Positions 1 to 61,784 of a DNA stretch of 61,784 bases are shown piece after piece. The notes under the pieces are model-generated. The model saw only the letters and a program-made list of their open reading frames with translations, had not been told where the DNA came from and searched no databases. Source of the stretch: Colwellia sp. (GTDB lineage: Bacteria; Pseudomonadota; Gammaproteobacteria; Enterobacterales; Alteromonadaceae); assembly GCA_016765685.1 (NCBI GenBank), contig JAESPR010000124.1, forward strand, positions 1-61,784, given 5' to 3'. Within the stretch, counting starts at the first letter, position 1, and the number at the start of each line of letters is the position of its first letter. The translations under genes were made by a program, and so were the position numbers.

Positions 1-61
1 AGGTATCACCAACGGCAACGGTCGCTGCTTCATCGGTTAAAAAGTATTTTAGCTGTTTCAT
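1..61 (-). CDS. tsaE: TsaE N-terminus, tRNA threonylcarbamoyladenosine ATPase (partial)
   Basis: Only the first 20 codons lie in the window; the gene continues off the left edge. The peptide starts MKQLKYFLTDEAATVAVGD. That matches the usual TsaE opening (a short strand, then a helix leading to the P-loop), but the P-loop itself is outside the window. TsaE is the small ATPase of the TsaB-TsaD-TsaE complex that makes t6A37 in ANN-decoding tRNAs. The placement supports the call: in many gammaproteobacteria the tsaE cluster lies divergent from queG. The usual nnr gene is not seen between the two here. The assignment is an inference from a short peptide and synteny. Confidence 0.55.
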   Translation of the reverse strand, partial: MKQLKYFLTDEAATVAVGDT

Positions 62-286
62 TTATTTTCAAAGCTTTTCATTTAATTCGGTTAACTAAGT
101 GCTGTAGGGTGCAAACAAATCACTGCTGAGCATACCTCACCACCTATTAATATCAGTAATAATATCACCTGCAGCGTCATGAATATAGAGCTTAGTATTA
201 ATTCAACATTGGCATTAAAAACCATAGCTTGCTGTGCTAAACTCAGCAATATTGATACCCTGTTATCTATTTTTCAAGGAGATAGT

Positions 287-511
287 ATGAAATTACCATC
301 ATTGTTTTTCATCTTATTATTAATATCTGGTTGCTCAAACACGAATCACTCGATTTTAACTGATGCCAAGACTAGTGTAGAGCAAAGAGAAAGAGATTTA
401 CCTGAACATTTAAAAACTGGTAACGTCGAAAAATCAGATGTAAAAAAAGGTATAAAACATGCGCGTAACAATACTTTTTTAGCAGCTATATCTGCTTTGT
501 TTGACTGGTAA
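287..511 (+). CDS. Small lipoprotein of unknown function
   Basis: Encodes 74 residues from the ATG at 287, which has a well-placed AGGAGA about 5 bases upstream. The frame is open back to 179, but the upstream extension has no such signal and would bury the signal peptide. The N-terminus is a short signal peptide ending in the lipobox LISGC, so the protein should be lipidated on that cysteine, about residue 16. The remaining 58 residues are charged and probably helical, ending in a hydrophobic tail (FLAAISALFDW). I recognise no family. It lies 36 bp upstream of queG on the same strand and may share its transcript. Confidence 0.6.
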   Translation: MKLPSLFFILLLISGCSNTNHSILTDAKTSVEQRERDLPEHLKTGNVEKSDVKKGIKHARNNTFLAAISALFDW

Positions 512-547
512 AATGGATAATATATATAATGGTTATTTCACTTAATA

Positions 548-1768
548 ATGACAAACACTGCCGCTAACAATCACGCTATTAACTATCCTGAATTGGTTGA
601 AAAAATCAACTGCTGGGGTAAAGAGTTAGGCTTTTCTCAGCTTGGCATTACCGATGTTGATTTATCTAAACACGAACCAGCGCTTGAAAGATGGCTAGCT
701 AATAATTATCACGGCAATATGGACTATATGGCACGCCACGGTTTAATGCGTGCCCGCCCAGCAGAATTAGAGCTTGGCACATTAAGAGCCATTAGTGTTC
801 GTTTAGATTATTTACCCACCAAAGCAAAATGTGCTCGCATTTTAAAAGCCAAAGATCATGCTTATATCAGCCGTTATGCGCTAGGTCGCGATTATCACAA
901 ATTAATGCGCAAGCGTTTGCAGCAACTAGGTAAAAAAATAACCGATTACTTTGATGAGTTAGATAGTGAAAATTTCAACTTTCGTGCTTTTGTTGATTCT
1001 GCGCCAATACTAGAACGGCCTTTAGCTGAAAAAGCGGGCTTAGGTTGGGTTGGCAAACATAGTTTATTATTGAATAAAGAAGCGGGCTCTTGGTTTTTTT
1101 TGGGTGAATTACTGGTAAATATTCCTTTACCGGTAACCTCAAACGAAGCTGAAAAGTCAAAAACGTCTAATAATAGCTGTGGTAGCTGCGTGGCTTGCAT
1201 TAAAATATGTCCTACTAAAGCGATTGTTGAGCCTTACGTGGTCGATGCTCGGCGTTGCATATCTTACTTTACCATTGAATCGCCCGATCCCATCCCCTTA
1301 GAATTAAGACCGTTAATGGGCAATAGAATATATGGCTGTGATGATTGCCAACTGATTTGCCCGTGGAATAAATACGCAAAGTTAAGTCTAGAGCATGATT
1401 TTCAAGCAAGGCATCAACTTGATGAAATCACCTTACTTGAGCTGTTTTCTTGGGATGAAGATTACTTTTCAATAACATTACAAGGCTCTCCCATTCGCAG
1501 AATTGGCTTTCAAAGCTGGCAGCGTAATATTGCAGTTGCCTTAGGCAACGCTCCTTTTGATGAAAATATCATCGCGGCATTAACAGAAAAATTAACCTCC
1601 GCCTCAGCATTAGTTGCCGAACATATTCGTTGGGCTTTAACACAGCAAGCGTTGAAAAAAACTCCCGCCGCAACTCCCGCCGCAATTAACACAGAGAACA
1701 ATGCAAGTGCACGACTTAATGCTAGGTTAATTCGCTCAATAGAAAAAGGCTTACCTAGAGATGCTTAA
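548..1768 (+). CDS. queG: Epoxyqueuosine reductase QueG
   Basis: QueG is a cobalamin- and Fe-S-dependent cytoplasmic enzyme that reduces epoxyqueuosine to queuosine in tRNA, the last step of the pathway. The protein has 406 residues, slightly longer than the E. coli enzyme (379). Visible marks are the VDSAP segment near residue 149 with the catalytic aspartate of the family, the LGWVGKH cobalamin-pocket motif, and two ferredoxin-type cysteine clusters: CGSCVACIKICP near 211-222 and CDDCQLICPW near 263-272. A C-terminal region with HEAT-like helices follows. An alanine-rich tail after about residue 375 is not typical. It forms part of the conserved tsaE-queG-orn-rsgA-psd neighbourhood. Confidence 0.95.
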   Translation: MTNTAANNHAINYPELVEKINCWGKELGFSQLGITDVDLSKHEPALERWLANNYHGNMDYMARHGLMRARPAELELGTLRAISVRLDYLPTKAKCARILKAKDHAYISRYALGRDYHKLMRKRLQQLGKKITDYFDELDSENFNFRAFVDSAPILERPLAEKAGLGWVGKHSLLLNKEAGSWFFLGELLVNIPLPVTSNEAEKSKTSNNSCGSCVACIKICPTKAIVEPYVVDARRCISYFTIESPDPIPLELRPLMGNRIYGCDDCQLICPWNKYAKLSLEHDFQARHQLDEITLLELFSWDEDYFSITLQGSPIRRIGFQSWQRNIAVALGNAPFDENIIAALTEKLTSASALVAEHIRWALTQQALKKTPAATPAAINTENNASARLNARLIRSIEKGLPRDA

Positions 1769-1789
1769 CGTTAGTAGTTCAAGTTGATA

Positions 1790-4700
1790 TTAAATAGTTT
1801 CTGCATATTCATCAATATCATTTAAGGCTATACGAGTACTTTTAAGTAACGTATTTATTTTATTTAAGCTGCTCGGAATTTCACTGCCCGTTAATAGTTT
1901 TGACCATTTTGTGCATAAAAATTGTAACTCTTGGGCCGAAAGTATTTTGGCATTCAACGCTAATGTTGAGATAGACAATTGCGCTTGTTCGATATTTTTT
2001 GTTTTGATTGCATCAATTAAGCTATCGAGTTGCTGATGATTATCTTGGCTGTAGTCATCAAGCATAAACAGCGCTAACTCAACGGATCCTTGGTGTTGTA
2101 AATATTGAGTAAAGTCGAACACCGCCGCGCTATTATTTTCCGTGAGCACGGTGGCAACTTCGGTAATAACAAGTTCATCTAAACTCTCTGAGAAATCAGC
2201 GGTTAAGGCAAGCGCATCATTTTCAGTTCGACGTTCACCCGCGATAGGTTGCGACTGTTTTAACCAAGGTGCTAAAGCATCAGCCAGCTCAGTTAAGCTA
2301 CTGTCTTTAACAAGTTGACCAATATGCCAATGCTTAAAACATTCATGATCTTCTATCTGAGGGATAAGCTCTGTTAAACTAAATACCGCCACATCAACCA
2401 CGGGTTTGCTGGTCATTTCAACTAAGGCGGTTGCAGTAAACTCGGTAATAAGTAAACTATATAGCCCTGTTTGCCAACACGCATGTTGAGCCGCTTCGTG
2501 AGCAACGACTTGCACCTGTAAACCTAACCATTGCAATAAGCGCTGCAAATTTTGATACTGCTGAGGGGCATTAACCGCCAGCAATACCGAAAGTCCACTT
2601 TCAACATATTGCTTATTAGTTATTTTTTCACCCGACAATAATTGATTACTGGCATTATCGCTGGCTAGCAGCGCGTTAATATTACCTAAAAAACTGTATT
2701 TACATAACAGCGGCTCTGCTTGTGAATAAAAGCCAAAATGCTGATAACTTAGCAAATTAGATTGAAGTATCATCAATTTGGGTTGTAATGAGTGAGGCAA
2801 GTTTTTTAGTTGTTGAGTAATTAAATCAAAGCTACCCAATGCCATATCACTAGCCACCACCAAGATATCAATGGGATGACGGTTAAGATATTTTGCGGTC
2901 AGTTGTTGTTCGAAACTATCTATTCGGGCCAAGCGTTCAAATTTTCCCTTGGCTGATAGCACCATATTTTCAACCCGTTCAGCGAGCATACTGTTATTTG
3001 ACAATAACATTAGTTTGGTGTTTTTTAAGCTGACGTTATTGGTACTCTCAGCGGCACCTGCAATAGCTAAGGGTAATTCAAAGCTAAGCTGATAACCGTC
3101 ATCGTTAAGCTGAGCGGCAATATTTTCACCATGTTGCTTGGCAAATAAAAGAGTGAAGATATCAATTAACGGTGTTATAGCAACATCTGTCGACTGTGAT
3201 TTCAGCAATTGGGTTATTAAATCAGGTAAAACGTCTGATGGTTGGTTTTTTACGTGCGCTACAAAGTGCACTAACTGCTGACCGGTGCTTTTTTCTTGTA
3301 ATTGCAGCTGTAAATGCAATTGTGCCTGATGGCAATTGTTTAAGGAGATATCGATAAACAGATTCATTAATTGTTGAAACAAACGATAATCAATTTTTGC
3401 CGATGTTAACAGTTGCTCGTCACAACTAATAAACAACTGATTATCGTGAATTTGTTGCTTTTTTTGTTGATTAAATAAAATGGCATGAATTTCATCCTCC
3501 AAATTTATATCGCACAGTTTTAATACTGATGTTTCAGCTTTTAGAGTCAATGCTAAATGAAATTGGGTTATTTGTTGATACAACTCAGTTAGCTTAACAT
3601 TATCGCCTACTGCGTTGTGTTTAAACGCAGCCCCTTGTTGCTGTTGTATCAAAAACAAGGTTGCCTTTGCTAAAGTCTGATAGCGCTGTAATTCACTACT
3701 CAAGTGGGCTGCACTTTGTGCTTTCGAGGCTAACGCTTGCTGCTCATTGTCTATTGCTAGTTGGGCAACTATTTGTTTTTGTTGTGCGATCAATTGTACC
3801 GTAGTTTGGTATTGCTCAGTTAATAGCTGAAACTGTTGTTCGTTATGTGCCGGTTTAATAATGCTTTGCAGCTGCTGTAATATTTGCTCGGTTTCCGCGC
3901 AGTTAGCAGGCACAATAGCTTCACCTTGGTTTTGTATATTACGCTGAATTATTTCGACACCTTGTTGCGCAGACATTTTAATTTGCTCACGCAACTTCCA
4001 GATTAAGTAAAAGAAAAACAACAATAAAAGGCTAATAACAAAGATAATCATCAAGGTAATATTTTGATTAGACAAGGGCATACCAATGTCGGCTAAAATT
4101 GCTTTAATATGGGGTGCTTTGCTAACTTTTGAGTGTTGATAAGGCGTGAGTAACAACTGACTAATTTGTTGCCGTTGAGTTTTTAAATCATGCTGATAAT
4201 CTTGCGCTAGACGAAGGTAACCTTGCCATTTTGCTAGCGCTCTTTGCTCGGTTAACACAATTTTTTCGAAAGCCGTTAATTGTTGATGCACATCAGCCAG
4301 AGCTTTAATTCCATCACCAGCACTTAACTGCTTATTTAACACAAATACGTGTTCAACTCGCAAGCGTAATTGTTCAAAAGTAATCAGGGGAGTGTGCATA
4401 GTTAACTGCTCAAAATTTACTAATATTTCAGCTAACAAGGTTTTAAATTGTTGTAAATTATTCAGTTGCAAAACCGCGTTTGCATAAGCATTAGCTCGAC
4501 TAAAAGTGACTCTATCTTTGGCTTGATCTGCTTGCAGTTGTTTATTCAGAATTTTTTGCTGGCTAAGTTTTTTATCTATAATAGGGGTTATTGAAAATAA
4601 CATCAGCTGCAGTTGAATAATACTACTTTGCCTTAACTGCTGGTTACGGGTGTGGCTGTCTTGAATACGTGAAACAATATCTTGTGCTAATTGGTTGTCA

Positions 4701-5095
4701 TGTAACCATTGTTGAAAACGTTGTCCATTGGCACTGTTTAACTGTAATAACTGACGGTTAATGTTCAGTAACTGGGTGTGTAATTCAACAAAATGCTCGG
4801 CATTAGCAACACTCAATAAACTCGTCACAAGCTTTTGCGCATTTTGTAGCGCATTAATTTGCTTCAGCTGTTGTGTTAATGGCACTAACTGAGTTGCTAC
4901 TAATATTTTATTTTGGCTATAGTGCTCGACAAATAAGAGTGTCGTTAACCCCAAAATTGCCACGAGAGTTAGTAATAACGCCACTAATTTATGAGTGAAC
5001 TGTTGGTATAGCGCTGGGAGCTTAATTGGTTTCACTGGCTGATGTGCTGTTTTTTCAGTTTCAGTCGAGTCAGCAAGCTCGTTAGTATCGCTCAT
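1790..5095 (-). CDS. Degenerate hybrid histidine kinase-like membrane protein
   Basis: A protein of 1101 residues with the layout of a TorS/BarA-type hybrid sensor kinase. It has a TM helix at about 36-58, a periplasmic glutamine-rich helical region, a TM helix at about 345-367, a coiled coil, a kinase-like core at about 455-675, two receiver-like folds (about 690-810 and 833-945), and a C-terminal HPt-like bundle (about 992-1080). Every catalytic position I can align is changed. The H-box reads LSSELQ with Ser467 where His belongs, and the N-box reads NLFIDISLNN with Asp582 for Asn. There is no DxGxG box, neither receiver has the phosphoacceptor Asp, and the HPt reads ISTLAL with Ser1043 for His. 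It may be a pseudokinase or scaffold. It lies convergent with queG, 21 bp away. Confidence 0.65.
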   Translation of the reverse strand: MSDTNELADSTETEKTAHQPVKPIKLPALYQQFTHKLVALLLTLVAILGLTTLLFVEHYSQNKILVATQLVPLTQQLKQINALQNAQKLVTSLLSVANAEHFVELHTQLLNINRQLLQLNSANGQRFQQWLHDNQLAQDIVSRIQDSHTRNQQLRQSSIIQLQLMLFSITPIIDKKLSQQKILNKQLQADQAKDRVTFSRANAYANAVLQLNNLQQFKTLLAEILVNFEQLTMHTPLITFEQLRLRVEHVFVLNKQLSAGDGIKALADVHQQLTAFEKIVLTEQRALAKWQGYLRLAQDYQHDLKTQRQQISQLLLTPYQHSKVSKAPHIKAILADIGMPLSNQNITLMIIFVISLLLLFFFYLIWKLREQIKMSAQQGVEIIQRNIQNQGEAIVPANCAETEQILQQLQSIIKPAHNEQQFQLLTEQYQTTVQLIAQQKQIVAQLAIDNEQQALASKAQSAAHLSSELQRYQTLAKATLFLIQQQQGAAFKHNAVGDNVKLTELYQQITQFHLALTLKAETSVLKLCDINLEDEIHAILFNQQKKQQIHDNQLFISCDEQLLTSAKIDYRLFQQLMNLFIDISLNNCHQAQLHLQLQLQEKSTGQQLVHFVAHVKNQPSDVLPDLITQLLKSQSTDVAITPLIDIFTLLFAKQHGENIAAQLNDDGYQLSFELPLAIAGAAESTNNVSLKNTKLMLLSNNSMLAERVENMVLSAKGKFERLARIDSFEQQLTAKYLNRHPIDILVVASDMALGSFDLITQQLKNLPHSLQPKLMILQSNLLSYQHFGFYSQAEPLLCKYSFLGNINALLASDNASNQLLSGEKITNKQYVESGLSVLLAVNAPQQYQNLQRLLQWLGLQVQVVAHEAAQHACWQTGLYSLLITEFTATALVEMTSKPVVDVAVFSLTELIPQIEDHECFKHWHIGQLVKDSSLTELADALAPWLKQSQPIAGERRTENDALALTADFSESLDELVITEVATVLTENNSAAVFDFTQYLQHQGSVELALFMLDDYSQDNHQQLDSLIDAIKTKNIEQAQLSISTLALNAKILSAQELQFLCTKWSKLLTGSEIPSSLNKINTLLKSTRIALNDIDEYAETI

Positions 5096-5177
5096 AGTTA
5101 TTGTTTTTATGCTAATTCTTTAATTGGTTTAGTTTATACCAAACCAACTACAGAATAATAGTTTCATCAATATTAAT

Positions 5178-5663
5178 TTAGCGCTTTTTATTCACCCATG
5201 CCCATTGCATTTCACATTCAATAGGCTGTTGTCCTGATTCATCGGTGATCGTTACCAGTACCATAACATCGCCTTTTTCTTGTTGTTCTATTTGAGTGAT
5301 TTGCTCAGTTGTTAACTTGGCAATCGCGGTTAAATTACCTTGCATTCTACGTTGATAATTAACTTTCATTGCTTTTAATAAAGGTAATTTACTATCTGGG
5401 ACATTCATGCCAAAGACGATTCCCGTTGCTGATTCAGCTAATACCGCTGCTGCAATAGCGTGAATACCACCAATATGATTTTGCACTGCTTTTTTATTCT
5501 TTAAAAACAAGCGAGTTTGTTGATGAGTTATTTGCTCAATTTTCACCCCTGTTGTGCCGGCAAATTTAACCTTAGTAGTAAATAGTGTTGTTAATAAAAA
5601 TGACTGCATGAACTGCGGTGCTTTATTTACCTTGTTGACGAACGTACTAAATTTATTTGCCAT
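5178..5663 (-). CDS. DUF4442 hotdog-fold protein (thioesterase-like)
   Basis: Encodes 161 residues that fit the DUF4442/PaaI-type hotdog family. A central helix segment reads NHIGGIHAIAAAVLAE, matching the N-H-x-G-x-x-H helix that lines the active site of acyl-CoA thioesterases. It is followed by strands through MKVNYQRRMQGNLTAIAKL and a closing QWAWVNKK strand. No signal peptide or TM helix is present, so it is probably cytoplasmic. Thioesterase activity on acyl-CoA is inferred from the fold; the substrate cannot be told. It lies 82 bp upstream of the degenerate kinase on the same strand, and the two might be co-transcribed. Confidence 0.7.
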   Translation of the reverse strand: MANKFSTFVNKVNKAPQFMQSFLLTTLFTTKVKFAGTTGVKIEQITHQQTRLFLKNKKAVQNHIGGIHAIAAAVLAESATGIVFGMNVPDSKLPLLKAMKVNYQRRMQGNLTAIAKLTTEQITQIEQQEKGDVMVLVTITDESGQQPIECEMQWAWVNKKR

Positions 5664-5916
5664 AGTATTACCTTATTGTGACTGAGGGTAGTGTGAACAA
5701 CCTTATAATAGTGATTGCTATTGTCGAGCAAACTGGTCAGACCTGCAAGGTGTTATTTGTAGCCTAAAAACTTTTTAACAGCAACTATAGAATACATTCA
5801 CAATTTCAATAGACCCACTGTAACTATCAAGGTGTCTTTTTATACTATTTACTGCTTAATTTTTAATCAACCTGGGTCGATAACCTGATCATAGTTCCAT
5901 TACCCAGAGTAATATC

Positions 5917-6981
5917 ATGACTATTACTACTTTAGAATTAAGCCAGCAGCAGAGTTATCAACAAACATCTAAGCAACGTCAAAAAGTCACCTTGCTGGCT
6001 CCGGCGAACATTGCACCAGATAATATGAATGTGAACCAGTCATTACTCCTATCATCGAGCAACCTCATTAGTTCAAGAGCCAATCAAATATCACCAACAT
6101 CAAGTGAAATTAATAACGTCACTTACGAGAAACCACTGTCGATAAAACTGCAATTGATGACGCTGATTTTAGAGCGATTTATTGGACGAGAGTTAGATAT
6201 TAGTGCTTTTAGCTATTTTACTAACAATGAAAAAGTTAATAATAATTTTGAATTAATTAACCAAACATTTTCTGCAATAAACGCTGAGCTAGTGACTATT
6301 GGTGAGCAATCATTTCAACAAGGTGATTTATTATCAGTAGAACAATGGACAACTTCTAAACAACAGCTCAGCTATCAAATACAAGGCAAATTCAACATTA
6401 ATGATCAAGCATTATCACTTAATTATAATTTTACTTTATCAAGTGAACGCACTAGTTATAGTAAAATTGAAATGTCTGCTGCAGCGTTGAAAGATCCATT
6501 AATAGTACAGTTTGGCGCACAAAGTTTAGGAAAAATAACGGGACAAAAAAACTTTCTTATTAACCAAGATAATACGTTAGATAAGTTACCTATTTTTTCC
6601 GGCGATGTCGGTTATTTAGTTTTTGATCAAAACAATAATCAGCAAGCCGATGATGGCAGTGAATTATTTGGCCCTCAAACAGGACAAGGTTTTGCTGAAT
6701 TAGCGCGGTTAGATAGCAACAATAATGGATTTATTGATGCTGAAGATAAAGACTTTGAACGGTTATACCTATGGCAGCCAAATGCTGATAATAGTCAAAC
6801 TGAGCGATGGCTATCGTTGCAGGAAGCAAAAATACAAGCGATTAGTCTCTCTGCAATTAGCACTCCCTTTGATTTTTATGATCAACAAGGGCAATTACAG
6901 GCACAATTGCGTCAATCCAGTTTTGCCATTAGCGACGAGGGATATGGACGTGGCGTACATCAAGTAGATGTACGTATTTAA
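5917..6981 (+). CDS. EF-hand-like calcium-binding protein, unknown function
   Basis: A protein of 354 residues with no signal peptide and a low-complexity Gln/Ser N-terminus. The C-terminal third carries two acidic loops of EF-hand or dockerin type: DQNNNQQADDGSELFG near 231-246, then LDSNNNGFIDAEDKDFERL near 257-275, followed by LYLW and a region reading QAISLSAISTPF. This D-x-N-x-N-G-x-I-D pattern is shared by a family of proteobacterial proteins with VCBS- or dockerin-like calcium sites. The N-terminal part matches nothing I know. The start at 5917 is the first ATG after a 250-bp gap. Function is unknown; calcium binding is inferred from the loops. Confidence 0.6.
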   Translation: MTITTLELSQQQSYQQTSKQRQKVTLLAPANIAPDNMNVNQSLLLSSSNLISSRANQISPTSSEINNVTYEKPLSIKLQLMTLILERFIGRELDISAFSYFTNNEKVNNNFELINQTFSAINAELVTIGEQSFQQGDLLSVEQWTTSKQQLSYQIQGKFNINDQALSLNYNFTLSSERTSYSKIEMSAAALKDPLIVQFGAQSLGKITGQKNFLINQDNTLDKLPIFSGDVGYLVFDQNNNQQADDGSELFGPQTGQGFAELARLDSNNNGFIDAEDKDFERLYLWQPNADNSQTERWLSLQEAKIQAISLSAISTPFDFYDQQGQLQAQLRQSSFAISDEGYGRGVHQVDVRI

Positions 6982-7016
6982 AAAAGGTTTAGACCTTAAT
7001 GCTTTATCTTCAGAGC

Positions 7017-7562
7017 TTATACCTTAAAGAAGTGCTTTCGATAAATTCTTAACTCAGCGATAGATTCACGAATGTCATCTAAAGCCAAATGGGCACCAGT
7101 TTTAACTACTTTATTCAATACTTCAGGTTTCCACCTACGAGCAAGCTCTTTGACCGTACTGACATCTAAATTACGATAATGAAAATGATCTTCGAAATCA
7201 GCCATGTATTTGTTAATAAAACGTCGGTCTTGACCAATACTGTTACCACACATGGGTGACTTTCCTTGAGGCACATACTGTTGCACAAACTTGAGTGTTT
7301 GCGCGGTTGCTTCCGACAAGCTGATGTTACTGTCTCGACAACGTTTGGTTAAGCCTGATTTACCATGATGTTCAATACACCAAGCACTCATATTATCTAA
7401 CACATGATCTGTTTGATGAATTGCAAATACGGGTCCTTCTGCTAAGGTATTTAGTTGGCTATCGGTAATAATAGTGGCAATTTCTAGCACTACATCAATT
7501 TTTGGCTCTAACCCGGTCATCTCTAAATCAAGCCAAATTAAATTGGAGTCACTACATGTCAT
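7017..7562 (-). CDS. orn: Oligoribonuclease Orn
   Basis: A DEDDh 3'-5' exoribonuclease that degrades RNA dinucleotides, including pGpG from cyclic-di-GMP turnover. The 181 residues equal the usual length. WLDLEMTGL at 10-18 holds the first acidic pair (Asp12, Glu14). Further on, the conserved HHGKSGL segment, the [10 protein letters not shown] segment, and the final HLALDDI box with the catalytic His and Asp are all intact. It is transcribed divergently from rsgA, as in E. coli and its relatives, with 92 bp between the two starts. A diguanylate cyclase also occurs in this window (59428-60429), so Orn would close the c-di-GMP degradation path. Confidence 0.97.
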
Positions 7563-7654
7563 AAAAATCCCTTAAAAATTGCACAAGCAATACGGTTTGA
7601 ATATAAGTATAATAGCTGACAAATAACTAGGATTAAACAAAATGATTGACTCTT

Positions 7655-8719
7655 GTGGCTAAGAAAAAATTAACCAAAGGCCAACAACGGCGTATTAAAG
7701 CGAACCATGACAAAAAGCTACATGCAAAAGTCAGCTCAAATACAGACGCCAAGGTAAGTAAAGTGCAATGGCAAGATAACGACTTAGGCGTAGCCCAACA
7801 AGGTAAAGTGATTAGTCGTTTTGGTCAACATGCTGATGTTGAAAGTGATGATGGCAGTATTTATCGCTGTAATTTGCGTCGTTCGATTAGCTCATTAGTT
7901 TGTGGTGACAAAGTGCTTTGGCGTTTAGGCAAAGCAACTCAACACAGCATTCGCGGCATTATTGAAGCCGTACATGAGCGCGACTCAGTGTTAAGTCGTC
8001 CTGATGTTTACGATGGTATAAAACCCATTGCTGCTAATATTAGCCAAATTTTGATCGTTTCTTCAATATTACCGGCTTTTAATAGTGATATCATCGACCG
8101 TTATTTAGTTGCCGCTGAACAAACCGGCATCACCCCGGTCATCATTTTAAATAAAACGGATTTATTGAATCAACTCAACCAAACCGAGCAAGACGCTATG
8201 GAAGCGCAATTACAAATTTATCGCGATATCGGTTATCAGGTACTTTACGGTAGCAGCCAAACCAATCAAGGTATCGAAGTAATCAAAGCCCAATTAAGCC
8301 AACATACCAGTATTTTTGTTGGTCAATCTGGCGTTGGTAAATCAACCTTGGTGAATGCTTTGATGCCAGAGTTGGGTTTGGTCACTAAAGAAGTATCCCA
8401 AAATTCGGGGTTAGGACAGCATACCACCACAGTTGCACGTTTATATCATTTTGATGATGGTGGTGATTTAATTGATTCTCCCGGCATTAGAGAATTTGGT
8501 TTATGGCATTTAACACCTGAGCAAGTGTTTAACGGTTTTAAAGAGTTTGCGCAATTTCAAGGTTTATGTAAATTTAGGGATTGTAAACACACCTGTGATC
8601 CCGGCTGTGCTTTAACGGCAGCGAACGAACAACAAATTCATCCTAAACGCTTTGCTAGCTTTCAACGTATTATCGCAAGTTTAGGCGAAAACAAATTAAC
8701 TTCACGGTTTAATGATTAA
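7655..8719 (+). CDS. rsgA: Ribosome small subunit-dependent GTPase RsgA
   Basis: A circularly permuted GTPase that checks maturation of the 30S subunit. From the GTG at 7655 the protein has 354 residues and begins [13 protein letters not shown], matching family N-termini; a TTG at 7646 in the same frame would add three residues. It has an N-terminal OB fold (about 45-115), then the motifs in permuted order: NKTD near 166 (G4), GQSGVGKST near 223 (G1), DSPG near 274 (G3). A C-terminal zinc-binding cluster, [14 protein letters not shown], lies near 305-318. The best Shine-Dalgarno (AGGA, 7629-7632) is better spaced for a seven-codon frame, stop included, at 7642 that overlaps this start. Confidence 0.95.
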
Positions 8720-8754
8720 TACTCCAATTACCTGTAATAAAAAAGGAAACACTC

Positions 8755-9672
8755 GTGTCATCAGAGCATTCAACTTCACCCAATCCTTCAACTAAGAACA
8801 CTCTCAGCGATAAAATTAAAATAGCGATGCAGTATGCCATGCCTAAACATGCTATTTCTCGCTTAGTGGGTAAACTGGCAGCAGCTAAAATGGGTTGGTT
8901 AACGACCCAATTAATCGATGTTTTTATCAAAGCTTATGGGATCAACATGAGTGAAGCAAAATATAAAAAAGCGAGCGACTTTGCTACTTTCAATGACTTT
9001 TTCACTCGTGAACTAGCCGATGGCGCTCGACCTATTGAAACGGATGTTAACAGTTTATGTTATCCCGTTGATGGCGCTATTTCCCAGCAAGGCGACATTG
9101 TTGACGGAAAACTTATTCAAGCAAAAGGATTTAATTATAGCTTGACCTCATTACTAGGTGGTGATGCCCGAACCTCAGCCCCTTTTCAGCAAGGCAAGTT
9201 TTCCTGCATTTATTTAGCGCCCAAAGATTATCACAGAATTCATATGCCCATGGCAGCAACCTTGCGCGAAATGATTTACGTGCCCGGTGAATTATTTTCA
9301 GTGAATCCGCTAACCGCGAATAATGTACCCGACTTATTTGCTCGTAACGAACGTGTCGTCACTATTTTTGATACTGAGCATGGCGCTCTTGCTATGGTGC
9401 TTGTTGGTGCCACTATTGTTGCTAGCATTGAAACCTCATGGGCTGGCACTATTACCCCGCCCGCAGGTAAAGATATTTTTAGATGGCAATATCCCGCCAA
9501 GGGTGTTGATGTCATCACTTTTGAAAAAGGTGATGAGATGGGCCGCTTTAAATTGGGCTCCACGGTGGTTAGCGCCTTCGCACCTAATATGATTGATTTT
9601 GTTCCTGACGCTGGGGCTGAAACAGTTACCCGATTAGGTGAGCGCTACGCGTTACTATGTCAAGGTAATTAA
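8755..9672 (+). CDS. psd: Phosphatidylserine decarboxylase proenzyme
   Basis: A membrane-associated enzyme that decarboxylates phosphatidylserine to phosphatidylethanolamine. The 305 residues begin at a GTG with AAAGGAAA just upstream. The self-processing site LGST is at about 267-270. Cleavage there leaves a short alpha chain whose Ser becomes the pyruvoyl group. The aspartate and histidine of the processing triad are visible in YPVDGAIS (near 104) and YHRIHMP (near 159-164). It follows rsgA by 35 bp, the usual order in gammaproteobacteria, and is probably co-transcribed with it. Confidence 0.96.
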
Positions 9673-9741
9673 TCAAAACTAATACCCTATAAATTAAGGG
9701 TTGCTCATTAATTCAACAAAGGATAGGATGAGTGTACTTTG

Positions 9742-9761
9742 ATTACGATTATATTCGTAAT
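9742..9761. promoter_or_regulatory. Palindromic operator candidate for the BlaI-type repressor
   Basis: A perfect inverted repeat, ATTACGA-TTATAT-TCGTAAT (7-bp arms, 6-bp spacer), sits 42 bp before the start of the BlaI/MecI-family gene. BlaI and MecI bind dyads of the TTACA...TGTAA type; this one shares the outer TTAC/GTAA. Autoregulation is the natural inference. No second copy was noticed near the M56 gene. Confidence 0.5.
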
Positions 9762-9803
9762 AATGAAATTTTTTCAAAAAATCATCTATTCAGGACAACT
9801 TAA

Positions 9804-10184
9804 ATGGCACGTGATAAATCAGCAGTAAAGCCAACAGAAGCAGAGTTAAGCTTACTCAATATTCTTTGGCAGATGGGTCCTGCTACCGTTAGACAAATCC
9901 ACGAAATAGTGAGTACCACTAATAAAACTGGTTACACTACCGTATTAAAAATATTACAAATAATGCATGAAAAATCATTAGTTATTCGTGACGAAACTAA
10001 TCGTGCTCATGTTTATGCCGCAGCAAATAGTGAAAGGCATACCCAATCATCTTTAATTAAAGATTTGATTAGCAAAGCGTTTGGCGGATCTACTTCTAAA
10101 TTAGTGATGCGGGCAATAGACGAATCAACATCAGCTGAAGAAATTAATGATATTCGTCAACTGTTGAATTCTTTAGAGAAATAA
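9804..10184 (+). CDS. BlaI/MecI-family transcriptional repressor
   Basis: Encodes 126 residues of the penicillinase-repressor (PF03965) family. A winged helix occupies about 8-75, with the typical opening KPTEAELSLLNILWQMGPATVRQI and the recognition-helix region KTGYTTVLKILQIMHEK. The C-terminal third is a helical dimerisation segment (SSLIKDLISKAFGGSTSKLVMRAI) that is cleaved in classical BlaI. The next gene, 73 bp downstream, is an M56 peptidase, which is the usual sensor partner: the peptidase inactivates the repressor. No beta-lactamase gene is nearby, so the regulated genes are probably these two or others elsewhere. Confidence 0.9.
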   Translation: MARDKSAVKPTEAELSLLNILWQMGPATVRQIHEIVSTTNKTGYTTVLKILQIMHEKSLVIRDETNRAHVYAAANSERHTQSSLIKDLISKAFGGSTSKLVMRAIDESTSAEEINDIRQLLNSLEK

Positions 10185-10257
10185 ACATAGAAAAATTAAC
10201 TACCCAATGAACTGTTGGGAATTCATCCACACTAGGTAAAAACTAAAAAATAAAACA

Positions 10258-12228
10258 ATGCTAGAGAACTTAGTCAATAGTCCATTTTTAACCAGTTTAG
10301 CTCTGACCTTATTGCATTTTTTGTGGCAAGGCTTATTGGTGGCTACAGTATTAAAATCAGCATTGCTTATTTTCGATAATAACAAACCACAATTACGTTA
10401 TGCCTTGTCGGCACTAGCGATGATAGTTAATTTATTATTGCCAATTATAACGTTTATTATTGTTTATCGAGGCGAACTTTCTTCCGCCAATACCTTGGCA
10501 AACTCATTGGCGTTAAACAAATTCATACACGAGTTAAAACAGCCCGATATATTGTTTAGTTATAAAGGCTTTATCGATTTATTGCCAACGCTATTACCTT
10601 ATATTTCTATTTTATGGTTGACGACTATTGCCTTATTAGCAGGTAAATTATTAATAGAAATTTATACTGTTAACAAACTTCCACTGCAAGGAACTATTCC
10701 CGCCACAGGCAACTTACAAGTTCGCTTTGAACAATTAGTTAAGCAAATTCAATTAACTATTATGCCAACACTGTTAGTTTCACTAAAAGTAGAAGTACCC
10801 ATGGCAATAGGCTGGCTTAAACCTGTGGTATTATTGCCTATTAGCATGATCAACGGTTTAAATAGTGCGCAACTTGAAATGTTGATTTTGCATGAGCTTG
10901 CTCATATACGCCGTCATGATTATTTGGTGAACTTTTTGCAAACGCTGATTGAAATATTATTGTTCTTTCATCCCGCGGTGCAGTGGGTATCTAAACAGAT
11001 GCGTAATGAACGTGAATATTGCAGCGACGATATTGCCGTTCAACACTGTGGAGACGCAATAGCGTACGCTCACACGTTGGCAGACACCGCCTCTTTATGT
11101 ACAAAAGCGCATCTTCACACTATACCTGACATGGCAATGGCAGCATCGGGGGGTGATTTAAAACAACGAGTTATTCGTTTAGTAGATCATCATTGTGCTC
11201 CTAACAATAACATTAGTAAATGGTTAGCCAGTGCCACCATTATTTTTTCTGTGTTATTACTGTCTAGTAAACAATTGCTGACCATGCCGATATTAGATAT
11301 TTGGTATAATGAAAACCCATGGCAGCAAGTAAATTATGCTAGCCGTAATGCTGGTAATCATAGCTTGCCCAATAGCTCGATAGCGCAACAATTGTTAATA
11401 CCCAAGGCATTACCACCGCAAAGCACTCAACCTAAACAAGTTGTCTTGACGCAACAAGCTCAACCGATAAAAACAGCCCAAACAATAGACCTCTCAACAA
11501 GCAACCAGCAAGAAGCTACGTTTGCTGTAGCTAATTTGAAGCTAAACTCTATTGATGAGCCGCAAACAACCCTCGATGATAGCAAACAATATAATGCCAC
11601 ATTAGACCGTTTAACGATGAGTACACCGATGGACACCTCAACATTACCTAGCAACAATATGGAAAGTACTGTGGCGAGTAAAACATTGATGGTCGATACC
11701 GAGCTTGATCGAACTAATTCCCACAACCCTTATCAACAAGAGTTAGCACAGTTAGCCACTCCACAAACCATGCAAGCTACCACTAACCAACAAGTTCCCA
11801 GCGCTAACCATGTGACTTTATTGGCGAAGACATCCGCACTTGTTGGCCAAGATCAGTGGGAAGGTAATTCTTCAGAAAAACCAGAAATAACAACTAAAAA
11901 TTTTACTCAGCTAAACTTTTCTGAAACTGCCCAAATAAGCCCCACTAAATCTATATGGCACAATGCCAAGCAATTAACATCAATTGATCCGGTTTATCCA
12001 AGTGTCGCCAAACGTAAGGGCATTGAAATTGAGATAAAAGTAAACTTCACTATCAACATTGATGGTCATATAAAAAACATTCAATTTGCTCGCCAAAATA
12101 AACTCAATTATTTTAAAAGCTCTATTCGTACTGCTATAAAAAAATGGCGCTTTCTCCCTGCCCAAATAGATGGTCAACCGGTAGAAAGCCAAATGTCGAA
12201 AGTATTTGTCTTTAGTTTACAAAGTTAG
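10258..12228 (+). CDS. M56 (BlaR1-type) metallopeptidase with C-terminal TonB domain
   Basis: A 656-residue integral membrane protein. Three hydrophobic helices lie in the first 130 residues, then a cytoplasmic zinc-protease domain with HELAH (His212) in LHELAHIRRHDY and the downstream EREYCSDD segment typical of M56. A further TM helix follows at about 321-340. Residues about 345-560 are a long Gln/Thr/Ser-rich spacer. The last 85 residues are a TonB-type domain (PVYPSVAKRKGIEIEIKVNF ... IKKWRFLPAQIDGQPV). It has no penicillin-binding sensor domain, so the signal is unlikely to be a beta-lactam. It is paired with the BlaI-type repressor. Its stop codon overlaps that of the convergent Spy-like gene. 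Confidence 0.88.
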   Translation: MLENLVNSPFLTSLALTLLHFLWQGLLVATVLKSALLIFDNNKPQLRYALSALAMIVNLLLPIITFIIVYRGELSSANTLANSLALNKFIHELKQPDILFSYKGFIDLLPTLLPYISILWLTTIALLAGKLLIEIYTVNKLPLQGTIPATGNLQVRFEQLVKQIQLTIMPTLLVSLKVEVPMAIGWLKPVVLLPISMINGLNSAQLEMLILHELAHIRRHDYLVNFLQTLIEILLFFHPAVQWVSKQMRNEREYCSDDIAVQHCGDAIAYAHTLADTASLCTKAHLHTIPDMAMAASGGDLKQRVIRLVDHHCAPNNNISKWLASATIIFSVLLLSSKQLLTMPILDIWYNENPWQQVNYASRNAGNHSLPNSSIAQQLLIPKALPPQSTQPKQVVLTQQAQPIKTAQTIDLSTSNQQEATFAVANLKLNSIDEPQTTLDDSKQYNATLDRLTMSTPMDTSTLPSNNMESTVASKTLMVDTELDRTNSHNPYQQELAQLATPQTMQATTNQQVPSANHVTLLAKTSALVGQDQWEGNSSEKPEITTKNFTQLNFSETAQISPTKSIWHNAKQLTSIDPVYPSVAKRKGIEIEIKVNFTINIDGHIKNIQFARQNKLNYFKSSIRTAIKKWRFLPAQIDGQPVESQMSKVFVFSLQS

Positions 12229-12716
12229 CCGCGTTCAGTATTTGCTCTTGTACGACGTTTTTTTTCCATTGTTTGCCATTTAAGCTGTTGTTCTATGGTT
12301 AGTAGGTTAAAAATTGCGTGTTTTGTTTTCGCCTTAACTAATACCACTTGTTCGAAACTAACTTGATACGCCCCTTGCAACGCAATAAAAGCTTGTTCAT
12401 CAAAGCTGTCTGCTTGAATTAGTAACTTTGCTTCTTTTTTAAATTGCTTTAATGACTCATGTAAGCTTTTATGTCGCTCTTTAGCCAACGTTTTTATTGC
12501 TTTAATTTGCACTTGCTGTTGCTCTGATAACGCCAGTACCTTACTCATTCGTTTGATCATATAGTCACGCAACTCTCCAGATTTTTTATGGTGCCTAGGT
12601 GAATCAAAAAAACTGTCCTGATCTGCAGCGTGAACAAAAGCTATGTTAGAAAAAGCCAACATAGCGCATAGGGTTGAGGTTGATACTAGCGTTTGCACTG
12701 ATTTAATAAGTTTCAT
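12225..12716 (-). CDS. Spy/CpxP-like periplasmic protein
   Basis: Encodes 163 residues from the ATG at 12716, which has GGAG 8 bp upstream; the longer frame to 12728 would start at TTG. A signal peptide (about 1-30) ends near FVHAADQD. The mature part is all-helical and basic, with LTxxQ-like boxes, LSEQQQVQIK and LTIEQQLKW, as in CpxP and Spy, and the length equals that of CpxP (166). These proteins are periplasmic chaperones and, for CpxP, inhibitors of the CpxA sensor. The gene lies divergent from a CpxR/CpxA-like pair, the same arrangement as cpxP-cpxRA in E. coli, which strongly supports the role. Confidence 0.82.
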   Translation of the reverse strand: MKLIKSVQTLVSTSTLCAMLAFSNIAFVHAADQDSFFDSPRHHKKSGELRDYMIKRMSKVLALSEQQQVQIKAIKTLAKERHKSLHESLKQFKKEAKLLIQADSFDEQAFIALQGAYQVSFEQVVLVKAKTKHAIFNLLTIEQQLKWQTMEKKRRTRANTERG

Positions 12717-12812
12717 TCTAAACTCCAAAGTTTTAAGTTTTGTGGATTTACTGTGCTGTAATTAGCAGGTATTCAGTGTAAATAACTCAAGGCAAAGAAA
12801 CGCAAAGACTGT

Positions 12813-12828
12813 GTAAAGGTTTAGTAAA
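12813..12828 (+). promoter_or_regulatory. CpxR box-like direct repeat
   Basis: GTAAA-GGTTTA-GTAAA, two perfect copies of the CpxR half-site GTAAA with a 6-bp spacer (usual spacer about 5). It lies in the intergenic region between the divergent Spy/CpxP-like gene and cpxR, about 97 bp from the first and 77 bp from the second. It would place both under CpxR control. This rests on sequence likeness only. Confidence 0.6.
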
Positions 12829-12904
12829 GGTTATTCACATTTGAATAAAAAGAGGGACGATGCGATAGTATATTGCTTAAGCAGAGGGGCACAGTGAAAA
12901 AATT

Positions 12905-13621
12905 TTGAATAAAAAACAAATATTACTAATTGATGACGATCATGAATTAGCCGAGCTATTAGTTGATTACCTAGCGCAACAAGGTTTTATTGTGCAGTGT
13001 TGTTTTGACGGTCAAGCGGGGTTAGAGCAAGCATACAATCATAAATTTGACCTTATTTTACTTGATGTGATGATGCCTAAGCTCAATGGTTTTGAAGTGC
13101 TAAAGGCCTTAGGAAAAGAACATAAAACACCGGTATTAATGCTAACCGCTAAAGGAGATCACCACGATAAGATTAAAGGTTTAGAGCTAGGTGCGGATGA
13201 TTACCTTGCTAAACCTTTTCATCATCAAGAGCTCTTAGCCCGTATTAAAGCAATATTACGGCGTATTCAGCTAGTTAACCAACAAAACCGGCAAGCACTT
13301 CAGCACCAAGACACCCTTTTATCCATTAATAATATTAAATTGAACCATGCTGTTAGATCCGTTTCCTGCCATGGTAATGATATTGAATTAACCGGAACTG
13401 AATACCAACTTTTAACACTGTTAATGGAACATCATGGAAAAATCATCGCTAAAGACACTATTTCAGAACAGGTTTTAGGTCGCAAACTCAGCCCGTTTGA
13501 TCGCAGTATTGATGTTCATATTGGCAACATTCGCCGAAAATTTTTACCTTTTTGTACCGTTGAAAAAATAAAAACAGTTCGTAGTGCCGGTTATATATTT
13601 TTAACGGGTGAAAATGCTTAA
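12905..13621 (+). CDS. cpxR: CpxR-like response regulator
   Basis: An OmpR-family regulator of 238 residues. The receiver domain has the acidic pocket IDDD near 9-12, the phosphoacceptor Asp54 in LILLDVMMP and Lys in LAKPF near 104. A winged-helix DNA-binding domain (about 135-232) ends with DVHIGNIRRKF and RSAGYIF. The start is taken as TTG at 12905, because MNKKQILLIDDDHEL aligns with CpxR N-termini. The strongest Shine-Dalgarno (GAGGGG, 12884-12889) instead suits a GTG at 12894 in another frame, which gives a four-codon peptide whose stop overlaps the TTG. The next gene is the cognate kinase. Confidence 0.88.
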   Translation: MNKKQILLIDDDHELAELLVDYLAQQGFIVQCCFDGQAGLEQAYNHKFDLILLDVMMPKLNGFEVLKALGKEHKTPVLMLTAKGDHHDKIKGLELGADDYLAKPFHHQELLARIKAILRRIQLVNQQNRQALQHQDTLLSINNIKLNHAVRSVSCHGNDIELTGTEYQLLTLLMEHHGKIIAKDTISEQVLGRKLSPFDRSIDVHIGNIRRKFLPFCTVEKIKTVRSAGYIFLTGENA

Positions 13622-13639
13622 CAAGGCCAATATAAGTTC

Positions 13640-15061
13640 ATGATTAGTTTAACTAACATAAAAATATTTTTTTCTTCGTTTACTATCAAGTTATTTGCAT
13701 GGTTTTGGCTCATTGCCCTTATTTCCATTGCCAGTACACGCTTTATTTCTCTGCAATTTTCCAACGATACCGTTAACAAAGTAGTTAGCCAAGCACCTGC
13801 CCATGAAGAAGTGCGTCAGTTGCATAATGCCGCGAGACGCATTGAGCGCAGTAACCTTAATACTATTGACGCGTTGCGCACCATAAAATATAAAAGACTT
13901 AAGCAACTGCCTTTTAATCTTTGGTTTAAAAGCCTAGATAATCCACAACGCGTCCGTAGTTTGTTACCGCTAACACCACAACATCAACATGTCTTGACTG
14001 AATATATTCAACAACATACGTTTACTGAACCACAAGCCAGTATTTTTTCGCACACTCGACTCATCGGCCCACTTGTTATTAAGTTAAATAACCAGCCCTA
14101 TCAACTTTTTATTTCTCGAAAACTGCGCCGCGGCGGCATTGGCCAAATAGTACAAGCACTACCTTACTGGGTACGCATTGCTATACCCACTTTGGTCAGC
14201 TTTCTGCTTTGCTTACTGCTAGCACATTCTTTTAGCAAACCGGTGCGTTTGATCAAAAAAGCCACCACTAAACTAGGACAAGGAGACTTTAGTACACGGG
14301 TTAATGGGGTGAGCCAAGGCAATGATGAACTAGGGCAACTTGCACTCAGTTTTAATAAAATGGCCGAGCAATTGCAACAACACCAAAGTGCTCAACAAAG
14401 GTTACTGGGTGATGTTTCTCACGAGTTGCGATCACCCATGACACGGTTACAGATGGCATTAGGCTTAGCACAACAAGACGCAACCACAAACGAGGCCCGC
14501 GAGCAATATTTACAACGCTGTCAACGAGAGATAGAAAGATTAGATCAAATGATTGAAGATGTGTTGACCTTATCTCGGTTAGAAAACACGCTGCAAACGG
14601 TCGAGTCTGAACGGGTCAATTTGACCTTATTAGTGCAAAATATTATTAATGATGAACAACTCATTGCGGATAAAAAGTCTATCCAAATCAAACTAACTGC
14701 TAGCCAAAATATCACACTGATGGCAGACCAAACGCTACTGGTAAGCGCGATCACTAACATCCTTAATAATGCAATAAAATATAGCCCAACACACAGCACT
14801 ATTGCCATCAGTTTAACAAGCAATAAACGCTCAGTGTCGTTAACCATTACCGACCATGGTAATGGCGTGCCAGAGCAAGCATTAGCACAATTATTCACCC
14901 CCTTTTACCGCGTAAATTTGGCCAGAGATCGTAATACTGGCGGCACAGGGCTAGGGTTAGCAATAGCCAAACAAGCCATTGTTACTCATCAAGGTGAAAT
15001 TTTTGCTAAAAACGAGGCAGGCAAAGGTTTATCTGTTACCATGAAAATTCCTCATCGGTAA
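13640..15061 (+). CDS. cpxA: CpxA-like envelope stress sensor histidine kinase
   Basis: An inner-membrane sensor kinase of 473 residues (CpxA of E. coli is 457). TM1 is at about 13-33, then a periplasmic loop of about 145 residues, and TM2 at about 178-198. A HAMP linker follows (SKPVRLIKKATTKLGQGDF). The H-box is DVSHELRSPM with His261, the N-box ITNILNNAIKYS lies near 375, the G1 box reads DHGNG and the G2 box TGGTGLGLAIAK. All catalytic residues are intact. It lies 18 bp after cpxR, so the two form one unit. The periplasmic loop presumably senses envelope damage and the Spy/CpxP-like protein. Confidence 0.88.
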   Translation: MISLTNIKIFFSSFTIKLFAWFWLIALISIASTRFISLQFSNDTVNKVVSQAPAHEEVRQLHNAARRIERSNLNTIDALRTIKYKRLKQLPFNLWFKSLDNPQRVRSLLPLTPQHQHVLTEYIQQHTFTEPQASIFSHTRLIGPLVIKLNNQPYQLFISRKLRRGGIGQIVQALPYWVRIAIPTLVSFLLCLLLAHSFSKPVRLIKKATTKLGQGDFSTRVNGVSQGNDELGQLALSFNKMAEQLQQHQSAQQRLLGDVSHELRSPMTRLQMALGLAQQDATTNEAREQYLQRCQREIERLDQMIEDVLTLSRLENTLQTVESERVNLTLLVQNIINDEQLIADKKSIQIKLTASQNITLMADQTLLVSAITNILNNAIKYSPTHSTIAISLTSNKRSVSLTITDHGNGVPEQALAQLFTPFYRVNLARDRNTGGTGLGLAIAKQAIVTHQGEIFAKNEAGKGLSVTMKIPHR

Positions 15062-15099
15062 CGTAACTTTACCGACACTCATTGAGAAATTTCACGGAT

Positions 15100-17586
15100 A
15101 TGAACACTTCAGCTTTAGATAGAAAACCTACCACTTTTTTGAATAAACTTCTTAAAATAACCGCCATAACTGTGCTTAGTTTATACCTGATTATCTGGGC
15201 AATTTCTTCACCCGTGAGTAAATACCTGTTAACACCAATATTACTTGAACAAGGGCTCAGCCTTTCTGCTGATAGTAGTATTAGCTACAACCCATTTCTC
15301 AGCCAAATAAGCATCCGTGATTTAACTCTATTTAAAGCAGAAAAATATAACGGCCAGCAAACTAAGCAATATACTGTGTTATCAATCGAGCAACTAACGA
15401 TTCGACTAACTTTAGTACGATTACTGTTTGATGAAATTAAAATTAGTAAATTCGAGCTAAATAATGCTTATCTTAAAATCGAAAAAAATGTCTCTCAGTT
15501 AATTATTGCGGGTATTGATGTCATCGATATCAGTAACAATACCGAGAAAAAACCAGCACAAGCCGAGGACACTGAGCCAACACCGTTTTTATATCAACTG
15601 ATTTTACCAAAATTAGCGTTAACACAAGTTAACATTGACCTTGCCGTTGATGTTGATGTTGATAGTGATCAAAAATTCCATCAGATCAATATTAAAGAGC
15701 TGTTAATTGATCAGCTAAAAGCCAGTCAGCATGCTCAACAAGCAACGCTGAGCCTACAAAGCTTCATTGATAATACTGCATTCGATTTAAGCCTTAATGC
15801 CAATTTTGAACACGGCCAAGGTGAAATCAACAGTAAGTTATCTATGGCCGGTTATGCCATTAAAAAATTACAACCCTATATTGGTGATTTATCCGAACTA
15901 AGCGGTACTCTTTCTCTGACCAGTGAGCAACAAATTACTATTGCACCGCAGCAATTTAAACTACATATCAACAAAGCTAAACTCAGTAATAAAAATTTGG
16001 TGATGGCTTATCAACAACAATTTTTCGAACTGAAATCTCTAGAAAATCTCATTACCGATTTAAAGTTAACCTTACATCAAGGTCAAATTACTGAGCTCAG
16101 TGGCGCTAGTCAATTAACGTTACATACTGGCGATCTATACTATCAACAACCAAGCCAAAAATTAGCCCATTTTGAGCAATTAGCGTTAAATGAAATCAGC
16201 TTCCATTTTGTCGATACCCCACAAATAAAAATATCAAGTTTGATAATGGACAATTTTTACGGCTCCAAACATGAATCGTCTGATCTACCCGCTTTAGTTT
16301 CGCTAAAACAATTTAACATCAGTGATATTGTGATCAGTGAACAACAACTGTCATTTAATGAAATCATCTTAAATAGCCTACAAGGCGAGGTGATTTTAGA
16401 TAAAGAAAAATCTATTGCTAATCTAGTTACCTTACCCATCACTACCACAGAAAATGCAACAGAAGAACAAGCAGCACGTGAACTTGCCCCAGAAAATGTT
16501 CAAGAAATTACGCAAGACCCAACTCAAGTAAAAAAAGCTCACACGACAGATTTTATTATCAGTTTAAACGAGTTTTCATTAATAAATAACAATCAAATAT
16601 CCTTGTTAGATAATAGCGTAGAACCTGTTTATCAGCGTGAACTATTTATAGATACCTTGCACTTAGGCGCACTCAGTAATGCTAAAAATAAACAAGAACA
16701 ACAAACACCGTTTGCCTTGATAGGCCGCAGTAATAAATATGCACATTTTAGCTTTAAAGGTTTTACTCAACCTTTTGCCCAGCAGCCAAAACATCACTTA
16801 CAAGGCTTTTTAAAAGAGCTATCATTACCGGCGGTTTCTACTTATATGAAACAAGCCATGCAAATGGAATTGAAAAGTGGCCAACTCAATACCGACATTG
16901 ATGTCACCTTAACCGGCGAACAACTTGATGGTAATGTAGTTATACTATTACAAGGCTTAGAAACGGCTATTGCCAATAGCGATGAAGCCGGTGCATTGAT
17001 TGATCAAGGGGCATTACCTTTTAATATAGCGCTAGGCATGCTCAAAGATAGCCGAGGTAATGTTGAGCTTGACGTGCCATTGTCTGGATCCACTTCAGAC
17101 CCACAATTTGGTATCAGCAGTATTGTCAGCTTAATTACCAAAAAAGCCATTTGGATGGCCACCCAAGATTATTTAATGACCACCTTTGTGCCCTACGCTA
17201 ATATAGTTTCTGTTGCCATGACTGTCGGTGAGTTTGCTTTGAAATTACGCTTTGATGACTTAATCTACCAAAGCAAGCAAATAGAGCCTAATGACAAGCA
17301 ACAAGCCTACTTGCAGGCTTTTATAGGCCTAATGCAAGACAAAGAAGATACGAGGATAAATATTTGCGCCATCAGCACGCCTGCCGATCTTAACCTCGAC
17401 GCGGGGAGCCAAGTGACTGATAAAAAACATATTCGCCAACTTAAAGCGATTGGTGAGCAACGGGAAGAAGCGTTTAAAGAATATATGATCAAACATGGTA
17501 ATATTGCGTCATCAAGACTATTGTTATGTGCACCTAAAATAGATAGTAGTGAAGGTGCGCAGCCAAGAATAGAGTTATCAGTTTAA
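15100..17586 (+). CDS. DUF748/AsmA-like envelope protein
   Basis: Starts at the ATG at 15100 (828 residues); the open frame reaches a TTG at 15082. A single N-terminal TM anchor (about 20-40) is followed by a long beta-rich periplasmic region. It matches the DUF748 family, distantly related to AsmA and TamB: SISYNPFLSQISIRDLTLF near the start, the repeated QFNISDIVI / FSFKGFTQPF strands, and the closing LPFNIALGMLKDSRGNVELD-type segment. A C-terminal block at about 720-810 resembles an OmpA-like peptidoglycan-binding region in form only. It follows cpxA by 38 bp, so it may be part of the envelope-stress transcript. Proteins of this group are thought to bridge the periplasm for lipid transfer; that is family knowledge and was not seen here. 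Confidence 0.75.
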   Translation: MNTSALDRKPTTFLNKLLKITAITVLSLYLIIWAISSPVSKYLLTPILLEQGLSLSADSSISYNPFLSQISIRDLTLFKAEKYNGQQTKQYTVLSIEQLTIRLTLVRLLFDEIKISKFELNNAYLKIEKNVSQLIIAGIDVIDISNNTEKKPAQAEDTEPTPFLYQLILPKLALTQVNIDLAVDVDVDSDQKFHQINIKELLIDQLKASQHAQQATLSLQSFIDNTAFDLSLNANFEHGQGEINSKLSMAGYAIKKLQPYIGDLSELSGTLSLTSEQQITIAPQQFKLHINKAKLSNKNLVMAYQQQFFELKSLENLITDLKLTLHQGQITELSGASQLTLHTGDLYYQQPSQKLAHFEQLALNEISFHFVDTPQIKISSLIMDNFYGSKHESSDLPALVSLKQFNISDIVISEQQLSFNEIILNSLQGEVILDKEKSIANLVTLPITTTENATEEQAARELAPENVQEITQDPTQVKKAHTTDFIISLNEFSLINNNQISLLDNSVEPVYQRELFIDTLHLGALSNAKNKQEQQTPFALIGRSNKYAHFSFKGFTQPFAQQPKHHLQGFLKELSLPAVSTYMKQAMQMELKSGQLNTDIDVTLTGEQLDGNVVILLQGLETAIANSDEAGALIDQGALPFNIALGMLKDSRGNVELDVPLSGSTSDPQFGISSIVSLITKKAIWMATQDYLMTTFVPYANIVSVAMTVGEFALKLRFDDLIYQSKQIEPNDKQQAYLQAFIGLMQDKEDTRINICAISTPADLNLDAGSQVTDKKHIRQLKAIGEQREEAFKEYMIKHGNIASSRLLLCAPKIDSSEGAQPRIELSV

Positions 17587-17658
17587 CCCCATCATAGTAA
17601 TTTCCGCTCACTATTCTCATTGTTCCTATGGCCTCCAATTGGCTGCGCTTGCGCTTAT

Positions 17659-17705
17659 GTGATTTTTGCAACCATTATTGCAAGCCCATTAATTAAAAAA
17701 ATCAC
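17659..17705. terminator. Possible bidirectional terminator (low-GC hairpin)
   Basis: Outer arms GTGATTTTT (17659-17667) and AAAAATCAC (17697-17705) are perfect complements, and an inner TTGCAA...TTGCAA pair (17666-17671, 17678-17683) can form a smaller hairpin. It lies between the convergent DUF748 gene and yicC, where a shared terminator would be expected. The stem is AT-rich, so termination strength is doubtful. Confidence 0.4.
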
Positions 17706-17717
17706 AAAAATTTAGCT

Positions 17718-18581
17718 TTATTCAATATTTTGGATCTGCTCACGCATCTGCTCAATTAACACCTTTAATTCTATCGCGCTGGCAGTAACGTCAGTATTAA
17801 TTGATTTAGATCCCAAAGTATTAGCTTCACGGTTGAACTCTTGCATCATAAAGTCTAAACGACGACCTTGTGCACCACCTTTTTTAAGCGTTTTATGGGT
17901 TTCACTGACATGGCTATTTAGGCGATCTAGCTCTTCGGCGACATCCATTTTTTGCGCTAACAATACCAGCTCTTGCTCCACACGGGTTGAGTCTAAATCA
18001 ATGCTAGCATCGGTAAATTTATCGACAATACGCTTACGCTGCCATTCAATCACTTCAGGCATAAAAGCTTGCACTTTATCAGCTTCAACACTAATGGCAT
18101 CAAGGCGCTGCTCAATCATAGCTTTTAAGTTTTCGCCTTCGCTAGCGCGAGCGCTGATAAAGTCTTTCAAGGCTATATCAAAACCTGCAAGTAGCTCAGT
18201 TTGAATCGCAGACATATCAGCTTCTGCCGCTTCCATCACCCCTGGCCAACGCATCACTTCGAGTGGGTTAACTTGGCTGTTTAAGGTTTGCTCATTAATC
18301 CAGTTTGCATGTTGTATTAATTGCAACGCTAATGTTTCATTAAGGTTTAATTCATTTTTAGCGCTAGCATTGGCATTAAAGCGTAAGTTGCATTCAACTT
18401 TTCCGCGATTTAATTGTTTACGAAAACGTTCTCTTAAAACCGGCTCTAAGCCTCTAAATTGTTCTGGTAATCTAAAGTAAGTTTCTAAAAAACGTTGGTT
18501 TACACTGCGAATTTCCCAAACAGCGTTGCCCCAGTCACCTTTAATTTCAACACGAGAAAAAGCGGTCATACTGTAAATCAT
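17718..18581 (-). CDS. yicC: YicC family endoribonuclease
   Basis: Encodes 287 residues, the normal length. The signature opening MIYSMTAFSR and the C-terminal block DFMMQEFNREANTLGSKS are both present. They mark the YicC N-terminal domain and the DUF1732 domain with its acidic and arginine residues. In E. coli YicC is an endoribonuclease acting on small RNAs such as RyhB. In that organism yicC is directly divergent from rph-pyrE. Here rph is also divergent but 4.4 kb away, because an oxidoreductase cluster lies between. The start ATG at 18581 gives the family N-terminus exactly. Confidence 0.95.
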   Translation of the reverse strand: MIYSMTAFSRVEIKGDWGNAVWEIRSVNQRFLETYFRLPEQFRGLEPVLRERFRKQLNRGKVECNLRFNANASAKNELNLNETLALQLIQHANWINEQTLNSQVNPLEVMRWPGVMEAAEADMSAIQTELLAGFDIALKDFISARASEGENLKAMIEQRLDAISVEADKVQAFMPEVIEWQRKRIVDKFTDASIDLDSTRVEQELVLLAQKMDVAEELDRLNSHVSETHKTLKKGGAQGRRLDFMMQEFNREANTLGSKSINTDVTASAIELKVLIEQMREQIQNIE

Positions 18582-18880
18582 AATAAATACCTCGAAAAAA
18601 CAAGTATTTCAATTATACCCAAGCAGGCCGTAAATGCGAATATCTATATCAAGGAGAAATATACCAACAATAGGAATGTGACCGCCAAACAAATCACTAC
18701 AGTAGCTAAGAAAGCACAGCAACTTAATATATATATTAGCGCTAATGAGTTTGTTGCTAAAGTCTGTAGTACATCATGGGGCACTTTATTTGCCTACGCC
18801 TCTATCAATAATAGTGATTAGAATTAATACCGTCGAAATTCCATTACGGGGTATTAGTGTTAAATCCGTTTCATTATTTT
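18582..18880. other. Intergenic region without a recognisable gene
   Basis: About 300 bp between yicC and the DM13 lipoprotein gene. A plus-strand frame is open from inside yicC to 18821, but it has no start codon or ribosome binding site after 18582 and no family likeness. The region presumably carries the yicC promoter. No terminator hairpin stands out for the DM13 gene that ends at 18881. Confidence 0.5.
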
Positions 18881-19798
18881 CTACTGAGTAAATTCCATAT
18901 TGCCAAAATCCACATTAAAATCGACACACCATACACTTAATCCAGTTAAATCATCTAACGTTTTATTAGTGGGTAATTTCAAAATAAACTCTGCGTCAGT
19001 ATATGACTGACCGTTAATTTTCTGGCTTATTGAAAAGGCATCAGCGCTTGAATATTCATGATTTTTCGCGGCATAAAAATATACGTCAGGGCCACCACCG
19101 TCATAGCTAAACTGAGTAATTCGAATAGTACAATCATCAATAATAGTCGCTTTTCCTGAAACATTGTGAGCTAAGGTAGTAAAAAAACCATTATAGCCAA
19201 CTTTGCTGTGTGTTTTTTCACAACTACTAATATTTAGCTCATTAAGCGTTTGTTGAAAATGATAAACCGCATCTGCTGCCGAGATAAGCTGCTGGTTTAA
19301 TGCGCCGCTCATTTCAACCAAATTTGCAACCTTGCTATCAAAGTCAATATCCGTAAAATTAACCATCAACTCTTTAGCTAAATCATGAGCGGCACTTGAA
19401 ATTTGAATGCCATTATTAGCATTACCATCAATATCTAAACTCTGCAATAACCTCAACATATTAACTACGGCAATTTCGTTAATATCCTGAGTCGCAAAAA
19501 TGCTCAAGGGCGTAATAAATACATCGGCAGCAACTTGGGGGAATTCCAAAGCGCCAATTGAAAAAATGACACTTTCATTTAATTGATAACTAAACTCCCC
19601 TTTATCATTAGTAAATCCAGAGCCACTCACCGTGGTAAAACTAAGATTTTCAACCGCTGAATCAAGAAAAATACCGGTATAAATTGTCGGTTCTGGGGGA
19701 AGTTCAACGGGAGGTATTACCTTTGAATCACTACTTCCACCGCCACAAGCCGAAAGTAATAAAACGGTTATATAAGTTGCAAAAAATCGATTAAACAT
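18881..19798 (-). CDS. DM13-domain lipoprotein
   Basis: A lipoprotein of 305 residues. The signal peptide ends in LLLSACGGG, with lipidated Cys18, followed by a Ser/Pro-rich tether. A middle domain (about 40-190) resembles the variable region of other Colwellia-type lipoproteins with a calcium-like loop (LDIDGNANNG). The C-terminal about 100 residues are a DM13 domain: HNVSGKATIIDDCTIRITQF, then SYDGGGPDVYFYAA, and LTGLSVWCVDFNVDFG with the conserved cysteine. DM13 domains are predicted redox or electron-transfer modules related to DOMON. Strong RBS GAGGAGCGAGG precedes the start. It lies 110 bp downstream of a GMC flavoenzyme on the same strand, suggesting a redox partner role. Confidence 0.82.
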   Translation of the reverse strand: MFNRFFATYITVLLLSACGGGSSDSKVIPPVELPPEPTIYTGIFLDSAVENLSFTTVSGSGFTNDKGEFSYQLNESVIFSIGALEFPQVAADVFITPLSIFATQDINEIAVVNMLRLLQSLDIDGNANNGIQISSAAHDLAKELMVNFTDIDFDSKVANLVEMSGALNQQLISAADAVYHFQQTLNELNISSCEKTHSKVGYNGFFTTLAHNVSGKATIIDDCTIRITQFSYDGGGPDVYFYAAKNHEYSSADAFSISQKINGQSYTDAEFILKLPTNKTLDDLTGLSVWCVDFNVDFGNMEFTQ

Positions 19799-19908
19799 AT
19801 ACCTCGCTCCTCACTAATTTACAATACATCTCTGTAATATATTCATTATGCGAGTTTGAGTTAAGTAGATCCTCACAAAAGTATCACAAATAGATTTTTT
19901 TTTAGTAT

Positions 19909-21639
19909 TTAAGATAAGCTATTTTGCCAACGAGATTTAATATGATCGGCAACACGAAAAGCATTGGCATAAATAGTAAAAGTGTACGGTACACTGCCAC
20001 CCGTTGGCATAAAAGAGCCGTCAGTAACATAAAGGTTATCTACTTCATGGGCTTGGCAGTTTTTATTCAATACTGAAGTTTTTGGATCGTCACCGAAACG
20101 ACAGCCACCAGCCATTAAGTTAGTGGCTGGATAACCGCTCACCGAAGAGTCGATATTCTTTGCTCCTAAAGCGGCTAAAAGTTTTTCGGCCTTTTTCGCT
20201 AAGTAGGCGCCCACTTCTAAATCATGTTCATGATAGCCAATACGTACTTTTGCGACGGGATCACCCCATTGGTCAGTGACTTCATCATCTAAAGCCACAA
20301 AACAATCGTTCGTGGGTAGCCAATCATTAAACACTTCAAAACGCAGAGTTTTATACGTAGTGAACTCTTGTTTTAGGCTCTGTTTTAAAGCGTCGCCCCA
20401 CAGCAATTTGTCATTGCCCTGTTCATCAACGCCCCATTGTGTGCCTCCAGCACGTGCAATAGGGTTTTGATGAAATAAAAAGTCGATAGTACCGCCTTTA
20501 GCTTTACCGTCTTTGTTAGCGCCAATAAACGCTTTATCCTCAATTTTATACCAATCTTGCAGCGCTCTGTTAACAAAAGGACCTACCTGTTTAAGTTCGC
20601 TAACCTTGTCTTCACTCAGTTGATCATAGAAAAAGTCACCGCTGCCTGTGCCACCACCACTAAACAATAAATTTTTTCCCACTTGACCATTATTATTGGC
20701 TAAACCATGAGGAAACTTCTCCCCTTTAGATGCTAACAATAACCGTGAAGTTTCTACCGCCTGACAAGCAACTACATAAGTTTTTGCACTAACACTTTGT
20801 TGACGACCTTTGGCATCATAATAATGCACACCAATTATTTTACCTTTGCTGTCGGTGGCAATTTTATATACTTTTGAATTGGGTTTAATAGTACAATTAC
20901 CGCTAGCCACGGCATGATTTAACAACGCAGCTCTACCTCCTCCTTTGGCGCCAGATGAACAGCCATAACTGCTGCAATAACCTGAATATTCACAACTTTG
21001 TCGCCCCATGGCAGGCTTTGACAAAATAGCCCTTGGCACCGGAATAGCGTGATAACCAATATCTTTAGCCGCTTTATCTATCCATGACGATATCGGCACT
21101 TCGGCAATAGGCGGATAAGGAAAATCCGTTGAACGTGGCTCTTGGTGTGGATGGTCAACCACACGGCCTGATACGCCAACTTCACGCTCAACCATGGCGT
21201 AATAGGGTTCGAGATCATCATAACTAATCGGCCAGTCGGCAACATTAGCGCCTTTAATGGCACCAAACTCGGTTTTTAAGCGAAAATCTACCGGCTTTAA
21301 GCGATGAAAATAACCACTCATAAAATTAGAAGAGCCGCCAACCACAGTGCCATTCCACCATGTCCAGCCTGAATCACTAGTCGCTTCACCTTGCCAAAAG
21401 CTATTACCGTCTTCATCCTGATATTCTTCTTCGATAACATGCTGCTCATCGCTCAATTTTGGATTATAAGCGTCATGAAGGCTAATCGCCAACTCGTCTT
21501 TGAAGAATTCTTTTTCGGTTAACCACGGCCCTTTTTCTAATACTAATACTTTCGCACCTGCTTTGGCTAACGTATAAGCAACAGGCGAAGCGCCAGCACC
21601 ACTGCCGACAATACAGACATCATAAATTACTTTTTTCAT
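19909..21639 (-). CDS. GMC family flavin oxidoreductase
   Basis: A 576-residue FAD-dependent dehydrogenase of the glucose-methanol-choline family. The ADP-binding fold opens the protein (CIVGSGAGASPVAYTLAKAG, about 9-28, then VLVLEKG). The GMC signature GGSSNFMSGYFHR lies near 97-109, and the C-terminal GMC domain contains MAGGCRFGDDPKTSV and DGSFMPTGG. It has no signal peptide. The preceding gene, overlapping by 4 bp (ATGA), encodes a Tat-signal partner of the gluconate dehydrogenase subunit 3 type, which suggests the two are exported as a folded complex. The substrate is probably an alcohol or sugar and cannot be read from the sequence. Confidence 0.92.
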   Translation of the reverse strand: MKKVIYDVCIVGSGAGASPVAYTLAKAGAKVLVLEKGPWLTEKEFFKDELAISLHDAYNPKLSDEQHVIEEEYQDEDGNSFWQGEATSDSGWTWWNGTVVGGSSNFMSGYFHRLKPVDFRLKTEFGAIKGANVADWPISYDDLEPYYAMVEREVGVSGRVVDHPHQEPRSTDFPYPPIAEVPISSWIDKAAKDIGYHAIPVPRAILSKPAMGRQSCEYSGYCSSYGCSSGAKGGGRAALLNHAVASGNCTIKPNSKVYKIATDSKGKIIGVHYYDAKGRQQSVSAKTYVVACQAVETSRLLLASKGEKFPHGLANNNGQVGKNLLFSGGGTGSGDFFYDQLSEDKVSELKQVGPFVNRALQDWYKIEDKAFIGANKDGKAKGGTIDFLFHQNPIARAGGTQWGVDEQGNDKLLWGDALKQSLKQEFTTYKTLRFEVFNDWLPTNDCFVALDDEVTDQWGDPVAKVRIGYHEHDLEVGAYLAKKAEKLLAALGAKNIDSSVSGYPATNLMAGGCRFGDDPKTSVLNKNCQAHEVDNLYVTDGSFMPTGGSVPYTFTIYANAFRVADHIKSRWQNSLS

Positions 21640-22331
21640 GCTTTGTTTGTTCTCTTAATCGCGGGAGTATTAGCAAGGGCTCTGCTATTTTCTGTAGTGC
21701 TGATTTCTTGAATAGCAATATCGTTGTTTGTTTGCGCACGCGGCGGTAGTTCAAAATATCGCTGACCCACTTTAGGTAACGGAAAACCACCTTGATGCTC
21801 AAGCCATTGCCAGCCAGCACCATTAGGGTTGCCGCCATAAGCAGGTGGCGACAAGGTGGCTTCTAGTAAATAATCTAATAAGGTAGATAACCAGTTTTCA
21901 CCTGCGCGTGATTGACTGATGCCCCGAAGAAGTGTTTCTTTTTCGGCGCTGTTTAGGGTGATGAAAGGTTGTTTGAGCTGACTGTCACTATAGCTATTAA
22001 GCCAACCAACCCCTTTATAAATAAAGTCAATTTCATCTTGCGGTGTTGGCTGTAAATGCACAACATTATACAAATAGTTCAATGCTTGCACATCTTTCGC
22101 ACTTGGTCCACTGGGTGATACTGGCAGTAAGTGATTCAAAACCGCATTTAATGTTTGCCACGGGTCTTGGTGTATTTCCTCGGCAAGTGCCGAGGCCGAG
22201 ACTGCTAATACGTTGGCGGGTAAAACCGTTAAAGCTGCCATGCCCGCCGCCGACTTTAATCCTGCTGACAGTAATTTACGCCGGCTAATATTGGCAACTA
22301 ACTCATTCGCTTGTTCAGTAAAAAATGACAT
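21636..22331 (-). CDS. Gluconate 2-dehydrogenase subunit 3-like protein with Tat signal
   Basis: Encodes 231 residues. A twin-arginine signal, SRRKLLSAGL (residues 15-24), precedes a hydrophobic stretch ending near LPANVLA, so the protein should cross the inner membrane folded. The mature part follows the small-subunit pattern of gluconate 2-dehydrogenase (PF13618), with an LNAVLNHLLP segment, a GVGWLNSYS segment and a C-terminal PAYGGNPNGAGWQWLEHQGG motif. Its role in the family is to carry and stabilise the flavin subunit, which lacks its own signal. Translation is coupled to the GMC gene by a 4-bp overlap. I see no cytochrome c subunit, the third component in gluconate dehydrogenase, in this cluster. 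Confidence 0.85.
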   Translation of the reverse strand: MSFFTEQANELVANISRRKLLSAGLKSAAGMAALTVLPANVLAVSASALAEEIHQDPWQTLNAVLNHLLPVSPSGPSAKDVQALNYLYNVVHLQPTPQDEIDFIYKGVGWLNSYSDSQLKQPFITLNSAEKETLLRGISQSRAGENWLSTLLDYLLEATLSPPAYGGNPNGAGWQWLEHQGGFPLPKVGQRYFELPPRAQTNNDIAIQEISTTENSRALANTPAIKRTNKA

Positions 22332-22342
22332 GACGTTTACCC

Positions 22343-22882
22343 TTATATATTACTGCTTTCTTTCGCGATAATTTCTATCACTGCTTTTGCTTGCTCTTTA
22401 TCAGCTTTCCATCTATCAATAAAAGCCAACCACAATTGAGTATCGTGTTGCTCATTAACTTGCAGCTCTGCGGTATCTTTTGATAACAACATTTTTCCCC
22501 TCGCATTAGCAATATAAATATGGGGATAACCGTATATGGGTGGCATTGACGACATAAATTCTTTATTCTCGTTTTTGTCACTGACATTAATTTTCAAAAT
22601 CACATAGTTGTTATACAGCGCCTGGGCAACTTCAGTATCACTTTGCCAAAAAGCCTCCATTTTTTTACAAAAAGCGCACCAGTTACCACCAATCACCATT
22701 AAAACATTACGATTAGTTTTATCGGCAAGTTTAAGGGCCGCATTAGCATCATCAAAAGCATTACGTTGTTCATCATAAACTTGGCTATATAGCGGCAAAG
22801 GGCTGTTTTTTTCAGCCATGGCCTGAAAATTAATCAGCATAACTGCCCCTAAAACAAACAATACATTCTTAATAAATTTCAT
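22343..22882 (-). CDS. Secreted thioredoxin-fold protein
   Basis: From the ATG at 22882, preceded by GAGGTAAGA, the protein has 179 residues; the frame extends to 22906 without a ribosome binding site. A signal peptide covers about 1-24 (ending INFQAMAEK). The thioredoxin-like domain has the redox motif WCAFC in GGNWCAFCKKMEAFW and the cis-proline region MPPIYGYPHIYI. It resembles the Thioredoxin_7/DUF255-type periplasmic reductases. It is the first gene of the four-gene cluster and ends 11 bp before the Tat subunit gene, so it may maintain disulphides in that complex, for example in the cysteine-bearing DM13 domain; this is inference. Confidence 0.8.
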   Translation of the reverse strand: MKFIKNVLFVLGAVMLINFQAMAEKNSPLPLYSQVYDEQRNAFDDANAALKLADKTNRNVLMVIGGNWCAFCKKMEAFWQSDTEVAQALYNNYVILKINVSDKNENKEFMSSMPPIYGYPHIYIANARGKMLLSKDTAELQVNEQHDTQLWLAFIDRWKADKEQAKAVIEIIAKESSNI

Positions 22883-22973
22883 TCTTACCTCAAAACCACT
22901 TAACAAAACAATACGTCACAATGTAATGACCTAAGAACAAGTCACTATATTTCAAAAAAGTTGTGAAGTCATT

Positions 22974-23003
22974 ATGTCAAATTACCTTAGCAGGCATTAT
23001 AAT
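22974..23003 (+). promoter_or_regulatory. Candidate promoter for rph-pyrE
   Basis: A perfect TATAAT at 22998-23003 lies 41 bp before the rph start. ATGTCA (four of six matches to TTGACA) lies 18 bp upstream of it. This is a sigma-70-type assignment by eye; the -35 element is weak. Confidence 0.4.
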
Positions 23004-23044
23004 AACGACAATTATTTTTATCATTCATAAAAAAGGATCACTCC

Positions 23045-23758
23045 ATGCGTCCAAGCGGCAGAACATTAGGACAAATTCGTCCAGTAACTATTACTCGTCA
23101 ATTTACTACTCATGCAGAAGGCTCAGTACTCATTGAGTTTGGCGATACCAAGGTAATTTGTACCGCTTCTGTTGAAGAAGGTGTGCCACGTTTTTTAAAA
23201 GGTCAAGGTAAAGGCTGGGTAACCGCTGAATATGGCATGTTGCCTCGTTCGACTCATACTCGCATGCGCAGAGAAGCGGCAGCTGGCAAGCAAAGTGGCC
23301 GTACCTTAGAAATTTCACGGTTAATTGCTCGCGCTTTGCGTGCTGCTGTTGATTTAAAAGCTTTAGGTGAAAATACTATTTCGATAGATTGTGATGTTAT
23401 CCAAGCCGATGGGGGTACTCGTACTGCTTCGATCACCGGCGCATGTGTTGCTTTAGTCGATGCACTTAATTATATGCGCGCCAAAGATATTATTAAAACC
23501 AATCCGCTAAAACATATGATTGCGGCTATTTCTGTCGGCATATACAAGGGTGAGCCGGTAGCTGATTTAGACTATGCTGAAGACTCAAATGCTGAAACCG
23601 ATATGAATGTAGTAATGACTGATACTGGCAAACTCATTGAAGTGCAAGGCACCGCTGAAGAAGAGCCTTTTAGCTTTGAAGAAATGCAAGCGATGATGCA
23701 GTTATCTAAAGATGCTATCAATGAATTATTTGACCACCAAAAAGCGGCTTTAAGCTAA
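23045..23758 (+). CDS. rph: Ribonuclease PH
   Basis: A phosphorolytic 3'-5' exoribonuclease that trims tRNA 3' ends. The protein has 237 residues and is full length, with the start MRPSGR and the catalytic core segments [18 protein letters not shown] (about 58-75), [16 protein letters not shown] and [16 protein letters not shown] (about 117-132). The C-terminal region, often truncated in E. coli K-12 strains, is intact. It has AAAAGGATC just upstream of the ATG, and pyrE follows 21 bp downstream in the same transcript, as in many gammaproteobacteria. Confidence 0.97.
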
Positions 23759-23779
23759 ACGTTCTGCTTGGAGAACAAG

Positions 23780-24469
23780 ATGAAAGATTATCAACGCGAA
23801 TTTATCGAGTTTGCTTTGTCAAAACAAGTATTACGTTTTGGTGAATTCACTTTAAAATCAGGTCGTATTAGCCCATATTTTTTCAATGCCGGTTTATTTA
23901 AAACTGGTGGTGATTTAGCCCGCTTAGGTCGTTTTTATGCAGCAACCTTAGTTGATGCTAATATCGACTTTGATCTAGTATTCGGCCCGGCTTACAAAGG
24001 TATTCCTATTGCGACCACCACGACGGTTGCGCTTTATGATCATCACAACCTTGATGTGCCTTATTGTTTTAATCGCAAAGAAGCAAAAACTCATGGTGAA
24101 GGTGGCAGTTTAGTGGGCGCAGAGCTGAATGGCAAAGTGATGTTAGTAGACGATGTCATCACTGCAGGCACGGCAATTCGTGAATCAATGACAATCATTA
24201 AAGCCCATAATGCACAACTATCCGGTGTGTTAATTGCCTTAGATCGCCAAGAAAAAGGTCAAGGTGAATTATCCGCTATTCAAGAAGTAGAGCGTGATTT
24301 TGGCACTAAAGTCATTTCAATCGTGACTTTAAAAGATGTGGTAACATTCCTTAAAGAAAAGGTTAAAGAAAAAGCTGAAGAACAGCTTACCAGTGAGCCA
24401 AATAATAAATCTGAGTTAGCGATTAGCTTAGCAAGTATCGAGCAATATCGATTGGATTATGGTATTTAG
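23780..24469 (+). CDS. pyrE: Orotate phosphoribosyltransferase
   Basis: Joins orotate and PRPP to give OMP in pyrimidine synthesis. The ATG at 23780 has GGAG 8 bp upstream (TTGGAGAACAAG); the frame extends to a TTG at 23768. The protein has 229 residues, some 16 longer than E. coli PyrE. The extra residues form a Lys/Glu-rich stretch near 192-212 ([16 protein letters not shown]), between the last core strand VVTFLKEK and the terminal [11 protein letters not shown]. The PRPP loop [15 protein letters not shown] is near 120-134, and the [11 protein letters not shown] segment is intact. It is followed by a strong hairpin terminator. Confidence 0.96.
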
Positions 24470-24534
24470 CTTAACTTTATAAGTTAACTTATAAGTTTTC
24501 AATTCCTTGAATAACACTATGCCCATATATGTAA

Positions 24535-24566
24535 AAAGCCTGCTAAATTGCAGGCTTTCTTTATTA
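24535..24566. terminator. Bidirectional rho-independent terminator
   Basis: Stem AAAGCCTGC (24535-24543) pairs with GCAGGCTTT (24550-24558) around a 6-base loop. It is followed by CTTTATT on the plus strand and a run of Ts on the minus strand. It sits between the convergent pyrE and SprA-like genes and can serve both. Confidence 0.85.
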
Positions 24567-24585
24567 AACTTTTTACTTTTAAAAC

Positions 24586-25551
24586 TTAAGCCGTTAACTC
24601 AAATTGGTTTGACGGCGGCTTCTCATACGCTTGCGTTATACCCGAATAATAGCTTTCAATTCTTAAAGAGCGCTGAATCACTTCTACAGACTGGCTAGGA
24701 GCAATTGCCTCTTGGCTTGATAGAGTTTTATTAATCAAGACATCAAATGCTGGTGGCAAACCGGTTTGGCCACTATCCGCTAAGGTTTCATCAGTATCAA
24801 GGGCTGCGGTTCTTTGCACGCTACTTTGTGCTTGTTGTTCGTTACGACTACTGTCTAGTTCGAGTAATAATTCCGATTGCGCCTGTAGCGCTAACTGGGT
24901 TGCAGTGCTTGCCACGCGAGTATCTTGTACTGACGGATTAACCGGTGCTAGCGCGGCAGCTTGAACTATCTTCATTTTAGCAATCGTTGCCTGGGGGTTA
25001 CCTTGAATTGATGATAAATCGACAGAGACTTCACCACCTGTCACATACCTTTTACCATCGGGGCCGGTCTGAAAAGAATAATTGGGTGGCCCTGTGTAAG
25101 TGCCGCCTACTGAAGAATGGGCTAACTCATGAGCACGAACTTCTTTATCTCTTCTTTGCAGTTCGTTAACGACTCGCTCTTGTTCTTGCACTTCAGTACG
25201 GGGTTGTTGCTCGCTACCGTCGGCACGGGTTTGCTCTTTAGCTTCTTGCGCCGTTTCTTGCGAATCACCCGAGTTTTCTTGATCTTGATTGTCATCTTGC
25301 TCGGCAATACTGGTATTGGCTAGTTCAGCTTGTTCGCTGATATTAGCAAAATCAATGTTGGCATTATTTTGAGCCGGTGTTCTGCTTCGTTCTCGCTCAG
25401 ATGCAACGCCTTTTTCCGCGGCTGACTGACTAGTAGCGGCTGGTTGAGTAATAATTTCTCGTTGGTTGTTTTCACGACGCAAGCTTTCCGTAGGCGGATT
25501 AAGCACCGTAGGAATAGATAAATTTGGCACTTGCGGGGTAATATTCATCAT
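24586..25551 (-). CDS. SprA-related putative metalloprotease (CJM1_0395 family)
   Basis: A protein of 321 residues. The first 115 are low-complexity, rich in Gln, Glu, Asp and Ala (disordered). A coiled segment, RTEVQEQERVVNELQRRDKE, leads into a zincin-like motif, AHELAHSSVGG (HELAH near 141-145), followed by FQTGPDGKRYVTGGEVSVDL and IQGNPQATIAKMKIVQAAAL. This matches the SprA-related family (PF12118), annotated as putative metalloproteases and frequent near flagellar genes. No signal peptide. The gene upstream encodes a small rod-protein-like polypeptide. Catalysis is inferred from HExxH alone; a third zinc ligand cannot be named. Confidence 0.75.
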   Translation of the reverse strand: MMNITPQVPNLSIPTVLNPPTESLRRENNQREIITQPAATSQSAAEKGVASERERSRTPAQNNANIDFANISEQAELANTSIAEQDDNQDQENSGDSQETAQEAKEQTRADGSEQQPRTEVQEQERVVNELQRRDKEVRAHELAHSSVGGTYTGPPNYSFQTGPDGKRYVTGGEVSVDLSSIQGNPQATIAKMKIVQAAALAPVNPSVQDTRVASTATQLALQAQSELLLELDSSRNEQQAQSSVQRTAALDTDETLADSGQTGLPPAFDVLINKTLSSQEAIAPSQSVEVIQRSLRIESYYSGITQAYEKPPSNQFELTA

Positions 25552-25585
25552 TTTATCAATGTTTGGTCGCTTAGTTCTCGACAGC

Positions 25586-25861
25586 TTACGCTGTTACATC
25601 GAGCAAAGTTCCCAAATTATCGTCCGCGGTCTTAATCACTTCTGTTGATGCTTTTGCCTGATAATCAGCAACTTTTAGATCAACTATTGACTGATTCAAA
25701 TCAGGGATTGTTTGTGAGCTACTTGCCGGTGCTTGATTTGCAGCATCCGCCTCATAAGAAGCACTAGTTTCCGCAGCGATATCTGCCGCTGCTTGGTCAA
25801 CTGCTTCTGTCGCTCTTTGCAGACCTTGCACACCTGAATTAAATGCTGACTGTATTTCCAT
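25586..25861 (-). CDS. Small flagellar rod/FlgC-like protein
   Basis: A 91-residue protein whose two ends resemble the N- and C-terminal helices of flagellar rod and hook proteins, with almost nothing between. The start reads EIQSAFNSGVQGLQRATE, comparable to the SALNxGLSGL helix of FlgC/FlgG, with DQAAADIAAETSASYEAD in place of the usual ANIAN-T-GY. The end reads DLKVADYQAKASTEVIKTAD, comparable to the L-x-A-x-x-YQAN-x-x-VIKT helix. It lies 34 bp upstream of the SprA-like gene, and the two are probably co-transcribed. RBS AAGGAGA precedes the start. Whether it is exported or joins the flagellum is unknown. Confidence 0.6.
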   Translation of the reverse strand: MEIQSAFNSGVQGLQRATEAVDQAAADIAAETSASYEADAANQAPASSSQTIPDLNQSIVDLKVADYQAKASTEVIKTADDNLGTLLDVTA

Positions 25862-25937
25862 CAGATTCTCCTTACGTAATTATACCTTTACTGGTTAATT
25901 ATTGACCAAAACAGCCAAAAAGTAAAGTAAAATTAAC

Positions 25938-26795
25938 TTAAGAGAAATGGTTGCTAGCCTTTGCCATCAACCAGTTTGAGAGTATTTGTTTAAAATCATC
26001 GGCATGAGAAATAAACGGTGCATGGGATGCTTGTTTGAAAATATGCTGTGCACTCTTTTCAGCAAGCTTGGCTATTTGCGCAATTACTGCTTTTGGTACT
26101 AAGCTGTCGGCACCGCCATACAAGCGTAGAAATGGCTGTGTGATAGAGCATAACTGTTGCCGGTAATCACTGGTTGCTAATAATGTTAATGACTGAGCCA
26201 GTGTGGTTTTATCTGCCATTTTATACTGAAATACTAATTGGCTAATGTGTTTGATGTCTTGGCGAACATGCGGGCTACCCATGGCCTGTATTTTTAAGAA
26301 ACCACTAATAGTTTTTTTTGTGTCAACTTGCAATTGTTGGTGAAAAGCATCAAGTACCTTAGGTTTTATGCCTGACCAGACATGCTGACTAACACCATCT
26401 TGTTCGACTATTTCTTCAAGAAAACGTGGTGAACTAGCAACGGTAATTAACGCGAGCACTTTGTCGGGGTAATTTAGCGCCATTTCTGTCGCCACTAACC
26501 CCCCCAAAGACCACCCTAAATAAATAGCTGGTTGCATGATGGTATTCGCTAAATGTTGACAGATATTAGCCAAAGAATAGGGGCTGATTTCTGTGTCTAC
26601 GTTATTGCCATAACCCGGTAAATCGACGGTGACAAGGCGAAACATCTCGGTAAACTCATAGGGTAAACTATCAATAAGTGGTTGCCATACGGCCGAATTT
26701 ACTCCCCAACCGTGGATCAAAACTAAAGGAATTTTTTGGTTTTGTTTTGCCGACTGTAATTGAGGAAAAGTGGAAATGTGGAGAGTTTTTGCCAT
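25938..26795 (-). CDS. bioH: Pimeloyl-ACP methyl ester carboxylesterase BioH
   Basis: An alpha/beta hydrolase of 285 residues that frees pimeloyl-ACP in biotin synthesis. The oxyanion HGWGVN lies near 28-33, the nucleophile elbow GWSLGG has Ser96, the acid is in LYGGADSLVP and the base in ASHAPFISH. Length is slightly above E. coli BioH (256). The divergent neighbour is comF, with the two 5' ends close together; this bioH-comF pair is conserved in gammaproteobacteria and supports BioH over other hydrolases of the fold. Confidence 0.9.
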   Translation of the reverse strand: MAKTLHISTFPQLQSAKQNQKIPLVLIHGWGVNSAVWQPLIDSLPYEFTEMFRLVTVDLPGYGNNVDTEISPYSLANICQHLANTIMQPAIYLGWSLGGLVATEMALNYPDKVLALITVASSPRFLEEIVEQDGVSQHVWSGIKPKVLDAFHQQLQVDTKKTISGFLKIQAMGSPHVRQDIKHISQLVFQYKMADKTTLAQSLTLLATSDYRQQLCSITQPFLRLYGGADSLVPKAVIAQIAKLAEKSAQHIFKQASHAPFISHADDFKQILSNWLMAKASNHFS

Positions 26796-26856
26796 GCTTA
26801 TGTTATCGATGTTTATGTTTTCAAAAATTAATAATTACGGCTATATTACAAAATGG

Positions 26857-27618
26857 ATGATGACAATGGAATGGCAAGCCAAAATTCAACGCTTATATCA
26901 CACCTTATTACTTACTTTAGGGCAATGTGATTTATGTGGCAACAATTTAAACAGCAACAATTTAGGCTCTAAAAGCATCCCTTCACAAACCTTGATATGC
27001 TCCTGCTGCTTTACTGATTTATCACTGTTCAAGCAAGAAATCATTCAAGGCGACTTGCTCAATTGGCCTGCGGTAAATAAAGCCTTACCCAACATCCATT
27101 TCGATCATTTGTTTTGTCTTGCCCCATACTTAGCACCATTCACTCAATGGTTACCACAGTTTAAATACCAAGGACGCTTTGAATTAGCGTCATTGTTTGC
27201 CAATTTACTTGCCCAACAATGGTTACAGCAATATTTAATCAAACCGGCTTCATCCACAGTTCTTATGCTTAGTGTGCCATTACATAGTAGTAAGTGGCAG
27301 GTTCGCGGTTATAATCAAGCCCATTTAATCGCCAAGCGTTTCGCGCACTACTTGCAGTTACCTTATGATAATAAGGCCTTAATTCGTATTAAAAAAAATA
27401 ATAGCCAAGTGGGACAAACTGGCAGTCAACGACGTAGTAATTTAGGAAACGCCTTCATTTTAGCAAAGGCATTTCCTAATGATATCAAACATATAATCTT
27501 AGTTGACGACGTATTAACTACAGGCAGTACCGCCAGCGAAATAAGTAAATTATTAAAACAAGCCGGGGTCGAAAAAGTCACCGTGGTCGCTGTTTGTTTA
27601 ACTTTGCCTAGTAGCTAA
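26857..27618 (+). CDS. comF: ComF family phosphoribosyltransferase-like protein
   Basis: A homologue of ComF/GntX, linked to DNA uptake and use in several bacteria. From the ATG at 26857 the protein has 253 residues. The open frame extends to 26770 across the bioH start, but that extension is hydrophobic and unlike the family. No ribosome binding site decides between 26857 and 26866. A zinc-binding cysteine set, CDLCG and CSCC, lies in the first 45 residues. The PRTase domain has the PRPP loop IILVDDVLTTGSTASE near 213-228 and the SxxQxGxxxxxR-like segment SQVGQTGSQRR. bioH is divergent. nfuA, usually next, is displaced by 7.5 kb. Confidence 0.9.
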   Translation: MMTMEWQAKIQRLYHTLLLTLGQCDLCGNNLNSNNLGSKSIPSQTLICSCCFTDLSLFKQEIIQGDLLNWPAVNKALPNIHFDHLFCLAPYLAPFTQWLPQFKYQGRFELASLFANLLAQQWLQQYLIKPASSTVLMLSVPLHSSKWQVRGYNQAHLIAKRFAHYLQLPYDNKALIRIKKNNSQVGQTGSQRRSNLGNAFILAKAFPNDIKHIILVDDVLTTGSTASEISKLLKQAGVEKVTVVAVCLTLPSS

Positions 27619-27694
27619 AACAATACAAATACCGCAAAGGTAAATTTGTGATGAATTGTTGGCTAAATAAAAATATACGCCTACTCTTCTTTAT

Positions 27695-29890
27695 ATGAAT
27701 CTATTTCAACTTCAACATTTGATGCTTTTGAATTTAAAAAATTTTTTTCGAATTTTATTTATATTCGGATGGTGTACCACTGTTTTTTTTACTCCATCAT
27801 TGCTTGCCCAAGAACATGATTCGTTTGATGAAAGTGAAAGTGAAAGTGAAATAGATATCTTTAGTTTGTCATTGCAAGATTTAATGAATATCACTGTAAT
27901 TTCTGCCACACGATCAGAGTCAACATTAAGAGAATCTCCAGTACCTATGTCGGTGATCACCGCAGAGCAAATTGCTTCAAGTGGTTTAGATAATATTGCC
28001 GACATTCTAGGGCTTTTACCCGAAATTGATGTGATGCACATTAGCCCCTCACAGGTAGAGGTTTCAATTCGCGGTAAAAATATTAACTTTAATCGGCGCT
28101 TATTAGTGTTAATTGACGGCCGAACCGAATATAACGATTTATTTGGTGCTACGTTCTGGAATGCCATGCCGATTGCTGTTGATGACATTAGTCGTATTGA
28201 GGTAATACGCGGGCCAGCATCAGCGCTATTTGGCGCCAATGCCTATGCTGGCGTTGTTAATATTATTAGTAAGAGCCCTGAGGAAAAATCTAAACAACTT
28301 GCTAGGGCGCACATCGGCAGTGATGGTTTTTATTATGGTTACCTTGCTCTTAATTATGCCTTAAAAGACCATTACTTTCGCTTAAGTTATCATCGTCGTA
28401 ATGTGGATAATAGTGAGCAGCAAGTGATTTTTGCTGGCTTTAATCAATTTCCATCAAGTGTTGATTTTGCTTGGGATAAAAAAAGTTTACAACAAATGCA
28501 AGGCGGAAATTTTCAGTATCTTGCTAAGCTAAACACAAATCTGCAGGTTGAATTTATTGCTAGTATCAGTGATGGTTTACTCGAACTTATTCCACAGCCT
28601 GGTTTGCCTAGAGATAACTGGGATATAAACAGCAATAACATTCAGCTCAAGCTAGAGCATACTTTGGATAAAAAAGGGTTAATTCAATTCAACGGCTATC
28701 GTAATCGTTTTAAATATCAAACTTTTTTACTGCCATTAACTGATGCAGTAACTTCATTAGCCGTTAATAATATTCAGGCATTCTTCCCCTCTATTGATGA
28801 ACCGTCGCAATTTAACGGCACGGTAACAACCGATGACGTTTCGCTGCAATATGTCAGTAATGAAGATGAGCATAAGCTAACTTGGTTAGTTGGCACTCAG
28901 TATAGAAAAATTAATAATAAGGGTGGTCTTGTGATTAATAAAGGCAAAGAAATTCGTTCGCTTTTTGCTAACTTTACTTACAAATTTAGTGAAGACAACT
29001 GGATTTTTGCTATGGCGGTGCGTTTAGATAATGATTCTATGACCCAAACCGATATCGCTTATAACACCAGTTTGCAACATTTTTTAAACGCAACCGATGA
29101 CGTACGGTTTACACTGCGTCGAGCCTTTCGTGCACCGAGTTTATTTGAATTATTTAATAATATAGACATCAATGTGCCTAATCAAAATCATCGGGTGCGT
29201 TTTCGGGGTAACCCTCAGCTTAATGTTGAAATTATTGATGCCATTGACCTGACTTATACCACGCAATTAACCTCTAAACTTCAGCTGACTACCGAACTAT
29301 TCTATGAGGTTTACACTGATTTAATTGGTAATCCAGATAGTGGCTTACTTAACGATGTTGATTTAACTCCAGACACTAATTTATTTACCACCACCACCTC
29401 TTTTCAAAACTTAACCAATGCCAATAATCAAGGTTTGCAAGCAAGTCTACTGTGGTTAGCCAGTGACTCGTTTAAATTCAACGTCCATTACCGTTTTACC
29501 AAGCCGAGTCAGCTTAATGCCTTATCTGGCGAAACTTTTTTCACCCCAAAACATACTGTTAAAATGCTAGTAAATTGGCAAGTTACGCCGAGTGTTGCTA
29601 GTGAACTAAGTTGGCAGTTTATTGATAAAACCGAGCCAAGTGAATTTAACTTAGGTAATGTTACTCCCGATGGTTTTAATTTTACCCGCGCAAACCAGCA
29701 ATCATGGACAGAGCTTAATTTATCACTGCGCTATCAACCCAAACACTTCACTGATATAGAAATTTATATAATGATCAAAAATGTATTAGATGATAAACGC
29801 ATTGAATATTTTGAATATGACGCAGTACTCAATGGTGTCGGCGAGCAATTTGGGCGACGATTTTGGAGTGGTTTTACATGGCAATTTTAG
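27695..29890 (+). CDS. TonB-dependent outer membrane receptor
   Basis: A 731-residue receptor. A signal peptide (about 1-35) ends near SLLAQEH, then comes an acidic stretch encoded by a GAAAGT repeat (27834-27851), then SLQDLMNITVISATRSES, a TonB-box-like entry to the plug (about 65-175: PVPMSVITAEQIASSGLDNI, RGPASALFGANAYAGVVNII). A 22-strand barrel pattern follows, ending in the terminal aromatic residue FTWQF. Such proteins import siderophores, vitamins or oligosaccharides using TonB energy; the ligand cannot be told. The next gene overlaps its end by 13 bp, so receptor and propeller protein are probably made together. Confidence 0.93.
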   Translation: MNLFQLQHLMLLNLKNFFRILFIFGWCTTVFFTPSLLAQEHDSFDESESESEIDIFSLSLQDLMNITVISATRSESTLRESPVPMSVITAEQIASSGLDNIADILGLLPEIDVMHISPSQVEVSIRGKNINFNRRLLVLIDGRTEYNDLFGATFWNAMPIAVDDISRIEVIRGPASALFGANAYAGVVNIISKSPEEKSKQLARAHIGSDGFYYGYLALNYALKDHYFRLSYHRRNVDNSEQQVIFAGFNQFPSSVDFAWDKKSLQQMQGGNFQYLAKLNTNLQVEFIASISDGLLELIPQPGLPRDNWDINSNNIQLKLEHTLDKKGLIQFNGYRNRFKYQTFLLPLTDAVTSLAVNNIQAFFPSIDEPSQFNGTVTTDDVSLQYVSNEDEHKLTWLVGTQYRKINNKGGLVINKGKEIRSLFANFTYKFSEDNWIFAMAVRLDNDSMTQTDIAYNTSLQHFLNATDDVRFTLRRAFRAPSLFELFNNIDINVPNQNHRVRFRGNPQLNVEIIDAIDLTYTTQLTSKLQLTTELFYEVYTDLIGNPDSGLLNDVDLTPDTNLFTTTTSFQNLTNANNQGLQASLLWLASDSFKFNVHYRFTKPSQLNALSGETFFTPKHTVKMLVNWQVTPSVASELSWQFIDKTEPSEFNLGNVTPDGFNFTRANQQSWTELNLSLRYQPKHFTDIEIYIMIKNVLDDKRIEYFEYDAVLNGVGEQFGRRFWSGFTWQF

Positions 29891-32442
29891 CTATTTTTAT
29901 TCAATACATTTTTCAAATTAAAAAACTTTTAGTTTGTTTGACTAGTGTGCTTTTTTTCATCATTGCCCCCGTTATTTTTGCTGGAAATATTGACTCTGGT
30001 CATAGTTTAGATCAAGTAGTTTGGCGCCAAGGTTTACAAGGTGAAGTGGTCTATAATAAAAAAGATCCGCAAAACCTAGGTATAGGAGCGCCAAAGCAAT
30101 TGGCAATCGATCCAACAACGGGAGAAATCTATATCGGGCAACTTACGGAAAATGGCGGTAATATTTTAGTGGTAAACCCTGATAATGCCAATGCCCGTAG
30201 CATTGATTTTTTTAGTAATGGCTTAGGCTTTACTGCTGATGGCAGTACTTTATACTTTGGCGTTAGTACTTTGATGCTTGGCGCTTGGTTTAAACAACAA
30301 GATATCTATCGTAAATTTGCCATTATTCCTGCAATTGAAAGCATACAAGTAACACCTGATGGCACCTTGTATGCTGCCACCAGTGATTTTGGCCCGAAAG
30401 GGCTTTATCCTAATTCAGTGATCAAAGTGGATACCAGCAACGCACATTTTGAGCCAGTATTTACTTTACAACAAGCATCTAAGGCTATTGGCATCACTAT
30501 GAATACGCTCAATGCTATGGCTATAGATGGTGTTGGCAATGTTTATGTCGGTGATAACCAAGGCCGTATTGCCATACAAAAAACCGATGGCAGTTTTATT
30601 GAGGGCAATAGTCGGCTTGTTACCCTCAGTGGCATCAATAATGCTGGCTTGGGCAGTAGTAGTGATGGTTTGGTTTATCACTATGATGGCGCTGCTGGCG
30701 AAATATTTGCTTATAGCGCTGAGGGCGAACGTATCTTGTTAGCCTATGGCGAGCAACTTATAGCCAGCAAATTAAGTGGCACAGGGGTAGTAAGTGATGA
30801 AAGAAACCTTTATATCGTCAGTGATAAAGCTGAGCTTATTCGCATAACCGCAACCGATGGTGCTAGCTTGCTTGATGTTATTAATAACTCTTTAGGTGAT
30901 TCTTCAATACAAGGCGTTGTAATTGATGAGCTGAGTCAACAACCACTCAGCGGTGCCAAAATCAGTTTACATGATGGCTCAACAACAACTTCAGACAGTA
31001 ATGGCTTTTTTGCCTTTAATTTAGCCGTTGGTTTATATGAAGTAAGCATAACGCATGAAGATTTTCTGAGAAAAATAATTAACATTGATGTCAAAAACCA
31101 AACAGAAGAAAACTTTACTATTGCTTTACAATCGGCTTTACCGAGTTGGTTAGCTGCGGGCATCAGCGCCGAAATTATTGCCAATAATAAAAACAATGAT
31201 ATTTCTGGGGCAACCGATGTTGACTTAGATACTGAGGGCAACCTTTGGGCGATTAATCATAATAACGCCAGTATTACCAAAACCTTGTTAGATCCCATAA
31301 CAAGAGCCGTGATTGATACCTTTATTTTCGCCCAAGGTGGCAGTATGGCTAATGCTTGGTTTATTGTCAGTGATGATAATTTAAATGTTTTCACTTCCAC
31401 AAGTAATGCTGGGGTATTAAAGTTACCACCGCTTGAAAATGAACAGCCTTGGCTCTTAAACAATGATAGTAACTCTTCGAATAAAGTAATTGATCAATTG
31501 GGTGTTAATCGCATGGATTCTTTAATCACCGATGTTGACGGAGGTGCTAAATTATCCAATGGTGATATCGTGCTTGTTTCCGGAGCTGGCGGCTCCATAT
31601 TACCCAATCTTCCTGAGGGAACTTTTGATAGCCTTATTCGCCAAACGCCCAGTGGTGAACAAAGCATTATTAGTCGTGGACTTGATGCTCAAGGACAAGA
31701 AATTTTTGAAAACCCTGACATCACAAAAATAGATGCTCAAGATAGATTGCTAGTATCTAACCGAAATGGCAATTTGGTACGAGTTAATGCAGGTAATGGT
31801 ATTGCTGAACTGATTTGGCCGGGTGATGGTGATGGTAAATCAGAATCATTAAGTGCTTATACAACCATTAATGATGATGGCGATGGTTATTTATTTGTGC
31901 GAGGTGCCTCAACGGTTGTTGGCGGTAATCGCCTTAGTATGATTAGCCCTGATGGCCAAAATTTATTGCTACTTGCTGGAGGTCTTAGTTCTGATTACGG
32001 TGGTTTTGTTTTTGATGACAATGGCCGCAGTGTAATAGTGAGTGATTGGGATGTTTTACTTAGACTGAGTTCCAATGATGGGAGAACAATTGCCGAAAAC
32101 TTATTAACTCCGCCAGTCAGTAATCAGCGCCTAGAAAGTTATCATAAAACGAAGGCTTTGGCTGAGCAGGCAACTCAAGCAAAAGCGTTACAAAATAATA
32201 ATGAGCAAACTATTCGCACTATAGTATGGCAACCACAACGTTTTGAAAGTACTTTTTATGATCCCGATGATTTTAACAATAATGCCCCCCAATACTGGGC
32301 GGCATCTGCTAATGAAGCGAAGAATGAAGCAAAAACTCCTCAAAATAATGGTGCCAGTATTTGGTACTTATTGGCACTATTAATGAGCAATTTATTTTTT
32401 CATTGGAGTACTAAACGCTTTGGCGAAAAACAAACTGTTTGA
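29878..32442 (+). CDS. Exported beta-propeller protein with carboxypeptidase-regulatory-like domain
   Basis: The start chosen is the ATG at 29878, with GGAG at 29865-29868 within the receptor gene (854 residues). A signal peptide covers about 1-36. Two NHL/SMP-30-like beta-propeller regions (repeated GNVYVGD, GTLYAAT, GNLWAIN, DRLLVSN blades with acidic turns) flank a CarboxypepD_reg-type Ig-like module at about 338-415 (VIDELSQQPLSGAKISLHDG ... SDSNGFFAFNL). The last 30 residues are a hydrophobic helix followed by KRFGEK, resembling a C-terminal sorting or anchor segment. It is probably a surface or periplasmic partner of the receptor. It ends 51 bp inside the convergent M14 gene. Confidence 0.7.
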   Translation: MAILAIFIQYIFQIKKLLVCLTSVLFFIIAPVIFAGNIDSGHSLDQVVWRQGLQGEVVYNKKDPQNLGIGAPKQLAIDPTTGEIYIGQLTENGGNILVVNPDNANARSIDFFSNGLGFTADGSTLYFGVSTLMLGAWFKQQDIYRKFAIIPAIESIQVTPDGTLYAATSDFGPKGLYPNSVIKVDTSNAHFEPVFTLQQASKAIGITMNTLNAMAIDGVGNVYVGDNQGRIAIQKTDGSFIEGNSRLVTLSGINNAGLGSSSDGLVYHYDGAAGEIFAYSAEGERILLAYGEQLIASKLSGTGVVSDERNLYIVSDKAELIRITATDGASLLDVINNSLGDSSIQGVVIDELSQQPLSGAKISLHDGSTTTSDSNGFFAFNLAVGLYEVSITHEDFLRKIINIDVKNQTEENFTIALQSALPSWLAAGISAEIIANNKNNDISGATDVDLDTEGNLWAINHNNASITKTLLDPITRAVIDTFIFAQGGSMANAWFIVSDDNLNVFTSTSNAGVLKLPPLENEQPWLLNNDSNSSNKVIDQLGVNRMDSLITDVDGGAKLSNGDIVLVSGAGGSILPNLPEGTFDSLIRQTPSGEQSIISRGLDAQGQEIFENPDITKIDAQDRLLVSNRNGNLVRVNAGNGIAELIWPGDGDGKSESLSAYTTINDDGDGYLFVRGASTVVGGNRLSMISPDGQNLLLLAGGLSSDYGGFVFDDNGRSVIVSDWDVLLRLSSNDGRTIAENLLTPPVSNQRLESYHKTKALAEQATQAKALQNNNEQTIRTIVWQPQRFESTFYDPDDFNNNAPQYWAASANEAKNEAKTPQNNGASIWYLLALLMSNLFFHWSTKRFGEKQTV

Positions 32443-34965
32443 CAATAATTTAGCGCTGCCCAGCCAATAACCGCGAAATGCTAATACGTCGCTGCTCGCG
32501 ATAACTCGGCCTTTGCCATAATTATGTGCGACTATCGCTGCATTATGCGCTAAACGATGAACTAAATTTTTATCCGTATAACCGCTTAATAATGGTGCTG
32601 CTTTATATTTTGCCAAGGTAACAAAAGACTGTTGCCCTGTGTCCATAATTAAGGTGCTATTGCGAAATAAGGGTAAGTTTTTATCTGTATAACCAAAAGC
32701 TAAAGGGTGAGAAATATCAAGCTCAGTTGCAAAAATGGCTCCCGCTATACGCTTTCTTGCACTCAGCTTTTCTTTATCTTGATAACTTAATTGTTCGCTA
32801 TCAAACAACTGATCTATTTGCTTTTTACTGATAAAATCAACGGACAGAATATCTTCTTTGGCTAACCATTGGGCGCCACGTTTTTGACCGATAACAACGC
32901 CACCGTGTTTGATCCACATTTTCAGTTTCTTAACGTTGTTATCAAAAAGCCCTTTATAATCACCATCCACTAAAATTAAATGGCTATATTTTGATAAGTC
33001 GATATTAACCAAACGAGAATGTTCGATAATACTGACTGGTATGTGCAAAGTTTCATCAAAATAATAACGAATTTCCCCTGCTTCATATTGAGAAATACCT
33101 TTACCGCCTAAAAGCAGTACTTTAGGCTGCTTCAATGGTTTAAATGAACTGCTACCTAAATCTATGCCCTGACTCGTTAAACCGCTGTTGAGTGTGATTA
33201 ACTCTATATTCACTTGATTAGCTAACTCAGCTAAATTTTTACGCCAATTATTAGCGGATTGAATGCCCGCAGGAATAATAATAGTGCCACTGGCAAAAAC
33301 ACGTTTTGCACCATTAACTTGGCTAGTGAAGCCGCCGGTTGCCACTTTAGCGTGAATATTTTTATCAAGTAACTGGTTTAAAAGTTTTGGCGCTAAAAAA
33401 TGATGCCATTCAAAAGCATAAGCATATTCTGTCTTGTTAGTGTTTATTTCACCTACCTGTTCAATATCTTTTGTCGACCAAGGTTGGTCAACCAACTCTA
33501 AACCCCAAGTACTATCAAGTGCTTGAAAGTGAATATTCATTGCCAGTGGCATAGTCCAGCCTGAAACATCATAAAAGGTGTTATCTGCAAAGTCAGTCTG
33601 TTGATTAAATAACGCCTGTATTAATCGATATTGATTTTGCGCTAACGGCACATAATAACTGGTTTCTTTCGCGTAATTTTTGCCTTCATAACTAAAGTCA
33701 TCCCTAAGTGAATAAACCTTAATTTGATGCTGTGATAATTTATCTAATAAGGCATTCAAACGATAAACATCGTTGCTTTCGCTAAGCAAATAGCCATTAA
33801 ATTTTTCTTTTTTAGCTTGTTTAATGGCTTGCTGGTAGAAATTTTTACGATATGTTTTAAGTGCTTCACGATTTTCCCAAGCCCCCTCTATCGTCGAAAG
33901 TGAGGTTAACACCTGATTTTGAATACCGAATTCAAAGGTTAATAAACCATTAATAGTCTCTTGTTGCATGCCACGAGCGCTAGCTTGCTCGAATAAAATG
34001 CCAATACTGCCGTTAATATCAGGGTAAGTTGAGCCTTTGCCATAATAAAAATCGTCAAAGTTTTCTTCGCTATAATATAAGCGCTGTGCTTTGTCTAAAG
34101 CTTTAGCGTGAAATTTTGCCAATGCTTTAGTTAAGGTCACATTTTGTTTTGGCGTTAATGGGTGTGTTCTACTAGCAATGCCTGGCTGAAAAAAATAACT
34201 GCTGTTAGCGCCCATCTCATGATAATCACCCAATACATGTGGCTGATATTGATGAAAGTATTTTAACCTATGCCGACTTTCTTGCTGTGTTAATAATAAC
34301 CAATCTCGGTTTAAATCAAACCAGAAATGATTGGTTCTACCACTTACCCAGTTTTGATGATGTTCAATATGTGCAGCGTCACTGTTATTAGCAGAGCCGC
34401 GGTAAGTACTGACCCAATTAACAAATCGGTCCATGCCATCTGGATTGAGACTTGGTTCAAGCACAATAATGGTATTGGCTAACAGTGTTTCAATACTTTC
34501 TTCTTCGCTGGCAGCTAAATAATAAGCCACTACCATAGCGGCATTGGCACCACTGATTTCATCTCCATGTACGCTATAACCTAACCAAATCACCAACGGT
34601 TCATTCGCTGTTTTTTGAGCTTTGTGTTGATTAGGGATATGTCGTTTGGTAAGCAGTTGGTCTAAATTGGCTAAATTTTCTGGGCTTGAAACAGTAATAA
34701 TAAATTGTTCCCGCAACTGCGCAGTTTTGCCAATTGCTGTTATTTTTAAACGCTTTGAGCTTTGCGCTAAGGTGTTAAAGTATTGTTTTAATTGATCATG
34801 CCTTACATGGCGCTGGCCAATTTCAAAACCCAAGGTTGCACTGGGTAAAGGTATGTTTGCATTAAAGCTTGCTTGTTTTGGTAAATACTCCTGCACTGGT
34901 GCTGCAAATAAAGCCCAAGTAGGCATAAATAAAAAAAACAAAGTAAAAAGTTGACGTGATAGCAT
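32392..34965 (-). CDS. M14 family zinc carboxypeptidase with GATase1-like C-terminus
   Basis: Start taken at the ATG at 34965, preceded by GGGA, which gives a clean signal peptide (about 1-22) and 857 residues; the frame extends to 35076. The M14 domain shows the zinc ligands HGDE and a His in GDYHEMG, the substrate segments EPSLNPDGMDRF and DLNRDW, and a catalytic Glu region (IGILFEQASARG). The C-terminal part (about 610-840) has a class I amidotransferase-like fold, PKVLLLGGKGISQYEAGEIR and LILVDGDYKGLF, as in other large marine M14 proteins. It should cleave C-terminal residues of peptides in the periplasm or outside the cell. It is divergent from nfuA. Confidence 0.88.
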   Translation of the reverse strand: MLSRQLFTLFFLFMPTWALFAAPVQEYLPKQASFNANIPLPSATLGFEIGQRHVRHDQLKQYFNTLAQSSKRLKITAIGKTAQLREQFIITVSSPENLANLDQLLTKRHIPNQHKAQKTANEPLVIWLGYSVHGDEISGANAAMVVAYYLAASEEESIETLLANTIIVLEPSLNPDGMDRFVNWVSTYRGSANNSDAAHIEHHQNWVSGRTNHFWFDLNRDWLLLTQQESRHRLKYFHQYQPHVLGDYHEMGANSSYFFQPGIASRTHPLTPKQNVTLTKALAKFHAKALDKAQRLYYSEENFDDFYYGKGSTYPDINGSIGILFEQASARGMQQETINGLLTFEFGIQNQVLTSLSTIEGAWENREALKTYRKNFYQQAIKQAKKEKFNGYLLSESNDVYRLNALLDKLSQHQIKVYSLRDDFSYEGKNYAKETSYYVPLAQNQYRLIQALFNQQTDFADNTFYDVSGWTMPLAMNIHFQALDSTWGLELVDQPWSTKDIEQVGEINTNKTEYAYAFEWHHFLAPKLLNQLLDKNIHAKVATGGFTSQVNGAKRVFASGTIIIPAGIQSANNWRKNLAELANQVNIELITLNSGLTSQGIDLGSSSFKPLKQPKVLLLGGKGISQYEAGEIRYYFDETLHIPVSIIEHSRLVNIDLSKYSHLILVDGDYKGLFDNNVKKLKMWIKHGGVVIGQKRGAQWLAKEDILSVDFISKKQIDQLFDSEQLSYQDKEKLSARKRIAGAIFATELDISHPLAFGYTDKNLPLFRNSTLIMDTGQQSFVTLAKYKAAPLLSGYTDKNLVHRLAHNAAIVAHNYGKGRVIASSDVLAFRGYWLGSAKLLSNSLFFAKAFSTPMKK

Positions 34966-35121
34966 ATTAAATCCCAATTTGAACATCTGAGATAAAATAG
35001 CAAATAAAAGCAGAAAAATCATTAGCACATCGCAAGATTGCAGAGTAAAATAATCATACTTGAGTAAAACACTCAAGTATATTCTATTTCAAAGTGAAGA
35101 AAAAAAGAGAGTCACTGTATT

Positions 35122-35700
35122 ATGATCACTATATCTGCTACCGCCCAAGAGCATTTTGTTAAACTGTTATCTCAACAAGCAGAAGGCACCCATATCCGTG
35201 TATTTGTTGTTAACCCGGGCACAGCTAAAGCTGAATGTGGTGTTTCATATTGTCCTGCTGACGCAGTTGAACCTGATGATATTACTTTACCTTTTGAAGG
35301 CTTTTCTGCCATGGTTGATGCCGACAGCAAAAGCTATTTAGAAGACGCTGAAATTGATTTTGTTACCGACCAAATGGGCTCTCAATTGACCCTAAAAGCA
35401 CCGAATGCCAAATTACGAAAAGTTGCTGATGATGCGCCTTTATTCGAACGTGTACACTACTTTTTACAAGCTGAAGTAAATCCACAACTTGCCGGACACG
35501 GCGGTGAGTGTACCTTAGTTGAAATTACCGATGACGGTTATGCAGTATTGCAATTTGGTGGTGGCTGTAACGGTTGTAGTCAAATTGATGTTACCGTTAA
35601 AGATGGCATTGAAAAGCAGCTCATTGAATTGATGGGCGATGAAATTAAAGGCGTTAAAGATGCCACCGAACATGAGCGTGGTGATCATTCATATTACTAA
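35122..35700 (+). CDS. nfuA: Fe/S biogenesis protein NfuA
   Basis: A 192-residue carrier that binds a 4Fe-4S cluster in a dimer and delivers it to client enzymes, including under oxidative stress. The N-terminal half is a degenerate A-type domain (CGVSYCP near 38-44). The C-terminal Nfu domain has the cluster motif GGCNGCSQ (CxxC near 149-152). Length equals that of E. coli NfuA (191). It normally follows comF. Here three genes for nutrient capture lie between the two, while bioH-comF-nfuA order is otherwise kept. Confidence 0.97.
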
Positions 35701-35743
35701 ATCATCCTCACCTTGTTGCTGTGTCGCCCAATTAATTCGTCAA

Positions 35744-35774
35744 ACGTACTCATTGACTAACGTCAACTCCGTGC
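35744..35774 (-). repeat. Candidate dispersed repeat, copy A
   Basis: On the minus strand this reads GCACGGAGTTGACGTTAGTC and continues to 35744. It matches the stretch at 43424-43455 in the first 11 bases exactly and in 18 of the first 23. A GGAAA precedes both, 2 to 6 bases upstream. It also holds a small dyad, TTGAC-TAAC-GTCAA. The two copies lie in short intergenic gaps after genes, the usual place for dispersed repeats. Confidence 0.4.
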
Positions 35775-35834
35775 TTTTTCCTTTTAATTGAACCATACAG
35801 CTTAAAGTTGAATAATGATTTCAAAAAATTACCT

Positions 35835-36086
35835 ATGAATAATTTACTGGCTAAATTAGGTCAAGATCCACAACGTAGCTTATCAATTTTTTTAACCGGT
35901 CTTGGTCTTTTTGTTTTAGGATTAATTTTTATTGCCATTGGTTATTTTAATCATCATTTATGGCAAGTTGCTGGGCTTATTATACTCGCCTTGGCCTGTT
36001 TAGTAGCTGCTTGGGGTTATCTTGGCATTTTTGCTAATCGTTGGTTTACTATTTTAAATCGACATAAATCAAACAATAAACAATAA
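35835..36086 (+). CDS. Small two-helix membrane protein, unknown
   Basis: Encodes 83 residues from the ATG at 35835; the open frame goes back to a TTG at 35808. Two TM helices span about 18-38 (IFLTGLGLFVLGLIFIAIGY) and 45-65 (VAGLIILALACLVAAWGYLG), with a basic C-terminal tail. No family recognised. It ends 4 bp before the VanZ-like gene, so the two are co-transcribed. A short frame in another phase, at 35815-35838, ends in TGA overlapping this ATG. Confidence 0.6.
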   Translation: MNNLLAKLGQDPQRSLSIFLTGLGLFVLGLIFIAIGYFNHHLWQVAGLIILALACLVAAWGYLGIFANRWFTILNRHKSNNKQ

Positions 36087-36090
36087 CGCC

Positions 36091-36444
36091 ATGATTACTC
36101 TCATTCAAAAATACTGCTGGCATCTTACCTTAATGCTACTGGTTAGCATTGCGACTTTATCGCTTTGGCCGGTAACTTACCTACCTAACGTTCCCGGCAC
36201 CGACAAAACCCACCATTTTATTGCTTATGCTGCGTTGATGCTTCCTACGGCATTAAAGCGACCTAAGCACACCTTGGCTATCGCGGTTGGTTTTATCGCT
36301 TTTAGTGGCGCTATTGAATTGATTCAGCCTTTCGTTAATCGTTATGGTGAATGGTTAGATATGGCAGCGAATACTATCGGGCTATTTTGTGGTTGGTTAT
36401 TAGCGAAAGTTCTGATGTATTTTTCACAAAAAAACTCACAATAA
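36091..36444 (+). CDS. VanZ-like membrane protein
   Basis: A 117-residue protein with three to four TM helices and the VanZ-family pattern: an early DKTHHFIAYAALMLP segment with the conserved His and Tyr, then ELIQPFVNRYGEWLDMAANTIG, where the E-x-x-Q...R...D-x-x-A-N-x-x-G motif is intact. VanZ relatives are linked to teicoplanin resistance in enterococci, but in proteobacteria the role is unknown. It is convergent with the MATE gene, 9 bp apart. Confidence 0.85.
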   Translation: MITLIQKYCWHLTLMLLVSIATLSLWPVTYLPNVPGTDKTHHFIAYAALMLPTALKRPKHTLAIAVGFIAFSGAIELIQPFVNRYGEWLDMAANTIGLFCGWLLAKVLMYFSQKNSQ

Positions 36445-36453
36445 ATGACCTGA

Positions 36454-37797
36454 TTAATAAATTTTGTATTTATAATACCATGCTAAAGTAATGCCTCTAG
36501 CTAGCATAAATAAAGAAAATGCTGCCCACAAGGCATGATTAGCCATGTTTTGTGGTAAAGCACTTTGCAATAACCACCATAATGGAAAGAAGCAGCCAAA
36601 AGTAGCAATAATCATACTATTACGCATCGCCTTGGCTCGCATCAAACCAATAAAAACACCGTCGTATAAATAACACCAACAGGCAACAATGGGCAATAAC
36701 ACCATCCAGTTTAAATACTCTATAGCGAAGTTAACTACACTGGGAATATCAGAAATAAGTCTTAATAAAAATTCTCCTGAAAAAGCAAAAAGCAATGAAT
36801 AAAGCAACGCCAAAATACCGGTCCACATTAAGGAAATATTTACGGTGTTGCGCAATTTATGGCTGTTTTTCTCGCCTTGCGCTTTGCCAACCATAGCTTC
36901 AGTAGCATTGGCAATGCCATCTAAACCAAAAGAAATAAGTAGAATAAAGTTCATTAAAATAGCATTAGCAGCAACCACCGTATCGCCTAATCTAGCCCCT
37001 TGAAAAACAATAAAAATAAAACAAATTTCTAAACACAAAGTGCGAATTAAAATATCTCGATTAAGTTTAAAATAACTGAGTAGACTTGAACGCTCTATTA
37101 GTGATGCAAGTAACAATCTGTTTTTCAGTAACAAGGTTTTTAAGGCCCCTTTATAGCGAATAAAAATAATAGCTACCCCTATTAACATACCGCAATATTC
37201 TGCAATTAAGGTTGCCAAAGCAACCCCTTGTACTTGCCAACCGAAGCCAAAAACAAAGACAAGATCTAAGACAACATTGATTAAATTAGTGGCGATTAAC
37301 AGCCACATAACTGCTTTGGTTTGGTGGTTACCAATTAACCAGCCCAATATCACTAAATTGCCTAACGAGGCAGGGAATCCCCAAATGCGAATTTCGCTGT
37401 ATTGACGGGCATAAAACTGCACTTGTTCAGAGCCGCCCGCCAAGTTAAGCGCCGCATTGAGAAAGGGTGTTTGCAAAAGCACGAAAACCAAACCTACGGT
37501 AAAAGCAACAATTAAGCCTCGGCATAAAACTAATAAATTATTTTCAATATCATTGCGACCAAAGGCCTGTGCGCTTAGTCCTGTTGTCGACATTCGCAAA
37601 AATCCACAAAGCCAAATAATCGAGGTAATGATCATCGCGCCAATACTACTGCCACCTAAAAAGTAAGCATGTGACAAATGTCCAATAACCGCGGTATCTA
37701 CCAGACCTAATAACGGCACAGTAATATTGGATAGGATCATTGGCAGGGCAAGCAATAATAATTGTTTGTGTTGATCCAAATCGGTAAATTTCGACAA
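36454..37797 (-). CDS. MATE family efflux transporter (DinF type)
   Basis: A 447-residue transporter with 12 predicted TM helices. The opening LLLLALPMILSNITVPLLGLVDTAVIGHL and the second-half repeat ILMNFILLISFGLDGIANATEAMVGKAQG fit the DinF branch of the MATE family, which uses sodium or protons to export drugs or oxidants. The cargo is not evident. E. coli dinF follows lexA. Here the DinF-like gene is 10.7 kb away from lexA, so SOS control cannot be assumed; I see no SOS box before it. Confidence 0.9.
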   Translation of the reverse strand: MSKFTDLDQHKQLLLLALPMILSNITVPLLGLVDTAVIGHLSHAYFLGGSSIGAMIITSIIWLCGFLRMSTTGLSAQAFGRNDIENNLLVLCRGLIVAFTVGLVFVLLQTPFLNAALNLAGGSEQVQFYARQYSEIRIWGFPASLGNLVILGWLIGNHQTKAVMWLLIATNLINVVLDLVFVFGFGWQVQGVALATLIAEYCGMLIGVAIIFIRYKGALKTLLLKNRLLLASLIERSSLLSYFKLNRDILIRTLCLEICFIFIVFQGARLGDTVVAANAILMNFILLISFGLDGIANATEAMVGKAQGEKNSHKLRNTVNISLMWTGILALLYSLLFAFSGEFLLRLISDIPSVVNFAIEYLNWMVLLPIVACWCYLYDGVFIGLMRAKAMRNSMIIATFGCFFPLWWLLQSALPQNMANHALWAAFSLFMLARGITLAWYYKYKIY

Positions 37798-37872
37798 AAA
37801 AGTGTTCCTTTTTACTGGGATTTCTACTCAAAAAGCGTTATTTTAGACTATCGAATCATAAGAGAAAAGCTC

Positions 37873-38943
37873 ATGAAAATCACCCTTGTCGCCATTTTTA
37901 CCTTTTTTTTCCATGTAGCTAGTTTTGGCGCGGTAATTTTACAATATCATCATGTCAGTGATTCCACCCCAAAAAGCACCAGTATTACGCCAGCTCAATT
38001 TGAAGTGCACCTCAAATATTTGCAAGAGCACAGTTTTAATGTGGTGCCTTTATCGCAAATAATAGATAAAATTAACAAACAGCAGCCTTTAAAAGATAAA
38101 ACCGTTGCCATTACCTTTGATGATGCTTATAGCGATGTTTTAAGCAATGCTAAAGACTTACTTGATAACTATAACTATCCTTATACTATTTTTGTTAATC
38201 CCGCGATTATTTCGCGTAATGAAACTTTCAATAAAGGAAGGTCATCTCACTACCTTTCATGGGCGCAATTAAAAACCCTAGCAGATGAAGGCGTTATTAT
38301 TGCCAATCACGGTTTTGAGCATAATTCAATGACACGGGTTACTGACGGTTTAACGCAAGCACAGTGGTTAACTAAACAAACCGGGTTACTATTAAAAGCT
38401 GAACAGATTATTAAAGAAAAAACTGGTCAAAGTTGGCGCTACTTTGCTTACCCCTATGGTGAATATGATCCCATCATACAAAACTGGATTAAAGAAAATA
38501 ACTTTATTGCCTTTTCACAACAGTCTGGTGCAGTCGGTTTACCGACCGACTTAACCAGTGTGCCACGCTTTCCAGCATCAATGCCTTACGATAAAATATC
38601 GGGTTTGCGCGATAAGCTAAACTCACTACCTTTTGATATTCAATTACAAAGTGAGCAAGCCCAGACTATTTTTGAGCACAAGCAAACAAAAAGCATAACG
38701 TTCAACATAACAACCGATGACTTTTATAAATCAGGGTTAAACTGTTATATTTCAGGTTTAGGTAAACAAAAAATAGAGTGGCAAGGTGATACACGCTTCA
38801 CCATTAATTTTAACGGTGATTTACCCATCGGGCGCGTGCGTTGTAACTGCACAGCAGCCAGTATCAGCAAACCCGGCCGTTATTATTGGTATTCAAAGCC
38901 GTGGTTTATTTTAAAAGCAGGTGGTGAGTGGTATCCGCTGTAA
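37873..38943 (+). CDS. Secreted polysaccharide deacetylase family protein
   Basis: The ATG at 37873 opens a signal peptide (about 1-19, FFFHVASFGA) and gives 356 residues; the frame extends upstream to 37762 across the MATE start, which is implausible. The NodB fold shows the metal and base motifs VAITFDDAYSDV (the Asp pair) and ANHGFEHNSM (the H-x3-H zinc pair). Closing segments YFAYPYGEYD and SVPRFPAS follow. A C-terminal extension of about 100 residues (from near 255) contains three cysteines and beta strands. Similar proteins deacetylate polysaccharides such as PNAG or chitin oligomers. It is divergent from the MATE gene. Confidence 0.88.
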   Translation: MKITLVAIFTFFFHVASFGAVILQYHHVSDSTPKSTSITPAQFEVHLKYLQEHSFNVVPLSQIIDKINKQQPLKDKTVAITFDDAYSDVLSNAKDLLDNYNYPYTIFVNPAIISRNETFNKGRSSHYLSWAQLKTLADEGVIIANHGFEHNSMTRVTDGLTQAQWLTKQTGLLLKAEQIIKEKTGQSWRYFAYPYGEYDPIIQNWIKENNFIAFSQQSGAVGLPTDLTSVPRFPASMPYDKISGLRDKLNSLPFDIQLQSEQAQTIFEHKQTKSITFNITTDDFYKSGLNCYISGLGKQKIEWQGDTRFTINFNGDLPIGRVRCNCTAASISKPGRYYWYSKPWFILKAGGEWYPL

Positions 38944-39020
38944 CCGCTATCATTATTTATGAATAGCGAGTTAATAGTGACAAGGTAAACTGTTGGACTG
39001 CCGGAGTATCGAAACTGATA

Positions 39021-39641
39021 TCAATATAAATCAACTATTTTTTGATAATCACTCAGTAACTTATCATTATCAATGCTAGGTACTTTACCAAGGGCTTGTT
39101 CGGGTTTAAAAATAGCCACAATATTGCCGTCAGGATTAATCAAGACTAACGAAGCACTGTGATCAACCAAATAATTATCGCCTTCACCGTTTATAGCATA
39201 CATCAAACCCAAGCTACGTGAGAACGGAAACAAGACTTCGTGCCCACCTCTTAGGGCGATAAATTCAGGATTAAAATAGGTGATATATTGATTCAATTTT
39301 TCTTGCGTATCGCGCTGTGGGTCAACCGTTACTAACAGCACTTGGCTATTGCTCGCAATGGCTTTTAAATCATCGTAAATAAAGCCTAAATTTTGCAAGG
39401 TAGTTGGGCAAACATCGGGGCAAGAAGTATAACCAAAAAACACCAACGACCATTTGCCGGTTAATTGTTCTTTGGTAAATGATTGGCCATTGTGATCTGT
39501 TAATTCAAACGCTTTGATCGCTCTTGGTTGTTGATAATAAAGAGCGTGCTCCGGTGGAGGTAATTGGCTGAAGTGATTAAAAACTACTGCACCTAGCATT
39601 GCAGCAACAAAACCTGCTATATAAACAAAATATTTTTTCAT
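39021..39641 (-). CDS. SCO1/SenC-type copper chaperone
   Basis: A 206-residue membrane-anchored thioredoxin-fold protein. An N-terminal TM helix (about 5-22) is followed by the copper motif GYTSCPDVCP with Cys74 and Cys78, and the third ligand His in VDHSASLVLI. Sco proteins load copper into the CuA site of cytochrome oxidase subunit II. It is the last gene of the assembly-factor series that starts at SURF1 (12 bp after ctaB), which fits that role well. Confidence 0.95.
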   Translation of the reverse strand: MKKYFVYIAGFVAAMLGAVVFNHFSQLPPPEHALYYQQPRAIKAFELTDHNGQSFTKEQLTGKWSLVFFGYTSCPDVCPTTLQNLGFIYDDLKAIASNSQVLLVTVDPQRDTQEKLNQYITYFNPEFIALRGGHEVLFPFSRSLGLMYAINGEGDNYLVDHSASLVLINPDGNIVAIFKPEQALGKVPSIDNDKLLSDYQKIVDLY

Positions 39642-39652
39642 AAGATGACTTT

Positions 39653-40564
39653 TTAACCTATCGGCAATAAATAATGATCAAGTAATAAAATAATGAACAA
39701 TAACATCAAATGAATAATAGAAAACTTAAAGGTGTCCATCGCAGTATTTTCATCGGCATTAAATTTCAGCTTCCACGCATAAGCAAAAAATAGTAAATTT
39801 AATACCACTGCGCCAATCAAATACAACCAGTTGCTCATGCCAACCAAATAGGGCAACAAACCAACAATAAATAACAGTACGGTATACAACAATATTTGCG
39901 TTTTAGTAAAACTGACTCCATGGGTTACCGGCAGCATGGGGATATTCACTTTGGCGTAATCATTTTTGCGGTGAATGGCTAACGCCCAAAAATGGGGTGG
40001 CGTCCAAGTAAAAACTAATAAAACTAATAATAAGGCATGCGGGTGAATTTCATTAGTCATTGCCGTCCAACCTAATAAGGGTGGTATAGCACCTGCTAAG
40101 CCACCAATAGTAATATTTTGTGGTGTGGCGCGCTTTAAATACATGGTATAAACAAAACTATAACCAACCAAACCAGCCAACGTTAGGTAGGCTGTTAAGG
40201 GGTTGACCAAAGCATAAAGCAATGCAAAACCAAGCAGCGCAATGCTCACTGCAAACACAATGGCATTATTGACGGTAATTCTGCCTTCTGGTAACGGACG
40301 ATTGTGGGTTCGCCCCATAATAGTATCAATTTTTTCATCAACAATATGATTAATTGCCGCCGCCGCTGACGATAACAAGCCTATTCCTAACATGGCTGGT
40401 AAAAATAATTGCCAAGGCAGTGCTCCTGGCACTGACAAGCTCATTCCTACCACTGCTGTAAGTACTAACAACGCCACGACTCTAGGTTTAGTTATATCAT
40501 AATAGGCGCGCCACTTGGGCAGCACCACAGGAGTTGTTTTTGTGTCAGTAATGACTTTGCTCAT
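39653..40564 (-). CDS. ctaB: Protoheme IX farnesyltransferase (heme O synthase)
   Basis: A UbiA-family membrane enzyme that adds farnesyl to heme b to form heme O. The 303 residues have eight to nine TM helices. The Mg-pyrophosphate site [21 protein letters not shown] near 73-93 is intact, and the second motif is carried by [13 protein letters not shown]. It lies 25 bp downstream of ctaA, the enzyme that takes heme O to heme A, so the two steps are coupled in one operon. The gene is often also called cyoE; the context argues for ctaB, serving an aa3-type oxidase. Confidence 0.96.
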
Positions 40565-40589
40565 AATTATTTACTCTTATTATATCTTT

Positions 40590-41621
40590 CTATATTTTAC
40601 GACGTAAGCGATACGTCAGTGCTATCAAGGTTAACATCAAACACGCCGCAACAACATTGTGGGCGACTGCTACAAATAACGGTAAAGAAAACCAGATATT
40701 ACTTATTCCTAAGATGACTTGGCTAAATAATACAAAACCAACACTCAGCGCTGATAGTTTGAAAGTACTTGTTTGCGCTTTAAAGTAAATCATTAAAATA
40801 AGCCAAGCTAAGTAGACCGTGGTAACAATGGCGCCCAAACGATGCATAACATGAATGGTTACCCGCTCATCGTGCTCTAAATGACCAAATTCGTAACTAT
40901 CGCGCTTAGGCGGTATCAAATCAAAAGAGTTTTCAAAGTTCATTTGTTCTTGCCAACCAGACTGGCAAATGGGTAATTCAACACAACTTAACGCGGCATA
41001 ATTAGCTGAAGTCCAACCTCCCAGCGCTATTTGCCCGGTTAAAATAACGATACCCAATAAAGCATAACGACCATATTTTTTCACGGAAAAATCGCTGCGA
41101 TTTATTCGATTATTATTTAGCCGTAAATGCAGTAAAAATAACAAACATAAGGTGGTGAAGCCGCCCAGTAAATGCGCCATAACAATTATAGGCATAAGCA
41201 TCATGGTGACTGTCCACATGCCTAATGCCGCTTGAAAAGTAACAATCGCTAAAATAAGTAAAGGTAAACGTAAAGGTGTACCTTGAGCGCGATTTTTAAA
41301 AGACAAAAAAGCAATCACTAAAATTAACAAACCTAAGGCGCCGGCAAAATAACGATGGATCATTTCATTCCACGCCTTGTGCGGCACAACTTTACTATCG
41401 GGATGAGCCAATTCAGCTTTAGCTATTTGCTCTGCTGTTTCTGGCACTCCTATTAAACCATAACACATTGGCCAATCAGGACAGCCCAAACCTGCATGGG
41501 TTAGTCGGGTATAAACCCCCAAAGCTACCACCACCAGAGTTAATAAAATACTAACAAAAACTAATTTTTTAACAACATGATTATGTTGAGAGTACAAAGC
41601 TTGCTCATTCATATTAGCCAA
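40590..41621 (-). CDS. ctaA: Heme A synthase CtaA (COX15)
   Basis: Oxidises heme O to heme A in the inner membrane. The 343 residues form eight TM helices in two four-helix halves. Conserved histidines occur in TRLTHAGLGCPDWP, MIHRYFAG, MAHLLGG and VMHRLGA, and there is a Cys pair in CVELPICQ. Its start overlaps by 8 bp the end of the preceding thioredoxin-like gene, so translation is coupled. Together with ctaB and the oxidase genes it shows that the oxidase here uses heme A. Confidence 0.95.
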   Translation of the reverse strand: MANMNEQALYSQHNHVVKKLVFVSILLTLVVVALGVYTRLTHAGLGCPDWPMCYGLIGVPETAEQIAKAELAHPDSKVVPHKAWNEMIHRYFAGALGLLILVIAFLSFKNRAQGTPLRLPLLILAIVTFQAALGMWTVTMMLMPIIVMAHLLGGFTTLCLLFLLHLRLNNNRINRSDFSVKKYGRYALLGIVILTGQIALGGWTSANYAALSCVELPICQSGWQEQMNFENSFDLIPPKRDSYEFGHLEHDERVTIHVMHRLGAIVTTVYLAWLILMIYFKAQTSTFKLSALSVGFVLFSQVILGISNIWFSLPLFVAVAHNVVAACLMLTLIALTYRLRRKI

Positions 41622-42237
41622 CCTTCGAATATTTAAGAAGTTTCTTCATGTCAGCCACAATTTGTTTACCAAAATCAGGCAATTGTTCAATATTACTGGG
41701 AATTGGATGGCTTAAGAAGACATTACCAAGTGGGTCAACAATGAAAACTTGTGATTTATTTATATGTTTTTTTGCTTGTGCTGGCATAGCCAGTAATTGC
41801 CATTGACTAGTTGATATTTGCTGTAATTGCTCAGTTGAAAGCCCTTCTTGATATAAAGCAACCGGTGAGACTCTTGGCATATATTTACCTAAAGCAACAT
41901 AAGTATTGTGCACGGTTTCAAGTGTTTTTTGACAATTGGCATCACATTGTTGAGGCAAGCTATAAAGTATTAACCACTGCTGATTAAATACAGCTTTATC
42001 TAAGCCTAATTGTTCTAACGTTAATTCATTAGTTAATAACGTGCCGTTATTGGTAACACCTTTTGCCAACCATTGTCCGTCTAAAGCAAACTTAGCAATA
42101 ATAATAGGTAAAACAAAAGCAGCGAGCAATAATAATAAGCTACGACGATTTTTCTGTTGAACTATTGCTTTTTGAGCATTTTCTGTTTGACCCTTGTGTG
42201 CTTGAGGAATAGGGTCTTTATCGGGTATTGAATTCAT
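41614..42237 (-). CDS. Membrane-anchored thioredoxin-like protein, COX assembly context
   Basis: Encodes 207 residues. A basic N-terminal cytoplasmic stretch is followed by one TM helix (about 33-52, LLLLLAAFVLPIIIAKFAL). The periplasmic part resembles a Sco-type thioredoxin fold (WLILYSLPQQCDANCQKTLE ... QVFIVDPLGNVFL), where CDANC occupies the place of the Sco CxxxC. The Sco histidine is not evident. It lies between SURF1 and ctaA, where gammaproteobacteria keep an unnamed cytochrome oxidase-associated gene. A part in oxidase assembly, perhaps thiol reduction, is inferred from context. Confidence 0.75.
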   Translation of the reverse strand: MNSIPDKDPIPQAHKGQTENAQKAIVQQKNRRSLLLLLAAFVLPIIIAKFALDGQWLAKGVTNNGTLLTNELTLEQLGLDKAVFNQQWLILYSLPQQCDANCQKTLETVHNTYVALGKYMPRVSPVALYQEGLSTEQLQQISTSQWQLLAMPAQAKKHINKSQVFIVDPLGNVFLSHPIPSNIEQLPDFGKQIVADMKKLLKYSKVG

Positions 42238-42238
42238 A

Positions 42239-43039
42239 CTACTTTGCCTTATTATTATTCTTATTTATATGCGCGCCAAACTTCGCCCACAACATCAGCA
42301 ATAACCAAGCTAACGCCAAACTAAACCACTGAAAAGCATAACCACGATGCTTTTCTGGCGGCATCACGATAGGTTGCCAATTTTTTTCAAAACCTAGCGT
42401 TTCCTTTTTATCTAAATAAACCACAAAGGGCAAGAGCTGATGGTCAATTAAATCAGAAAATTTATCCAGTTCAATTTGCTGTACGCGTAATGGCCACGAT
42501 ATTTGAGAAAATATTTGCTCCTGCAGCACAATGCCAACCTCAATTAAACGAATATTACCGCGAAACTGATAGTGTCCATCGAGTGCTGCCACGGTAGGTA
42601 ATTCTTGCCTGTTAATAGAGCCCTGCACCCAACCAAGGCTGATCAGCACTGCGTGCTTACTGGTTACTGCCACTTGATAAACTCGATAACCCAGACGATT
42701 TTTACTAACTTGATTATCCAATAAAAACACCTGGTTTTTGTTAAATTCAGCGTCAATAAAAACGGGGTAATCGTTAATTTTTTCAAGGGTACGGTTATTA
42801 TTTGTAAGCTTTACTACTTGCTCAAGTGATATGGGGTTTTGCTCATTTAATTTTTCAATTTGTATTAATCGTTGTTCTTTTTCTAATGCCCTAGCACTTT
42901 GCCAAAAACCAAGCTTTACTAATGCCGAAAAAACTAGCACAGTAACAACCAACCACAGCAGGCTAAGTTTAGTGAAGTGACTTGGTCGGTGTTCTTCGGT
43001 ATTAGAAGAGGTACTGCTTGGCGTGAAAAAGCTTGGCAT
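42239..43039 (-). CDS. SURF1 family cytochrome oxidase assembly protein
   Basis: A 266-residue protein of the SURF1/Shy1 family, which assists heme A insertion into subunit I. TM helices flank a periplasmic domain: TM1 at about 25-45 (LLWLVVTVLVFSALVKLGFWQ), a core with LLDNQVSKNRLGYRVYQV and VLISLGWVQGS, and TM2 at about 235-255 preceded by KHRGYAFQWFSLAL, the usual Y-x-x-QW motif. It ends one base before the thioredoxin-like gene. The divergent DUF2909 gene starts 49 bp from its start. Confidence 0.93.
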   Translation of the reverse strand: MPSFFTPSSTSSNTEEHRPSHFTKLSLLWLVVTVLVFSALVKLGFWQSARALEKEQRLIQIEKLNEQNPISLEQVVKLTNNNRTLEKINDYPVFIDAEFNKNQVFLLDNQVSKNRLGYRVYQVAVTSKHAVLISLGWVQGSINRQELPTVAALDGHYQFRGNIRLIEVGIVLQEQIFSQISWPLRVQQIELDKFSDLIDHQLLPFVVYLDKKETLGFEKNWQPIVMPPEKHRGYAFQWFSLALAWLLLMLWAKFGAHINKNNNKAK

Positions 43040-43087
43040 TAAAAGAGAAAAACCTTACTACAAGTTATTACTTAGGATATTGAATGT

Positions 43088-43300
43088 ATGTTATTTAAAG
43101 TTGTTATTGTCGCACTATTATTATTTATGGTTTACAACCTGTTTCGTGCTTTATTGATCATGAACAAAAATCCCGAACCTAATCAAGTTCCTATGACAAA
43201 ATTTATCGGCAGAAGATTAATGGTATCCGTCGCTATTGTCGTACTACTATTAATTGGCTTAGTAACCGGAGTGATTACCCCCAACCCACGACCTTATTAA
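43088..43300 (+). CDS. DUF2909 twin-transmembrane protein
   Basis: A 70-residue membrane protein with two TM helices (about 3-24 and 48-66), matching DUF2909: an opening LFKVVIVALLLFMVYNLFRAL, a loop with a basic FIGRRLMVSVAIV, and a short PNPRPY tail. The family is found almost only next to cytochrome oxidase assembly genes, as here between coxC and SURF1. It is the only plus-strand gene in the locus. Function unknown. Confidence 0.85.
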   Translation: MLFKVVIVALLLFMVYNLFRALLIMNKNPEPNQVPMTKFIGRRLMVSVAIVVLLLIGLVTGVITPNPRPY

Positions 43301-43366
43301 TTATTGTCGTTGCAATACAGATCTACAAAAAAACTTATTTACTCTCTACTCTTATTTATTATATAA

Positions 43367-43512
43367 GCCATTACCCCTTTAGTGGATAATGGCGTAAATA
43401 ATTCGTTTTAGTTCGAGGGAAAGGCACGGAGTTGGCACTAATCATTACTCCGTACATCCTATGCTTCGCCTTCTAGACCATTCTTCGGATATTCAAATGA
43501 TTTCCCGAAGAA
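43367..43512. repeat. Intergenic segment with three inverted repeats
   Basis: The 238-bp gap between the convergent DUF2909 and coxC genes carries three perfect dyads in a row: GCCATTA/TAATGGC (43367-43373, 43387-43393), ACGGAGT/ACTCCGT (43426-43432, 43447-43453) and TTCTTCGG/CCGAAGAA (43481-43488, 43505-43512). None ends in a long T run. The middle one is part of a stretch shared with 35744-35774. The segment may be a compound repeat or a structured RNA; I see no gene in it. Confidence 0.45.
43424..43455 (+). repeat. Candidate dispersed repeat, copy B
   Basis: Begins GCACGGAGTTGGCACTAATC and resembles the minus-strand sequence of 35744-35774: 11 identical leading bases and 18 of the first 23. 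Unlike copy A, it closes with a complementary ACTCCGT, making a hairpin. It lies in the gap downstream of coxC. Confidence 0.4.
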
Positions 43513-43538
43513 ATTAAGCGAGAATCCAGTCAGTAACC

Positions 43539-44423
43539 CTAAAGAATGTAGACGAATACAAATAGGAAGACCCACACTACGTCAACAAAATGCCAATACC
43601 AACTTGCCGCTTGAAAAGCAAAATGGTTTTCTGGTGTGAAATGCCCTTTTAATATTCTGAAAAACATCACAATTAACATAATACAACCAAGTAATACATG
43701 TAAACCATGAAAACCGGTCAGCATATAAAAGGTGTTGCCATATATGCCACTGGTTAAATACAGTTGCATTTCATCAGAGTAACCATGAGCATACTCTAAT
43801 ACCTGAAGAGATAAGAAAACTAGCGCTAAAACAATCGTTAATCCTAACCATGCTTTTAACTGTGGACGGTTATTTTTCTCTAAAGCAACATGAGCAAAAT
43901 GTGCCGTAACTGACGAGGTTAATAATAAAATAGTGTTAATTAATGGCAAACCATACCAACCCATGGCGGTTGTTTCGGTACCATCTGGTGTCTTAATTAA
44001 TGGCCAAGTCGCCGTGAATTCAGGCCACAGTACGGCCCCTGTCATCGCATTATTTCCTTCACCGTCTAACCAAGGTATAGAAAGCGTTCTTGCGTATAAC
44101 AACGCGCCAAAAAATGCCGCAAAAAACATCACTTCTGAAAAAATAAACCAACTCATACCTTGTCGGAATGATTGATCCATTTGGTGACTATATTTTCCAC
44201 TCATTGATTCATTAATAACATTACTAAACCAACCAACGACCATATAAATCACTAACGCAATTCCGGCTAACAATAAGTAACCACCATAGCCGCCAACATC
44301 ATTTTTGATATCGGTAACATAATTACCGGCACCAAAAGCGATCATAAATAATGCCACAGCACCAACAATTGGCCAATGACTTTGTGCTGGTACATAATAA
44401 CTTTCATATTTTTTTGTTGTCAT
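43539..44423 (-). CDS. coxC: Cytochrome c oxidase subunit III
   Basis: A 294-residue membrane subunit with seven TM helices. Conserved segments are HWPIVGAVALFMIAFGAG, FIFSEVMFFAAFFGALLYAR, HVALEKNNRP, FYMLTGFHGLHVLLG and the terminal FQAASWYWHFVDVVWVFLF. It stabilises the catalytic core, and the lipid-binding residues of the family are in place. It follows ctaG by 118 bp, the largest gap in the coxB-coxA-ctaG-coxC series, and that gap holds nothing I recognise. Confidence 0.97.
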   Translation of the reverse strand: MTTKKYESYYVPAQSHWPIVGAVALFMIAFGAGNYVTDIKNDVGGYGGYLLLAGIALVIYMVVGWFSNVINESMSGKYSHQMDQSFRQGMSWFIFSEVMFFAAFFGALLYARTLSIPWLDGEGNNAMTGAVLWPEFTATWPLIKTPDGTETTAMGWYGLPLINTILLLTSSVTAHFAHVALEKNNRPQLKAWLGLTIVLALVFLSLQVLEYAHGYSDEMQLYLTSGIYGNTFYMLTGFHGLHVLLGCIMLIVMFFRILKGHFTPENHFAFQAASWYWHFVDVVWVFLFVFVYIL

Positions 44424-44541
44424 TTTTGTTCCCTTATTCTTTACTTTTGTAAGGCTACACTACATGGATGGTATAATTATAGAATGCAGAATGTAAATTT
44501 TCCTAAAACTTACCTGTATTCCTATTAAACAAATTCATTAC

Positions 44542-45108
44542 TTACGAATCTACTTTGCCTGTGATGTCATACAAGGTGTACGACAAGGTCAACGTAGTGA
44601 TCTCTGGTGGCAAATCAAGATCGACATAAAACTGTAAGCCCATTTCCACGTCTTCACCACCTTTTAACGGCTGTTGCTCAAAGCAAAAACATTCTATTTT
44701 TTGAAAATATCCCGCGGCAATTCCCGGCGAAACGGAAGGTACTGCTTGACCAATAATATCGCGCTGTGAATTGTTTTTAACATAAAAATTAACAAATTTC
44801 ATTTCACCCGGATGAACCGATATTTCATTGATTACTGGCTCAAACTCCCAAGGTATTCCCTTAGCTGTACGGGTAATAAATTGCACTTTAATCGTACGTG
44901 AAGTATCAATACCGTCAGCTGCATAAACCGCGGCCACATCATTAGTTTTACCATTCAAACCGGTAATATCACAAAAAATATCATATAAAGGCACCAAAGC
45001 AAAACCAAAACCAAACATGGCGAACACTGTTAGCAGTAGTTTTTTAACTACTTTGGTGTTTGCGTTTTTCTGATTTTTTTGTGGCGCTGTTTCAGTACCT
45101 TTATCCAT
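44542..45108 (-). CDS. ctaG: Cytochrome c oxidase assembly protein CtaG/Cox11
   Basis: A 188-residue copper chaperone that delivers CuB to subunit I. A cytoplasmic basic N-terminus and one TM helix (about 23-43, LLLTVFAMFGFGFALVPLYD) are followed by the periplasmic Ig-like domain. The copper motif CFCFEQQ lies in KIECFCFEQQPLKGG near 138-152. The motif NNSQRDIIGQAVPSVSPG is also intact. It lies 11 bp after coxA in the operon. Confidence 0.96.
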   Translation of the reverse strand: MDKGTETAPQKNQKNANTKVVKKLLLTVFAMFGFGFALVPLYDIFCDITGLNGKTNDVAAVYAADGIDTSRTIKVQFITRTAKGIPWEFEPVINEISVHPGEMKFVNFYVKNNSQRDIIGQAVPSVSPGIAAGYFQKIECFCFEQQPLKGGEDVEMGLQFYVDLDLPPEITTLTLSYTLYDITGKVDS

Positions 45109-45119
45109 TATCTTATTAC

Positions 45120-46721
45120 CTAATCAATTTTTGGTGGTGTACTAAAGGTGTGGTATGGCGCTGGGCTAGCCACGGTCCATTCTAAACCTTCTGCACCATC
45201 CCATGGTTTAGCTGGCGCTTTATCACCACCTTTAATACATTTGATCACTACTGCTAAGAAAATCAATTGCGATAAACCAAAGGCAAAACCACCAATACTA
45301 ACCCACTTGTTAAAATCAGCAAATTGCAAGGCATAATCAGGAATACGACGAGGCATACCTGCCAACCCTAAGAAATGCATAGGGAAGAACAGTAAATTCA
45401 CCGAAATTAATGAACACCAGAAGTGCCACTTAGCCAATGAGTCGTTATACATATGGCCGGTCCATTTTGGCAGCCAATAATAAGCGCCTGCATAGATAGA
45501 AAACAATGAACCTGTCACTAATACATAATGAAAATGCGCTACGACAAAGTAGGTGTCATGATATTGAAAATCAACGGGTGTTAACGCCAGCATCAAACCG
45601 GAGAAACCGCCAATAGTAAATAAAATCACAAACGCGATAGAAAACAACATTGGTACTTCAAAAGTCATTGAACCACGCCACATAGTAGCAACCCAGTTAA
45701 ATACTTTAACGCCGGTTGGTACCGCAATTAACATGGTAGCGTACATAAAGAAAAGCTCCCCTGCTAATGGCATACCTGTGGTGAACATATGATGTGCCCA
45801 AACGATGAACGACAAAAATGCAATGGATGCAGTTGCATAAACCATTGAAGTATAGCCAAACAATTGCTTACGTGAAAAGGCAGGGATGATGGTTGAAACA
45901 ATACCAAAAGCGGGCAAAATCATAATGTAAACTTCAGGATGACCAAAGAACCAAAATATATGTTGGAACATAACGGGGTCACCACCACCAGCGGCATCAA
46001 AGAAACTAGTGCCAAAGTAGGTATCGGTAAGCACCATGGTCACTACACCTGCCAACACCGGCATTACCGCAATTAATAGGTAAGCGGTGATGAAAAATGT
46101 CCACACAAATAGTGGCATTTTCATATACGTCATGCCCGGCGCACGTAAATTCATAATGGTAACAACAATGTTAATCGCGCCCATTATTGAAGAGATACCC
46201 ATAATATGAACAGCAAAAACAAAAAATGCAGTGCTGCCATTAGAGTATGTAGTCGATAACGGCGCGTAGAATGTCCAACCAAAGTTTGGCGCACCGCTTT
46301 CCATAAAGAAAGAGCCGATTAGAATCGCAAAAGCAAAAGGTAAAATCCAGAAGCTCCAGTTATTCATGCGTGGCAACGCCATGTCTGGCGCACCAATCAT
46401 CATAGGTATCAACCAGTTAGCAAAGCCGGTAAAGGCGGGCATAATCGCGCCAAACACCATGATCAAACCATGCACTGTGGTTAACTGATTAAAAAAATCT
46501 GGTTCAACTATTTGCAAGCCTGGCTGAAATAATTCCATGCGAATAACCATGGCTAATGCGCCACCGGTTAAAAACATGATAAAAGAGAACCACAAATATA
46601 GTGTACCTATATCTTTATGATTAGTGGTATATAACCAACGTTTTATACCGGTCATTTTATGATCATGATGTTCATCGTCATGCGACTCATCAAGCGACTC
46701 ATTTACTGTTTCTGTTGTCAT
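45120..46721 (-). CDS. coxA: Cytochrome c oxidase subunit I
   Basis: The 533-residue catalytic subunit of an aa3-type oxidase, reducing oxygen to water and pumping protons. It has twelve TM helices. Heme and copper ligands lie in TTVHGLIMVFG, WFFGHPEVYIMILPAFG, WAHHMFTTG and VAHFHYVLVTG. The GHPEVY motif with its glutamate marks an A1-type enzyme with the D proton channel. The ATG overlaps the coxB stop by one base (TAATG), so translation is coupled. A histidine-rich start (HDDEHHDH) precedes the first helix. Confidence 0.98.
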   Translation of the reverse strand: MTTETVNESLDESHDDEHHDHKMTGIKRWLYTTNHKDIGTLYLWFSFIMFLTGGALAMVIRMELFQPGLQIVEPDFFNQLTTVHGLIMVFGAIMPAFTGFANWLIPMMIGAPDMALPRMNNWSFWILPFAFAILIGSFFMESGAPNFGWTFYAPLSTTYSNGSTAFFVFAVHIMGISSIMGAINIVVTIMNLRAPGMTYMKMPLFVWTFFITAYLLIAVMPVLAGVVTMVLTDTYFGTSFFDAAGGGDPVMFQHIFWFFGHPEVYIMILPAFGIVSTIIPAFSRKQLFGYTSMVYATASIAFLSFIVWAHHMFTTGMPLAGELFFMYATMLIAVPTGVKVFNWVATMWRGSMTFEVPMLFSIAFVILFTIGGFSGLMLALTPVDFQYHDTYFVVAHFHYVLVTGSLFSIYAGAYYWLPKWTGHMYNDSLAKWHFWCSLISVNLLFFPMHFLGLAGMPRRIPDYALQFADFNKWVSIGGFAFGLSQLIFLAVVIKCIKGGDKAPAKPWDGAEGLEWTVASPAPYHTFSTPPKID

Positions 46722-47887
46722 TATTTACTCCCGCTTGCTGCATTTACATCTGAACTTTGCACTAAATCACCCGTATCGTTACCCCAAGCATTACGCTCAT
46801 AAGTCACTACTGCAGCAATTTCTTTCAAGCTAAGTTGTTTGCCGAAACCAGGCATAGCATTTTTACCATTAAGCACCATATCAATGTGGTCTGCTATTTT
46901 ACCGGTAGTTGCCATAGCACTGCCTTTGAGCGCAGGGAACATAGGTGGCAAACCTAAGCCGGTAGGTTGGTGACATGCAGCACAATAAGCCATATAGGTA
47001 GTTTCGCCTAATTGCATTAATTCTTCTTTACTCATAGAAGCACTTAAAGAAGCTTTTTCTGCATTCGCTGCTTGTGCAATTAAAGCATGTTGTTCATTAA
47101 GCCAAGTGTCATAATCCGCCGCTGATTTAACTTCAACAACAATGGGCATAAAACCGTGATCTTTACCACATAGCTCGGCACATTGACCTCGATAAATGCC
47201 CGGCTCATCAACAATGGTCCAAGCTTCATTAATAAAACCAGGATTAGCATCTTGTTTAACAGCAAAAGCAGGAATCCACCAAGCGTGAATAACATCATCG
47301 GAAGTAATTAAAAAGCGAACTTTCTTGTTGACCGGAATAACTAAGTGTCTATCTACTTCAAGTAAATAATTTTCACCTTTTTCAGCACCATTACCCTCAA
47401 AGCTGCCATTTTGATTTTCATACTGCTCTCGTGGTGTTGACAGTACAGAATAGAACTCAATATTTTGATCAAAATATTTATAATGCCATTTCCATTGTGA
47501 ACCAGTTATTTGAATGGTGAGATCTGAATCGTCATTATTTTCCATGTCAATTAGTGTACTAGTTGCTGGAATAGCCATAGCGATAAGAATGACAATTGGA
47601 ATGGCAGTCCAAAGTATTTCTACTTTAGTACTTTCATGAAAATCAGCCGCTTTTGCGCCTTTCGATTTACGATGAAAAACCATTGACCAAAACATTATGC
47701 CAAAAACGACAACGCCAATAGCAGTACATATATAGAGTGCTAACATATGTAAATCATATACTTCTCTACTTACTGCGGTTGCCCCTTTGGTCAGATTTAA
47801 CTGTGTCTCTGCCCAAGCTGAACTGGAAAATAGACTGGTAAAAAACAGCCAAGCCCCTATCAACCAACTTTGGTTACCTCTACTCAC
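46721..47887 (-). CDS. coxB: Cytochrome c oxidase subunit II with fused cytochrome c domain
   Basis: The 388 residues begin at a GTG with AGGAG upstream. A signal peptide is followed by two TM helices (to about 95), then the cupredoxin domain with the CuA motif QCAELCGKDHGFM near 232-244, and a C-terminal monohaem cytochrome c domain with CAACH near 303-307 and the Met ligand region in NAMPGFGKQL. The fusion is the caa3-type arrangement, in which electrons enter through the attached cytochrome. It is the first gene of the coxB-coxA-ctaG-coxC operon, with a 639-bp leader or promoter region upstream. Confidence 0.97.
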   Translation of the reverse strand: MSRGNQSWLIGAWLFFTSLFSSSAWAETQLNLTKGATAVSREVYDLHMLALYICTAIGVVVFGIMFWSMVFHRKSKGAKAADFHESTKVEILWTAIPIVILIAMAIPATSTLIDMENNDDSDLTIQITGSQWKWHYKYFDQNIEFYSVLSTPREQYENQNGSFEGNGAEKGENYLLEVDRHLVIPVNKKVRFLITSDDVIHAWWIPAFAVKQDANPGFINEAWTIVDEPGIYRGQCAELCGKDHGFMPIVVEVKSAADYDTWLNEQHALIAQAANAEKASLSASMSKEELMQLGETTYMAYCAACHQPTGLGLPPMFPALKGSAMATTGKIADHIDMVLNGKNAMPGFGKQLSLKEIAAVVTYERNAWGNDTGDLVQSSDVNAASGSK

Positions 47888-48526
47888 TCAACTTCTCCTT
47901 TATTTATACCTATTAACTCGAAGAACAGGATATAAAAAATAGAAAACAGAAAAACAGCAATGAATACGACTCATTGAACTGATTATCTGTTACTTTTAGT
48001 TACCCTCAAGTGAATATGAAATGCAATGTTCAGTTGAAGTCTGCATCTTACCCACTTGAGCTTATTATGTTTTTATTAACTTAACTGACGTAAATGAGCA
48101 ATTCATGACTAAAAATTGAATTTTCATATCAAATTAACACATTGACGTCTTTTATTTTTATACAGCTTTTATTAGTTTTTTTGTTCGATTTCAGCTCTAG
48201 AATTACCCATAACTTGATCTAGGTCAAACAATTTTTTAAGAGAGAATATAGAAATGATAATAATTTCAATTAGGTAATAACTATAAAACCGAGTAAAGCC
48301 CCTACTAGTATAGGCTACAGCAACTTAAACCGCTAATATAATAAATATTTATCGCTGCTCAAATAAACGCCAACAAACGATTGTTTTATATCCTGTGGAT
48401 ATAGGGGGCTTGAGAGATCTGTATAATTTTAAAAGAGCAATTGAGCACATTGTCACCATACGCAGTATTAAAATTTTGAATTGAAGACTTTTACCTGATT
48501 TTTTTAAAGCTTAATGCGTAACTACC
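47888..48526. other. Long AT-rich intergenic region upstream of the cox operon
   Basis: 639 bp between coxB and the 3' end of lexA, both on the minus strand. No gene of any size is evident. It contains an FNR/ANR-like site (48214-48227), and a small dyad, ATATCC-TGT-GGATAT (48388-48402), near the lexA end without a T run. I cannot place the cox promoter with confidence. The length leaves room for a long leader or a small RNA. Confidence 0.6.
48214..48227. promoter_or_regulatory. FNR/ANR-type binding site candidate
   Basis: TTGATCTAGGTCAA differs from the FNR consensus TTGAT-N4-ATCAA at one base. It lies 327 bp upstream of the coxB start and far from any other gene start. FNR-type regulators respond to oxygen, and repression of an aerobic oxidase by such a protein would make sense. 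Distance to the start is large, so the target is inferred. Confidence 0.5.
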
Positions 48527-49150
48527 TTACATCCAATTACCATTGCGAATTACACCAACAGCAAGCCCTTCAATCGTAAACTCTTGGCAAGTAAGATCAA
48601 CCTTAATAGGCGAAAAATCTGCGTTTTCTGCCTGTAAATAAACAATATTACCGTCACGTTTAAAACGTTTTACCGTGACATCGTTTTCCACTCTAGCCAC
48701 AATAACTTGGCCATTTTGCACATCCGTGGTTTGATGTACCGCTAGCAAATCACCATCTAAAATACCAATATCCTTCATACTTTCGCCACTTACTCGCAGT
48801 AAATAATCTGCCGGCGGATGAAACAAATTACCATCCATTTTATAGTGTTCTTCAACATGTTCTTCGGCTAAAATAGGCTCACCCGCAGCAACTTGGCCAA
48901 TAAGTGGTATACCTGCGTCTTCAAGAAATTGCTCTGCAAGGCGAATACCACGCGAGGTACCCGGCAACATTTCAATATAACTTTTTTTAGCCAACGCTTT
49001 TAAATGCTCTTCTGCTGCATTGGCTGATTTAAAACCAAAAAAGTCTGCAATTTCAGCACGTGTAGGTGGCATACCAGTGTTTTGAATCGTTTCTTTGATT
49101 AGATCAAATACTTGCTGTTGACGGTTTGTTAAAGGCTTTAATTCTTGCAT
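48527..49150 (-). CDS. lexA: LexA repressor
   Basis: The SOS regulator, 207 residues. A winged-helix N-terminal domain ([12 protein letters not shown] ... [13 protein letters not shown]) is joined to the S24 self-cleaving domain. The cleavage site VAAGEP has Ala89-Gly90, the nucleophile is Ser124 in VSGESM and the base is Lys161 in TVKRF. All are intact. Two SOS boxes lie directly upstream, so it is autoregulated. The divergent neighbour is a small membrane protein. No sulA- or dinF-type gene follows it. Confidence 0.98.
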
Positions 49151-49162
49151 GAAAGTATAGTC

Positions 49163-49178
49163 CTGTATTTATTTACAA
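49163..49178. promoter_or_regulatory. SOS box (proximal, one mismatch)
   Basis: CTGTATTTATTTACAA, which fits CTGT-N8-ACAG except for the last base. It begins 13 bp upstream of the lexA start and directly adjoins the perfect box at 49179-49194. Confidence 0.7.
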
Positions 49179-49194
49179 CTGTTAGTATATACAG
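49179..49194. promoter_or_regulatory. SOS box (distal, perfect)
   Basis: CTGTTAGTATATACAG is a full match to the LexA consensus CTGT-N8-ACAG. It lies 28 bp upstream of lexA and 147 bp upstream of the divergent membrane protein gene, so it could act on both. Confidence 0.88.
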
Positions 49195-49340
49195 CCACTT
49201 AATAAACGCAAGTTTTACTTATTGACCTTAAAGTTCTGGGGTTAAAATTTCTATTGATTGTATTCTACTAGGTTTATCAAATTCTTCGTGTTATTTTGTT
49301 GACAACAGCCCTATAAATAATAAATAAAATTGGAATTATC

Positions 49341-49763
49341 ATGAAAGGTGCAGGTGGAACATCAGGCGGGTTAGGACATTTTTTTATCGGTCTTATTATG
49401 ATGTGTGGTGGCTTTTATATGCTACTTAACGCTATTACAGTAACCTCAAGTTTTGGCATGGGTATGCGCATGTACGGGTTTTCAGCCATGGGTGGCAATT
49501 ATAGTATTACTAGTGGCATGGTGATGATCCCTTTTATGTTTGGCGTTGGTCTTATTTTTTATAATGGCAAAAACATACTGGGTTGGTTGTTAGCTATCGG
49601 CTCAGTTACGGGCCTTATTTTCGGGGTTATTTCATCTATTAGGTTTAGTTTTAGAACCATGACTTCGTTCGACTTGATAGTAATTCTTGTTTTGGCGATA
49701 GGCGGCTTAGGCCTGTTTTTACGGTCATTAAAAACATTAGATGCTCGTTTCCCTGATGAGTAG
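49341..49763 (+). CDS. Gly/Met-rich four-helix membrane protein, unknown
   Basis: A 140-residue protein with four TM helices (about 12-33, 58-76, 79-101, 110-128). The N-terminus is glycine-rich (MKGAGGTSGGLGHF), and the first loop is rich in Gly, Met and Phe (FGMGMRMYGFSAMGG). The C-terminal tail is charged. I recognise no family. It is divergent from lexA and shares its upstream region, including the two SOS boxes, so induction by DNA damage is possible but unproven. A strong terminator follows the gene. Confidence 0.7.
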   Translation: MKGAGGTSGGLGHFFIGLIMMCGGFYMLLNAITVTSSFGMGMRMYGFSAMGGNYSITSGMVMIPFMFGVGLIFYNGKNILGWLLAIGSVTGLIFGVISSIRFSFRTMTSFDLIVILVLAIGGLGLFLRSLKTLDARFPDE

Positions 49764-49780
49764 TTCCTTTTTAGCACATA

Positions 49781-49807
49781 AAAAATGCGCCACTAAGGCG
49801 CATTTTT
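49781..49807. terminator. Bidirectional rho-independent terminator
   Basis: A perfect 11-bp stem, AAAAATGCGCC/GGCGCATTTTT, with loop ACTAA, ends in T runs on both strands. It separates the membrane protein gene (plus) from the lipoprotein operon (minus). Confidence 0.93.
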
Positions 49808-49820
49808 TCTAGTTAAATTT

Positions 49821-49865
49821 TTACTCTTCGGCTACTTTCGACGCTTTATTAGCTACTTGGCTCAC
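49821..49865 (-). CDS. Possible 14-residue peptide or frameshifted tail of the DUF799 gene
   Basis: A GTG at 49863-49865 overlaps the DUF799 stop (GTGA) and opens a frame of 14 codons, MSQVANKASKVAEE, that ends 13 bp before the terminator stem. The overlap is the usual form for coupled genes, and the frame fills the space up to the terminator exactly. Alternatively a -1 shift would extend the DUF799 protein by these residues. Too short to assign by family. Confidence 0.3.
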   Translation of the reverse strand: MSQVANKASKVAEE

Positions 49866-50563
49866 GGGTTTTCCATCTTCCTTTTGCTAATCAATTTCAT
49901 TTGCTGGTCTTGCAAATACAGTGGATGATAAGGGCCATAAGGAATGCTGCCCACAAAGCGACCATTAGCAACTTTAGCATAGGTAGTGTAATCGGCAGCG
50001 GCAGTATTGATAGCCGTGGCAATAGCGTTAATTAATAAACCAGCCATGCCGCCTGCACCACTATTTACCGATAAATCAACAACAACCGTGCCATTATACT
50101 GCCATAATACTGCTGAAGTTTTGGTTGATTTAATTTCGGCATCTATCGATACCGTCAATGTAGAAGATACAACAGTGTAGGAAGTATCCCAATGAACAAT
50201 TTTAGTGAAAAGTACCGCATCAGCACCAAAATAGTCATAAAATTTATTTAGCGGAATATCATAAACTAATTCACTATCATAAATTCCTTGTTGCTTTAAA
50301 ACATCTGCTGTTAATTGGTAAGGAAAAGTATAATAGCCATGCAAAGCGATAGGCATTTCTACCGTTGTTGCATAATAGTCTTTTGCTTCCGCTGCTGTAC
50401 TTAGGTTAATTGGCGGCATAATCAACAAAGATCTAGGCTTTTCAACATACATTGAAGGAAATTCTTCCCCTTTAGTGACATATGTTGGTGGCGTGACACA
50501 ACCACTTAACCCTAAGACGACTAAAGAGATGAACAGTACTCTTATTCTTGATGTTATCTTCAT
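49862..50563 (-). CDS. DUF799 lipoprotein (GNA1162-like)
   Basis: A 233-residue lipoprotein. The lipobox VLGLSGC places the lipidated Cys near residue 22. The mature part follows the DUF799/GNA1162 pattern: PRSLLIMPPINLSTAAEAKDYYATT (about 44-68), MPIALHGYYTFP, FGADAVLFTKIVHW and LWQYNGTVVVDLS. GNA1162 of Neisseria is an outer-membrane lipoprotein with a fold related to TolB's N-terminal domain. It is the last recognised gene of a four-gene operon and starts 3 bp after the DUF4810 gene. Confidence 0.88.
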   Translation of the reverse strand: MKITSRIRVLFISLVVLGLSGCVTPPTYVTKGEEFPSMYVEKPRSLLIMPPINLSTAAEAKDYYATTVEMPIALHGYYTFPYQLTADVLKQQGIYDSELVYDIPLNKFYDYFGADAVLFTKIVHWDTSYTVVSSTLTVSIDAEIKSTKTSAVLWQYNGTVVVDLSVNSGAGGMAGLLINAIATAINTAAADYTTYAKVANGRFVGSIPYGPYHPLYLQDQQMKLISKRKMENP

Positions 50564-50566
50564 TAT

Positions 50567-50923
50567 CTATCCCCTAGCTTTTGCTTTTTGAATTAGGTTA
50601 TCCATAAACTTAGCCGCTTCAGGGTAAATTTGTTTTTCTTGTTCAAAAAAAGAAATGGCACCGGCACTATTATTTGCTTTTAAATGAATGTAACCAAGGT
50701 TAGCGTATACACCCGGCGGTACTCGAACCGCTTTCACTTTCGATTTTTCAATGATGCTTTCTAATGATGTTTGCCACTGCTTAGCAGCTTCATCGCCACC
50801 TTCTTTTTTCAACGAGTAAAAACTTTCTGCATAATCTTCATATTCATACATGGGTTTAGTGGTTTGGCAACCTGCTAAAAAAACTGTGATAACAATCACA
50901 ATAAATAATGCTTTCATATTCAT
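50567..50923 (-). CDS. DUF4810 lipoprotein
   Basis: A 118-residue lipoprotein with lipobox FLAGC (Cys near 19), then KPMYEYEDYAESFYSLKKEG and a helical TPR-like region (GVYANLGYIHLKANNSAGAI, FFEQEKQIYPEAAKFMDNLI). This is the DUF4810 pattern. The family is regularly encoded between a CsgG-like protein and a DUF799 lipoprotein, as here, so the three very probably act together at the outer membrane. The reaction or cargo is unknown. Confidence 0.87.
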   Translation of the reverse strand: MNMKALFIVIVITVFLAGCQTTKPMYEYEDYAESFYSLKKEGGDEAAKQWQTSLESIIEKSKVKAVRVPPGVYANLGYIHLKANNSAGAISFFEQEKQIYPEAAKFMDNLIQKAKARG

Positions 50924-50960
50924 TCCTAGTAATGCGAATAACTATTTCATAAAAAATAAA

Positions 50961-51275
50961 TTATGGTATGTGAATTTCTTTTTCGTGACCGTCACCGAGT
51001 AAAATATTTCTTTCTACAACCACAGTTCCCTGCTTTGACACGACAATAGTATGTTTACCTGGAGTTACCTTATATTGTTGCTTTGCGCCTGATTTAGTGA
51101 CGAGAAACGCAGGGGCGCCATCAATAGAAACTTCAGCGCCTTCAATGTTGCCAGAGAAATAAAGATAAGATACTGGCTCGGTTGTAACACTGCCGGTGCT
51201 GTAAGTATTATAACTACTGCATGCTGACGCAAGTATGAGTAATACTGAAATAATGATGGCTCTTAAAATATTCAT
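50961..51275 (-). CDS. PEGA-like small lipoprotein
   Basis: A 104-residue lipoprotein with lipobox LASAC (Cys near 19). The mature part is a beta-rich domain resembling a PEGA module: EGAEVSIDGAPAFL and YKVTPGKHTIVVSKQGTVVV, the usual strand-turn pattern of a value followed by a P-G-x-H-x-I-x-V. It lies between the CsgG-like gene (9 bp away) and the DUF4810 gene (37 bp). Not a standard member of the CsgG-DUF4810-DUF799 trio as far as I know. Confidence 0.7.
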   Translation of the reverse strand: MNILRAIIISVLLILASACSSYNTYSTGSVTTEPVSYLYFSGNIEGAEVSIDGAPAFLVTKSGAKQQYKVTPGKHTIVVSKQGTVVVERNILLGDGHEKEIHIP

Positions 51276-51284
51276 AACTAATCC

Positions 51285-52271
51285 TTAGTTTTTTTCTGAA
51301 GGTGATATTTCTTGGACAAACAAGGCACTAAAATCATCTGCTTTTATGTAGCTATCAAGGTTACCCTCAATAATTTCAGAAAATGAAACTTCAGTTTCTG
51401 CGGTGTCACCAAAAGAGTTCAGTACTTTTATTTTAGCAATATTTTTCCCCGGTAAAGTTATATACATGCCCGTTTGCGGATTTTTAACTTTTTTTCCGGT
51501 TTTTACGACATCAAAAACGGCATTTTTTGTGATGTTCTGGAACTTGCCACCTGAAATAATTAAATTGCCTTCGTCCGATGAAAGAATAAAAGAACGCCAT
51601 GGTTTATCAAGCATATTTTCAATAACATTAGAGGCTAAATCTGTTATTGCCACATCAAGCACTTTATCATTTAAAGAACTGTCGTAAGCTGCTTTATCGC
51701 CTACTCCTAATACAGTGCCCGCTTCTGAATACGAAATACCCTTACCACTTTCTGAGTAAATAATTTGTCCTGTCGACACATCAATAATACGAATATGCAC
51801 CGTGGCATTCGCCTCTTGTCTTTTGACTCTAGAGAAAATACCAACGTCACTCACTTCTTTACGACCAAATTCTGTTATAGAGCCAACCACAAGAAAGTCT
51901 GCCGCATTTTTCATTGCTGAATGTCCAGCCATGGTAAGTTCTTTTTCAACTCGAGCTAAATCAGCACGTTCCAGCATAATAAATTTTCCCGTTGTAAATA
52001 ACTTAGCGGAAAGTATATCCATAGCTTGCTTGCCAATACGGTTATTATTGCTGTCGATAAAAAAACTTTGTCCGTAAGTGGTTTCATTGGTAAAGCGACC
52101 GATAGCAACTTTTCTTTTTAATGATTTTGTATTAACCGCTTTCGCTGCAACGGTTTTACTTACAGATGAGGGTTTAACTGAGGTTTGGTGTATTTCTTTT
52201 TTTTCAACCGTTGCACACCCAGTAAAAAATAAACTAACAGCAACTACCGTTATTATTTGATTAAATTTCAT
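51285..52271 (-). CDS. CsgG/HfaB-family outer membrane lipoprotein
   Basis: Start at the ATG at 52271, with GGAATGAC upstream (328 residues); the frame reaches a TTG at 52286. Lipobox LFFTGCATV. The CsgG domain (about 55-225) has KVAIGRFTNETTYGQ, FIMLERADLARVEKEL, ADFLVVGSITEFGRK and VDVSTGQIIYSESGKG-like segments. A C-terminal part (about 225-320) is beta-rich. CsgG forms a secretion pore for curli, but no curli subunit is present. In this operon type the protein may build a different outer-membrane complex with its lipoprotein neighbours. It is the first gene of the operon. Confidence 0.88.
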   Translation of the reverse strand: MKFNQIITVVAVSLFFTGCATVEKKEIHQTSVKPSSVSKTVAAKAVNTKSLKRKVAIGRFTNETTYGQSFFIDSNNNRIGKQAMDILSAKLFTTGKFIMLERADLARVEKELTMAGHSAMKNAADFLVVGSITEFGRKEVSDVGIFSRVKRQEANATVHIRIIDVSTGQIIYSESGKGISYSEAGTVLGVGDKAAYDSSLNDKVLDVAITDLASNVIENMLDKPWRSFILSSDEGNLIISGGKFQNITKNAVFDVVKTGKKVKNPQTGMYITLPGKNIAKIKVLNSFGDTAETEVSFSEIIEGNLDSYIKADDFSALFVQEISPSEKN

Positions 52272-52380
52272 GTCATTCCTTTTCAAGTATAATTAACTGC
52301 AACAGGATATTAACATGAAAAAGCAGCCAGACTAGCTTTTAAAAAGGTTATTTTCTGAGACTTTCAACAATAAAATTTAA

Positions 52381-53433
52381 TCACCTAAAACTGTCATTAA
52401 TACCTGCCAACACGCGATTTCCAGGGCAAAGCGCATCTTGAGTTAATTTATTCAACGGGGTGTCGTTAGTATTATTGATTTCATGAAAATCACTGGCGGT
52501 TGGCTCTAAATAAAAAAGTCCCGTTAAAATTTTTCCTTGTTGTTTCTGTTGCTCAATTTCCATAATGGCTTGGCTGGCATTGGTGCTGTCGTAGCTATCA
52601 GTTAATTTTTGAATACGCATTATTGAGCCATCATGCAAGCAAACATCTTCACTCTCGCCACTATGATAACCACTGGTTATTTCTGTTTTTATCGGGACAA
52701 AATCTACCACCGCCGCAGTGGTGATATGGTCATGTACATAATCGTAAGAACGAGTTGACCCCACATGGTTGTTAAAGGTAACACAGGGAGAAATAATATC
52801 GATAAAAGCAAAACCCTTATGGCTCATGGCTGCTTTTATTAGTGGTACTAACTGTTGTTTGTCACCAGAAAAACTACGGGCAACAAAACTAGCGCCTAAT
52901 TGCAGCGCCATCACACATAAGTCAATATCGGTGAATAAACTTAACTCGCCAGCTTTGTTTTTTACGCCTTTGTCGGCGGTTGCGGCTAATTGCCCTTTGG
53001 TTAAACCATAAACACCATTATTGGCAACCATATAAACCATATTAAGCTGTCGACGTACTACATGGGCAAATTGACCAAAACCGATAGAGGCACTGTCGCC
53101 GTCACCTGACATCGCCAAATAAAGTAGTTCTTGATTGGCCAAGTTAGCGCCAGTAGCAACAGAAGGCATTCGACCATGAACCGAATTAAAACCATGAGAT
53201 TTATTGAGAAAATAGTTAGGTGCTTTTGATGAACAGCCAATGCCAGATAATTTAGCAACTTCGCTAGGTTGTATAGATAACTCGTGGCAAGCCTGTATTA
53301 TTGCTGATGTTATTGAGTCATGGCCACATCCCGCACATAAAGTTGATAACGCTCCTTCGTAATCTCGATAGGTTAAGCCCAAGTCATTAACAGGCAAACG
53401 AGGGTGGCGAAATTTTGATTTAATAAAACTCAT
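52381..53433 (-). CDS. 2-oxoacid:ferredoxin oxidoreductase, beta subunit
   Basis: The TPP-binding subunit, 350 residues. CAGCGHDSITSAIIQ near 35-49 carries the cysteine pair for the 4Fe-4S cluster. The TPP/Mg segment reads AMSGDGDSASIGFGQ ... VANNGVYGLTKGQ near 106-145. The third cysteine lies near 212 in DIISPCVTFNNH. It fits the KorB/OorB branch (2-oxoglutarate or branched oxoacids), but substrate cannot be fixed from motifs. It follows the alpha subunit gene by 12 bp. Confidence 0.93.
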   Translation of the reverse strand: MSFIKSKFRHPRLPVNDLGLTYRDYEGALSTLCAGCGHDSITSAIIQACHELSIQPSEVAKLSGIGCSSKAPNYFLNKSHGFNSVHGRMPSVATGANLANQELLYLAMSGDGDSASIGFGQFAHVVRRQLNMVYMVANNGVYGLTKGQLAATADKGVKNKAGELSLFTDIDLCVMALQLGASFVARSFSGDKQQLVPLIKAAMSHKGFAFIDIISPCVTFNNHVGSTRSYDYVHDHITTAAVVDFVPIKTEITSGYHSGESEDVCLHDGSIMRIQKLTDSYDSTNASQAIMEIEQQKQQGKILTGLFYLEPTASDFHEINNTNDTPLNKLTQDALCPGNRVLAGINDSFR

Positions 53434-53445
53434 GTGTATAACTCC

Positions 53446-55371
53446 CTAACCTGTTTTTTGCTGTGCTTGATTCGCAGTTAATTGTGCTAACACCGCTTGC
53501 ACAATAAAATGACTGGTGATTGGTAAACCATCAAAGTTGAGAATGCTAGCAAGTTTGTTCGGATCAATTTGCAGTTCATTAACTAATAAACTTTTCATCT
53601 GCGCATCTCTGTTTTGTTCAATGACAAATATCTGTTTATTATTAAAGCTATATTCTTCAATAAACTGCTCTATGCTTTGATGAAAAGGAAACGCTTTAAT
53701 ACGTAAAGTATCAACACTCAAACCGTGTTCTTTTAGTTGTTCTATTGCTTCCATAATGGGATGGCTAGTCGTACCAAAAAAGATCAAACCTAGCTGAGCA
53801 GATTTTTTACCTTTTTGGATTTCAGGCTCAGGTAAATAGTTAATAGCATTAATGAATTTTTTAGTTAGTCTATCCATGTTATCAACATAATCAGCCGATT
53901 TTTCAGTGTAACCGGCAAAATGATTTCTGGATGTGCCACGATTAAAGTAAGCTCCTTTCTCGGTGTGAGTACCGGGTAAGGTTCGATAGCAAATTCCATC
54001 GCCGTCTACATCTAAATAACGTCCGAATACTTCAACTTCATCAAGCTGCTGCGCAGATAATACTTTGCCTTTTTGAAAGGCTTTATCATCTTGCCAAACA
54101 AACTCCTCGCTTAAATGATCGTTCATACCTAAATCTAAATCGCTCATTATAATCACAGGTGTTTGCAATTGATCTGCAATATCAAATGCTTGTGCGCCTA
54201 GTTCGAAACATTCATGAGGACTGTCTGGAAATAACAAAATTTGTTTGGTATCGCCGTGAGAAGCGTAAGCACAAGCAATAATATCTGCTTGTTGCGTGCG
54301 CGTTGGCATCCCTGTTGATGGCCCTGCACGTTGCACATTAATCAATACAAAAGGAATTTCAGTAAAATAGGCTAACCCTAAAAATTCGGTCATCAAGGAG
54401 ATACCGGGACCTGATGTAGCAGTAAAAGCTCTAGCACCATTCCAACCTGCGCCAATAGCCACGCCAATAGCGGCCAATTCATCCTCTACTTGCACTATAG
54501 CGTAATTTTTTTTGCCACTTGCAGGGTCAATACGTAAACGTTGACAATAACTGGCAAATTTTTCAATTACTGACGTTGAGGGAGTAATCGGATACCAACC
54601 GGTAACTGTGGCGCCACCAAACACGGCACCTAACCCTATTGCCGTATTACCATCAACTAAAATACGCTTGTTAATTAAATCTCTACTTTCAACGTGTATT
54701 GCTAACGGACAAATAAAATGTTCGTTGGCGTATTGGTAACCAAGTTCTAGCGCATATATATTGGGGGTTATTAGTTTTTCTTTGCCTTTAAACTGATCGC
54801 GAACCAAACCTTTTAGTAAGGTAAAATCCATGCTCAATAACGCTGCTAATGCGCCAACATAAACGACATTTTTAAATAATTGCCGCTGCCTTGGATCGCT
54901 ATATTCTTTCAAACAAATGTTAGATATTGGCACACCTAAATAGTTGATGTCGGCTCTAATTTGGCTATCGAATAAAGTTCGACTTGAGTCATAAAGTAAA
55001 TAACCTCCTGATTTAACACTAGTAATATCGTCATTGATGCTCTGTGCGTTCATAGCAACAAGCATTTCTGATTTGCCACCCCGCCTGCCTAAATAGTTTT
55101 TTTCAGAGATTCGAACTTCATACCACGTCGGCATACCTTGAATATTAGACGGAAAAATATTTTTAGCGCTTACAGGAATGCCCATTCTTAAAATGGCTTT
55201 AGCAAACATATTGTTGGCACTAGCAGAGCCAGTACCATTGGTATTGGCAAAACGCACGACAAATTCATTTACTATTGCATTGTCTGGTGCTTTTTTTGGT
55301 GACTTCTCTGGTGACTTTTCTTGCATCTTACCTTGTGCTGGCACGTCACTATTTACTGTGTTCTTAGTCAT
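53446..55371 (-). CDS. 2-oxoacid:ferredoxin oxidoreductase, fused gamma-alpha subunit
   Basis: A 641-residue subunit with the gamma domain first (about 35-220: VVRFANTNGTGSASANNMFA ... GGKSEMLVAMNAQS) and the alpha pyrimidine-binding domain after (VDGNTAIGLGAVFGGATVTG, YPITPSTSVIEKFA, FTATSGPGISLMTEFLGLA, PSTGMPTRTQQ). The fused form is typical of KorA. The enzyme converts a 2-oxoacid plus CoA to acyl-CoA, giving electrons to ferredoxin, or runs in reverse. A Lys/Pro-rich N-terminal extension of about 30 residues is unusual. It starts 12 bp after the GltD-like gene, forming one operon of three. Confidence 0.93.
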   Translation of the reverse strand: MTKNTVNSDVPAQGKMQEKSPEKSPKKAPDNAIVNEFVVRFANTNGTGSASANNMFAKAILRMGIPVSAKNIFPSNIQGMPTWYEVRISEKNYLGRRGGKSEMLVAMNAQSINDDITSVKSGGYLLYDSSRTLFDSQIRADINYLGVPISNICLKEYSDPRQRQLFKNVVYVGALAALLSMDFTLLKGLVRDQFKGKEKLITPNIYALELGYQYANEHFICPLAIHVESRDLINKRILVDGNTAIGLGAVFGGATVTGWYPITPSTSVIEKFASYCQRLRIDPASGKKNYAIVQVEDELAAIGVAIGAGWNGARAFTATSGPGISLMTEFLGLAYFTEIPFVLINVQRAGPSTGMPTRTQQADIIACAYASHGDTKQILLFPDSPHECFELGAQAFDIADQLQTPVIIMSDLDLGMNDHLSEEFVWQDDKAFQKGKVLSAQQLDEVEVFGRYLDVDGDGICYRTLPGTHTEKGAYFNRGTSRNHFAGYTEKSADYVDNMDRLTKKFINAINYLPEPEIQKGKKSAQLGLIFFGTTSHPIMEAIEQLKEHGLSVDTLRIKAFPFHQSIEQFIEEYSFNNKQIFVIEQNRDAQMKSLLVNELQIDPNKLASILNFDGLPITSHFIVQAVLAQLTANQAQQKTG

Positions 55372-55382
55372 ACAAGATAGCC

Positions 55383-57206
55383 CTATTTTATCGTGGCATT
55401 AATATTATTAATTAATAGTTTCTTCATGTCCCAAGCGCCTGTTGGGCAGCGCTCGGCACATAAACCACAGTGCAAACAAACATCTTCATCTTTGACCATA
55501 ATATGGCCGGTTTTTAATGGCGCTGATACCAGTAAACTTTGCTCACTATTTAACTCTGACACCCGAAATTGCTTAACTATTTGGCTATCATCGCTTTCTT
55601 CTTCAACGAAATTAATGCAATCCATTGGGCAAACATCTTCACAAGCCGAACACTCAATACAAGTGCTTTCCGTAAACACCGTATGAACATCACAATTTAA
55701 ACAACGACTCGCTTCTGCTAACGCCAATTTTTCATCGAAACCTAGTTCAACTTCTGTGTTCAATGTTTTAACCGCTTCATGCCATGATATATGAGGAACA
55801 AGGTTGCGCTCTTGGTGGTCAATATCACTTTGATAACTCCACTCATGAATGCCCATTTTTTGGCTGACTAAGTTAAAACTAGTATCACTTCTATCTTCAA
55901 TAGGATCGGCATTTTGACAGAAAAGATCGAGTGAAATAGCCGCTTGATGACCATTGGCAACCGCTGAAATAATATTTTTAGGACCAAAAGCGGCATCACC
56001 ACCAAAAAACACATTAGGCAAACTAGATTGCAAAGATTTTTTGTTTACCTTCGGGCTGTGCCACTGATTAAATTTAATGCCAATATCTCGTTCAATCCAA
56101 TCAAACGCGGTATCTTGCCCAACCGCCACCAACACCTGATCACATTCAACTAACAAGGTTTCACCCGTTGCTTGCAAACTGCGATTGCCGACTTTGTCAT
56201 AAACCGATGCAACTTGCTCAAACAACACCGCCACTAACTTGCCATGTTCTATTTTATATTCCAGTGGATTGTAATTAGGCATAATTGTAATACCTTCAGC
56301 AATGGCATCTGCTTTTTCCCATGGTGACGCTTTCATGGCATCAAAACTTGAGCGCACTAACACCGTAATTTCGTCAGCGCCAAGTCGTTTGGCCGTTCGA
56401 CAACAGTCCATGGCGGTATTACCACCACCGAGTACTACGACTTTTTTAGGGGCTGGATTTTCTTCATCATAGTTAAGGTGTTCAAAAGACACTTTCGCCA
56501 GCCAGTTAATGCCTGTGTCTATTTGAGCATGAGTTATTTGAGGATCAGTAGATTTTATATCAAGTTGATCATGGCCGGGAATTTCTAACCACCTACCATT
56601 GGGTGCACCGGTGCCAACAAATATGGCATCAAAGTTTGCGGCTATTAACTTATCTAGTGAGGTTATTTCTTCGCCAAAATGACATTCTAGCCCCATATTG
56701 ATAATATAGTTCAGCTCTTCATCAAGCACGGCTTCAGGTAAACGAAAAGCGGGGATTTGGCTACGCATCATACCGCCTGCTTTGGCATCGCGCTCAAACA
56801 TAATAACTTCATAACCTAGTGGTAATAAATCTCGCGCTACAGTCAATGATGCTGGGCCAGCGCCAATTAAGGCTATGCGTTTACCATTTTTTTTGTTTGG
56901 TATTTTTGGCAGAAAGGGTGTGATATCGTCTTTATTGTCAGCCGCAACCCGTTTTAATCGACAAATAGCCACTGGAGCTTCTTCTACACGAACGCGTCGG
57001 CAGGCGGGTTCACAGGGTCGGTCGCACACTCGGCCTAAAATACCGGGAAATACATTAGACTCCCAATTAATCATATAAGCATCGGTATAACGTTTTTCAG
57101 CAATAAGGCGAATATACTCAGGAACTGGCGTATGGGCTGGACAAGCCTGCTGACAATCAACCACTTTAAGAAAGTGTTGATAAGTACTGGTATCAGTTTT
57201 CTTCAA
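55383..57206 (-). CDS. GltD-like NAD(P)H:ferredoxin flavoprotein with extra 4Fe-4S domains
   Basis: A 607-residue iron-sulfur flavoprotein. The N-terminal Fer4_20 domain has CQQACPAHTPVPEYI and CDRPCEPACRR. An FAD Rossmann fold starts with ALIGAGPASLTVARDLLPLG near 112, and an NAD(P) fold VVVLGGGNTAMDCCRTAKRLG lies near 250. The FAD-closing segment is NVFFGGDAAFGPKNIISAVANGHQAA. At the C-terminus there are two ferredoxin clusters, CIECSACEDVCPMDC and CLHCGLCAERCP. This is the GltD type extended by a bacterial ferredoxin domain. Encoded first in the operon with the oxidoreductase, it probably links the ferredoxin-level electrons to NAD(P). RBS AAGGAGTAAGC. Confidence 0.9.
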   Translation of the reverse strand: MKKTDTSTYQHFLKVVDCQQACPAHTPVPEYIRLIAEKRYTDAYMINWESNVFPGILGRVCDRPCEPACRRVRVEEAPVAICRLKRVAADNKDDITPFLPKIPNKKNGKRIALIGAGPASLTVARDLLPLGYEVIMFERDAKAGGMMRSQIPAFRLPEAVLDEELNYIINMGLECHFGEEITSLDKLIAANFDAIFVGTGAPNGRWLEIPGHDQLDIKSTDPQITHAQIDTGINWLAKVSFEHLNYDEENPAPKKVVVLGGGNTAMDCCRTAKRLGADEITVLVRSSFDAMKASPWEKADAIAEGITIMPNYNPLEYKIEHGKLVAVLFEQVASVYDKVGNRSLQATGETLLVECDQVLVAVGQDTAFDWIERDIGIKFNQWHSPKVNKKSLQSSLPNVFFGGDAAFGPKNIISAVANGHQAAISLDLFCQNADPIEDRSDTSFNLVSQKMGIHEWSYQSDIDHQERNLVPHISWHEAVKTLNTEVELGFDEKLALAEASRCLNCDVHTVFTESTCIECSACEDVCPMDCINFVEEESDDSQIVKQFRVSELNSEQSLLVSAPLKTGHIMVKDEDVCLHCGLCAERCPTGAWDMKKLLINNINATIK

Positions 57207-57342
57207 AGCTTACTCCTTTAAATATAAATTTTTAAAAAGTATTTACTCGAATCTTTACTGCTTTTTCTGTGCTTATAACTAATCTAATGTATTTAGTTTA
57301 GCTTGTTAATAATTAAATTGATTTAATAGCATAGTGTTAATT

Positions 57343-58716
57343 TCATGATTTCATTTTCGAAAAATAAATTTTTGCTTGTTCAGTTACTTTCGGCGCTAAT
57401 AACACCGTTGAAATCATGGTGGGAATTGCCATTAGTGCATACATAATATCAATTAAATTAATGACTAACGCCAGAGATGACACCGCGCCAACTATAATTA
57501 AACAAAGATAAAACCACACATACGCTTGTTCGAAACGTTTGCCTAATAAAAACTCAGCACATTTACTGCCGTAATACCAAAACGTTAATACGGTGCTGGT
57601 GCTAAGAAAAAACACGATTATTGTGAGAAAATAACCGCCAATACTGGGAAAAGCTTGCTCGAATGCTTGTGCAGTTAAGCTCACCCCAGTTAATTGTAAA
57701 TCGCCAATGTCGGTCACCAAAATAGCCAAGGCCGTGCAAGTACATACTAGTAAGGTATCAACTATCGGCCCTAGTGTAGCAACCAAGCCTTCGCGTATCG
57801 GTTCATTTGTTTTTGCCGCGCCATGCGCCATTGATTCTGTGCCGATACCCGCTTCATTAGAAAAAGCACCGCGTTGCACGCCAATTAACACCACCGAACC
57901 AATAAAACCACCCGCCACTGAACTACCACTAAAAGCACCAACAAATATTGATATAAAGGCATCAGGGATAGCTGAGATATTCTGTACTAAAACGCCTAAC
58001 GTTAGCAGGAAATAACAAATAACCATCGCGGGTACCACTCGGCTAGTAATCTTAGCTAACCGTTCAAGCTTGCCCATAACAATATAAGTGATTAAAAAAC
58101 AGAGCAATAAGCCGGTAATTAGATCAAAGCTGAAATGATCGTTAACCGTTGCTAAGCCGTGTGGAATAGCAATAAAGTCTCGTAATACTTGCACTAACTG
58201 ATTTATTTGAAAAATAGGTAGCGCACCAAATATACCGCCAAGACAAAATAACCAAGCTAAAGGTAACCATTTTTTGCCTAATCCCTCACGAATCACGTAC
58301 ATAGGGCCACCTTGAATGCGACCACTGCGATCTAAACCTCGGTATTTTACCGCTAAGGTGGCGGTATAAAACTTGGTGGCAATACCTACTACGGCGGTTA
58401 CCCACATCCAAAAAATAGCGCCTGCGCCACCAATGGTAATGGCCACCGCAACACCGGCAATATTACCTAAACCTAACGTGCCTGATAGTGCCACCATCAA
58501 AGCTTGAAAGTGGGTTAAGTCGCCTTGTGCTTTTTCTTTAGAGTCTTCTTCAGAAAATTTACCTAAAGTGATGTCAACAGCATGTTTTAAATGCAGGTAA
58601 GGCATAAAGCGGCTATGCAAAACAAAAAATAGCCCGCCACCCACCAATAAAATGACCAGCGGTAAACCCCACATAAATGCGGAAATTTGTGCAAAAGTAT
58701 TGGTTAATTCATTCAT
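57343..58716 (-). CDS. AGCS family sodium:alanine (amino acid) symporter
   Basis: A 457-residue transporter with about eleven TM helices. The AGCS signature is clear: LSGTLGLGNIAGVAVAITIGGAGAIFWMW-type segment (about 73-101), GRIQGGPMYVIREGLG, GAFSNEAGIGTESMAHGAAKT (about 268-288) and FLSTSTVLTFWYYG. It imports alanine or glycine with sodium. The upstream region contains no Shine-Dalgarno. Instead a 9-bp tandem repeat adjoins the ATG directly, which could make expression variable. Confidence 0.93.
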   Translation of the reverse strand: MNELTNTFAQISAFMWGLPLVILLVGGGLFFVLHSRFMPYLHLKHAVDITLGKFSEEDSKEKAQGDLTHFQALMVALSGTLGLGNIAGVAVAITIGGAGAIFWMWVTAVVGIATKFYTATLAVKYRGLDRSGRIQGGPMYVIREGLGKKWLPLAWLFCLGGIFGALPIFQINQLVQVLRDFIAIPHGLATVNDHFSFDLITGLLLCFLITYIVMGKLERLAKITSRVVPAMVICYFLLTLGVLVQNISAIPDAFISIFVGAFSGSSVAGGFIGSVVLIGVQRGAFSNEAGIGTESMAHGAAKTNEPIREGLVATLGPIVDTLLVCTCTALAILVTDIGDLQLTGVSLTAQAFEQAFPSIGGYFLTIIVFFLSTSTVLTFWYYGSKCAEFLLGKRFEQAYVWFYLCLIIVGAVSSLALVINLIDIMYALMAIPTMISTVLLAPKVTEQAKIYFSKMKS

Positions 58717-58767
58717 ATTTTTATTATTTTTATTATTTTTATTATTTTTATTATTTTTATTATTTTT
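58717..58767. repeat. 9-bp tandem repeat, 5.7 copies
   Basis: Five perfect copies of ATTTTTATT followed by ATTTTT, immediately upstream of the AGCS symporter ATG (58714-58716). On the minus strand the unit reads AATAAAAAT. The tract occupies the place of the ribosome binding site and leader. Slippage of such tracts changes spacing between promoter and gene. Confidence 0.93.
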
Positions 58768-58795
58768 TACTTATATTAACTTATAATTATATTAG

Positions 58796-59275
58796 CTAGA
58801 GCAGCAAGCTTTGCTCTATTTTATGATATTCATCCGTCGCATTTATCAATGAATTAGCGGTTAAAGCAGATACGCCGTAAACAACAGTTTTAACACCATA
58901 CTCTGCTTTGATGTGACTTAACAGCAGATCAAAATCACCATCACCTGAAAGCAATACAATAGTGTTAATATCTTTGTTTGCTGCTGCTGCCATGATGTCG
59001 ATAGTGATACCTACATCCCAATCACCTTTAGCAGAGCCATCACTACGCTGAATATAAGGTTTTAGTTTTACTTTAAAACCAATATGCTTTAACGCTTTTT
59101 GAAATTTATGTTGCTGATCATCACTACGTTGAATAGCATAAGCATTGGCTAAAACAATATCTCCTTGTGCCATTAATTCTTGCCACAACAAACGATAATT
59201 GAACTGTCGCTGATAAACGTCTCTGGTGGTGTAATAAATGTTTTGTACATCAACAAACACGGCAATTTTTTGCAA
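58796..59275 (-). CDS. NYN domain protein (LabA/DUF88 family)
   Basis: The likely start is the TTG at 59275 (159 residues), giving the family N-terminus MQKIAVFVDVQNIYYTTR; AAGGAAAA lies 7 bp upstream. An ATG at 59335 in the same frame would add 20 residues that look unlike the family. The PIN-like NYN fold shows the acidic residues FVDVQN, GDWDVGITID and LSGDGDFDLLL, all intact, so it may act as an RNase. The gene lies 29 bp from the repeat tract, upstream of the AGCS gene on the same strand. Confidence 0.85.
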   Translation of the reverse strand: MQKIAVFVDVQNIYYTTRDVYQRQFNYRLLWQELMAQGDIVLANAYAIQRSDDQQHKFQKALKHIGFKVKLKPYIQRSDGSAKGDWDVGITIDIMAAAANKDINTIVLLSGDGDFDLLLSHIKAEYGVKTVVYGVSALTANSLINATDEYHKIEQSLLL

Positions 59276-59427
59276 AATATTTTCCTTTTTCAAAATTAAG
59301 TAACAAAATCGTAGGTTTGTTTGTAAATTAACCATCTTTATGGTGTATCCCCCTTGTTACTGCCAAAGGATAGCGTTAAAATATTTACATAAAAATAACA
59401 AACTGCATTTTAGTTTAGGGATAAAAT

Positions 59428-60429
59428 ATGCCTTTCGAAGAGAACTATCAAGTTACTTCTAACTTTAGTGAACTGACTCACGATTTCCTTTCTAGCCATT
59501 TAATTGCCCCAACACCAGTAAATTATGCAGTAATTTATCTTTATATCAGTAATGAGAACGAACTGTTAGGTGCCGCTATAGATAAAAAGCTTCATCAGGG
59601 TGAGTTAATTACTGTCGATTTTATCGCTGACTTATTCAAACGTTATATTTCATTTAGCGAGAGAATTGAAAACACCGTACTTTCCCCTTTTGAACAAACT
59701 TTAAGTAACACCTTAGATCAAATAACTCGCCAAGTCAGTAATGAAGAAAAAGCAACTAAAAGTTTACAAAAATTAGATAAGATCTTAACAAATACCGAGA
59801 ATCATCAATCACTTGAACAGATTGTTGGCTATCTATTTAATACCATTAATAATACTAAAGCCCAGCATCAAGCATTATCATTAGAATTATCGACAACACA
59901 GCAAGAGATCAGCCAACTAAAAGATAAACTCGCGTATTCTAGACAAGAGGCTTTGGTTGATTCATTAACCGGATTATTAAACCGCCGCGGCTGTGATGAT
60001 AAATTACAAGCCTTAAGTTTTGCCGGTACCCATTCTTCACTGGCGATTGATATTGATCATTTTAAGAAAATCAACGACAGCTTTGGCCACTTTGTTGGGG
60101 ATAAAGTTATACAGCGCATAGCGAAAACCATTAAAAGCCATGTTAGTGAGCAAGATTTAGCGGTTCGTTATGGTGGCGAAGAATTTTTGGTGGTGATGAC
60201 CAACAAGTCAATTCCTGAAGCTAAAAAAGTCGCTGAAAATATTCGCCTTTCGGTGGCTAAAATGAAATTAATTCAAAAAGAAACCAATACACTATTACCC
60301 CCTATTTCAGTTTCTATTGGTATCGCTCAAAGCGGTGATACTCCTAATTGGACAAGTTTATTTGAGCAAGCTGATGACGCTTTATATAAAGCGAAAAACT
60401 CCGGCAGAAATTGCTGCATTTGTGCTTGA
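59428..60429 (+). CDS. Diguanylate cyclase (GGDEF)
   Basis: A soluble protein of 333 residues. The N-terminal half (about 1-165) is helical, with a coiled coil before the catalytic domain and no recognised sensor. The GGDEF domain (about 170-333) has DSLTGLLNRRG, the metal-binding IDIDHFKKINDSFGH, the active GGEEF near 249-253, and the closing ALYKAKNSGRN. The residue where the inhibitory RxxD site should be (SEQD before LAVRYGGEEF) has Ser for Arg, so feedback by c-di-GMP is probably absent. It stands alone, followed by a repeat element and terminator. Confidence 0.93.
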   Translation: MPFEENYQVTSNFSELTHDFLSSHLIAPTPVNYAVIYLYISNENELLGAAIDKKLHQGELITVDFIADLFKRYISFSERIENTVLSPFEQTLSNTLDQITRQVSNEEKATKSLQKLDKILTNTENHQSLEQIVGYLFNTINNTKAQHQALSLELSTTQQEISQLKDKLAYSRQEALVDSLTGLLNRRGCDDKLQALSFAGTHSSLAIDIDHFKKINDSFGHFVGDKVIQRIAKTIKSHVSEQDLAVRYGGEEFLVVMTNKSIPEAKKVAENIRLSVAKMKLIQKETNTLLPPISVSIGIAQSGDTPNWTSLFEQADDALYKAKNSGRNCCICA

Positions 60430-60445
60430 CCCCCTTTTTTTCATA

Positions 60446-60545
60446 CACGCTCTTTGCCATCCATGGCACCGCGCCATACGACCGCCACGGATGGTGGAAG
60501 TTCAGTTTTTGCAGGAGCAAAAAACTGTCCGTTCATCCTGAACAT
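60446..60545. repeat. Structured repeat-like element downstream of the diguanylate cyclase gene
   Basis: A GC-richer segment than its surroundings with nested dyads: CATCC (60452-60456) with GGATG (60489-60493), and CAGTTTTTGC (60503-60512) with GCAAAAAACTG (60517-60527), enclosed by GTTCAG (60500-60505) and CTGAAC (60538-60543). It codes for nothing obvious. The layout resembles dispersed palindromic repeats seen in Alteromonadales genomes; I see only one copy in this window. Confidence 0.45.
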
Positions 60546-60574
60546 AAATAACGGCGCTTTTAGCGCCGTTATTT
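60546..60574. terminator. Bidirectional rho-independent terminator
   Basis: A perfect 12-bp stem, AAATAACGGCGC/GCGCCGTTATTT, around loop TTTTA, lies between the convergent diguanylate cyclase and chitinase genes. The AT ends give T-rich tails on both strands. Confidence 0.9.
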
Positions 60575-60616
60575 AATTGCCTCATAACTTAAGAATAGCC
60601 CCTTGGCTAGATAGCT

Positions 60617-61784
60617 TTACTGAATTTGACAAACTAACTGCCAGCTACCATCACTACCCGGCTCTGAGCTTGTCCACCAATTGGCTTGATAAATAGTACT
60701 TTGATGCTGCATTTGATCACCGCCCGCCGCATGGCTTGGATTACCTGCCCAGTTAGTTTGTGGCCAATTAGGATAACTTGGCGCATTAGCTATTTGCTGA
60801 CTGGTACATGAATCACCGCCTGAGCCTCCATCTGAGTCATCAGTAATCGTACCTGCTGGGTATTGAGGGTATTCCTGTTTTAAGACAAAACTTTGTTCAC
60901 CAACAGTAATGGTCCAGTTTGATGGCAATGGCATCGGTAAATAATAGTTGAGTTTCACCAGATAAGTTTCACCATCGGCAATAGCTTGATAACTTGGCAA
61001 GCTAAAACTAACGCGGTGCAAGCTATTGTCTAAACCGCCAATATTATTGCCACTCGCGTTACTACCACTACTAATAACCGTTAAGTTAGCACCACTTTGG
61101 TCGCTAATGTTATCAGGAATTGCTGTTGGTACGTCAAATTCAAAGACTGTGCCTCCAGGGAGCGTCACACCAGATTTATTCGTTATGGTAAGCTCAGGGT
61201 TAATTGGGTAGTTTTGATCGCCCAATTTAAAACCTGACACCTGATAAGTAACATCTAAGCTTTCATTAGGTAGAGTAATTTCAGCGCGTTGGTTACCGTA
61301 AGGCGCTGCATTAGCAAACTTATTGTAAATTAGCGTGGTCAGGTCTGAGCCCATTTCATATTCGTTAGTATTGCTATTGAAACGGTAATCACCGGCTAAT
61401 TCCCAGAACATAATGCCGCCCAAACCTTGGTCGATAATATATTGCGTTTTAACGCCTAATGACTCTTCATCTTCAGTCGATAAGAATACTTTAGTTTGTG
61501 CATTCCAAAGCCAAGGGGTCACCATAACACTGTCGTAATGACGAGTGTAAGTACCTACCAACTTATCATCTGGATCGTTGATTGGATCTAAACCATAAGC
61601 GGTAACATAATTACCCAATACGCCATTGGCTAAGTTTTTAACATGCCATAATGGGTTGGAACCAGCGCCCATCTCATTGCCATTGTTATCTTTGTCGTGC
61701 CATAAATTATTAATGCCAACCGCGCCATTACCACAATCATTTTTATCACCAACCCCCGTACCTTCAGCGCAAGAATTTTGATCC
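60617..61784 (-). CDS. GH18-type chitinase, C-terminal part with chitin-binding module (partial)
   Basis: The frame is open to the right edge of the window, so at least 389 residues are present and the N-terminus is missing. The segment GLGGIMFWELAGDYR marks the end of a GH18 barrel (the last strand with its conserved Trp). It is preceded by a region with D-x-D-N-N-G loops. A beta-sandwich domain follows (about 135-290 from the ATG at 61672), then a Gly/Ser/Asp linker and a chitin-binding domain near the C-terminus: NWAGNPSHAAGGDQMQHQ ... YQANWWTSSEPGSDGSWQLV, of the CBM5/12 type. The enzyme is presumably secreted to degrade chitin. Confidence 0.85.
   Translation of the reverse strand, partial: DQNSCAEGTGVGDKNDCGNGAVGINNLWHDKDNNGNEMGAGSNPLWHVKNLANGVLGNYVTAYGLDPINDPDDKLVGTYTRHYDSVMVTPWLWNAQTKVFLSTEDEESLGVKTQYIIDQGLGGIMFWELAGDYRFNSNTNEYEMGSDLTTLIYNKFANAAPYGNQRAEITLPNESLDVTYQVSGFKLGDQNYPINPELTITNKSGVTLPGGTVFEFDVPTAIPDNISDQSGANLTVISSGSNASGNNIGGLDNSLHRVSFSLPSYQAIADGETYLVKLNYYLPMPLPSNWTITVGEQSFVLKQEYPQYPAGTITDDSDGGSGGDSCTSQQIANAPSYPNWPQTNWAGNPSHAAGGDQMQHQSTIYQANWWTSSEPGSDGSWQLVCQIQ

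Follow-up and report, generated by a model that had tools for sequence, protein, structure and literature searches.

The window analysed here is a stretch of 61,784 nucleotides from Colwellia sp. (contig JAESPR010000124.1). Positions 1790-5095 of its minus strand hold an open reading frame that starts with ATG, encodes 1101 amino acids (aa) and is free of interruptions. Its parts and the neighbouring gene are as follows.

1790..5095, minus strand: complete gene of a phospho-dead hybrid sensor of TorS type, 1101 aa (orthologues, AF2 model)
4925..4996, minus strand: transmembrane (TM) helix 1, approximately aa 34-57 (hydrophobic stretch and AF2 helix 34-95; boundaries inferred)
4070..4924, minus strand: sensor domain in the periplasm, all helices and putatively TorS-like, aa 58-342 (VIA-align to TorS sensor 3o1i)
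3998..4069, minus strand: TM helix 2, approximately aa 343-366 (hydrophobic stretch and AF2 helix 343-388; boundaries inferred)
3539..3835, minus strand: DHp-like helical hairpin without conserved His, aa 421-519 (AF2 helices 421-492 and 499-519; GacS, RetS and DivL matches)
3695..3697, minus strand: Ser467, H-box residue of the earlier note; alternative at about aa 473-478 (column counts)
3056..3523, minus strand: CA/HATPase-like domain, aa 525-680, N and G boxes missing (profile-profile, RetS match, patterns)
3347..3349, minus strand: Ile583, column of an N-box Asn (profile alignments)
2651..3022, minus strand: REC1-like domain, aa 692-815 (AF2 fragment, receiver fold matches)
2852..2854, minus strand: Ala748, where the REC1 acceptor Asp probably aligns (weak profile alignment)
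2261..2602, minus strand: REC2-like domain, aa 832-945 (profile-profile against real receivers)
2441..2443, minus strand: Glu885 of the T-E-F signature, at the REC2 acceptor Asp column (column counts)
1793..2128, minus strand: HPt-like four-helix domain, aa 990-1101 (HptB match, profile-profile)
1967..1969, minus strand: Ser1043, column of the HPt phospho-His (profile alignments)
2051..2104, minus strand: family signature, aa 998-1015, YLQHQGSVELALFMLDDY (the best-conserved part of the HPt-like domain)
5178..5663, minus strand: gene of a DUF4442 hotdog-fold protein, next upstream and co-oriented, at a distance of 82 bp (Pfam PF14539, E 1.5e-30)

The family and its genomic slot

The gene is present throughout the genus, with a match in 36/36 other Colwellia genomes. 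Its syntenic slot, orn-[DUF4442]-gene-queG, is common to Colwellia and about 18 other genera. One of queG, DUF4442, orn, rsgA or psd adjoins the gene in all 58 family loci read, and the DUF4442 gene is a neighbour at many orthologous loci. We gathered 74 members, a set that excludes L105 (weak match) and L106 (ordinary kinase); 57 of them have open frames of 945-1219 aa, or 58 if the frameshifted L047 is counted. The tree comprises 71 rows, since L014, L047 and L103 end at a contig border or are frameshifted. One of the 36 genus genomes, G005, carries a copy riddled with stops, which was excluded from every alignment, and the copy of G009 has a frameshift. At least one lineage can thus do without the gene.

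Neither the slot nor an order-level search yielded a live ancestor. Twenty stretches were taken from genomes devoid of the gene (9 span orn to queG, 11 begin at just one of these), and no ORF of at least 100 aa in them matched the family profile at E 10. The larger ORFs in these slots resemble, by eye, TonB receptors, acetolactate-synthase-like proteins and GGDEF-EAL proteins. Beyond the family, one order-level search gave weak matches in 5 genomes (E 2.7e-7 to 1.4e-4) and another in 7 (E 9.5e-9 to 9.6e-4). Four of them were read, L106 by Pfam and L232-L234 by motif, and are ordinary hybrid kinases.

Domain folds and phosphotransfer residues

Pfam, NCBIfam and PDB-sequence searches detect no HK, REC or HPt domain in the window protein, so that the by-eye alignment of the earlier note needed independent proof. 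A HAMP domain was likewise not found by library search. The first AF2 model (pLDDT 79) matches GacS in VIA-align (Z 19.7, rmsd 10.4, 272 aligned), and its DHp and CA parts match RetS (Z 17.8, rmsd 3.2, 188 aligned). The sensor domain (model residues 70-323) is matched by the TorS sensor 3o1i (Z 15.7, rmsd 6.2, 248 aligned) and similarly by the McpS and PilJ sensors (13.6-15.4), although helical bundles readily reach middling-to-high Z. For the HPt-like domain, VIA-align gives HptB (Z 14.9, rmsd 2.0, 108 aligned).

Compared profile to profile with real domains, which came from seven genomes within the order, the family gave E 1.1e-9 for HPt, 4.6e-7 for REC2 and 2.9e-5 for CA. The REC1 profile alone is weak (E 0.009 vs 0.04, 0.08 and 0.09 in control comparisons), and the identity of REC1 was settled by a second AF2 model, of a fragment (pLDDT 89.6), which VIA-align matches to receiver domains with Z up to 12.9 (rmsd 2.5, 114 aligned). 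Foldseek matched the REC1-REC2 fragment only weakly (ShkA at 3.5e-5, then an unrelated CoA ligase at 3.5e-4); receivers are told from other folds by the VIA-align list, in which the latter reach 9.4 and below. One orthologue, in G434, is recognised by Pfam as Hpt, with 28.6 bits at a cut-off of 24.6. A broader set of live hybrid kinases, A3, aligns colinearly with the family at the profile level (E 7e-9). Another set, A4, made of three hybrid kinases first taken for TorS, was discarded, its profile match being not significant (E 0.037, probability 1.4). Family profiles retrieved none of 16 live kinases in hmmsearch at E 10; the relation is thus visible only by profile-profile and structure comparison.

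The models and alignments show, in this order, a helical sensor that is possibly TorS-like, DHp, CA, a pair of receivers and HPt. DHp and CA folds are present, REC and HPt lie downstream of CA, and the segments modelled by AlphaFold contain the HisKA, HATPase, REC and HPt folds that the earlier note expected. The TorS/BarA type of domain order that it described is supported by the models, the fold matches and the profile comparisons.

Residues were counted by alignment column in those members that are long enough for the given domain (72 HPt, 61 DHp, 60 CA, 60 REC2, 38 REC1). The HPt-like domain has the four-helix HPt fold but not the phospho-His: column 1043 contains His in 0/72 domains, and profile alignments confirm Ser1043, named in the earlier note, as the exact position of the replacement. 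In the CA-like domains, Asn is found in 0/60 at the N-box columns 579 and 583, which are L579 and I583 in the window protein; the earlier assignment of this Asn to Asp582 was one column off. As for the H box, His occurs at column 467 in 2/61 relatives and at 478 in 1/61. Ser467 is a possible equivalent of its His, as had been proposed, but the structure ranges also permit about 473-478. Patterns of the H, N, G and HPt boxes occur in 0/74 family members, which agrees with the reported absence of the G box. The H-box pattern recovers 16/16 live kinases and even a slightly looser HPt pattern only 4/16, so the HPt result is drawn from the column count.

Both receivers had been described as lacking the acceptor Asp. 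This probably holds for REC1, where A748 occupies the column (Asp in 2/38) and D750 lies two residues further. REC2 has an acidic residue, Glu885, and the acceptor is not simply lost there: column 885 has Glu in 46 members, Asp in 10, Gln in 2 and Met and Asn in 1 each (n=60), and the preceding column is Thr/Ser in 52/60. At the other REC2 sites the window protein has V841/N842 for the acidic pair and L907 in the Thr column, and Lys is present in the Lys column in 8/60.

The column counts thus uphold the claim that every phosphotransfer residue that can be placed has been lost, and the loss is family-wide among the members examined. Ser467, Asp582 and Ser1043 are not kept as substitutes (column counts; 582 from the alignment), and Ser467 and Ser1043 were rejected as substitute acceptors since their columns vary. 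The family lacks a conserved H-box His and the N box and glycine boxes of active histidine kinases, and it has no working H1-D1-H2 relay residues. With a kinase fold, lost residues and maintenance by selection, it belongs to pseudo-histidine kinases, and REC1 and REC2, as receiver folds devoid of acceptor chemistry, are pseudo-receivers.

Selection, short forms and possible partners

Values of dN/dS were pooled over 8 of 12 listed pairs, the remaining 4 overlapping others or approaching saturation. They amount to 0.19 for the HPt-like and CA-like domains, 0.20 for REC2, 0.24 for the periplasmic domain, 0.31 for the DHp-like hairpin and 0.45 for the inter-domain linker. REC1 gave 0.23, 0.24 and 0.26 in three pooled long-clade pairs; in the 975-aa clade, codons scored as REC1 are linker residues. 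Whole-gene pairs within the genus range from 0.17 to 0.37. Of the comparison genes, queG was usable in 6/8 pairs and DUF4442 in 5/8. The adjacent queG has 0.04-0.10 in its 6 pairs and the hybrid-sensor gene two to six times more, so the constraint is moderate. All the same, dN/dS among orthologues is far from the value of 1 that would speak for decay. The intact frame, the matches in the whole genus and domain dN/dS of 0.19-0.31 sustain the earlier view that this is not simply a decaying gene, with G005 and G009 as exceptions.

The forms differ in their receivers: two in that of the window, one in the 975-aa sister clade of the genus (no REC1) and none in the short forms. The kinase-receiver core is absent, with sensor, TM and HPt kept, in 13/71 tree rows; this corresponds to 4 changes, 3 of them forced by starred branches. 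Short forms of g148 have dN/dS of 0.02-0.03 at dS 1.4-1.7, which is near saturation. The HPt-like domain is kept in long, middle and short forms.

The surface of this domain differs from that of real HPts. With face columns picked by hand from HPt structures, and with one orthologous set compared to live HPts that are mixed paralogues, mean conservation of the His face is 0.28 in the family vs 0.56 in real HPts, that of segment 1002-1015 is 0.78 vs 0.50, and the difference of face minus segment is at most -0.32 in 200 subsamples vs +0.06. Segment 998-1015 is largely retained in short forms, most of which have Phe998, Tyr1001 and His1002. Packing against a further domain within the protein can also lead to such conservation. 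That the core is repeatedly missing and the docking face poorly conserved argues that the protein delivers its essential output by something other than the ordinary relay interface.

In many genomes, the gene adjoins another one, encoding a REC-TPR protein (30/44 genomes that have both; 14/44 unlinked); 14 of the 30 linked pairs come from one genus. The receiver of this protein is recognised by Pfam (E 4e-10) and retains the acidic pair and Lys, and its acceptor Asp is Ser or Ala in 10/10 adjoining copies read. No REC-TPR orthologue was found in Colwellia, and 47/91 genomes matched for the hybrid-sensor gene have none at E 1e-100. On the other hand, REC-TPR is present in 131/295 genomes, many of them without the hybrid-sensor gene. 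We therefore rejected it as an obligate partner, its distribution being wider than that of the hybrid-sensor gene and the two being sometimes unlinked.

A proposed phosphate-free sensor and comparable known systems

We suggest that a hybrid kinase of TorS type gave up phosphate chemistry and persisted as a protein that signals by contact, free of phosphate; in our estimate the chances of this reading are even. The chemistry would have been lost in an ancestor of the bacterial family. The periplasmic helical bundle may sense a ligand or binding partner, and the signal would then cross the membrane and alter the display of the C-terminal dead HPt. The working surface of the latter would be the newly conserved 998-1015, no longer the His face, and would bind a partner. 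The dead kinase and receivers might act as an optional spacer or offer a further site of contact. Among candidate partners, the adjoining REC-TPR protein, itself without acceptor Asp, would rank first where it is present. We propose tentatively that sensor, dead HPt and dead REC-TPR form a relay without phosphate, signalling by conformational contact through a surface moved to 998-1015, with the short forms as its minimal version.

A doubtful, though possible, alternative is a modulator like RetS or DivL, whose dead DHp-CA joins a live hybrid kinase in mixed dimers or complexes and inhibits or reshapes it. Both proteins are among the nearest solved folds of the core, although such a ranking is silent on function; further, the CA-like domain is constrained like the HPt-like one (dN/dS 0.19) and the same genome encodes live hybrid kinases (L216, L217). 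However, several lineages have neither DHp, CA nor the receivers and their remainder is still constrained, so the modulator role cannot be the sole output in all members. The HPt-like domain, common to all three forms and best kept by rmsd among the domain matches listed (2.0 A to HptB), might instead be a decoy that uses the ordinary HPt-receiver interface to occupy a live response regulator at its receiver, which is thereby kept from phosphorylation. This we find unlikely: a decoy needs its docking face, and the one around S1043 is poorly conserved.

It is quite unlikely that the protein is a leftover, slowly drifting and shedding domains. The pseudogene in G005, the frameshift in G009, the repeatedly absent core and dN/dS above that of queG would fit such a relic, but most members have open frames, domains as well as short forms are constrained, the slot is kept over about 19 genera and residues of the HPt segment are nearly invariant. 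Finally, phosphate or another modification might be carried by other residues, e.g. Glu885/Thr884, Asn1048, His655 or His1001. The REC2 acceptor column is indeed Glu/Asp in 56/60 with Thr/Ser before it, and column counts give His655 in 46/60 CA-like domains and His1001 in 36/72; His655, however, probably sits in the HG turn common in CA domains. With no acidic pair for Mg2+, no ATP-binding boxes and free variation both at the HPt His column and at that of the possible H-box His, we consider such hidden chemistry highly improbable.

The order of domains in TorS is sensor-TM-DHp-CA-REC-HPt. The family resembles TorS and BarA (GacS) in this order, in a core like that of GacS and possibly in a sensor fold like that of TorS; it differs by loss of the phosphate sites, by two, one or no receivers according to form and by giving no HAMP match in a library search. 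RcsD is not known to have kinase activity of its own. In an excerpt of PMC7418988, the HPt His842 of this enterobacterial protein takes part in a relay. Compared by description, RcsD is similar in that it sits in the membrane, has a periplasmic region and ends in an HPt, but it has kept the HPt His that is absent in the family (72/72). DivL of Caulobacter and RetS of Pseudomonas modulate other kinases by contact signalling, according to part of PMC12189002. They share the HK fold and fold matches with our protein, DivL being a pseudo-histidine kinase, whereas in the family the loss extends to the N and G boxes, the receivers and the HPt, and several lineages have no core at all.

Roles of pseudo-receivers (PsR) are described in an excerpt of PMC12632262. 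Those of ShkA, the top Foldseek match (E 3e-13), and CikA, whose PsR matches REC1 with Z 11.4 (rmsd 2.9, 110 aligned), likewise have the receiver fold and lack acceptor chemistry; the remainder of both ShkA and CikA is a live kinase, whereas every module of the window family is pseudo. The adjoining REC-TPR is like TPR response regulators in its receiver, acidic pair and Lys, and unlike them in its acceptor Ser/Ala. The excerpt of the survey PMC12632262 puts a missing His at 0.9%, for HisKA and for Hpt domains alike, and a missing Asp at 2.0% for receivers, percentages that cover library-recognised domains. The window family is nearly invisible to Pfam, and library counts of dead relay domains may thus be too low.

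The literature searched, mostly abstracts, contained no description of such a dead-relay family. Pseudo-kinases and pseudo-receivers are mostly described singly, by domain; here the whole relay is dead, in about 19 genera. This raises a testable question, which parts of a phosphorelay stay useful after phosphate is lost. The family offers a natural deletion series (two receivers, one, none, no kinase), whose common remainder is the part to study.

Hybrid kinase folds and their lost sites

Two reading frames of the window are referred to below.

1790-5095, minus strand: uninterrupted ORF from ATG to stop, 1101 aa, the hybrid-kinase-like gene
5917-6981, plus strand: 354-aa ORF with the DUF4442 gene on one side and orn on the other; no Pfam family, its sole match being an RNA polymerase model under cut-off (E 0.014)

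The frame over 3.3 kb is open throughout, as the earlier note stated. Pfam, NCBIfam and phmmer against PDB sequences recognised no kinase, receiver or HPt in the window protein: Pfam returned a single match, DUF6288, under its cut-off, NCBIfam returned none, and phmmer returned only seven antibody chains (E at least 0.12). The by-eye alignment of that note therefore required separate proof. In relatives, Pfam weakly detects the HPt part (7/16 proteins, E 0.0008-0.06), and in a genome search one such HPt exceeded the curated cut-off (28.6 vs 24.6 bits).

The AlphaFold2 model (33 aligned sequences) has a mean pLDDT of 79, and its top PDB matches in Foldseek are ShkA (E 3e-13), GacS, ZraS and RetS, with DivL further down. 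With VIA-align, GacS gave Z 19.7 (rmsd 10.4, 272 aligned), HptB matched aa 990-1101 (Z 14.9, rmsd 2.0, 108 aligned) and the TorS sensor domain aa 70-323 (Z 15.7, rmsd 6.2, 248 aligned); the McpS and PilJ sensors score nearly as high, so the sensor belongs to that helical class and not to TorS specifically. In a second model (aa 684-950, pLDDT 89.6), aa 692-814 matched receiver domains at Z 12.9 (rmsd 2.5, 114 aligned), unrelated folds following from Z 9.4 down; Foldseek on this fragment was weaker. Compared profile to profile with 15 live hybrid kinases, drawn from seven genomes of the order, the family was colinear over aa 500-1072 (E 7e-9, probability 95.8). Single domains matched their real counterparts at E 1.1e-9 (HPt), 4.6e-7 (REC2), 2.9e-5 (CA) and 0.009 (REC1), against cross-domain controls of 0.04 and 0.087 and 0.082 for REC1 versus REC2. 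The TorS/BarA-like domain order proposed earlier is thus borne out, with DHp/CA, REC and HPt folds all found, and the architecture as modelled and aligned is TM - TorS-like sensor - TM - DHp - CA - REC1 - REC2 - HPt.

The HPt His column falls at Ser1043, as proposed, and holds His in 0/72 sequences; the serine is no conserved substitute, since the column varies (Q, A, K, E, S, I and N among other residues). The N-box Asn is likewise lost (0/60), at columns Leu579 and Ile583; the proposed Asp582 was off by one column. No conserved H-box His was found (2/61 at column 467, 1/61 at 478), and the site itself, Ser467 or about 478, is not firmly placed. Two loci, L011 (genome G003) and L012 (G023), do carry His at column 467 within an H-box-like string (SHELH, NHELQ), yet both have lost the N-box Asn and the HPt His. 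Patterns for the H, N, G and HPt motifs had no match in 74 family members, in keeping with the missing G box. On live kinases the H-box pattern found 16/16 and a slightly looser HPt pattern just 4/16; the HPt loss therefore rests on columns, not on the pattern.

As to the receivers, the claim that both lack the acceptor Asp holds for REC2 in the window, where the column is Glu885 and acidic in the family (E 46, D 10, Q 2, M 1, N 1; n=60). In REC2, however, Val841/Asn842 stand in place of the acidic pair and Leu907 at the Thr column, and Lys is found at column 930 in 8/60. For REC1 the claim probably holds too: the alignment points to Ala748 as the probable acceptor column (A 13, T 10, G 6, S 5, D 2, N 1, H 1; n=38), with D750, two residues further, in 22/38.

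Constraint, trimming and shifted HPt conservation

The protein is constrained, dead domains included, two to six times less than housekeeping queG. Whole-gene dN/dS in pairs of the window's genus is 0.17-0.37. By domain (eight pairs pooled) it is not near 1: HPt-like 0.19, CA-like 0.19, REC2 0.20, periplasmic 0.24, N-terminus with TM1 0.26, REC1 0.28, TM2-linker 0.31 and DHp-like 0.31; the inter-domain linker has 0.45. In the same pairs queG shows 0.04-0.10 (six) and DUF4442 0.04-0.23 (five).

Members of the window's clade carry two receivers (about 1100 aa), whereas REC1 is absent from the sister clade within that genus (about 975 aa). In 13/71 tree rows the whole core of DHp, CA and both receivers is missing, and what remains is 525-611 aa comprising the sensor, TM helices and HPt-like domain. 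A tree built from sensor and HPt columns requires four changes in core presence, three of them forced by well-supported branches; on this unrooted tree changes could in principle run either way, and the placement of long branches (L100 and others) is unsure. The G018 form is nested in a fully supported long-form group and is a plain deletion. Short forms that could be placed occupy the same slot. They are under constraint: dN/dS is 0.02-0.03 in genus g148 (at dS 1.4-1.7, near saturation) and 0.24-0.25 for G018 against its nearest relatives.

Conservation within the HPt has shifted. The His face (columns 1039, 1040, 1043, 1044, 1046, 1047 and 1050, picked on the basis of HPt structures) averages 0.56 and segment 1002-1015 0.50 in 16 live HPts from seven genomes; in the family the face drops to 0.28 and the segment climbs to 0.78, a comparison limited by setting mixed paralogues against one orthologous set. 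Overall mean conservation is the same in the two sets (0.50 and 0.49), and face minus segment is at most -0.32 in 200 subsamples of 16 family sequences, against +0.06 in the live set. The dead HPt thus appears to have swapped one conserved surface for another. Tyr998, Gln1002, Gly1003, Glu1006, Ala1008, Met1011 and Tyr1015 are near-invariant in longer forms; all but the first two remain so in short forms, most of which have Phe at 998 and His at 1002.

Distribution and neighbours

The gene was matched in 36/36 other genomes of the genus, including damaged or odd copies in G009 (frameshifted, perhaps by sequencing error), G027 (split over contig ends), G018 (internal deletion) and G005. The last, a Colwellia relative, has a stop-riddled copy (L045, G005:C57:13825-16724), so the gene can be lost. 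Across the GTDB family, 91/295 genomes in 22/52 genera match (E 0.001). Five of the 91 (genera g28, g35, g42) match weakly, with E 4.6e-9 at best, and could be ordinary kinases; with these set aside, about 19 genera remain, the window's own included. Matches beyond the GTDB family are only weak. In 58/58 family loci read, queG, DUF4442, orn, rsgA or psd lies beside the gene; in genomes without it, unrelated genes occupy the slot or its neighbourhood. Many Colwellia loci of the 975-aa clade (L050:3030-3551, L031, L037, others) have a small gene between the orthologue and queG, of about 170-187 aa with hydrophobic segments and perhaps a coiled coil; two copies scanned had no Pfam family above cut-off.

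In other genera, ten loci carry a REC-TPR gene downstream in the same direction, its receiver recognised by Pfam at E 4e-10.

REC-TPR genes beside the gene: L072:556-2208, L073, L078, L079, L081, L083, L086, L087, L088, L110
Gly-type REC-TPR paralogues: L177, L178, L179, L181, L182, L183, L185

All ten have Ser or Ala in place of the acceptor Asp but keep the acidic pair and the Lys. By coordinates, both genes (REC-TPR at E 1e-100) occur in 44 genomes and are adjacent in 30 from six genera, 14 of them from one genus (g118). At that threshold REC-TPR is broader than the dead kinase (131/295 genomes) and missing from 47 of the 91 gene-matching genomes, including all 16 sampled of the window's genus; it is therefore a candidate partner for only part of the family. 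Remoter paralogues have Asp, Gly, Ala or Ser at the acceptor column. A second paralogue, of Colwellia and relatives, has Gly there, in the string LLGYDL or FLGYDL, which makes dead receivers a recurrent feature of REC-TPR proteins.

Possible mode of action and known systems

The evidence favours a contact-based sensor. We suggest that the periplasmic helical bundle would receive the input and the dead HPt would give the output through its new surface, the dead kinase-receiver core being an optional extra. The main rival is the RetS/DivL model, where the protein binds a live kinase: RetS superposes on aa 464-676 (VIA-align Z 17.8, rmsd 3.2, 188 aligned), a part absent from the short forms, and for long forms such binding could hold in addition to contact-based sensing.

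Within the portions of the literature that our search covered, we found no account of a relay dead in all modules, conserved over many genera and repeatedly trimmed to sensor plus dead HPt. Excerpts of published work describe pseudo-histidine kinases and pseudo-receivers (PMC12632262; PMC12189002), and an excerpt on RcsD describes use of its HPt His (PMC7418988), unlike the present family, which has lost it.
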